This document shows, piece after piece, positions 1-33,575 of a stretch of 33,575 nucleotides of DNA; positions within the stretch are counted from its first letter, which is position 1; every line of letters begins with the position of its first letter. The notes under the pieces are model-generated. The model had not been told where the DNA came from. It searched no databases and saw only the letters and a list, made by a program, of their open reading frames with translations. This stretch comes from a virus: IMG/VR virus record IMGVR_UViG_3300031974_000311, positions 1 to 33,575 of that record; one strand, written 5' to 3'. A program made the translations under genes and the position numbers.

Positions 1-3000
1 ATGGGACACTACTACCGAAAGGGCTATACCCATAACCATGACCATGATAATAGTTACCATAGATTGCAAAAGAACCTTTGTAGGTCGTGGTAGTAATCGC
101 GGAGGCTTGATAAGATATAGTAAACGTATAGCTAGACGAGTTACCCGCTTGGTCTGTCGCTGTTACTGTAAAAGGTGAAGCAGACCCAGCACTATTGATG
201 GCGTATAGATTAGTTACTACACCAGTAGAGCTGTTTATTCCATAGATAGGAGCAGAGCTGTTTATACTATATGTAAAAGGTGTACTCATAGCACCGTCAG
301 GGTCAGACACTAAAGAACTAACATCAATCAATGTCGAACCAGCAGCTAATGGAGAGTTTTGTGTAATATGTGAATTACTAACAGTCCAAACTGGAGCTTC
401 ATCGTCTGTGTTAATTAGTGAAAAGACGTAAGACAATGATGCAGTCTGTTGAACACCTTCTTTTAAAAAGTGACACCCAACAGTTACGTTTATGTTTCCT
501 GAGTATGTCTCATAGTCTAAAGGTACTGTTGCTTTTAATTGACCGTTGCTTTGGTTAATTGTGAAAAACCCAGCGATATTTTGACTAACTATATGGTAGT
601 CTACGAATTGGCTTTGAGGTAGATCATCGCCAGCCGTGTACCCATCTATTGATTGAGTGCATTTAGCCTGAACAGTATCTAATGCTATGTTAGCAACGTC
701 CACTTCGTTAATGTTCTCTACAATTATACCTAGCGGTGATAAAGTATAGTTACTAGATTCTAAATTTACCGCGCCTTCATATTGCTCTGTAATAGGGAAA
801 CCTACATTAATGCTAGAAGTGTTTCCTGCGGTGTCGGTTGCTGTTATTTTAACAGTATAAGTGTCACCTACAATATTGTGATCGATAGGAGCTAACGAAG
901 TTACCGCACCCGAACTTGAGTTGATCTGTAGATAACTCGAAGCTGAGTTGTCCGTTTCGTTTAGCTGCCATGTTACAGTCTCATCAGCAACAGCAGTATA
1001 GTGAACATCACCACCAGTATAGGTAATGTGTTCCTCTAAGGTTGCACCTGTTGTGCCAGACGTAATCACAGGCGGTATTTCATCTACATCTAATACGTTT
1101 ATGTTAACAGTGTAATCACCAAAGTTCCCTAGAGAGTCAGTGGCTCTAACTACAAAATTATACGCTTGCGTAGTCTCATAATCTATAGCACCTGTAAGAC
1201 TGACTTCACCGTTAGCGGTGTCAAAAGCAAAAACGCTTGGCACATTACCTACTACCGATAAAGTAATCGGAGTGCTTGGGTCTGTTGCTACTATTTCACC
1301 TAACACAGTTGGCGAAGTGTTCTCATATACACCAATAGTTACACTACTAGACCCTAAAGTGCTTGTCGAAGAAGCCAGAGTCTTAGTATAAGTAATTGTA
1401 GGTGCAGTAGAATCTACTACAGGTATTGTTACAGTTTTATAAGTTCTAAAACCGTTAGTGTGTGTTGCCCTTACTATGAAAGAATAGCTTTGGTTAGTGC
1501 CATAATCAGGTGAGGAGTTAATCGTTACCACACCTGTACTCACATTCATTGTAAATGAGGCTGCATCTAACAAACCAGTCTCTAAGTGCCATACAGTTCC
1601 AGATTGATTACTTGTGGCTGTATAAACAGTCTGCCCAGCTGCACTCCCATCAATCAAAGCTGTAGCCGTGTTGCTAGAAGTTATCTGAGCGTGTTCACCA
1701 ACAATTAATACGTTTTCAAACGGCTCACCGTTGATTTGACCTATATATTCACAAACATGAGTTGGACTGTTATAACCAACATAAGGCGTAGTGAATGTAT
1801 ATGTACCATCCTCATTATCTGTTAAAGTTACATTTAAAATGTCATCAGACACCAACGTAGAGCCACTAAACTCTCTTTTTCTAATTGATATTAAATCTTT
1901 AATTCCTGTAATTGCAGCAATGTTGTATTCTGCGTTATCATACATTGTTAAAGTCATATCTAAATCAGCACCGTTAATGGAATGTGTTAATTTAGAATAT
2001 TTTAAGTAACAATCAGAAGTTAAAGTAAGCTTCTTAGTGTTATCGTTAGTGGATGCTAAATGGTTCTCTATAGTCATAGAGCCAGTTCCAGAACTAGGTG
2101 CTTTAACTACTTTATCAGAACCAGCAACCTCATCAGTTTGGAATGCTTGTCCATTTACATGACCATAAACATCCCAAGGGCTTGTTTTTGTAATTGACCA
2201 AGAGGTATTAACAGAAGTCCAAGGGTCTGTTCCTCCGTCATAATACCTTTCGTTTTCGGCTTCTTTTATGACAAGCTGTTGTAATTCAACAGGAGTCAAG
2301 TTAGGGTTTTGCTGTAAGTAAAGACAAGCAATACCAGACACCTGTGGGCAAGCCATTGATGTACCACTCTGTGAAGTTTTCTTATATCCAGCAGCTTTAG
2401 GGTTATTTACCAAATCCTTTTCATAGGCTGTGTGGTAAGAAAAGTTAGTTTGGAAATCATCTTCATCTTTTGCTCTACCTGATGCTGCCACTACGTTTTG
2501 ACCGCAAGCCCATATATTCACTGCTGCGCCACAGTTTGAAAAACGAGATTTGTGTAACTTAGTATATTGACCGAAGTAATGCTTTGTGCCAACTGATCCC
2601 ACGTTCAATGCTTGATGATGGTAAGGTGCTGGGGGTCTATGATACCAATATTCTCTTTTCAGGTTTGTAATCTGATTTCCGTTTTCATCGTTGCCGTTAG
2701 GGTTATCTAAGTTATCGGTTGTTTCAGTGCGACACCACAATTTGTTGCCGCCATTGTCAGTTTCAGTGGGAGATACAAAAATAGTTTCTTTGTTATTCCA
2801 GTCTCTTCCAGCACTATGCTGGCTTCCCATCAAATCATACTTCTCATCGTAAACGTGGTCGGGTGATTCTACATCGTGCCATTGACTTTCGTTACCAGCA
2901 GCAGTCACACAGTGAATACCCGCGCTTATACACTGACCAAGAAGGGTGTTTATTTCTTCACCGTTTACGTTACCCTGAGCGTCTACAATAAAGTTGGACA

Positions 3001-4225
3001 TAGTTCGGTTTAGATCAACACTGCTTGAGTGTAGTACCCCACCAACATTGCTACTTCCTACTACAAGGCTGGCGTTATAATGTACACCATAATTCCACAT
3101 TTGTTGCCTTACTTTTTCGTTTGTAGCACTTACTTCATCTTTAAAAGTAGAATCATTTATATCATCGCCTGATACCAACTGTTGCCCTGTTGTGTTATGT
3201 ATAAGAGGCTGACCGATAGCTAAATCAGTAAAATTATTAAAGACACCTGTCCAAGCTTGTCCCCTGTACTCGCCAGCAGTGTTACCATACCGCTCAAAAT
3301 ATCTTAAACCAATACTTAAGTTTAAAACTGTAGGTCTACCGCTTGTTTTCTGGTTGTGCCAAGCTAATACTAAATCAAAAGCATCCGCAACCCTTTCCGC
3401 TTCGGTTTTACCCTCTCCATCAGCTATTTGGCTGTAAGAGCATACATATATATTAGCCTTTTTAGCCCATCCGTGTTTTTTACCACAGGCGATAGAAGCC
3501 ACATGAGTTCCGTGTCCAGTAGGGTCTACCTTATAATGATCTTCGTGTTGGTTTCCTACAATACCTGTTTCTTCATACCAATTAATTCTTTGAACTCTGC
3601 TATTTCCTAGCTCATCATCAAAATCTGGGTGATCTGCTAAGATGCCAGAGTCAATAGAAACCCAATCAACACCTTCACCGTCATACTTATAATAATGTGT
3701 ATTCTTTCCATAGATGTTACCATCTGTAAAAGCTGTGGTGTTATACACAGTGCCATCGTCAAAAGTAATTGTAGGGTGTTTTAACTTAATGTTGTTTTGG
3801 TTTTGGGGGTCTAAATTTTCAAACTTATCGTGACCAGAGTGAATATATAAACCATGATTTCGTAAATCACCGTGAGCGTGTATAGGGTCTTGGTTTGGAA
3901 ATCCTATCTCTAACTGGGGAACAGTATTAGTGTGGCTATCTACTGCCCAAAAATGCCCTTTGTCAAACTTATCGTCAACATTATCGACTACTTCGCCCGA
4001 CACTTTAGGTATAACTTTTTCTACTCGTTCATCTTCGTAAAGTGCAGCGGCTTCCTCTTCCGTAAGCCAGTAGTCCGTCATTTTGTTGTTTTTAGGTCTG
4101 GCGTTAAGGGTCTTAACTTTTCTTGTAGGTACGGTGGAAGAGCCACCACGACTAGACAACTCCTTGTCTAAGTCAGCGATGTCTATACCATCCTTTACTA
4201 CTACAACGTATTTACGTTCACTCAT
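1..4225 (-). CDS. Subtilisin-like (S8) protease with cadherin-like repeats, partial
   Basis: The frame is open from an ATG at 4225 to the left edge (1408 codons, no stop), so the C-terminus is missing. GAGG lies 5 bases before the ATG. Residues 1-75 look like an I9 propeptide (KYVVVVKDG near the start, LTEEEAAALYEDERVEKVIP near the end). The peptidase S8 motifs are all present: Asp192 in VSIDSG, His238 in GHGTHVA, oxyanion Asn445 in TAAGNE and Ser623 in SGTSMACP. Spacing between them is much longer than in subtilisin, so the domain has large insertions. After about residue 840 come about five cadherin-like repeats with patterns such as DYETTQAYNFVVRATD. It begins 11 bases after the tail-fibre gene, on the same strand, so it is probably a virion or tail-associated protein. 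Protease family is confident; role is inferred (depolymerase, receptor processing or adhesin maturation). No signal peptide is evident. Confidence 0.85.
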   Translation of the reverse strand, partial: MSERKYVVVVKDGIDIADLDKELSSRGGSSTVPTRKVKTLNARPKNNKMTDYWLTEEEAAALYEDERVEKVIPKVSGEVVDNVDDKFDKGHFWAVDSHTNTVPQLEIGFPNQDPIHAHGDLRNHGLYIHSGHDKFENLDPQNQNNIKLKHPTITFDDGTVYNTTAFTDGNIYGKNTHYYKYDGEGVDWVSIDSGILADHPDFDDELGNSRVQRINWYEETGIVGNQHEDHYKVDPTGHGTHVASIACGKKHGWAKKANIYVCSYSQIADGEGKTEAERVADAFDLVLAWHNQKTSGRPTVLNLSIGLRYFERYGNTAGEYRGQAWTGVFNNFTDLAIGQPLIHNTTGQQLVSGDDINDSTFKDEVSATNEKVRQQMWNYGVHYNASLVVGSSNVGGVLHSSSVDLNRTMSNFIVDAQGNVNGEEINTLLGQCISAGIHCVTAAGNESQWHDVESPDHVYDEKYDLMGSQHSAGRDWNNKETIFVSPTETDNGGNKLWCRTETTDNLDNPNGNDENGNQITNLKREYWYHRPPAPYHHQALNVGSVGTKHYFGQYTKLHKSRFSNCGAAVNIWACGQNVVAASGRAKDEDDFQTNFSYHTAYEKDLVNNPKAAGYKKTSQSGTSMACPQVSGIACLYLQQNPNLTPVELQQLVIKEAENERYYDGGTDPWTSVNTSWSITKTSPWDVYGHVNGQAFQTDEVAGSDKVVKAPSSGTGSMTIENHLASTNDNTKKLTLTSDCYLKYSKLTHSINGADLDMTLTMYDNAEYNIAAITGIKDLISIRKREFSGSTLVSDDILNVTLTDNEDGTYTFTTPYVGYNSPTHVCEYIGQINGEPFENVLIVGEHAQITSSNTATALIDGSAAGQTVYTATSNQSGTVWHLETGLLDAASFTMNVSTGVVTINSSPDYGTNQSYSFIVRATHTNGFRTYKTVTIPVVDSTAPTITYTKTLASSTSTLGSSSVTIGVYENTSPTVLGEIVATDPSTPITLSVVGNVPSVFAFDTANGEVSLTGAIDYETTQAYNFVVRATDSLGNFGDYTVNINVLDVDEIPPVITSGTTGATLEEHITYTGGDVHYTAVADETVTWQLNETDNSASSYLQINSSSGAVTSLAPIDHNIVGDTYTVKITATDTAGNTSSINVGFPITEQYEGAVNLESSNYTLSPLGIIVENINEVDVANIALDTVQAKCTQSIDGYTAGDDLPQSQFVDYHIVSQNIAGFFTINQSNGQLKATVPLDYETYSGNINVTVGCHFLKEGVQQTASLSYVFSLINTDDEAPVWTVSNSHITQNSPLAAGSTLIDVSSLVSDPDGAMSTPFTYSINSSAPIYGINSSTGVVTNLYAINSAGSASPFTVTATDQAGNSSSYTFTISYQASAITTTTYKGSFAIYGNYYHGHGYGYSPFGSSVP

Positions 4226-4236
4226 AAAAACCTCAA

Positions 4237-5979
4237 TTAAAATTCATACACGAATACAAAAAGCTCGCCTGATTGTACTGCTGCTCCGTTGGTATCAGTT
4301 ACAGTAACCTCGAAATACTCAGTGCTTCTATTAACTTTAATGTTAACATTTGTATTTTCTTGGTAGTAAGCTTGCACCTGATAATCGTTTGTATTTGCAT
4401 AGTAATATGGTGAAGCTGGGTGATTACCTAAACTAACTCTAAACGTACCATTTACTGGCTCGCTATATGCGAAGTTACCGCCTTGTGGGGGAACTGCAAC
4501 GCTGTCGCGGGATTGAGAAAGGTTAGCTAAGTCTAAAACAAAAGCAAACTTAGGTGTAGGTACACCGTTTATAATAACACCGCTAGGTGCTGTGATGTCT
4601 AAATTAGTGCTGCTTATTAACTGAGTATCATCACTACCGTAGGTAGATATAACATTATTAGATACTACAGCCCAGCCGTTTAGTACATCTTGAGTTGCGT
4701 TAGCTGCTGCCTCAGCTGCTTGCTTTGACGAAAGCGCAGAGTTTTTATGCTGCTCCGCTAGAGTTGCGTTATTCAATACGTTAGAGCTAACAGAGTTTAC
4801 AGCCGACACGCTTGTCGATTGTTGAGTCTGTATCGCACTGATAGCAGTCGATTCAGCAGTGTCTATAGTACCTTCAGCATCTGTAACGAGATTAGGTATT
4901 GTAGTGTTTACTGCTGTGTTAACGGTACTAGCCGCTAAGTCACTGTAGTGCTTGGCTGAAAGTTGCGCTGTGTATTGTGTACCATCTATTGTCACATTAA
5001 AAGTACCAGTATGATTAGCGTACTTCTGAGCTGCTAAAGCGTTGCTCTGTGAATCAGAAAGCGCACCTGACAAACCGCCCATGTCCGTAAGCGTTTGATT
5101 TATTTGATTGTTAGCGTTAATAGAATCTTGTGCTAACCCATCACTAGTAATCATTCTGGGTAAATATGTATTATTATAAGCGTCTACATGAGCCTGTACT
5201 GTGGCTGCGTCAGTTACAAACGATCCCTCTAGTGTCTCAATCGTTAATACATCAGTTGCCTGTAAAGGCATAATATGAATAAAGTCTGAGATACTATTGT
5301 AATAATAATCAGCAGAAGCAGGAATATCAGCCTGTTGTGCTGCCTTTACCAACTTCACACCGTTTAGATACACATTAGAATGTGTCTCATCATACTTACC
5401 GTACAAAAATATTTTAGCAAAGGTATTTGATGAGGGGTTGTTAGCTACATCATTATAACCGTTAGTCGAAGTTGTGATTAGGTGTGTAGCTTTTGTAGGA
5501 ACTGCCGCAACCCAACTTGTTCCGTTATATACTTGTAGGACGTTAGGTGTTGAGCTAGTGTTGTACCATAACGTGCCGTTAGTTGGATCAGTGGGAGCTT
5601 CCCCTTGAGAATAATAAAACTTACCTGACGCTGTGTTAGTAAAGTTAGCTTTATCGTAAGCCTCTTGAGCCATATAAAATATTTGGTTAGAGTCTTTATC
5701 CAAAGTGTCAGCTTTCAAGATTGAGCCGTCACTAAAGTCTACAAGCCTCTCATTATTTTGCGTGTTACGCTCAATAGTAATTACAGCGTTCTCAGCGGGT
5801 AGATAATTGTTATTAAAGTTTATTGTGGTGGTGTTATAAGTATAATCAGTACCGTCTATTTTTAAATCACCGTTCACAAATACTTTAATATCCGCTTGCT
5901 CAAAATGGTTAGGCAGCGCGAAGTTAGTGAGAGCGGTATCACCCGCTCCCCAAGTAAATGTCTTAATTGAATTTGCCAT
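4237..5979 (-). CDS. Tail fibre protein, T7 gp17-like N-terminus
   Basis: This 580-residue protein starts with the T7 gp17 N-terminal domain, the part that attaches the fibre to the tail. It has the family patterns of an early TFTWGAG segment, LVDFSDGSILKADTLDKDSN and then QIFYMAQEAYDKA, within about residues 1-115. A short YYSQGEAPTDPTNGTLWYNT segment follows, common in phage fibres. Residues about 360-440 are Ala/Ser/Thr-rich and likely form a helical, coiled-coil shaft. The C-terminal part is beta-rich and probably holds receptor-binding structure, but I recognise no family there. CAGGAT lies upstream of the ATG. It sits between the gp16-like gene and the subtilase gene, as gene 17 follows gene 16 in T7. 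The N-terminal assignment is confident; host receptor is unknown. Confidence 0.9.
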   Translation of the reverse strand: MANSIKTFTWGAGDTALTNFALPNHFEQADIKVFVNGDLKIDGTDYTYNTTTINFNNNYLPAENAVITIERNTQNNERLVDFSDGSILKADTLDKDSNQIFYMAQEAYDKANFTNTASGKFYYSQGEAPTDPTNGTLWYNTSSTPNVLQVYNGTSWVAAVPTKATHLITTSTNGYNDVANNPSSNTFAKIFLYGKYDETHSNVYLNGVKLVKAAQQADIPASADYYYNSISDFIHIMPLQATDVLTIETLEGSFVTDAATVQAHVDAYNNTYLPRMITSDGLAQDSINANNQINQTLTDMGGLSGALSDSQSNALAAQKYANHTGTFNVTIDGTQYTAQLSAKHYSDLAASTVNTAVNTTIPNLVTDAEGTIDTAESTAISAIQTQQSTSVSAVNSVSSNVLNNATLAEQHKNSALSSKQAAEAAANATQDVLNGWAVVSNNVISTYGSDDTQLISSTNLDITAPSGVIINGVPTPKFAFVLDLANLSQSRDSVAVPPQGGNFAYSEPVNGTFRVSLGNHPASPYYYANTNDYQVQAYYQENTNVNIKVNRSTEYFEVTVTDTNGAAVQSGELFVFVYEF

Positions 5980-5991
5980 TTATTTATCCTG

Positions 5992-8900
5992 TTATTCAAA
6001 AAGTGAAATGTTTTCACGATTAGTAGAATGTCCATGCTGGAGCATTCGTTCAAATTGTTCCCTCTGCTTTACCTGATCTCTAAGACCAGTAATCCTAATA
6101 GCTCTATCCAGACCCATGTTTCTAGCTTCTGTTAGTAACGCCCTTGTGCGTTTAACTCGCTCACCTATAGTGTGTTTATTAAGAGGTGAGCCTAACTCTA
6201 GTTTTGTGTCTGTTGCTAGTTCGTGTAGCTTGGGAATTAACCAAGGGATTTTATACATCTCTTGCATCATTACATTGAACAACACTGTTGGCTGTCCGTT
6301 GTACTCTACTTCGATGCTTCTTAAATCTTTATTAGGGAATCTATCGTCCCTTGTTTTCTGTCTCGTGAAATTACCAAAGTCTAAATTCTCCAACTTAGCT
6401 AAGTAGTCCAGAACCTCCATGTGTTCTTTGCTTCTACCGTTAGCCAAATCTTCTGGGTATGCTGCACCAAAACCTGTAATTTGTGTATAGGTTATTTCGC
6501 GTTCCATAGGGAAACCTAAAGCATCAAAACGTAGTGGTAGTCGTGTATCGTAAGGACTAACAGACGCTAATAGTTTATGCTTGATTGTATTAGGCTGCAC
6601 TATAGGAGCATCCCCTCGTATAGCTTCATTCATTTTCTTAAAGGAACTTGGAACCATTTGTAAGCCTTTTTCTAAGACAAAGTTACCAAGAAGGTTCATA
6701 CCTTTCTCTTTATCTTCCCCTTCTGGGCTTTCCATTAATCCCGATACTTTTACCGCAGTGCCTACTGTATCTGTAATACCTTGAGTTAGTGCTGAGTCAC
6801 GGAAGGCTGAGATAGCCGTTGCAAAAGCAACACCCAAAGAAGCCATAACTGAATCAGGTATACCACCTTTTAATCTTTCAGGATCGACACCATCCATGTT
6901 ACGCTGTTGTTGGTAATCCATGTAGCCGTCCAAAGCGTTTACAATGATAGTTGTAGGAATACGCAAAGGTTCAAAACGAGCAAAGTTTACTTCCTCTCCG
7001 TTCTCGAAGAAGAAAGGTTCTTTGATTGTCAAAGGTCTCATCGTTGACTTATTCTTTTCACCTGTCTTGGTGTAGTCAACATTAGCACTACCTGAGATTT
7101 CACCCATAGCATATTTAGTGACAACGTATAAAGTCCAAGCATAAGCAATAGACGCTTCTGTCTTAGCTCTTGTTTGCGCTCTAACACCGTTAGCACCTGA
7201 GAGGTCATTACGGAATTGAGGTAACAGTTGGTTAACCGCAGGGGTTAGTCGCATAGACTCATGGAACAACCACGCTGGTGTTCTAAAGAATAAGTTACCC
7301 ATGAAACGTGACCATGCACGATGTCTGGTAACATCCTCGTAACCAGCAGCTAGTCGCTCTGCAAAGCCGCCTTGTTTGTTAAAGTCTCTCTTATAAAGCA
7401 GAGTTCTAACATCGTTCAGTGCTTCTTGCCCTGTTCGCTCTATTTCATCAGCTTCTTTAGCTAAAACATTTGCTAAGTTGTGTGACTCTTCTGTACCTTC
7501 TTTGAGAAGTCTACTCACTTCCTTACGCATACTCTCTACAGTGACATCATCACCCAGAGTTTTAAATGCGCCTTTACCATACTTAGCTACTTCTGCCTCA
7601 ACAAAATCTTCTAACTCTTTACCAGCTAAACCTTTTCGCGTACCTAGCTCGTAGATAGGTTTCATTTTAGACATAGAAAGGTGGAAGTCATAGCCTTTGT
7701 TTATTTCTGCTTCAATGTTATCATCAATAAACTTTCTCAGCTTGTTGCCGCTAAGTCCTTGCTCCAAACCTTCTTCTACTAATTTATCAAAACCTATAGC
7801 AGTTAAAGAAGATACCGCTGCCATCTCTTGTTGGAAAGCATCTGATGCGCTAACCAAACGTGGGAATATACGAAGAAAACTAGCAGCTTCCGAAGAACCT
7901 AGGATGTCATTAATCTTAACACCACCCTCTAGGATACGAGACAAGTCAGCCGTTAGTATTGTCTGCTCATATCGCGTAGAAGCTCTAGCTGAAATCCAAG
8001 CTGCTTCCATAGCTCCCTTCATCTGGGAGTAAACCATCAAGTTCTTTTTCCATGCCATTTTGTTCAGTGGATCACTTACCAAAGTGTCAAGCATAGGGAA
8101 GAAGGCAACCTTCATCGCAGGGTATACAGTGTTATAGATTAAAGTAGGAATACTAAACACACCTGAGATAGCTGCCTCTAACAATTTTTCATCTAAACGG
8201 CTTTCGGGTTTAACCGTAACAGTGTCCTCGATGTTCAAATCTTCCATTTCTTTCATAAGCTCTCGTACACTGCTCTTAGGGTTATTAAGGGCTTCTACTT
8301 TGGCTTCTCTTAACTCTCTTGCAACTTTTTCGTTACCATCCTTGAGAGCCTTGTCGATTTTTACATCAAACTCATCAAGCATCTTTTGAAGCCTTCTGTT
8401 GTAGACTTCGCGTGTCACTTTCTTCTCTACCTTCACCATATCAAACTTTTCACCACGCTCTTTGGCTGCGGTAGCTTTAATATCGAGGAAGAATTTAATA
8501 GCTTCTAGATCACGACCTGAGTAAGCATTGACGTAGGCTTTTACAACATCTAACTGTTCGCCTACTCGTATAGCTTTTATCAAGTCACCCTTAAGCAAAC
8601 TAGCCTCTGCTGCTGTTAATGTTTCATCTAACAGTTTACCATTAATACGATCTACGTCATATCTAGACAACTGTGCGGCAGCGTTGATCTGTTTTTTAGT
8701 TTCCGAATACCAATCACCCATTTTGGTTAGGTCGTTGCTGTCTGGTACTGCGTGGTCAAACTCTTCTATAATACGTTTTGCAGCACCTTCGGGGTTTGCC
8801 TGTACATCCTCAAAGATGTTGTAAGCGTGTTTAAAGAAAGGTTTAGCTAATTGAGCTACTGGTATAGTTTGTACTGGTACATCGTCAGCTTTAGGTTTAG

Positions 8901-10464
8901 GGGCATCAAGTTTTTCTAACTTAACATTCTTTTCAGGATTCCAATATATTTCTACATTGTGTTCCTTGTTCCCTGTTTTTCTGCCACCAATATGACGATA
9001 ACCTTCAAAACCTTCTTTTGCTAATATCTCTTGTAGATATAAAAATCTATTTTGTACTTCATCTCTAGATAAGCCATCATGCTTAGAAGTTGCTCTAAAC
9101 TCATCAAAAGCTTTTGCAATAGTCCAATCAGGTTCTTGTACAAACTCACCGTCAAAGTTTTCATAAATGCCTAAATGACGTTCATCGAACTCATCACCAA
9201 AAGCATCTTCCATTTTCTTCTGTAGGTCAGGCGTTATAGGCTGTTCTAAGTCAAACAACTTAGGCTCACCTGTTACTACTACTTTGTATTTTGTGGGGCT
9301 TGTTCCTTGCCCTTTATTAGTATAACCCTGAGCAATATCTAAAGCATCTGTAGTGTAGAAACCTTGACCGTAGATATTTCGATTATCATAATACTTATCA
9401 CCATCTCCAATTACTACTTCATTAGATGATCCGTGATATTGCTGTCCCTGACCTCGCGTATCTTCAATCGCATCAGCTCTTTCTTGCACATCTTTTATTA
9501 AGCTTTGAAGCTGTGACGCTGGTGCTTCATTATCTACAGCTTTAGCTACAGGTGTGCCAGCTACTTCTCTAGCTTCTGCCAATCTTTTCTCAGCAATAAT
9601 GCCCGCTGCAATTTCAGACTTTTTCGCATCTTCTTCTAGTTTCTTAACTTTAGGGTCGTAATACTTTTTGGCTATTTTACCTAGTCCATAATCTAAACCA
9701 GACCCTAATACGCCACCAGCAACACCGCCAATACCACCCATCATTAATGTTTGAGTTGTGTTGTATTCGTCTTGCTGCCCTGCATCGATACGGACGTTCT
9801 GCATCATTGCATCAGATGCCATAGCGTGTCCAGCACCGCCCACCGCTGCCGTTGCTCCTGCTCTTTTGACAGAGGTGTCAATACCAATCTTAGCAGCAGC
9901 CTCTACAGACTTCTTAGTTGCATTCTTTAAGGAAGCCTTAACAGCTTCTTTAGCTGCATTTCCCGCAGCCAATCTAGCACCTTGAGCTGCTACTGTACCA
10001 GCACCCAACGTCACAAGACCCGCCCAGTTAGAGATGTCTGTAAACATTTCCCAACCAGCTTGTCCTGCTGTATGCCAACTAGTGTTAACGGCATCGTACT
10101 GATCCATCATATAGACAAAAGCTTCTTTAGTTGTCTGGTCTGCTTTTAAAACTCTAGAAGTGTCGATTGTCATATCGCCTAGGTTATAATTAAAACCAGC
10201 CATCTGCTTTAGACCGTAATCCGCTAACTTCTCTCGGTAACTAGAGCCTGAGTATTTCTCAAGCTCTGTATCACCCTTTAAAGGTGTATAACCATACGTC
10301 ATGTTAAAGAAGTGTTGAGAGGCTTTTATCCAATCGTCATTCTTGTGTAACTCATCCCAATCAACATCTTGTTGAATGGTACTAAAAGGCGTGTAGCCTC
10401 TCTCATTCGTTGTAGATGTAGAAAGGCTGTTTTGTTCTAACCAAGAACTTAAATCGTTTGCCAT
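5992..10464 (-). CDS. Internal virion protein D (gp16-like) with ADP-ribosyltransferase-like domain
   Basis: At 1490 residues this is the largest complete protein here and lies where T7 gene 16 lies, between gp15-like and tail-fibre genes. T7 gp16 is ejected into the cell and helps form the DNA channel. The N-terminal 150 residues have an aromatic-rich pattern (FFNMTYGYTP, FNYNLGDM) recalling marine podophage gp16 homologues. A Gly-rich hydrophobic stretch near 240-260 (MMGGIGGVAGGVLGSGLDYG) could insert in membranes. Residues about 340-515 resemble ART domains of phage polyvalent proteins: YHGSS with His344, GQGFYTTDALDIAQGY with Tyr370 and NVEIYWNP with Glu505, an H-Y-E arrangement. A long charged helical region follows. 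I see no SLT transglycosylase motif, which T7 gp16 has at its N-terminus. Virion role is confident; the ART call is moderate and rests on motifs. Confidence 0.85.
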   Translation of the reverse strand: MANDLSSWLEQNSLSTSTTNERGYTPFSTIQQDVDWDELHKNDDWIKASQHFFNMTYGYTPLKGDTELEKYSGSSYREKLADYGLKQMAGFNYNLGDMTIDTSRVLKADQTTKEAFVYMMDQYDAVNTSWHTAGQAGWEMFTDISNWAGLVTLGAGTVAAQGARLAAGNAAKEAVKASLKNATKKSVEAAAKIGIDTSVKRAGATAAVGGAGHAMASDAMMQNVRIDAGQQDEYNTTQTLMMGGIGGVAGGVLGSGLDYGLGKIAKKYYDPKVKKLEEDAKKSEIAAGIIAEKRLAEAREVAGTPVAKAVDNEAPASQLQSLIKDVQERADAIEDTRGQGQQYHGSSNEVVIGDGDKYYDNRNIYGQGFYTTDALDIAQGYTNKGQGTSPTKYKVVVTGEPKLFDLEQPITPDLQKKMEDAFGDEFDERHLGIYENFDGEFVQEPDWTIAKAFDEFRATSKHDGLSRDEVQNRFLYLQEILAKEGFEGYRHIGGRKTGNKEHNVEIYWNPEKNVKLEKLDAPKPKADDVPVQTIPVAQLAKPFFKHAYNIFEDVQANPEGAAKRIIEEFDHAVPDSNDLTKMGDWYSETKKQINAAAQLSRYDVDRINGKLLDETLTAAEASLLKGDLIKAIRVGEQLDVVKAYVNAYSGRDLEAIKFFLDIKATAAKERGEKFDMVKVEKKVTREVYNRRLQKMLDEFDVKIDKALKDGNEKVARELREAKVEALNNPKSSVRELMKEMEDLNIEDTVTVKPESRLDEKLLEAAISGVFSIPTLIYNTVYPAMKVAFFPMLDTLVSDPLNKMAWKKNLMVYSQMKGAMEAAWISARASTRYEQTILTADLSRILEGGVKINDILGSSEAASFLRIFPRLVSASDAFQQEMAAVSSLTAIGFDKLVEEGLEQGLSGNKLRKFIDDNIEAEINKGYDFHLSMSKMKPIYELGTRKGLAGKELEDFVEAEVAKYGKGAFKTLGDDVTVESMRKEVSRLLKEGTEESHNLANVLAKEADEIERTGQEALNDVRTLLYKRDFNKQGGFAERLAAGYEDVTRHRAWSRFMGNLFFRTPAWLFHESMRLTPAVNQLLPQFRNDLSGANGVRAQTRAKTEASIAYAWTLYVVTKYAMGEISGSANVDYTKTGEKNKSTMRPLTIKEPFFFENGEEVNFARFEPLRIPTTIIVNALDGYMDYQQQRNMDGVDPERLKGGIPDSVMASLGVAFATAISAFRDSALTQGITDTVGTAVKVSGLMESPEGEDKEKGMNLLGNFVLEKGLQMVPSSFKKMNEAIRGDAPIVQPNTIKHKLLASVSPYDTRLPLRFDALGFPMEREITYTQITGFGAAYPEDLANGRSKEHMEVLDYLAKLENLDFGNFTRQKTRDDRFPNKDLRSIEVEYNGQPTVLFNVMMQEMYKIPWLIPKLHELATDTKLELGSPLNKHTIGERVKRTRALLTEARNMGLDRAIRITGLRDQVKQREQFERMLQHGHSTNRENISLFE

Positions 10465-10473
10465 GTTATAATC

Positions 10474-12879
10474 CTATTTGTATTTTCTATCGACTCCTGT
10501 AGGGTCGTAAGCTTCTGGATCAAACCAAGATAGTTTGTTAGCTAAATCTAAAATGTCTTTAGAGTCTGCGCCTGTGCCTCCATAATTGTAAGGCATATCA
10601 CCTTCTAGCCAATCATCAAAGTCAAACACCTTGTAAGGATCAGCCATTACTTCTTTAGCGTACTTCTCAAACTTTCTTTGATCGTCCTTATTAAACGTCC
10701 CTTCTCTACGCGCAGCCATATTACCTATAAAGTCACTAGCCACAGCGTTAACTACTTGTTCTTGTAGAAGGTTCATTTCCTCTTCGCTAATATTTAAACC
10801 TCTAAGGAAACCTTGGTCACCTTGAAGCTTCATCCCATCACCATGTCTAGCGTGTAGCTTATCAAACACAGCATCAACTAGCTGATCTCTATTAACACCC
10901 AAGCGTTCAATAATTTCATTTGCTTGTCTGTTTTTCGTTAAACGTAGTTCTGACATAAATTCATTAGGAATGGGGTTGCCCGCATCCATCCACTGTTTCA
11001 CTGACGCTGGGTCACCTTTAATCTCTTCCCACTTTTGTTTATGTGTAGTAGGTAAAGTTTCATAAGTTCCATCGTAAACGACATCTTTAGGTGTGAAGGT
11101 TTTCTCGTTCTCTATTAAGGTAATCCCTTTCTCCGAAGATTCTGATGTAGAGGCTGTAGAATTATCTATATTATCTATATCAGGGATAGGTTCACCATCA
11201 AGAGTTGCGCCTTGGCTGCCTTGTTTATTAAAAGGTTTAACCTTTGAAACTTCTGTGTCAATCCAGTCCATAAAATCTAAACTTAGTTCTTCTAATGCTG
11301 TGTCATTTAAAGGTTGCCACTTATTGTCCCGCATCGCTTGTTTAACCATTAATCGCCACTTCATGTTTAACTTAGGCTGCATACGATCAACCATTCTTTG
11401 GGCATCGTCTTTATGGTAACTGTCCTCTAAGACACCTTGTGCGTAACTTACAGCCGTTGGTGGGAAAGTACCTTTAACACTTAAGCCAGCAAAGATGCTG
11501 TCCAGATTAGATGATAAGGTTTTTTTATCGTTCGGGTTTAAAAGATCAGTATTAATTATCCAGTTCTCAAGGTCTGTCTTGTCAAGCTTAACAGCCTGAC
11601 CGCCAATAAATTCTAAACCTTGTCCATTTAACTCAAGAGGTTGTCCATCTTCAATAGCTTCTATTAAAGCTTTTTCTAACCTTCTCATGTTAGTAGATGA
11701 CTCTACCGAACCTAAGCTTAAGGATTTATCGTTTGCTGTTAATACTTCTCTTTGAATATAGTTAAGGTTTGGGGTATTCCAATTTAGTAATGGTTTACCG
11801 TCATCGCCAACTTGATCGAGTTGCTGTCTTGCCTCCAATCCTGCCATCTTTTCTGCATCTAGCTCGTCTTGAAGTTCTTGTCGGTTCTCTCTATCAAACT
11901 TATCTTTAAGTTTAATCTTAGCCGCAAAAAAAGCTGATAAAGAATCTTTGTCGTTAAACCTGTCACCAAGAACGGTTGGGTCTATAAAGTAAGGGTTACC
12001 TGTAGCCTCAGCCGCTTCAATCAGGGAGGCAACTGTAAGTTTCTTTAAGACAGGTTTGGGTACGTCTACACCGATGGTTTCGCCATACGTTTTAAAATGT
12101 TCTTCAATACCTTCGTGGCTTTTCGTTACAACATCTTTCAACTGCTGATCTATAAAAGCGTTTCTTTCATCTGCTGTTTCGTAACCATCCATCACTTCCT
12201 TGAAGCCACCAGAGTCTAATGTGCTTTGATAGACTTGGTGTTGAGCCATAACAATAGCAGTAATGCCTGTCTGGTAGTTATCGCTAATCTGTTGTTGGTT
12301 AACCGCTGTTGTAACCGTCCTACCTTTGTTACGCATTTTATCTTCAAAGACTGCGAACGCTGAGTTATAACCCATGACTTCATAGGCATCCATAGCCGCT
12401 AGAACTTCTTTAGGTTTTCTAAACTTATTAATATGCGCTTCTAAAGCAGCTGGATCACCTGCTGTAAAATCGTCTAGTGAATTGAAACCAGCTTCACCGT
12501 CTCTGGTTCCCCCATTACGACCTATAGAGTCCTTAATTTTTGTTTGTAAGCGTAGGGGCATATCTAGGAAAGTTTCAGACTCGTAAGGCTTCTTACCCTC
12601 TCGCGTCTCTTGTATCATTCTTGCTGTAATGTTTTGCAAGTCTTGTTGAATGAGCTGTACTTCCTGCTCACGCTTCTTAGCTTCTCCTTCTAAAACATTA
12701 CCGCTTAATTTAGACAATGCCTCGATAGCTTTTGCAGTTTGCATCTTACCGCTACGCGCTAGTTTTTGCTCGGCTGTTTCAGACTTTACAAAAGTATCAA
12801 CCTGTCTAGCGTGTTTTTCGTAAGCTTTCTTTTGCACAGCTTCGGCAAAGTTTACTGTTTCTGCTAAAGATTTGCTCAT
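10474..12879 (-). CDS. Internal virion protein C (gp15-like)
   Basis: An 801-residue, mainly helical, charged protein (T7 gp15 is 747 residues) that fills the gene 15 position between gp14-like and gp16-like genes. In T7, gp15 is part of the internal core and is ejected with gp14 and gp16 to build the trans-envelope channel. The start MSKSLAETVNFAEAVQKKAY and later helical segments fit this class, but no catalytic motif is visible. Its ATG overlaps the end of the gp14-like gene by 4 bases, which suggests translational coupling. The assignment rests on gene order, length and composition more than on a recognised domain. Confidence 0.75.
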   Translation of the reverse strand: MSKSLAETVNFAEAVQKKAYEKHARQVDTFVKSETAEQKLARSGKMQTAKAIEALSKLSGNVLEGEAKKREQEVQLIQQDLQNITARMIQETREGKKPYESETFLDMPLRLQTKIKDSIGRNGGTRDGEAGFNSLDDFTAGDPAALEAHINKFRKPKEVLAAMDAYEVMGYNSAFAVFEDKMRNKGRTVTTAVNQQQISDNYQTGITAIVMAQHQVYQSTLDSGGFKEVMDGYETADERNAFIDQQLKDVVTKSHEGIEEHFKTYGETIGVDVPKPVLKKLTVASLIEAAEATGNPYFIDPTVLGDRFNDKDSLSAFFAAKIKLKDKFDRENRQELQDELDAEKMAGLEARQQLDQVGDDGKPLLNWNTPNLNYIQREVLTANDKSLSLGSVESSTNMRRLEKALIEAIEDGQPLELNGQGLEFIGGQAVKLDKTDLENWIINTDLLNPNDKKTLSSNLDSIFAGLSVKGTFPPTAVSYAQGVLEDSYHKDDAQRMVDRMQPKLNMKWRLMVKQAMRDNKWQPLNDTALEELSLDFMDWIDTEVSKVKPFNKQGSQGATLDGEPIPDIDNIDNSTASTSESSEKGITLIENEKTFTPKDVVYDGTYETLPTTHKQKWEEIKGDPASVKQWMDAGNPIPNEFMSELRLTKNRQANEIIERLGVNRDQLVDAVFDKLHARHGDGMKLQGDQGFLRGLNISEEEMNLLQEQVVNAVASDFIGNMAARREGTFNKDDQRKFEKYAKEVMADPYKVFDFDDWLEGDMPYNYGGTGADSKDILDLANKLSWFDPEAYDPTGVDRKYK

Positions 12880-13442
12880 GTAACTGCTCCTGTGCCTGAT
12901 GGTGTAACTGTACCCGCTCCTGCGTTTATCTTAAGACTGTTTTTAGCCGCGCTTGCGCTATAGTAACTACCAGCAGCATTAGCGGCAGCACCTAATACTG
13001 TACCCACACCAACACCAGCACCTCTAGATACAGAGTTGACTCGTGAAGTATAGTTAGATTGCGCTCCCAACCTATCTTCGTTAAGCTGATCTAACTCTCT
13101 GCCTAGGTTTTGAGTAACCATTGTATTAGCATCTAAACCTTGTCTAATAATACTTGATTGAACGTCTAAGGTGCTTTTACCTAACGCTCCTGATTCACCA
13201 CCAGCTACAACAGCCCTTGCTAGGGTCTCGCGGGCTTCTAATTCATTAGCTACTTGTTCTTGTGCAGCAGCATCTTGCGCCTGAGCCGCTTGCAAGTTAA
13301 TCTGTCTATCTGCGTCTATCTTAGCTTGAGTAGACGCTCGTAAGTTTTCTTCGTAAGCTGCATCTTGTGCATCGCTCATTGCCTGTGCTTGCATGATCGA
13401 TGATGCAAAGGATGATATAGCTATTACTGTTGGATCACACAT
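12876..13442 (-). CDS. Internal virion protein B (gp14-like)
   Basis: A 188-residue Ala/Gln-rich protein, close in length to T7 gp14 (196). It has a long helical middle (residues about 20-75, rich in AQAQDAAAQEQVANELEARE) and a Gly/Ala-rich hydrophobic stretch at about 140-165 (GAGVGVGTVLGAAANAAGSY) that could enter membranes. In T7, gp14 is ejected first and is thought to form the outer-membrane part of the channel. The gene overlaps both neighbours (8 bases with the gp13-like gene, 4 with the gp15-like gene). Assignment comes from position, size and composition. Confidence 0.75.
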   Translation of the reverse strand: MCDPTVIAISSFASSIMQAQAMSDAQDAAYEENLRASTQAKIDADRQINLQAAQAQDAAAQEQVANELEARETLARAVVAGGESGALGKSTLDVQSSIIRQGLDANTMVTQNLGRELDQLNEDRLGAQSNYTSRVNSVSRGAGVGVGTVLGAAANAAGSYYSASAAKNSLKINAGAGTVTPSGTGAVT

Positions 13443-13899
13443 TCTTTTTAATCCTCACAAATTGGTAGAAAGGTTCTTTTCCTACACCGTATTCTTCTAT
13501 TAACTCAATAAATTGGAAACCTAGCGATTTGAGCCACCTTTTAGATACCTCATTATCCGCGTGTACATAATTAACAAGAAGTGGGTATTTTTGATTAATA
13601 CGCTCTACCCACTCTCTTGCTTGTGGTATAAACTCTGATCTAGTATCTATTAACTTGTCTGTTCCTAATAACCAAGGGCTTCCAAAGACTATGCTATCTG
13701 CCACACCAAACATCCCAACAATACTTCCATCTTCATGTATTATAGTGTTACATTCTCTGGAAGCTTTAAAGCTCGCCTGAAGTGACCTTAGTGGATTTAA
13801 TCCGTTACTAGCCATAACTTCTTTAGCGTCTTGTTCTCTCATAAAGGGAGCCATCTCTCGACAGTCTCCCCAGTTAGCTGGTCTGTAGTGGTGTGTCAT
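13435..13899 (-). CDS. GNAT-fold protein in gp13 position
   Basis: This 154-residue protein lies between the tail tubular protein B gene and the gp14-like gene, the place of T7 gene 13. The region VHADNEVSKRWLKSLGFQFI (about residues 112-131) matches the acetyl-CoA-binding end of GNAT acetyltransferases, where an Asn-x-x-Ser/Ala helix leads to LGF. Phage gp13-like proteins are known to have a GNAT-like fold, and T7 gp13 is needed for virion assembly. Whether this one acetylates anything cannot be told from the sequence. It starts 2 bases after the upstream gene ends. Confidence 0.75.
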   Translation of the reverse strand: MTHHYRPANWGDCREMAPFMREQDAKEVMASNGLNPLRSLQASFKASRECNTIIHEDGSIVGMFGVADSIVFGSPWLLGTDKLIDTRSEFIPQAREWVERINQKYPLLVNYVHADNEVSKRWLKSLGFQFIELIEEYGVGKEPFYQFVRIKKNV

Positions 13900-13901
13900 A
13901 A

Positions 13902-16775
13902 TTATAGTCTCTTATTTCGTAGTACGACAAACCCTTCCCATTCTGCGCTTTGGAAAACGCTAGGTAGATGCGTGTCATTGGTTATTGTAATTTCTGTTGT
14001 ACTTGCTTGTGATTGTATACCTACTTCAAACGAGCCTGAGTCAACCACTGCTGGCTGGCTTAGTAGGTTTTGCGCTTGACCTAAGATACGACCTGTAAAC
14101 GTGGACAGTACCGCATCACGACCTACTGATTTAACTGTAACATCAAAGCGTCCTGTGTCGCTATAGTTGAAGGACATTTTGCGTAACTGAAACCTACCCA
14201 TTTGCGTAGAGTCACCCTGTACAGGCTTGAACACTTGTTCAGACATTACATACTTAAATGTGTAAGGGTAACCAATGGTAACTGAACCACCGTTATTTAA
14301 GTGTTCAAGTATAGGGTTATCTATCCCTACATATACATCATCGAACAGTCCTAACTCTACACCCTCGTCTGTTATAGCCACCATGCCCGCAGTGTTGAAA
14401 TCATCAGGGACTTCTGAACTAGTGCTGTTGGCACTAAGCGTTACTTGGTGATCTATTAAAAGAGGTGATCCTTGGTCAGTTAAATCCATCTCTTCGTAGC
14501 TGCCGTCTACAAACGTGAAGTATAGTTTCGCATTGTTAAACGCTACGTCTACAATGTCTTTATCAAACTTCCATTTAGACCACGAGCTTTGTAAGCGTTC
14601 TTGAGATGAGTTGTACCATTTGTATACATAACATTCTGATTTATTAGCTTCCGTTAAACATACGAGCATACTCTCGTTAGAGGAAGCAATCATTTTATTA
14701 ATAGTACCGTCTAGATACTTAGGAACGTGAGCTGTAATCTCTGTAGCGTCTCTTATCTCAGTATCGTCTCTTGTAAAGTATTCACGAACACCTGAGAATG
14801 AACCGCTTTTAGTTGCAAAGAATACGCTAGTACCAGCACCAACTGGCGTGGATGTTAAATCACATTCGTATTTAGTTGATTGATCTATCGTTACTTCCGC
14901 TGGTGTTAATAACTGTGTAGCGGATAGGGTAAACTGGTTAAGGTTTGAAAATAGTAATAGGTTATCTTGAATAGGCACAGCAGCTTCTAGGTTCGCCACT
15001 TCGTTCTGACTGACTGATACATCAATAGGATCAGAGTCAAGTAAGGTGCGTACTGTTGTGCGCCAGAAGTTTAAGTAACCACCAGCTTCACTAAAGATAA
15101 CATTCTCTCCCGCTAGAACACCTAAGCGGTTTCTGTGGAAGAAGATGTCTGAAATCGTTTGACCAACAAAGCTAGGTGCGGGGTTGGTGTTATCATCACC
15201 AGCCTTTCGATGCGCCCAAGTGTTTTCAAAATTATCTTCAGCTTGTGAAAATACAAAAGCACCACCCTCTACTTGTCGTAAAGTGTGAGGCATGGTGGAT
15301 AGATCGAAATAATTATAAAGGTTTGGTGCTACAGTTTCTCTCCAGAAGCCTGAGCCAGCCGCACCCTCAAAGACAACATGGAAGTCATCTTCTTTCTTTT
15401 GGTTGTCCCCTACTACACCTAAGCGCATTCCTTCAAGGCACTGGTTAGGTAAATCTGTAAATGACTTAGCATTACCTTTAAATGCTTTAAGGTTTACACC
15501 ACCATCATCATCTGTGGCGATGATATTAAAATCACCAAAAGGTGAGCCTTCAGGACAAGTGATAACAAAGTAAGGTTCATCATTATAAGTAGTTGGTTCT
15601 ATAAACCCATTACCTCCGTTATTTATAATATCAACTGTAGTAGTAGGTCTTTCATAAAAGTATTTTTTATTCCTAATGCTTACACTTCTGCTTTTTCGAG
15701 GAAATAGGTATTCGGGCAGCCTGATTTTTGTATCATCGTCAGGGCTTACCATCCAGCCGTATTCACCAGTCTCATCATAAGGAACGTGAGAATCGCCAAC
15801 TTTAATTATTACTGCGGGTCTAGTTGCCTCATCTTCATCTACCCATGTACTGACGTTAAGGGCTTGTTGCTGAACGCCATCAATAGTAATACTTTGCGTG
15901 GGTTCTGCTAAGTCCCTAATAGAGTCTGGAAGAGGGTAAGTAGAGCTATTACTCTCGTATGATTTTTCATACAAATATGTTTCTCGGTGAAGGAGGTCAC
16001 CTAATTGAGATAGAACCTCAGTTCTTAGATTTGTTCTAGTAGAGCCAGAAACTGTCTCACCTATAACATGACTTACTTTAATACCGTCACTGTTAAATTC
16101 ATCTTCGTTGTTAGCGGTTGTAGTTATTTGGTTTGGTGTGCTTGCCTCAGCGGTAAAATCGTTAGCATCTGTACCTTCACCTTGCATGGTTAAAGTATAA
16201 TCTTTACCGTAGTTAACACTTTTTAAATATACTAAAGCTTGGCTACTAGTATTAGCTGGTATAATTGCATCCGACATCTCTACTGTTTTGTTCTTGTTAA
16301 CAATAAAGGTTGCGTCAGCTACAGAGGTTGCTGTTATATCTGCGTAGTGGTCGGGAAGGTATGATGTATCGTCTGAATTACCTTGTAAGTGTGTACCGTC
16401 TGCCAACCAACTAGCTGAACCCGACTCGTAACGTAAGTTACCATGTATATCGTATACTCGGATTACTTTATCAGGAGTAATGACAATTTGAAACTGTTTG
16501 CTATCGCTTACCTTATAGGTGTGGAAAAAAGCCTCGGATAGCTCCAGCTCAGTAAGCGGTTCGGAGTTATTACCTAAATTAAAAGTTGCTTGCCAACTAG
16601 CACTGGTTTTCATTAAACTTTTTAAAAACTTGGTAGGAGGACGTTTCTTAAGACCATCAACCACATCTGAGAAACCGTTTTCCTGTACTTCTCCCTGACT
16701 TTCTAAGCGTAAAGAAGGGGGCTGTTGCGATACCCCATTGATGAGGTTTGGTATGTTCTTAGAAACTAGACCCAT
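13902..16775 (-). CDS. Tail tubular protein B (gp12-like nozzle)
   Basis: A 957-residue protein, longer than T7 gp12 (794). The N-terminus MGLVSKNIPNLINGVSQQPP, followed closely by LRLESQGEVQENG, is the typical start of gp12-like nozzle proteins. Other family patterns are DIFFHRNRLGVLAGENVIFSE and DPIDVSVSQNEVANLEAAVP (about residues 535-600) and YKWYNSSQERLQSSWSKW (about 710). The protein forms the tail nozzle that binds the gp11 adaptor. It overlaps the gp11-like gene by 17 bases, as is usual for this pair. Call is confident. Confidence 0.93.
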   Translation of the reverse strand: MGLVSKNIPNLINGVSQQPPSLRLESQGEVQENGFSDVVDGLKKRPPTKFLKSLMKTSASWQATFNLGNNSEPLTELELSEAFFHTYKVSDSKQFQIVITPDKVIRVYDIHGNLRYESGSASWLADGTHLQGNSDDTSYLPDHYADITATSVADATFIVNKNKTVEMSDAIIPANTSSQALVYLKSVNYGKDYTLTMQGEGTDANDFTAEASTPNQITTTANNEDEFNSDGIKVSHVIGETVSGSTRTNLRTEVLSQLGDLLHRETYLYEKSYESNSSTYPLPDSIRDLAEPTQSITIDGVQQQALNVSTWVDEDEATRPAVIIKVGDSHVPYDETGEYGWMVSPDDDTKIRLPEYLFPRKSRSVSIRNKKYFYERPTTTVDIINNGGNGFIEPTTYNDEPYFVITCPEGSPFGDFNIIATDDDGGVNLKAFKGNAKSFTDLPNQCLEGMRLGVVGDNQKKEDDFHVVFEGAAGSGFWRETVAPNLYNYFDLSTMPHTLRQVEGGAFVFSQAEDNFENTWAHRKAGDDNTNPAPSFVGQTISDIFFHRNRLGVLAGENVIFSEAGGYLNFWRTTVRTLLDSDPIDVSVSQNEVANLEAAVPIQDNLLLFSNLNQFTLSATQLLTPAEVTIDQSTKYECDLTSTPVGAGTSVFFATKSGSFSGVREYFTRDDTEIRDATEITAHVPKYLDGTINKMIASSNESMLVCLTEANKSECYVYKWYNSSQERLQSSWSKWKFDKDIVDVAFNNAKLYFTFVDGSYEEMDLTDQGSPLLIDHQVTLSANSTSSEVPDDFNTAGMVAITDEGVELGLFDDVYVGIDNPILEHLNNGGSVTIGYPYTFKYVMSEQVFKPVQGDSTQMGRFQLRKMSFNYSDTGRFDVTVKSVGRDAVLSTFTGRILGQAQNLLSQPAVVDSGSFEVGIQSQASTTEITITNDTHLPSVFQSAEWEGFVVLRNKRL

Positions 16776-17373
16776 TGCGTATCACCCTTGATGAAATAGA
16801 ACGATCAAGAACACTAGCTGTTCCGTAATCGTCAAATATGTTATAATCTCCATTATCCCCTTCCATTTCTTTCAGGGCGATTAATGCTCGATCTTCATCA
16901 GCTCTGTTAACGGCTGATAAAGTATCACTCCCCACCACTCTCTCTTGGAAGAGTCGGGAAGCTTTTACTGTAATATATCGTCTTGCCACTTCTGGCAGTT
17001 CTTCAAAAGCTAAAAGGACAACCACATTTAATTTTAGAGATTTGCCTATGTTATAGGTGTGGTTTACTTTGTCGTACATCTTGTTTCCACGTTGTACATA
17101 TTCGTTCTTAGAGCTTCGGTACTTTGACTCAGCGTCAGCTCTGACGATCTGTGCAGGAAGTACCACGCAGCCGTCATTGTCAACAGCTACGGTATAATTT
17201 GATTCTGTGTTGAAGTTCCAGCCCAATGACTGAACATCTCTTGAAACTTCATTGAGTACGGTTTCAGCAGTTTCAGCATCGACTAGACCTGAAGAAAGAC
17301 TGTTTACTGGTGCTTCGCCTATGGTGGAAAGCATAGAGTTCACAGCACTCAGTTGTGTTGTTGGAGTTGTCAT
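16759..17373 (-). CDS. Tail tubular protein A (gp11-like adaptor)
   Basis: The start is placed at the ATG at 17373, giving 204 residues (T7 gp11 has 196). It has GAGG 5 bases upstream, and the protein then begins MTTPTTQLSAVNSMLSTIGE, the family's typical N-terminus. An open frame continues upstream to 17502, but it crosses the terminator and the capsid gene end, so it is not used. Further family patterns are EVSRDVQSLGWNFNTE (about residues 45-60) and ARRYITVKASRLFQERVVGS (about 130-150). The protein links the connector to the tail nozzle. It is the first gene after the terminator that follows the capsid gene. Confidence 0.92.
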   Translation of the reverse strand: MTTPTTQLSAVNSMLSTIGEAPVNSLSSGLVDAETAETVLNEVSRDVQSLGWNFNTESNYTVAVDNDGCVVLPAQIVRADAESKYRSSKNEYVQRGNKMYDKVNHTYNIGKSLKLNVVVLLAFEELPEVARRYITVKASRLFQERVVGSDTLSAVNRADEDRALIALKEMEGDNGDYNIFDDYGTASVLDRSISSRVIRNGSSF

Positions 17374-17398
17374 ATTTACCTCAATGAAAAAATAAAGA

Positions 17399-17421
17399 AA
17401 ACACCCCCCGAAGGAGGTGTT
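17399..17421 (-). terminator. Intrinsic terminator after the capsid gene
   Basis: Read on the minus strand, AACACCUCC pairs with GGGGGUGUU around a UUCG loop (one G-U pair), followed by UUUCUUUAUUUUUU. It lies 17 bases after the capsid stop codon and before the gp11-like gene. T7 has its T-phi terminator in the same place, after gene 10. Partial termination here would give more capsid transcript than tail transcript. Confidence 0.85.
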
Positions 17422-17437
17422 CTCAAAGGAGTTACAA

Positions 17438-18514
17438 TTAAGCAGTAATTGCGATTGCAGCCTTGCCGCGTAGAACATTGTGTCCCATTGCGTACTTAGC
17501 AACCATCAACGTACCTTGACGTTCGATTTGATATTCAGACTCAACGCCTAGGTCTAGCAACTTAACAGTCGCAGCAGCGTCTTTAGTGAAGATCATACCT
17601 TTCAAGCCAGCGTTGAATGAGCTGTAATCAGTAGCACCACCGTTCTCATCAACATTGTTAGTTAATGAGTTGTCTTGAGTTGGTAGGTGGTTAGACATCA
17701 ATACTTTACAGCCGCCAATAGTAGGTGCGTTACCTAGAGCAACACTACCGTTACCACCAACGTCTTGGTTCATTGCAGTGTTAACCATGAAGCCAGCGGT
17801 AGCGTTGTTTGCACCGAACAATGAGTAGTAAGTTTCTGGAGTTACTACTACATACTTCTCACCAGTTACATCATGCTCATCGAACTTTTGTAGAGCAGCA
17901 AAGATTGTGTCTACAAAGGCTTGACCGCCAGTGCTAGAAGTAGCATCAGCTATAGAGATTTGACCAGCAGTTGGCTGAGTGCCAGCAGTCTCGGTATCGC
18001 TGTCAACAGAATTAAGACCAGCGAAATCTGCGCTTGTCCAATAACCGTTCTGATCGCCACCAACAGCACCAGTGTTTAGAGCAGACTTAAGAATTGTAGC
18101 GAAGATGTTCTTGTCAGCAGCGTTAGCTAGGGCGTTACCCATTTCAGCACTGTAAGTAGAACGTACTTCGTAGTGTTGCATCGCTTCGTCAATCTTAGGT
18201 ATGAATGCGCTTGACACTAGCAAGTCATCTACAGTCACAGTTACTTCACCGTGATTTACGCTGTCACCAAGAATGGTTTGACCAGCAGTGTGGTATGCTG
18301 CACCGATAGTTCCGATTGATGGGAACTGTGCAGATTTACCGCTTGAGATTGTGCGAACTCTGTGAAGAGGCATCGCAATGTTTTTCTCCTCGAATGAAGT
18401 TAGAACCTCACCAGAGAATTGTTTTAGAAAGATGGCTCGTTTGTCCGTGCCACCGTTAATCAGACCAGAGCGTGAAACCGCTGCTGTATCTGTTGCATTA
18501 TCTGACCATGCCAT
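17438..18514 (-). CDS. Major capsid protein (gp10-like)
   Basis: A 358-residue protein matching T7-like capsid proteins in length (T7 gp10A has 345), position after the scaffold gene, and sequence. Family patterns include DKRAIFLKQFSGEVLTSFEE (about residues 24-43), RVRTISSGKSAQFPSIGTIG (about 52-71), LVSSAFIPKIDEAMQHYEVRS (about 98-118) and the C-terminal KYAMGHNVLRGKAAIAITA. It should adopt the HK97 fold. The gene sits alone between two intrinsic terminators, which suggests its own promoter in the gap upstream. AAAGG lies before the ATG. No sign of a frameshifted longer form was found. Confidence 0.95.
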   Translation of the reverse strand: MAWSDNATDTAAVSRSGLINGGTDKRAIFLKQFSGEVLTSFEEKNIAMPLHRVRTISSGKSAQFPSIGTIGAAYHTAGQTILGDSVNHGEVTVTVDDLLVSSAFIPKIDEAMQHYEVRSTYSAEMGNALANAADKNIFATILKSALNTGAVGGDQNGYWTSADFAGLNSVDSDTETAGTQPTAGQISIADATSSTGGQAFVDTIFAALQKFDEHDVTGEKYVVVTPETYYSLFGANNATAGFMVNTAMNQDVGGNGSVALGNAPTIGGCKVLMSNHLPTQDNSLTNNVDENGGATDYSSFNAGLKGMIFTKDAAATVKLLDLGVESEYQIERQGTLMVAKYAMGHNVLRGKAAIAITA

Positions 18515-18641
18515 AATATTTTACCTTTTGTTAAATGTTTAAATGAATGTTTAATATATTAGTCACTTAACACTTAATCTTTCCGCTAAGATTGTCCTCG
18601 CAAGGGTCAAAGGTAATTAATTCGTGTGTTTCGTTCCTGTT
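18515..18641 (-). promoter_or_regulatory. Capsid gene leader, possible promoter region
   Basis: This 127-bp non-coding gap lies between a terminator and the capsid gene. On the minus strand it contains a doubled TTAAGTG and then TTAAGTGACTAATATATT, which shares AAGTGAC and TATA with SP6-type promoters (AGGTGACACTATAG). The exact 18-bp repeat found at 30341 and 22123 is absent. A promoter is expected from the terminator upstream and from T7, where phi10 lies here, but the motif match is weak. Confidence 0.35.
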
Positions 18642-18663
18642 AAAAAAGCCCTCCGAAGAGGGC
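18642..18663 (-). terminator. Intrinsic terminator after the scaffold gene
   Basis: On the minus strand GCCCUC pairs with GAGGGC around a UUCG loop, followed by UUUUUU. It starts 10 bases after the scaffold stop codon. All six stem pairs are Watson-Crick, so this is a strong candidate. It separates the connector-lysozyme-scaffold genes from the capsid gene. Confidence 0.88.
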
Positions 18664-18672
18664 ATAAAGAGA

Positions 18673-19455
18673 CTATTGTATGTTGCTGCGTCCTAACTTG
18701 TCCGCAACAGACTGACGGTATGCTGGATCACGAGCGTATCGTGGGTCTCTCATAGCTGTGGTCACTTCTGCCCATGAGCTATAATTACCGCCTGAAGAGG
18801 GTGCAGATTGTCCAGCGATTAATGCTGGGTCAGACCCTTCGGCAGCTTGATACTTTGATTGTAATCCCGACACAGCCAGCTTGACCATATCTAAGTCTCC
18901 TGATCCTACAGCTCGATCATAGGCAGCGATTTCAGTTTCACTGAGGTTGTCGCTTGCCCAAGTAATCATTTCGTTGTAGGCATCTGCTCCTCCTACTATG
19001 TTCTGGACGGAGCTTTGGTAATCTGTGGCAAGAGCCTCTTGACCCTTAATCCAACTGTTTACCAAATCTTGGGGGAAACCAGCGTCAGCTAACTTAGCGT
19101 AAGCATCTTCGGATAACTCCCCATGTTCACTATATTCGTTTTGCAGGGCGTTGAAGTCTACACCAGCAGCCTCAACTGCTTTCTGTACTTCACTACCTGA
19201 CGGTTGTTCATCTGTTGTTTCTTCTTGGGCGGTTTCAGCTTTTGGCTCTTCCTCTTGCTGACCCCCTCCCAATTTTTTCTCCAAATTTTGATATGCACTT
19301 GCCATATCTTCTGGAGTTTTAAACTTCTCTGGCAACCACTCAGGGCGTTCATCGCCTTGGTTGTTTGCTTCTATCTGTTCACCTTTAGCGACCATCGCAT
19401 CTATTTGTTCTTGTGGTTCGCTTTGTTCAACGTGTGTATTAATCGTATCTGTCAT
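18673..19455 (-). CDS. Scaffolding protein (gp9-like)
   Basis: A 260-residue acidic protein located just before the capsid gene, as T7 gene 9 is. The N-terminal half is Glu/Gln-rich and probably disordered, with EWLPEKFKTPEDMASAYQNL at about residues 39-58, a short segment often seen in phage scaffold proteins. The C-terminal end is more basic (RDPRYARDPAYRQSVADKLG), which fits a capsid-binding tail. The role, guiding procapsid assembly, is inferred from family and position. GAGAC lies upstream of the ATG. A terminator follows directly. Confidence 0.88.
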   Translation of the reverse strand: MTDTINTHVEQSEPQEQIDAMVAKGEQIEANNQGDERPEWLPEKFKTPEDMASAYQNLEKKLGGGQQEEEPKAETAQEETTDEQPSGSEVQKAVEAAGVDFNALQNEYSEHGELSEDAYAKLADAGFPQDLVNSWIKGQEALATDYQSSVQNIVGGADAYNEMITWASDNLSETEIAAYDRAVGSGDLDMVKLAVSGLQSKYQAAEGSDPALIAGQSAPSSGGNYSSWAEVTTAMRDPRYARDPAYRQSVADKLGRSNIQ

Positions 19456-19471
19456 ATTAGTCTCTTTTAGT

Positions 19472-20140
19472 TTATTGTTTACCTGCCTTTGATAAATCCC
19501 AGTGTGGGTTTCTTAAAGCAGGGTTAGCTTCTGGCAATTCTTCACTAACAATTTGTCGATGTTCTACGTTCATAGGATCAACAAAACCACCCTGCACTAA
19601 CTCCATGAAGGCACGGTTGTCCATTCCTACTGTATAATTCTTTTTATTTGTACGCACACCATTTGTAACAACCCTCTCAGTTCTTCTCGACTGTTTGATA
19701 ACTGCTCTTAAATTGTCAGCAGAGGGGTCAGCGTTATATGCTAACATTGCGTTTGCTTGTGATTTGTAAGTATCACCAGTGTTATATCTTGCACTAAGTA
19801 GTGTAAACTGTTGCTGCGCTCCTAAAGAGTCAAAGCCTTTATCACCTAAAACTTTTCGATAGTGGGACTCACCAGCCATAAATAGCTCTCTACCTTTATC
19901 AAGGTATGCTTTCATAGGTAAAGGTTTACCCTTATTGGCTTTTATAGCATCAGCTTCCCACTGTTTATATTCTGGGATTGTTAAATTAATACCATAGGCT
20001 GACGTTAGAATACCTTGGCTATCTATATGTTGCTGATTACCTTCTAACTCGCCTATGTTGGCATCAAATAAACCAGCCACAGCTCTTCGCTTTGTTGCTC
20101 TTTCGTAATCTAAAGCGGCAGCGGTTAAAGCTTTGGACAT
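19472..20140 (-). CDS. GH24-like phage lysozyme (muramidase)
   Basis: This 222-residue protein carries the T4-lysozyme type catalytic pattern: Glu33 in ELEG, Asp40 and Thr46 in SQGILTSAYG. Asp-to-Thr spacing is six, as in T4 lysozyme; Glu-to-Asp spacing is seven rather than nine. Further GH24-like features are QQQFTLLSARYNTG (about residues 109-122) and SRRTE (about 150-154). No signal peptide or membrane segment is evident. It should cleave peptidoglycan. Its place between connector and scaffold is unusual; T7 keeps its lysozyme (an amidase, gene 3.5) in the replication region. It may be a lysis enzyme or a virion-carried one. GGAGG lies 8 bases before the ATG, inside the end of the connector gene. 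Enzyme family call is moderate. Confidence 0.68.
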   Translation of the reverse strand: MSKALTAAALDYERATKRRAVAGLFDANIGELEGNQQHIDSQGILTSAYGINLTIPEYKQWEADAIKANKGKPLPMKAYLDKGRELFMAGESHYRKVLGDKGFDSLGAQQQFTLLSARYNTGDTYKSQANAMLAYNADPSADNLRAVIKQSRRTERVVTNGVRTNKKNYTVGMDNRAFMELVQGGFVDPMNVEHRQIVSEELPEANPALRNPHWDLSKAGKQ

Positions 20141-20143
20141 AAC

Positions 20144-21700
20144 TTATTCCTCCATAGCTTGCTGCTGCATAGCATCAGAATAACCTTTAACAGCAGGGGC
20201 TACACCCTTCTCTGCCATTTGCATCATCTGTTGTTGCTGCATCATTTCCTGTTGCTGCTGTGCCTCTTGCATCTTCTGCTCTTCTGACTTAACAAGCCCT
20301 TGCGTATCGATACCAAGAGAAGCACCAAGGCGGTCTAAGTAATCACCAATGTTTAATTCAGAAGCGATAACTTCGTTGCCTAGTGGTTGGAGCATTTGTA
20401 GGAACTGGCTTAGTTTGTTTAAGTCTTGACCGCGACCAAGAGCTTCGAGACCAGTTACGATTTGTGGTTTGAGTGTGTCTTTAGGGAACTTAGGCATCTT
20501 ACCTTCTTTCTGCATTTTAGCTAATAGAAGGTTAACTAGAGGTAGCTGGAACTCTTGTGATAGTACAGAGTAGATACCACCAAGAGCTGTCTCTAGTTCC
20601 TGTGCCATGAAGCGAACTTCTTCCGCTGTTACTCGTTCAGCTTGTCGTTGGACAGAGCTATTAAGTAGGAAAGAGAACGCCAGACGTTCAGTGATTGTGT
20701 TCATTGTTTCTTGTGCTACGCGGAAGTCATTAAACTTCTGAGCCTGTAGCGTGGTAACATCTTCGGCAGCACCAGAGATGATTGCACCATTAGGCGCATC
20801 AGCAATGCTTCGTGCTTTGGTTGTACCGTTTGGTCTAACCATGAATAGAAGTTTAGCACTAGCTGCGCTGCCTTCTACGATAGCTCCTGTTAGAGCCTCC
20901 AAAGACTTTAAGTCACCATGTAATTCTTCTACGAAAGATCGTCCGTAGTCGTTACCATCGACAGCGATGAAACGCAAAGCCATCCAAGGTAGTTTATCTT
21001 CGGTGTAAGAACCTTTAGTGCTAGGGATAATCATGTCATGTATCTCTTGATGCACGACAAACTTCTTACCTTCGCGTCTAATGCAAGTGTAAAGCTCACA
21101 TTCTTTATCATCGTTTAAGTCTATGTTTACATCGGGGTTTTCATATAGTGCCTCAAGGATTTCTTTAGGCAGTGCGTTGTAAGCTATAGATTCTTTGACG
21201 ATAATCTTGAGAAGGTTACCCATCGTATCACGTTGAACAACGTAACGGTCTAGTCTAAATACTTTCATACCACTCTTAGGTGGCATATGTACTAAGACGT
21301 TACCGCTAACAATAAGTTGTTTAAGTGCTTCAAAGGTAGGTACACGAATTGCTTTTGACTCTACTTCTTGAGTCGCACTTCGCTCGATGCGTGAAAGAGC
21401 TTCCTCTGCTTTACCTCGTGCATCACCACCCAGTTCCGACAAATCGAAATCATCTATCGTAAGTCGGAAGAAGGGGGTGTTGGGAGGAAGCAGTGTCATC
21501 AATAGTTTAGATGCGAGATTGTTAACACCTCTAGCACCTACTGATTGGAAGGGCGTAATGAATTGAGTTGTGTTGCTATGTCCGTCAGGCGGCATAAGCG
21601 TAGGGATTGTTAACTCAGCACAGTTACGCGCTCTTGATAAAAACGATTCACGATCAGCCGTCATGTTGTCATACTGTTTGGCTATAGAAAGATCGTTCAT
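20144..21700 (-). CDS. Head-tail connector (portal, gp8-like)
   Basis: A 518-residue protein, close to T7 gp8 (536). It begins with a YDNMTADRESFLSRARNCAE helix and continues with LTIPTLMPPDG, FQSVGARGVNNLASKLLMTL and LLPPNTPFFRL, all typical of T7-like connectors, in about residues 10-85. Also characteristic are RSFVEELHGDLKSLEALT (about 252-270) and RVTAEEVRFMAQELETALGG (about 353-372). The C-terminus is a Gln/Met-rich helix (EAQQQQEMMQQQQMMQMAEK). Twelve copies should form the portal ring for DNA packaging and tail attachment. AGGA precedes the ATG. Confidence 0.95.
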   Translation of the reverse strand: MNDLSIAKQYDNMTADRESFLSRARNCAELTIPTLMPPDGHSNTTQFITPFQSVGARGVNNLASKLLMTLLPPNTPFFRLTIDDFDLSELGGDARGKAEEALSRIERSATQEVESKAIRVPTFEALKQLIVSGNVLVHMPPKSGMKVFRLDRYVVQRDTMGNLLKIIVKESIAYNALPKEILEALYENPDVNIDLNDDKECELYTCIRREGKKFVVHQEIHDMIIPSTKGSYTEDKLPWMALRFIAVDGNDYGRSFVEELHGDLKSLEALTGAIVEGSAASAKLLFMVRPNGTTKARSIADAPNGAIISGAAEDVTTLQAQKFNDFRVAQETMNTITERLAFSFLLNSSVQRQAERVTAEEVRFMAQELETALGGIYSVLSQEFQLPLVNLLLAKMQKEGKMPKFPKDTLKPQIVTGLEALGRGQDLNKLSQFLQMLQPLGNEVIASELNIGDYLDRLGASLGIDTQGLVKSEEQKMQEAQQQQEMMQQQQMMQMAEKGVAPAVKGYSDAMQQQAMEE

Positions 21701-21710
21701 ACTTTAAATC

Positions 21711-21929
21711 CTATTTATTAATTGTTAAACCTGAACCACTTGCGCCACCGCTATACTGAGTTCCAGATGACGTAGTACCGAACGCGCCTTTAGCTCCTTT
21801 CTTCTTTTTCTTAAGCATAGTTGCATTAGAGTCCACAGCGTTCTCTAGCTCAGATGGAGCTGCTTGTGGTGGAGGTGGTGCTTTGACTGTTGGTTTTGGT
21901 GGTGGTGGTTTTGGAGTTGACATACACAT
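21711..21929 (-). CDS. Small Pro/Lys/Gly-rich protein, possibly gp7.3-like
   Basis: A 72-residue low-complexity protein: Pro-rich at residues 5-25 (KPPPPKPTVKAPPPPQ), a lysine run at 39-43 (KKKKK), then a Gly/Ser-rich tail ending SGLTINK. T7 gp7.3, a virion protein needed for adsorption, is similarly small, has Lys-rich and Gly/Ser-rich parts, ends in GGGINI, and also sits just before the connector gene. That comparison is an inference from composition and position. The start could be the ATG at 21929 or the next one at 21923. The start lies within 4 bases of the upstream gene's stop. Confidence 0.6.
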   Translation of the reverse strand: MCMSTPKPPPPKPTVKAPPPPQAAPSELENAVDSNATMLKKKKKGAKGAFGTTSSGTQYSGGASGSGLTINK

Positions 21930-21932
21930 ATA

Positions 21933-22112
21933 TTATATCTCTTCTGGTTGATCGTCCTCGTACAGTAACTCCATACGATTAATGACGGATTGTTGTCCTT
22001 GTAGGAAAGCAATATCGACTTCCGATATGCCTCGTTTAATTGGTAATTTGTCAGGGAATAGTTTCCCAAGATAATCTATTAATTCTTTAGATATGAATGG
22101 TTTTTTATTCAT
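21933..22112 (-). CDS. Hypothetical 59-residue protein, first gene of the virion block
   Basis: An ATG at 22112 with AGGAG eight bases upstream opens a 59-codon frame ending in TAA at 21933. The protein begins MNKKPFISKELIDYLGKLFP and ends YEDDQPEEI; it looks globular and helical, with an acidic end. I do not recognise its family. It lies directly after the promoter-like 18-mer (22123-22140) and touches the next gene, so it is probably expressed with the virion genes. Good ribosome site and tight spacing support it as real. Confidence 0.7.
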   Translation of the reverse strand: MNKKPFISKELIDYLGKLFPDKLPIKRGISEVDIAFLQGQQSVINRMELLYEDDQPEEI

Positions 22113-22122
22113 TTATGATTCT

Positions 22123-22140
22123 CCTATGGGGCACCTTAGA
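22123..22140 (-). promoter_or_regulatory. Candidate phage RNA polymerase promoter (virion block)
   Basis: On the minus strand the sequence TCTAAGGTGCCCCATAGG is identical to the one at 30341-30358. It resembles the SP6 promoter core (TTTAGGTGACACTATAG), sharing AGGTG and ATAG, with one base fewer between them. If transcription starts at the final GG, the leader before the next ATG is only about 12 bases and begins with its ribosome-binding site. Confidence 0.6.
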
Positions 22141-22183
22141 CCTAGCCCAGTGATGGCGGGAGGTGCAGCCAGACGTTGGCGAT

Positions 22184-22214
22184 GATGTGGAGGCACGTTA
22201 CTACCTCCAACATC
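22184..22214 (-). other. Stem-loop in the gap after the ribonucleotide reductase gene
   Basis: GATGT-T-GGAGG pairs with CCTCC-ACATC around a 10-base loop on the minus strand: ten pairs with one bulged base. It lies in the 114-bp gap (22113-22226) between ribonucleotide reductase and the virion block. No T-run follows, so it is not a standard terminator. It could be an RNA processing site or mRNA-stabilising structure. Confidence 0.6.
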
Positions 22215-22226
22215 GTTATCCAATTC

Positions 22227-24107
22227 CTATATTTCGCATGAACCTGACGAGCAAGCCAACTCTTGAGTTCCAGTAGTGGTGTCCTCTTTTTCATATTCAC
22301 CTAGCCTATCCCAATCTATATCAGATGGGGTTTCTCGTTTAAGATTGTCATACGTTTCTTTATCTACTGCCTCGTATGGTGCTTGTGCATACACATGGTC
22401 AGTGCGCGGTAGGAAGCTAATGCCTGAGCATTTGTCTAGTCTATCCCATAGCCACTGTCCTGCTGCTAAGAACTCATCATCGGAGTAGTAGATTGTAACG
22501 CTTGGTTTATGTTCACACCAGTGGTCTTGGTAAATCTCCCACAAGTCTAGCTGCTGCTGTACATCTAATTCCTCTACACAGGTAGCACCTTTAGGAGCTT
22601 TGACAGGGAACTCAAAGACATAGTTCTCTCCGTTCATTACGTCCTTCTCCCAAGACACACCCGCATCTTTTAGGAATGCAGAGATAGGGTCTTTACCATC
22701 GCTGCGTACTCGTCTTATATAATAAGGTGAGAACCTAGCGTGAATACCACTAGCACTGTCCACTAGCTGCGATACCGTACCTGACGGTTTAACACAGGTA
22801 ATAGCTGTTGATTGGTTGATACCCAACTCCGCAGAAAAGTGCTTGTTAGTATCTACAGCTATCTTCTTCAATCGCTCTAGTGTCTCAACTAATTCTTTCT
22901 TACTGCCTTTACCTGACAACAGTTTGTGATCCATGATGCCTGTCATGCTTACACCAAGTAGGCACTCTTCTTCTGTGTTCTTCTTCCAGATAGAGCGCAC
23001 ATACCTAAAGTCAGTTAGCGATGACTGTAGCGTTCCTAATATAGTAGCTAGTCTAGTCTTACGCTCAAGTGACTCTAGTGTGTCATCAGCTCTTACTACA
23101 ATCTCAGATAGGTTACACACCTGTGCCGAGCGTAGGATAATTTCAGAGCAAGGGTTCGTACCAAAGTCGTGGTCTACTTCCCTACGTCCATTAGCTGCTG
23201 CTTGTTTTTTAGATGCAGTACGAGAGAAGATACCTCGCTCTCCTGCTCTAGATTTATATAACGCTACCCACTCTTCTAAGAATGTTTCGTAGTCGGGTTT
23301 CTCTGCGTACACTGCGCTGTTGTTCGCCAAGGCGCGTTGACCTTGTGTGTCCCACCAATTCCCAGACTTCGCATGACGCATACGGTCATCAGACAAATTA
23401 GATAGAGAGATGAGAGCAGACCTACGCACACCACCAACAACAACGATCTCAGCAATCTTACAAACAATGTCATGGCATTCTATGCTGGTGAGCTTTCTTC
23501 CAGCAGCCCCTTTAAAGGTGGCAACTGTAAAGTCAAAGAGCCGTACCAAAGGATCAGCACCACTGCTCCTACCCCCAAAAGTTTTAAGACGTTCACCTTT
23601 CGCCCTGAGCTTTGATACATCCCAAGTAGGAACTTGACCTGAATATAATAAACTAACAAGTTCGCGGAAAGCTTTAGCCCAGCCAATCTTACTGTCTTGT
23701 ACATGGATTGTAGTTTCTGTTTCATAAAATTCCTCACTAATAGTTGGTAGTTTGGTAACAGACTGACGCTCCACTGAGAAGCCTACGCCTGTGCCACACA
23801 TTAAGACGTAAAGTATTTCATCAAACACTCTAGGGTTATCTACTGCAATGTAACTACAGTTAAACCCTGCCATGTTATCTCTCTTCAACGCCTCGCCCGC
23901 TGTCATTAAGCAGCGCATTGACGGCATGATTTCAAGTTTGTAGATAGCATCGTATAGTTCATACGCTAGTGTAGTATCTAGTTGTCCTCTATCTACCCAA
24001 AAGTTTATGTATCTTTGTACTGTTTCTTTCCAAGTCTCTCTACGCCCTTCTTCTTCACGCCACCTAGCGTAACGTGATTTATGTATGTATTGTTGATATG
24101 AGTCCAT
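22227..24107 (-). CDS. Class II (adenosylcobalamin-dependent) ribonucleotide reductase
   Basis: A 626-residue monomeric class II enzyme of the Lactobacillus leichmannii type, which reduces ribonucleotides using coenzyme B12. Visible residues: Cys84 in NCSYIAV, the NPCSEIIL motif with Asn318, Cys320 (thiyl radical) and Glu322, Cys331 eleven residues later as in L. leichmannii (408 and 419), and the C-terminal redox pair Cys619 and Cys624 in CSSGSC. CVKPSGTVSQLVDSASGIHA (about 430-450) is another conserved block. It is shorter than the L. leichmannii enzyme (739). Its ATG shares a base with the stop of the MazG-like gene (TGATG). It supplies deoxynucleotides for phage replication and implies that the host has cobalamin. 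Confidence 0.93.
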   Translation of the reverse strand: MDSYQQYIHKSRYARWREEEGRRETWKETVQRYINFWVDRGQLDTTLAYELYDAIYKLEIMPSMRCLMTAGEALKRDNMAGFNCSYIAVDNPRVFDEILYVLMCGTGVGFSVERQSVTKLPTISEEFYETETTIHVQDSKIGWAKAFRELVSLLYSGQVPTWDVSKLRAKGERLKTFGGRSSGADPLVRLFDFTVATFKGAAGRKLTSIECHDIVCKIAEIVVVGGVRRSALISLSNLSDDRMRHAKSGNWWDTQGQRALANNSAVYAEKPDYETFLEEWVALYKSRAGERGIFSRTASKKQAAANGRREVDHDFGTNPCSEIILRSAQVCNLSEIVVRADDTLESLERKTRLATILGTLQSSLTDFRYVRSIWKKNTEEECLLGVSMTGIMDHKLLSGKGSKKELVETLERLKKIAVDTNKHFSAELGINQSTAITCVKPSGTVSQLVDSASGIHARFSPYYIRRVRSDGKDPISAFLKDAGVSWEKDVMNGENYVFEFPVKAPKGATCVEELDVQQQLDLWEIYQDHWCEHKPSVTIYYSDDEFLAAGQWLWDRLDKCSGISFLPRTDHVYAQAPYEAVDKETYDNLKRETPSDIDWDRLGEYEKEDTTTGTQELACSSGSCEI

Positions 24108-24475
24108 CAGCGGTCATCTCCTGAGCCTCTGAGCGTGTCTTTAATCTTACGCTTGTATAGCTTGTTTAAATTATTGAATGCAATGTCACTCAGGTTCAGT
24201 CCCGCTTCGTCTGTCAGCATGGCTAGATACCAGAACACATCTCCTAGTTCTGATGCAAGCTGCTCTTTAAAGTCAGCGGGTTCTCCGTCCCTAATCTTTT
24301 TCTTTACCTTCCCTGCTACTTCACCAGCCTCACTTGCAAGACCCATCGTTAGATACTCTAGTGCTGTTTCTTCGGGGAAGATAGCTGTGGCAGCACACTT
24401 GCTTTGATACCAATCAAACCCCTCAAACATTCCTGTGATCTGTTCGTATGAAGCTCCACCTAAATCATTTTTCAT
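24107..24475 (-). CDS. MazG-like nucleotide pyrophosphohydrolase
   Basis: This 122-residue protein has the MazG/dUTPase-like all-alpha metal site: Glu49 and Glu52 in LASEAGEVAGKVKKKIRDG, then Glu76 and Asp79 in SELGDVFWYL. Members hydrolyse (d)NTPs to monophosphates; phage MazG proteins have been linked to nucleotide-pool or alarmone changes, though the substrate here is unknown. It overlaps the DUF3310 gene (11 bases) and the reductase gene (1 base), consistent with one nucleotide-metabolism operon. GGAG lies upstream of the ATG. Confidence 0.88.
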   Translation of the reverse strand: MKNDLGGASYEQITGMFEGFDWYQSKCAATAIFPEETALEYLTMGLASEAGEVAGKVKKKIRDGEPADFKEQLASELGDVFWYLAMLTDEAGLNLSDIAFNNLNKLYKRKIKDTLRGSGDDR

Positions 24476-24725
24476 TTTTCTCTACTCCCCAATTCGTATC
24501 TTTCGTCTGTTCTAAAAGTTCAATCATTTTAATTAAATACCAACACGCCTTCTTTGCGTCTTGTATTGGATTACCTTTGTTCCACATTCTAGAACCAGTG
24601 TATTTGATTACGTTTCCTTGACAGTATGAGATAGCGTCATACTTACCTAGCACATCTACGATGTAGTCTATTGTTTCTATACTCCCTGCATTGTAATGTG
24701 GCGGGTTGTTTACTGGATCGTCCAT
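24465..24725 (-). CDS. DUF3310 / T7 gp1.7-like small protein
   Basis: An 86-residue protein with the DUF3310 pattern: NPPHYNAGSIETIDYIVDVL at residues about 7-26, then YCQGNVIKYTGSRMWNKGN and DAKKACWYLIKMIELL. T7 gp1.7, a nucleotide kinase, contains this domain, so a role in nucleotide metabolism is possible, but this protein is much smaller than gp1.7 and activity cannot be assumed. It overlaps the exonuclease gene by 16 bases and the MazG-like gene by 11. Confidence 0.85.
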   Translation of the reverse strand: MDDPVNNPPHYNAGSIETIDYIVDVLGKYDAISYCQGNVIKYTGSRMWNKGNPIQDAKKACWYLIKMIELLEQTKDTNWGVEKNEK

Positions 24726-25438
24726 AGTTTTACCTTCTTTGTTTTAAAATTGTATTCTCCGTCACGAAGTATTCGTGCCAGCCTTGCGTTCTCTAACGCT
24801 ATCTCTTCGCCTAAACCTTTAGAGGCATAAGCATCTACAACTGTCTGCCATGTGGCTCCGTTGTCCTGTAATAGTTTGTCCGCTGTCTTTGCTCCGATAG
24901 TCGGACAACCTTTGTAACCGTCTGTCGCATCGCCTACGAGTGTCTGATATAAGAACCAGTAGTCAGCCTCATCTTCATCAACCTCGACAACCTTACCATC
25001 TAATAAGTGGTAGGCGGGTATGGTTAACAAGTCTTTGTCAGCAGACCAGATAACTGTGTTCTTATCCGCACTTCCTAGTATTCCTAAAAGGTCATCCGCC
25101 TCTAGCCTGTCCTCCATTTTGCCGTTGTAATTATCCGATAAATATTTTTTAGCAAAATTTAGAAGCATGGGCTTGCGTGTACCTTTACGGTTAGCTTTGT
25201 AATAAGGTGCTACCTCTTTGCGGTATAGCTTGTCACCAGATATACAAGTGATGATCTTGTTACAGCCTGACTGCTCTTTAATTTCATTCATAAAGACAGA
25301 CATATTCTGTATAACATCCTGCTCAAAAGCATGGAGTGTCCAAAAGCCGTCACCCCAATCAATAGGTGTCTCGGCTACAGTTGCAGCTTTGTATGCAACT
25401 ATATCTCCATCCACTAACAGCGTTCTATCTTTCATCAT
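24710..25438 (-). CDS. 5'-3' exonuclease (gp6-like, FEN family)
   Basis: The start is placed at the ATG at 25438 (242 residues), since GGAGG lies 6 bases before it and the protein then begins MMKDRTLLVDGDIVAYKAA, with the first metal-binding aspartates in DGD. An upstream start at 25474 in the same frame is less likely. Other FEN features are YYKANRKGTRKP (helical arch, about 80-91), RLEADDLLG and WSADKDLL (metal ligands, about 110-140), and VGDATDGYKGCPTIGAKTA (helix-3-turn-helix, about 173-191). T7 gp6 removes RNA primers and degrades host DNA. It overlaps the small membrane protein gene by 14 bases. Confidence 0.92.
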   Translation of the reverse strand: MMKDRTLLVDGDIVAYKAATVAETPIDWGDGFWTLHAFEQDVIQNMSVFMNEIKEQSGCNKIITCISGDKLYRKEVAPYYKANRKGTRKPMLLNFAKKYLSDNYNGKMEDRLEADDLLGILGSADKNTVIWSADKDLLTIPAYHLLDGKVVEVDEDEADYWFLYQTLVGDATDGYKGCPTIGAKTADKLLQDNGATWQTVVDAYASKGLGEEIALENARLARILRDGEYNFKTKKVKLWTIQ

Positions 25439-25601
25439 CTTCGTCCTCCTCCAGTGCTGCAAATATTTTCTCAAGCTGTTCCTTCTCTTGCTTGCATAAA
25501 AATACTTTTATAATTATCTCGCCAAGCCACTTTATTCCTAAAGCAACACTGACGAATAAAAAGCTGAACACTAGAATCATGTTTAGTGTTGTACCTTCCA
25601 T
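25425..25601 (-). CDS. Small single-pass membrane protein
   Basis: A 58-residue frame with an ATG at 25601 preceded by AGGA. Residues 8-36 are strongly hydrophobic (MILVFSFLFVSVALGIKWLG then EIIIKVFLC) and should span the membrane once or twice; the C-terminal 20 residues are highly charged and acidic (ALEEDEDDER). It begins immediately after the nuclease stop codon and overlaps the exonuclease start, so it is translated in the same operon. The frame stays open upstream to 25853, but that part overlaps the nuclease gene and is not used. Function is unknown; a holin or a replication-membrane anchor are possible but unproven. Confidence 0.6.
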   Translation of the reverse strand: MEGTTLNMILVFSFLFVSVALGIKWLGEIIIKVFLCKQEKEQLEKIFAALEEDEDDER

Positions 25602-25602
25602 A

Positions 25603-25902
25603 TTATTTCCTATGCTTAACCAATGTAAGCTTACGAGTAACAGGATCAAACTTAATGAACTGTACTCCAAGTTTTTTTTGAGTTGGTGTCCGACTTGGTA
25701 GGTTTGTATTTTTACCTTCCATCTTGACATCGAATAAGTAAACTTCACCGTCTTTAATGCCAATAACATCAACCGCTCCTGTAGAACCAGCGTTATAGAA
25801 TACTTCAAATCCCTCATCCCATAACCATGTGATTGCATACAGTTCTGCCACATCTCCTAAACGACTCGGACTAGTGAGTCTCTGCCCAACTTCTTCCGAC
25901 AT
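25603..25902 (-). CDS. Small PD-(D/E)xK nuclease
   Basis: About 99 residues from the ATG at 25902; starts at 25935 or 25977 are possible but would overlap the DNA polymerase gene more. The nuclease core is clear: RLGDVAELYAI with Glu20, GAVDVIGI with Asp45, and LFDVK with Asp58 and Lys60, the PD-(D/E)xK arrangement seen in Holliday-junction resolvase-like and VRR-type nucleases. It lies between DNA polymerase and exonuclease, so it likely acts on DNA during replication, recombination or host DNA breakdown. The substrate cannot be told. It is separate from the T7-type endonuclease I encoded at 29322. Confidence 0.78.
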   Translation of the reverse strand: MSEEVGQRLTSPSRLGDVAELYAITWLWDEGFEVFYNAGSTGAVDVIGIKDGEVYLFDVKMEGKNTNLPSRTPTQKKLGVQFIKFDPVTRKLTLVKHRK

Positions 25903-27583
25903 CGAACTCTGAGTCGAGAGGACATTTGAATCCATATCTTTCTTCGGTTTTCTTAATAGCCTTTTTAGTGATTTCACCTATCTCAGCCTCCAAGCCTTCC
26001 TTAACTATAATTTGCACTTCATCATGGACAAACGCCACTATCGCAACTTCTTCTGTAGTGTAGCCTTTAGCGCGTATCATCTTCTCTATGGTTCTGTACC
26101 ATTCCTTACAGATGATCGCTCCCGCTGATTGAAGCAGTGTATTTAATGCAGCATGGGGGTGGCGTATAGGTATGAGCCTACCGTCTAACCCTTTAATAAA
26201 CTTCTCACCATGCTGTGATTCTAACCGTAACTTAATGGCATCGGTTAACTTCTTGAGAGCTGGGGTCTTAGCTAGGAATCGTTTTTTAATTTGTCCGCCT
26301 TCCTTCGCGCCCTTGCCAATGATCTCTCCAATTTTTTCGTTGCCCGCTCCGTACAGGAATCCGTATATAAACGTCTTTGCCTGTGGACGAGTCTGTAACC
26401 CCGCTGCCATTTGGTTTGCCGTGTGTATATCACCTTCTAATATTTCCTTAGCGTACTGCCCGCCATCATACCTGTGCATATAATGACTTAAGCATCGCAG
26501 TTCTAGACCACTAGCGTCTGCCCCCAACAAGGAGTAACCCTGTGGCGCACGAAATAGTTGGCGGCATTCCTTCCCAAAGGCGGCTGTTCCGCTTGGTACT
26601 TGAGCGACATTAGGGTCACTGTGTGTACAACGAGAAGTAACAGCCCCCATGTGATTAACGCGACCATGTATTCGTCCTTTCTTCTCAAGCTTGAGCCATG
26701 CTTGTTTACCATTTCCTAATTGTCCTAATCTTTTGTTTAACATCAGGAACTCAGTTAACAGCTTCGCTTCGGGCATATCGATTCCCGCTAAAATTTTTTC
26801 GTCAACTTTCGGCTCACCTGATGGTGTAAACTCTTTTGGCTCCCAACCCTTCTTCATTAGCCTGTCAGCAATCTGCTGTCGTGAGGCAGGGTTGAACGGA
26901 ATGGTTTTGGTTTTTGTTTTCAGCTCAATTATTGTCGGCTCTAGCGTGTCAACTAGTTCGTTCTCTATTTCTAACTTTCGTGCAGACAACTGCGTGTAAA
27001 GTTTTTGTGCAGCCTCTACATCAAATGGGAAGCCTACGCGCTCCTGTTGGAACAGCATCTTCGCCATGTCATGCTCTAGCTGCATGGGTTCTTCTGGATA
27101 ACGCTTGCGCTGTATCATCTCGTACAGCTTTACGTTTAGTGCTACGTCTTTAGCGCAATACTCTAACATCTCAGGGTTGAACTCTGTCCAAGCGTCCTCC
27201 TGTTCACCGTAAGCACCTTTGTTGTAGTTGAGGCGTTGTCCCCAAGCCTTAAGAGAATGTGAACCAATCAATCTATTGTCCACTGTCCTCTTCAAAATAT
27301 CTTTTTCTTTTAAGTTGGGATATATTAATCGAGAAGCTACCAGTGTATCAAACACTTCGCCTTTGTAGTCAAAGCCATATAGCTTTTCCAAGACTGGAAT
27401 GTCATAGCAAATAATATTATGACCGCCTATCTCTGGAGCTTTTCTTAATAATGCAACACCCTTTTCTAACGTGTCCCCATGGAACTTCCATTGAACACCT
27501 GATTTGGTACACTGTGTGACTATACAATGCACTTTGGTCACTTCATCTAGCAACCCATCTGTCTCTATATCAAATATTAACAT
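25871..27583 (-). CDS. Family A DNA polymerase (gp5-like)
   Basis: A 570-residue T7-type polymerase with 3'-5' exonuclease. The exonuclease begins at once with FDIETDGLL (metal ligands Asp and Glu) and has HNIICYDIPVL and YCAKDVALN. Polymerase motif A is GADASGLELRCLSHYM with Asp356, motif B lies in QAKTFIYGFLYGAGNEKIG, and motif C is VHDEVQI with Asp521. T7 gp5 has 704 residues; most of the difference falls in the thumb, where the roughly 76-residue thioredoxin-binding insert of T7 seems to be reduced to a short link before IPFNPASRQQ. It starts at an ATG with AGAGG just upstream, 20 bases after the primase-helicase gene. Confidence 0.96.
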   Translation of the reverse strand: MLIFDIETDGLLDEVTKVHCIVTQCTKSGVQWKFHGDTLEKGVALLRKAPEIGGHNIICYDIPVLEKLYGFDYKGEVFDTLVASRLIYPNLKEKDILKRTVDNRLIGSHSLKAWGQRLNYNKGAYGEQEDAWTEFNPEMLEYCAKDVALNVKLYEMIQRKRYPEEPMQLEHDMAKMLFQQERVGFPFDVEAAQKLYTQLSARKLEIENELVDTLEPTIIELKTKTKTIPFNPASRQQIADRLMKKGWEPKEFTPSGEPKVDEKILAGIDMPEAKLLTEFLMLNKRLGQLGNGKQAWLKLEKKGRIHGRVNHMGAVTSRCTHSDPNVAQVPSGTAAFGKECRQLFRAPQGYSLLGADASGLELRCLSHYMHRYDGGQYAKEILEGDIHTANQMAAGLQTRPQAKTFIYGFLYGAGNEKIGEIIGKGAKEGGQIKKRFLAKTPALKKLTDAIKLRLESQHGEKFIKGLDGRLIPIRHPHAALNTLLQSAGAIICKEWYRTIEKMIRAKGYTTEEVAIVAFVHDEVQIIVKEGLEAEIGEITKKAIKKTEERYGFKCPLDSEFDVGRSWAETH

Positions 27584-27603
27584 ATATCCTCTCGCTGGAG
27601 TGA

Positions 27604-29172
27604 TTAAAATGGTACGTCATATTCTTCTGACATACGCCCTGTTGTGGTGTTGAAGTGAAGCTGTCCTGCTACACCTGTCTCACCAGACCACCTGTTCTTA
27701 AGTATGCGAACAGTGGTTGTGTTACTCGTCTCAGCATCTTGCTGATTACGCTCTAGTCCGATAACAATGTCACTTAACTGTGCAATGGCAGCACTACCTC
27801 TAAGCTGAGATAGCGAAGTCATAATACCTTCTTCGTGTCCCTTGTCACCGCTGGGTCTGCGTAAATGAGATACGACAATCAACCCTATGCCTAGCTCTTC
27901 AGTTAGTGAGCGAAGTTGTGTCATCATGTTGTCAATGATACGTCTTTCGTCACCACCCTCGATGCCTGATACAACAATACTGATGTGATCCAGAATAATG
28001 TACTGGCAGCCACACCCTCTTGCTAGGTATCTGATCTTGGCTAGTAGGTTATCGCTCTCTGTCGATCCCCAGTGGTCATACATAAACACTCTACCAGTGC
28101 CGAGCGTAGCGTCAAACGCTTCTCGCAGCTCTTCTGTAGGTACGTCCTGTAGGTGTACTAGTTTGTTTAGGTACAGTGACATAAGCCCCTGTGCAGTTCT
28201 CTTGCTTGACTCTTCAAGTGCTACATAACCTATCGTAGCCCCCTCGTTGAGTAGGTGGTACGCAAACTCTCGTGTTAGTTGCGACTTACCCAAGCCTGAC
28301 CCTGCTGTTACCGTGACAATCTCACCTAAACGACAACCGCCTATCTTAGCGTTTAGTCCCTCGTAAGGGTAAGGTACAGTGTGTACTTCTTTCTCGGTGC
28401 TGACCTCTTCCCACAAGTCCTCACCGTTGATGATACCATCGGGGGCAAACTCTCTTGCACCCCAGAAGGCATCAATAAGTTCTGGCTGTCTGCCAGCTTG
28501 AATCATTTCATTAGCGTCTTTAAGTGGTAGCCTAGCAATCTTGGCTTTGCGTGGTGATAGTAGTGCCGCACAGTCTTGTGCTGCTTGCTGTCCTACATCG
28601 TCCATATCGAACATAAAGACAACAGTTTCAAACTTCTCTAACCACTCGATAGATTTTTTAATATCTCTCTTTGCTCCTGCCGCGCCTGTCTTGACAGATA
28701 CAACAGCCCACTTGTGATCGAAAGCCTGAGATACAGACATCGCATCGATCTCACCTTCTGTGATTACACAAGTACGCCCTCCATCTCGCCATAAGCTTTG
28801 ACCAAAGAGTCCAGCTTCTTTCAGATCACCTACGACAGCAAACGTCTTATCAGGATAGCGAAGCTTCTGCGCTACAGTCTTACCATTTTTATCTTTGTAG
28901 TTGGCAACCTGTACTCCGTCACCAGTTTGGTAATCCCAAAAGCGTACAGTCTTTTCTGTCAAACATCTTTTAATCAGTGGTTTAAAATCACCTGTCTTAA
29001 AGTTTGTTTCTTTGACTGCATTATCCACTATTCTCTCCTGTTCGTCTGGTTGTCCGTATGTCTCACAGCTAAAACAAAACGTGTGACCATCAGTGTACAA
29101 ACTATTTGCATCTGACGAGCCACACACCTTGCATGGAGTGTGCATTACAAATTCACTCTCCTGATTCTCCAT
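27604..29172 (-). CDS. Primase-helicase (gp4-like)
   Basis: A 522-residue bifunctional protein (T7 gp4 has 566). The N-terminal zinc ribbon has Cys14, Cys17, Cys33 and Cys36 (CKVCG and CFSC). A TOPRIM primase domain follows with ITEGEIDAMS (about residue 137) and VFMFDMDDVGQQAA. The C-terminal RecA-like helicase has Walker A in GSGLGKSQ (about 290) and a Walker B-like YIILDHIS (about 395). It unwinds DNA and primes lagging-strand synthesis with the phage polymerase. The start at 29172 overlaps the zinc-ribbon gene by 20 bases; an ATG at 29145 is an alternative just before the zinc motif. Confidence 0.95.
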   Translation of the reverse strand: MENQESEFVMHTPCKVCGSSDANSLYTDGHTFCFSCETYGQPDEQERIVDNAVKETNFKTGDFKPLIKRCLTEKTVRFWDYQTGDGVQVANYKDKNGKTVAQKLRYPDKTFAVVGDLKEAGLFGQSLWRDGGRTCVITEGEIDAMSVSQAFDHKWAVVSVKTGAAGAKRDIKKSIEWLEKFETVVFMFDMDDVGQQAAQDCAALLSPRKAKIARLPLKDANEMIQAGRQPELIDAFWGAREFAPDGIINGEDLWEEVSTEKEVHTVPYPYEGLNAKIGGCRLGEIVTVTAGSGLGKSQLTREFAYHLLNEGATIGYVALEESSKRTAQGLMSLYLNKLVHLQDVPTEELREAFDATLGTGRVFMYDHWGSTESDNLLAKIRYLARGCGCQYIILDHISIVVSGIEGGDERRIIDNMMTQLRSLTEELGIGLIVVSHLRRPSGDKGHEEGIMTSLSQLRGSAAIAQLSDIVIGLERNQQDAETSNTTTVRILKNRWSGETGVAGQLHFNTTTGRMSEEYDVPF

Positions 29173-29335
29173 CTAATAATTCTCTCTCTTTTGCATAATA
29201 AAATTCCAAAATGCTGTAACAATCTGGACACGTTAAAAGGGTCATCATAGAGAACTCTTCAAACTCGTCCTCTACCGTCTCGTCACCTGTCCAAAACATT
29301 TCAGCTCCACATTTCATGCAATTATGTCCAGTCAT
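29153..29335 (-). CDS. Small zinc-ribbon protein
   Basis: The start is placed at the ATG at 29335, with GAGGAG ten bases upstream, giving 60 residues. Two Cys pairs, CMKCG near the start and CPDC about 30 residues later, are expected to bind one zinc ion; an acidic segment (DETVEDEFEEF) lies between them. It overlaps both the endonuclease I gene and the primase-helicase gene. No specific function is known; DNA or protein binding in replication is a guess from position. Confidence 0.65.
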   Translation of the reverse strand: MTGHNCMKCGAEMFWTGDETVEDEFEEFSMMTLLTCPDCYSILEFYYAKERELLDGESGE

Positions 29336-29690
29336 CAGGGATAATCTCCTCTGCCCAAATGAATTTATGCTTATCAGCCCACTCACCACAAGTCATCTTC
29401 GTGCCGTCTTTACGTTTCTTAGCACCTTGCACTGGGCTGTTAGCTCGTTGAAATAAGAACCTGATGTCCAACTCTGGGTGTTGCTCTTTCATATTACGCA
29501 TCTTACGCTGTGCGTCTTGTCTAAAGTAACCTTTAACTTCGACATATATGTCACCGATCTTTAGATCAGGTGTGTATTGTCTCGTCACCGTGTAGGGCAA
29601 CTTACAAGGTTCATACTCGTAAGCTACCCCTCGGCTTTTGAGGTTGAGTTGCACTCGTTCTTCTAGGGTCGATCTAGAAGTCAGCGGCAT
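29322..29690 (-). CDS. Endonuclease I, Holliday-junction resolvase (gp3-like)
   Basis: The ATG at 29690 is preferred (122 residues), with GAGG about nine bases upstream; a TTG at 29696 is the alternative. The active site of T7 endonuclease I is conserved: Glu10 in STLEERV, Asp42 in YTPD, Glu51 and Lys53 in VEVKG, followed by EQHPELDIRFLF. T7 has 149 residues; here the C-terminal basic extension is missing. The enzyme cuts branched DNA and helps degrade host DNA. The start lies inside the last codons of the ssDNA-binding protein gene. Confidence 0.94.
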   Translation of the reverse strand: MPLTSRSTLEERVQLNLKSRGVAYEYEPCKLPYTVTRQYTPDLKIGDIYVEVKGYFRQDAQRKMRNMKEQHPELDIRFLFQRANSPVQGAKKRKDGTKMTCGEWADKHKFIWAEEIIPDDWT

Positions 29691-30300
29691 CTGCAAGTTC
29701 CTCTGTTATTACAGAGTCATTAGACGCTACATCGCTAGGAGGGGGTGCGATGAAGCCGTCCTCCTCATCAAAGACGCTAGTAGCTGTGTTACCATACTCT
29801 ACTAGGTCTATTACTTGTACTGCCTTCAGTCTCAGGGACACGCCAACTTTCTTAGTTGACTGCATGATGTAAGGGATAGGCTCGAATGCTACCTTTACTC
29901 GTGAGCCATTACCAATCAGCATATCTTTTGGCAGTGGTTGTTTCTTTGCATCGATAACAGCGGGAGCTTGCTCATAGTATGTGCCGTCCTTACGCTGTAC
30001 CTTTGCTTTTAGTTTGAATTTAAATTCTACTTTACCAGTATCGTCACCAGTATCTTTATCGTAGACTGTTTGTGCTACATCCTGAGTGGTCAGAGTATTT
30101 TTCAGTGGTGGTTTTTCTTTCACTGCTCTCTTAAATTCCTCTTGGACTATTTCCTCTAGTCGCTCACTCATTTCTGCTGCTTCCTCTTGGGAAAGCTGAA
30201 GGTTGATACTGTAGTCACCTAGTGGATTCCATTTCGTATCTGGCTCTAGAACCTTTGCCCATTGAGCCGAACCTTCAAGTACCATAATATTTTTCGCCAT
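29674..30300 (-). CDS. Single-stranded DNA-binding protein (gp2.5-like)
   Basis: A 208-residue protein (T7 gp2.5 has 232) in the gene 2.5 position, after the RNA polymerase and before endonuclease I. The N-terminus AKNIMVLEGSAQWAKVLEP and the central NGSRVKVAFEPIPYIMQSTK fit the OB-fold family. The acidic C-terminus ends ELADAADF; a terminal phenylalanine after acidic residues is the hallmark by which gp2.5 contacts the polymerase and helicase. It is the first gene after the candidate promoter at 30341-30358. Confidence 0.88.
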   Translation of the reverse strand: MAKNIMVLEGSAQWAKVLEPDTKWNPLGDYSINLQLSQEEAAEMSERLEEIVQEEFKRAVKEKPPLKNTLTTQDVAQTVYDKDTGDDTGKVEFKFKLKAKVQRKDGTYYEQAPAVIDAKKQPLPKDMLIGNGSRVKVAFEPIPYIMQSTKKVGVSLRLKAVQVIDLVEYGNTATSVFDEEDGFIAPPPSDVASNDSVITEELADAADF

Positions 30301-30340
30301 AAATTATATTCCTATATGTTTAAGTTTTTAGTTTGGACTG

Positions 30341-30358
30341 CCTATGGGGCACCTTAGA
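30341..30358 (-). promoter_or_regulatory. Candidate phage RNA polymerase promoter (replication block)
   Basis: The minus-strand sequence TCTAAGGTGCCCCATAGG lies in the 61-bp gap between the RNA polymerase C-part and the ssDNA-binding protein gene. It is an exact copy of the sequence at 22123-22140 and resembles the SP6 promoter. A start at the final GG would give a leader of about 41 bases with AGGA before the ATG. Confidence 0.65.
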
Positions 30359-30361
30359 AAA

Positions 30362-32020
30362 TTATGCAAAAAAGTAATCACTCTTTAACACCAAATCTAA
30401 ATCCAAAGTACCCTTGGTTGGTGGTAACGGCACATCCGTTCCCTCCTGTAACGATGTTACTGCGCTATCGTAGAGATTTTGTAGTATATCGTTTTGTTTG
30501 TACATATCGACAAACGCCTCTCTTAGTCTTTGGTTAAGCAGTGGCATATTTGTACAATGTGTACCGTAACTGTCATGCACCATCGCAAAATCAGTTACAC
30601 CATCTTTCAAACATCGGACAACTGTCTCTGTCAAAGCCGCAGCATCCAACGAATGAACTAAGTTTGGTGAACTACCCGAAACAGCTTTCCGAGAGTCCAC
30701 CGAATTGTCTATTGGCTCTTGGTAATTTAATCTTACAATAGAGCCGTTTAAATGAGTCTTAATCCTTAACTTCTTTTTATTGTTATATGATTGCCTTACT
30801 AACAAACCTGTGGGTGTTTTCCATTCAAACATCTTACCTTCGTTTGCGTATAGCCTAGCCAAATCTTTGACATAATCCATAACAGTATGGGCTGAGATAA
30901 TAACCTCATTGATTGCTTGCCATACGAAACCAGATAAATAAATTGATACTTTAAAGAAATCGTCATCCCAAGGGTTCTTACCTTTGCACTTCTCCTCAAG
31001 TGCTTCATTAATATATTCAGTGCAAGCGTGTCTTGTTCCTGAGTACGGTACTATCATCACTGGTCGCTTTGTAATCTTACGACATACGCCAATCTCTAAT
31101 AGCTGTTTTGCTAACTCAGTGTCCTGCTCCTCTAACAACTGTGTAGTACGTTTCGCTACGTCAGAATAAATATCCTGTGGTACGTCACTTGGTGTTAGGT
31201 TCACAGCCCTACCGCCACCCTCATCTAAAAGCATAGCTGAGAGGTGCTGTAAGCCGTTACAAGAGCCGTCACTAGCACAAGGTAGGTGAGTATAGTGTGG
31301 CTCACCAGACTGCTTAGAATGGTTATATAACGCCCACTCGTAGCACCAAGCTAATGCTTGCCAAGGCTTGTCCGCGTCCTGCCACCACTTGTTTGTTAAC
31401 GGATCATTATAAACGTCTACAGCGTTCTGTACGTTCATATACGCCCACATCTCTCGATCTTCCAAACTTACCTTGTCAACACCGAACACGTTAGCACCGT
31501 GAATAGCTAACCATCTCGCATCCTCATCATTGGATACCAAGACTCCATTAGCAAACTCTAACAATGCTTTGCTGTAGTCAGCGTTTTGTGGTGACAGGAA
31601 CGACTCAACTGGATACTTCCGCCCCCGAAAGTCTAGTTGCCATACATACCACATCTTATCATGCTTAACGTACTCCTCTGCAAGCTGAATAGTCCGCTCA
31701 ACCTGAATACGTTTCGACATTGATTTGTTATTATGCGTGTGTACTTTGTTCCTATCTGCTTTAAATATCTTAAACTGTTCCTTTTCTTCATCATTAAGAT
31801 ACTTAGGTTCTTTACTGAATGGGTATTTAGGTAATGGTAGATTGTCTTTCTGCGGAAGTCCTTCCCACAACTGACCACTGTCCCAACAAGCTCGCAGCGT
31901 TTCCACTACAAACTGGTTAATACGCCAAGGTGTTTGCTGTAGAGCATTGACGCAAGTGTATTCATCTTGAATATCACACTGCGCTAGTCTGTCTAAATAA
32001 TCCTGTACAACTTGTCTCAC
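30362..32020 (-). CDS. Single-subunit RNA polymerase, polymerase-core part (gp1-like, split)
   Basis: About 552 residues, equivalent to T7 RNA polymerase from roughly residue 300 to the end. Catalytic residues are present: Asp251 in SDGSCNG (T7 Asp537), Lys318 in ITKRPVM (Lys631), Tyr326 in VPYSG (Tyr639) and Asp483 in VHDSYGT (Asp812). The C-terminus ends SDYFFA, like the T7 DFAFA foot. The likely start is the GTG at 32020, which overlaps the stop of the N-terminal ORF as GTGA and has GAGGG seven bases upstream; a GTG at 32026 is also in frame. A stop codon lies 21 bases before 32026 in this frame. The frame is minus one relative to the upstream ORF. It should transcribe the phage's later genes with the N-terminal part; a one-base sequence error is the main alternative. 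Confidence 0.93.
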   Translation of the reverse strand: MRQVVQDYLDRLAQCDIQDEYTCVNALQQTPWRINQFVVETLRACWDSGQLWEGLPQKDNLPLPKYPFSKEPKYLNDEEKEQFKIFKADRNKVHTHNNKSMSKRIQVERTIQLAEEYVKHDKMWYVWQLDFRGRKYPVESFLSPQNADYSKALLEFANGVLVSNDEDARWLAIHGANVFGVDKVSLEDREMWAYMNVQNAVDVYNDPLTNKWWQDADKPWQALAWCYEWALYNHSKQSGEPHYTHLPCASDGSCNGLQHLSAMLLDEGGGRAVNLTPSDVPQDIYSDVAKRTTQLLEEQDTELAKQLLEIGVCRKITKRPVMIVPYSGTRHACTEYINEALEEKCKGKNPWDDDFFKVSIYLSGFVWQAINEVIISAHTVMDYVKDLARLYANEGKMFEWKTPTGLLVRQSYNNKKKLRIKTHLNGSIVRLNYQEPIDNSVDSRKAVSGSSPNLVHSLDAAALTETVVRCLKDGVTDFAMVHDSYGTHCTNMPLLNQRLREAFVDMYKQNDILQNLYDSAVTSLQEGTDVPLPPTKGTLDLDLVLKSDYFFA

Positions 32021-32796
32021 GACCACACCCTCACAAAAGGTAATTTATTAATATGTTCTGAATGATAACCACCACCCCAGAACCCATCCCAATCTTTTGG
32101 CTCAATAATACAAGGAGCATAGCGAGGTAATGCTATACTGTTTGTCTCGTTGAACGCCTTTACCCACTCCTCTGTCTCAGCAGTAGGAGCCAGTAAGTAA
32201 GTTGTTTTCTTTTTGGTAATCTTTTTCTCTAGCTTTACGATACCAGTGTGTTCAATAATTATATCCACTAGCCTGATGCCTACGTTAACTCGCTCCTTAT
32301 CAGTCCAGTGTGGTATGTCTAAACCGTCATTTCTAATCTTGTGGTCAAGACCGTATCGCTTGTGGTCAAAACCTTTATCAGATTTCTTGTTTGCTAACTT
32401 AATAATGTTTGTAGCTACTTGCTTGTCTAACTCTAGCCATTTATCAAGACGTATCTGAGTCTCGATTTGTATTCCTATTGTTCGTGCTACCTGATACAGC
32501 GTAGGCTTACGGCACATAACATCAACCATAGCTACAAGAGCTAGGTATGCCATCTTGCTAGAGTCTGTATGTTTAGTTAGACTTTTAAATACTGATTTAT
32601 TGTTTCCAAGTTTATTGTGATAAGCATCTATTGCGTCCATGACTGGTTCAACAATGCCTTTGATGATAGTACGTCCGTGTTTGGTTTTAGAACCCAGTCC
32701 TTTACCTAACAACTCTTCCATACCTTTGTTGTAACGGTGTATCCCTGACTGTACCATTCGGTACTCTAACTCTATTTGTTTATCCAAAGTTGCCAT
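32017..32796 (-). CDS. Single-subunit RNA polymerase, N-terminal domain part (gp1-like, split)
   Basis: A 259-residue protein matching the N-terminal, promoter-binding domain of T7-like RNA polymerases. Its C-terminal CIIEPKDWDGFWGGGYHSEH corresponds to T7 PPKDWTGITGGGYW, and LPFVRVWS to PLALVRTHS, after which TGA ends the frame. The rest of the enzyme continues in another frame from 32020. GAGG lies six bases before the ATG at 32796. This is the first gene after the attP-like region, so it is probably read by host RNA polymerase early in infection, although I found no convincing sigma-70 promoter. The two parts together total about 811 residues, close to family length (T7 883). Confidence 0.88.
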   Translation of the reverse strand: MATLDKQIELEYRMVQSGIHRYNKGMEELLGKGLGSKTKHGRTIIKGIVEPVMDAIDAYHNKLGNNKSVFKSLTKHTDSSKMAYLALVAMVDVMCRKPTLYQVARTIGIQIETQIRLDKWLELDKQVATNIIKLANKKSDKGFDHKRYGLDHKIRNDGLDIPHWTDKERVNVGIRLVDIIIEHTGIVKLEKKITKKKTTYLLAPTAETEEWVKAFNETNSIALPRYAPCIIEPKDWDGFWGGGYHSEHINKLPFVRVWS

Positions 32797-32808
32797 CGTT
32801 TACCTCTG

Positions 32809-32820
32809 TTTACGCCACAA
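32809..32820 (-). repeat. Arm-site-like repeat, copy 1 (TTGTGGCGTAAA)
   Basis: Exact copy of the 12-mer at 33036-33047, same orientation, just upstream of the RNA polymerase N-part gene. It lies on the opposite side of the tRNA-like core from the copies next to the integrase, as arm-type integrase sites often do. Confidence 0.55.
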
Positions 32821-32847
32821 TTCTGTGGGTTTGGTGGCTTAACCCCG

Positions 32848-32925
32848 ATCTTGTTACGGTAGCGGAGTTAAGGATTAATCGGGATATGCAAGTTATCCGT
32901 CTATATATGTTTATCTTGTTACGGT
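32848..32925 (+). repeat. Direct repeat pair ATCTTGTTACGGT
   Basis: Two exact 13-bp copies, at 32848-32860 and 32913-32925, both followed by A/G then GCG, with 65 bp between their starts. They lie between the tRNA half and the RNA polymerase gene. They may bind an integration or regulatory protein. Confidence 0.6.
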
Positions 32926-32945
32926 GGCGTGATGAGGATGAGATG

Positions 32946-32986
32946 GATTAGCAAACCTGTGGTTTAAGCCACTCACCCATCTCTCC
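32946..32986 (-). other. attP core: 5' half of tRNA-Ser(GCU)
   Basis: Read on the minus strand from 32986, the sequence has a GGAGAGA acceptor strand, TG at positions 8-9, a D-arm (GGT...ACC closing GAGTGGCTTAA) and an anticodon loop TTGCTAA with GCU at 32952-32950. This is the form of a bacterial serine tRNA from its first base to the anticodon loop. No T-arm or 3' acceptor strand follows, so it is not a working tRNA. Its position beside an integrase gene makes it the likely attachment-site core. Confidence 0.78.
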
Positions 32987-33020
32987 TCTATGTTTTCTGC
33001 CGTTTTTAATTTCATCTTCA

Positions 33021-33057
33021 CGCCTCTTACGCCACTTTACGCCACAACGCGCCACAA
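33021..33057 (-). repeat. Tandem arm-site-like repeats after the integrase
   Basis: On the minus strand, four near copies of (TTG)TGGCGTAA follow each other at a period of about 10 bases: TTGTGGCGCG, TTGTGGCGTAA, AGTGGCGTAA and GAGGCGTGAA. The phasing of one helical turn suggests cooperative binding of a protein, most likely the integrase. They start 3 bases after the integrase stop codon. Confidence 0.6.
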
Positions 33058-33060
33058 GGA

Positions 33061-33575
33061 TTATTCAAGTAAATTAGCCCCATCGACCATTGTGTCCGTA
33101 TTCCATTTAGCATACTTCAAAGTGGTTGCAATGTTTTTATGCCCCATGTAGCGCATGATATTTGCTGTGTCCCACTTCTTAGATGTAAGCCTAGTGGCGG
33201 TGGTATGCCTCCATGAATGCCAGCACTTATCCATAAGACCAAGGTTCTCTCTCACCTTGTCCCAGATGAAGCGGTGTTTACTAACGTGTTCGTTGAATGT
33301 CTTACGTTTACGCAGTATCTCTTCCACCCGCTTTGTTACAGGCATTAACAACGGCTCACCGTTCTTCCTGTCGGGAATGTATGCACCATAGACAGGTGTA
33401 CCATCTTCCCTAGTCTGCTCTAGTTTGACCAAGTTGCTACCATCTATCTTTAACACTTCCCCTGCTCGCATACCTGTATCAACAGCTACGATAGCATAGT
33501 CATGTAAGTAGTCAGCGTTTAGTCTTTTAAGTTCTTTTAGTATCGCCTCCTCTTCTTCCTTGGTAAAGAACTCTA
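33061..33575 (-). CDS. int: Tyrosine integrase, C-terminal catalytic part (partial)
   Basis: The frame is open from the right edge (first whole codon at 33573) to TAA at 33061, about 170 residues; the N-terminus lies outside. Tyrosine-recombinase motifs are all visible: the first catalytic Arg in DTGMRAGEV, HSWRHTTATRL (His-x-x-Arg), MGHKNIATTLKYAKW with the second His and the nucleophilic Tyr. The enzyme should integrate the phage at a chromosomal site, probably a tRNA-Ser gene judging from the adjacent half tRNA. It is co-oriented with, and upstream of, the RNA polymerase gene, as in known integrase-carrying T7-like marine phages. Confidence 0.94.
   Translation of the reverse strand, partial: EFFTKEEEEAILKELKRLNADYLHDYAIVAVDTGMRAGEVLKIDGSNLVKLEQTREDGTPVYGAYIPDRKNGEPLLMPVTKRVEEILRKRKTFNEHVSKHRFIWDKVRENLGLMDKCWHSWRHTTATRLTSKKWDTANIMRYMGHKNIATTLKYAKWNTDTMVDGANLLE

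Follow-up and report, generated by a model that had tools for sequence, protein, structure and literature searches.

The locus analyzed here raises the question of why a small, T7-like phage should encode, directly behind its tail fiber gene, a giant protein that joins a subtilisin-like protease to a series of cadherin-like repeats, and what such a protein may do. The window, which is the whole of IMG/VR record IMGVR_UViG_3300031974_000311 (33,575 bases), comes from a marine phage of T7-like type. Its genes are arranged on the minus strand in T7-like order, from a partial integrase through RNA polymerase, SSB, endonuclease, primase-helicase, DNA polymerase, exonuclease, MazG, ribonucleotide reductase, portal, scaffold, capsid, tail tubes A and B, and internal virion proteins, to the tail fiber and finally the subtilase. 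By comparison of the primase, the closest cultured phages were Roseobacter CRP phages and Pelagibacter phages (Autographiviridae), at ~53-56%.

The frame of the subtilase-cadherin gene (Table 1) begins with ATG and runs for 1,408 aa without a stop codon before the contig ends. A search for contig extensions using an exact 42-mer found no overlapping record, and the missing C-terminus of the protein was not recovered. The tail fiber matches Phage_T7_tail (Pfam) over residues 1-112 (E=4.8e-18), and its stop codon, TAA, occupies positions 4237-4239, so that the gap to the ATG of the subtilase is exactly 11 bases, in full agreement with the spacing and shared strand given in the earlier note. A GAGG motif lies within this gap, five bases ahead of the ATG.

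Table 1. Positions in the window of the subtilase-cadherin gene, its parts, and the adjoining tail fiber gene.
Feature	Positions	Strand	Basis
Subtilase-cadherin gene, at least 1,408 aa, 3' end past contig end	2..4225	-	ORF list, Pfam
I9-like prodomain, residues 1-75, common to viral family	4001..4225	-	alignment, model
Subtilase catalytic domain, residues about 180-660	2246..3688	-	Pfam, structure model
Catalytic Asp192 codon	3650..3652	-	alignment
Catalytic His238 codon	3512..3514	-	alignment
Main His-Asn insertion (residues about 327-421), modeled in part with low confidence	2963..3247	-	alignment, model
Oxyanion Asn445 codon	2891..2893	-	alignment
Catalytic Ser623 codon	2357..2359	-	alignment
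Linker, residues about 700-840, without family match	1706..2128	-	Pfam
Cadherin-like repeat 1 (841-943)	1397..1705	-	PDB matches, repeat comparison
Cadherin-like repeat 2 (944-1053), where the Pfam Cadherin match is best	1067..1396	-	Pfam, repeat comparison
Cadherin-like repeat 3 (1054-1153)	767..1066	-	PDB matches, repeat comparison
Cadherin-like repeat 4 (1154-1280), most divergent	386..766	-	PDB matches, repeat comparison
Cadherin-like repeat 5 (1281-1373)	107..385	-	PDB matches, repeat comparison
GAGG, Shine-Dalgarno-like, in the 11-base fiber/subtilase gap	4231..4234	-	read from sequence
Tail fiber, 580 aa, T7 gp17-type N-terminal domain (1-112)	4237..5979	-	Pfam

The N-terminal half had been read as an S8 protease with Asp192, His238, Asn445, and Ser623, and this was borne out by a Pfam match to Peptidase_S8 over residues 191-658 (E=1.1e-22, above the gathering cut-off) and by conserved motifs, with the triad present in the S8 order Asp-His-Ser along with the oxyanion Asn. 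Across the alignment of viral relatives, His, Asn, and Ser were kept in 71/71 rows and Asp in 70/71; because the rows had been picked by their Ser motif, and not by the other three residues, only the conservation of Asp, His, and Asn is independent evidence. Judged by these residues, the domain appears to be a catalytically equipped peptidase, with proteolysis as its predicted activity. An AlphaFold model computed from 66 sequences (that of the window and 65 viral relatives) was confident for the catalytic core and for the 75-residue prodomain (pLDDT about 90), and of low confidence in the linker at residues 76-176 and in the insertions. Foldseek comparison of the model with the PDB returned subtilisins, in accord with Pfam as to the fold; the top match was a cold-adapted subtilisin-like proteinase, 1sh7 (E=1.9e-11, TM 0.75 on target), and the matches included pro-forms, such as pro-subtilisin E.

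The proposed I9-like propeptide stood as to fold and position but drew no significant profile match. A Pfam search of the prodomain gave no I9 match, and its profile produced only three matches in the PDB, all to subtilase propeptides or protease pro-chains and each with an E value of about 1, so that its likeness to I9 lies in fold and position and not in a significant sequence score. No signal peptide was seen in the N-terminal sequence of the subtilase. The long insertions between the catalytic motifs are unusual even inside the family to which the protein belongs, the His-Ser spacing being 385 in the window versus a family median of 253 (range 233-353), whereas the Asp-His spacing is ordinary (46 versus 45).

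The fusion of the protease to five cadherin-like repeats was likewise upheld, over residues 841-1373, by Pfam and by comparison of the repeats with each other. The Cadherin match had an E value of 3.6e-24 (85.4 bits, against a cut-off of 28.8), the PDB matches of the repeat region included protocadherin, CELSR, and CDH23, and the mutual similarity of the five repeats exceeded that of shuffled sequences in most pairs. Candidate motifs for calcium sites between the repeats (IDYE, RATDS, and LDVDEIPP) are kept in repeat 2, but only in part in repeats 3 and 5. A single-sequence AlphaFold model of the cadherin half had a pLDDT of 36, too low to be of use. The cadherin end had no homologue among the 3,312 ORFs of the fetched loci, nor in 50,697 phage records.

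When IMG/VR was searched for the whole protein by exact peptides, nothing was found; conserved motifs and the alignment were then used, and these recovered 46 relatives by motif scan and at least 556 by the alignment-based scan. Applied to 84,980 prokaryote genomes, the same alignment yielded a single strong match of full length (E=2e-31), which came from a metagenome-assembled genome (a 3.2-kb contig); the other matches were weaker and mostly motif-sized. The protein of the window belongs, as a divergent member, to a large family of subtilases found almost exclusively on viral contigs. It had earlier been regarded as an oddity, a view that did not survive the finding that the tail modules of marine phages commonly encode members of this family. 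One representative protein matches 40 phage records, nearly all of them cyanophages. What the window protein and the family have in common is the N-terminal prodomain, which lacks a signal peptide, and the catalytic core (about 520 aa in the family), with 25-36% identity over the core, while the C-terminal ends are various: 14/64 complete, non-redundant members extend more than 150 residues beyond the catalytic Ser, by up to 1,667, and the ends include Calx-beta, bacterial Ig, glycine-rich, Laminin_G_3 (S-SCSM1), He_PIG (Atu_ph07), and, in the window, cadherin sequences. In the tree reconstruction, the subtilase of the window formed a very long branch, and its placement with or apart from that of a T7-like relative, L296, was not decided by the tree.

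The gene context of the family is that of tail genes. Among 57 non-redundant members, the immediate upstream neighbor matched a tail fiber family (phrog_9729) in 18/57 and the baseplate wedge-tail fiber connector (phrog_677) in 15/57, and the immediate downstream neighbor matched phrog_677 in 23/56; random genes of the same loci, at least 5 kb away, showed no tail enrichment. The window has a tail neighbor of the same kind, the fiber gene 11 bp upstream. In the cultured phages inspected, the subtilase adjoins tail pin, baseplate wedge, tail fiber, tail spike, or structural genes, and in Agrobacterium phage Atu_ph07 a single gene lies between it and a tail fiber gene.

Indirect indications of a virion location come from cyanophage S-SCSM1, in which ORF228 (QFG06492.1) comprises a subtilase and two Laminin_G_3 domains and carries a virion-protein note in the record. 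Mass spectrometry of CsCl-purified S-SCSM1 virions detected 45 proteins (PMC9602691), compared with about 48 virion-flagged genes counted in the record. The flags cover NMNAT, ORF213, and ORF214, which are named as detected in that publication, but are missing from several genes with baseplate or head predictions. The flag tracks detection largely but imperfectly, given that the named proteins are flagged but the two totals differ. CsCl preparations can also carry contaminants, and this, like the mismatch in totals, weighs against reading the protein as tail-borne. No functional study of phage tail-module subtilases emerged from the literature searches; Sullivan 2010 (PMC3037559) mentions an S8 peptidase of P-HM1 and P-HM2 only as a list entry. 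A 'sheath subtilisin' (PMC9004378) was rejected as a member of the same family, the name denoting a tail sheath gene.

A further line of evidence came from records with closely related core genes, collected via an internal virion protein. Seven of these have a single fiber of 971-1,561 aa and no subtilase seen adjoining it, and a search of four of the seven records in their entirety gave no subtilase match. In the three S8 carriers a short fiber is followed by a subtilase, the fibers being of 580 aa in the window, 523 aa in L296, and 551 aa in L310; another relative, L247, has a short fiber and a contig that ends just past it. L310 is close to the window (portal 77% and RNR 80% identity). The division between long fibers without a subtilase and short fibers with one gave a Fisher p of 0.008 (7 versus 3, lineages not independent), the independent events being fewer than the records because L296 and L310 share one subtilase lineage. 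Both of their subtilases lack the cadherin repeats and have an altered Asp motif, so what is conserved in these two proteins may be something other than proteolysis. Cultured kin vary in the accessory gene that occupies this slot behind the fiber, one example being a gene for a protein with a carbohydrate-binding domain. The varying slot and the split in fiber length together suggest a two-part adsorption apparatus with the subtilase as its second component.

The best explanation, to which we give a probability of roughly 0.6, is that the protein is a protease-adhesin associated with the tail, produced late along with the fiber and forming the second part of the adsorption apparatus. For the phage of the window itself, we infer virion incorporation, activation, substrate, and the role of the repeats as follows. 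The protein would be expressed late, together with the fiber, and synthesized in the cytoplasm, because no signal peptide is evident, with latency held by the I9-like prodomain. It would be incorporated into the tail beside the short gp17-type fiber, where it may stand in for the distal half of the long, one-piece fiber of sister phages. During adsorption, the cadherin-like repeats could serve as a calcium-stiffened stalk or as an adhesin, and the freed subtilase would cleave a host surface or periplasmic protein. Of the three possibilities raised in the earlier note, a virion protease, a self-processing adhesin, and an enzyme released at lysis, the tail-borne protease-adhesin is favored because of the gene context of the family, the flagged S-SCSM1 relative, and the split between long fibers and short fibers plus subtilase, while lysis release and pure self-processing are less supported. 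A simple tail-protease account is weakened by the close kin with an altered Asp motif and without repeats, and because no N-terminal element for docking on the tail was identified.

The protein could instead be an adhesin of the tail, its protease cutting nothing but itself or the fiber: autocleavage would free the prodomain or trim tail proteins during assembly, and the mature part would only bind. I9-type subtilase prodomains are autoprocessed, the subtilase adjoins fiber genes, and kin with a degenerate Asp motif retain the gene, all of which would fit. However, the whole catalytic set is strictly kept across many kinds of phage, beside very diverse tail fibers, and this suggests more than one self-cut; purely internal processing is considered unlikely. 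Release at lysis, whether to digest proteins of the host or of competitors extracellularly or to aid lysis and the release of progeny, is a distinctly weaker prospect. Subtilases are classically extracellular, and in the T7-like gene order of kin the slot falls between gp17 and the lysis and terminase genes, but in myoviruses too the family is tied to tail fiber and baseplate genes, with no adjoining lysis cluster in those inspected, and one relative (ORF228 of S-SCSM1) is virion-flagged.

Very unlikely is a protease that is ejected, or otherwise intracellular, and acts on host proteins inside the infected cell. It would agree with the lack of a signal peptide and with the fact that virions can contain enzymes (PMC9602691). 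The long cadherin, Ig, and lectin C-termini, however, are modules of extracellular type that would be hard to eject. The concern that the gene might belong to a chimeric contig, a bacterial subtilase contig having been fused to a phage contig in assembly, is hardly credible. Subtilases bearing repeats are common in marine bacteria, and the gene runs off the contig end, but the GC content is smooth and continuous (39-46%), the 11-base gap includes a Shine-Dalgarno motif, and the fiber-then-subtilase order is repeated in related records from other samples, and on these grounds a chimera was rejected; the prodomain and core, moreover, are those of the viral family.

Phage S8 peptidases are already known as a kind, since they have figured in cyanophage annotation from 2010 (PMC3037559) and one is virion-flagged. 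New elements are the cadherin fusion in a T7-like phage, the slot beside a shortened fiber, and the tail context seen throughout a family whose adhesive ends are exchangeable. Phage tail enzymes are known chiefly as glycan and peptidoglycan hydrolases and lyases. The context suggests that phages carry proteases on their tails as well, besides sugar-cutting enzymes, and if the family works on the virion, then proteolysis would be a further and common route of marine phages past the host surface. In a review of the enzymes with which tailed phages breach cell barriers, the words protease and proteolytic are absent (PMC6116005). That a small T7-like phage has the cadherin version shows the C-terminal end to be exchangeable. 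A broader proposal can be put forward tentatively: tail-mounted proteases may be widespread in marine tailed phages, with a mostly viral, prodomain-guarded subtilase core and exchangeable lectin, Ig, or cadherin ends, opening protein barriers of the host surface and, in T7-like phages, replacing the distal half of the fiber. The cultured cyanophages P-SSM2 (PSSM2_297), S-SCSM1 (ORF228), and S-H38 are ready test cases, so that work on the role need not wait for an isolate of the window's phage.

Among known systems, ORF228 of S-SCSM1, annotated as 'baseplate wedge subunit (virion protein)' in a cyanomyophage, resembles the window protein in its subtilase fold family, long adhesion-type C-terminus, length of about 1,400 aa, tail module, and virion flag, but it belongs to a T4-like myophage, has ConA/laminin-G lectins instead of cadherins, and is separated by a large tree distance. 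The 'extracellular serine proteinase' of Atu_ph07 (1,251 aa) is similar in that a subtilase is followed by three Ig-like He_PIG domains and is encoded two genes ahead of a tail fiber gene; however, that virus is a jumbo myophage, the repeats are of Ig and not cadherin type, and the relationship is only distant. The subtilases of cyanomyophages S-H38, S-CREM1, S-WAM2, P-SSM2, and S-RSM4 share the prodomain and/or core and the site among tail fiber and baseplate genes, but are of about 550-610 aa and without the long adhesive C-terminus. Those of the T7-like IMG/VR relatives L296/G001 and L310/G017 occupy the same slot after a short gp17-type fiber, in phages with a near core, yet are of 609-611 aa, have no cadherin repeats, and show the Asp motifs GVDVVLHIGDR and GVDVVLHLADR. 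Finally, the tailspike depolymerases and second receptor-binding proteins of Autographiviridae are also a case of an accessory enzyme beside gp17 that varies among sister phages; the substrate of these depolymerases is polysaccharide, and the subtilase would be their protein-directed counterpart.

Foldseek placed a subtilisin fold within two phage proteins of the BFVD, A0A1D8KFC6 (S-CAM1) and M4QD42 (MED4-213), whose database names are proximal tail fibre and Ig-domain protein. Such naming of proteins modelled with this fold argues that the tail-module subtilase family is under-annotated. The subtilases of two T7-like relatives, L296 and L310, retain His, Asn and Ser, while the Asp motif is changed (GVDVVLHIGDR and GVDVVLHLADR, respectively), and judged by sequence they are possibly pseudoenzymes. 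The usual domain order is inverted in a further phage protein, from L025, where the subtilase core is C-terminal and preceded by about 700 aa.

Features discussed, with coordinates
Feature	Record	Position	Strand	Length (aa)
Subtilase	L296	6646-8475
Subtilase	L310	6001-7836
Subtilase-core protein	L025	967-4353		1,128
gp16-like internal virion protein	window	5992-10464		1,490
Tail tube B	window	13902-16775		957
Endonuclease-primase interval	window	29173-29321
T7-type RNA polymerase, two overlapping frames	window	30362-32026 and 32017-32796	minus

Tail tube B is shorter in cultured kin (~770-800 aa), and because alignments to kin are frequently interrupted between residues ~197-200 and ~387-415, the sequence points to an inserted domain in the window protein. 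The gp16-like internal virion protein matched no domain beyond a weak hit to DUF3990 (E=0.003), and LUZ100 was its sole phage relative by tblastn.

No endolysin was recognised anywhere in the window. Several kin (CRP-804, MedDCM-OCT-S30-C28, KM23-C739) carry a lysozyme/amidase gene between endonuclease and primase, unlike the window, where this interval is without one. The RNA polymerase, a single gene in cultured kin, occupies two frames in the window, reflecting a frameshift, an error or a true split.
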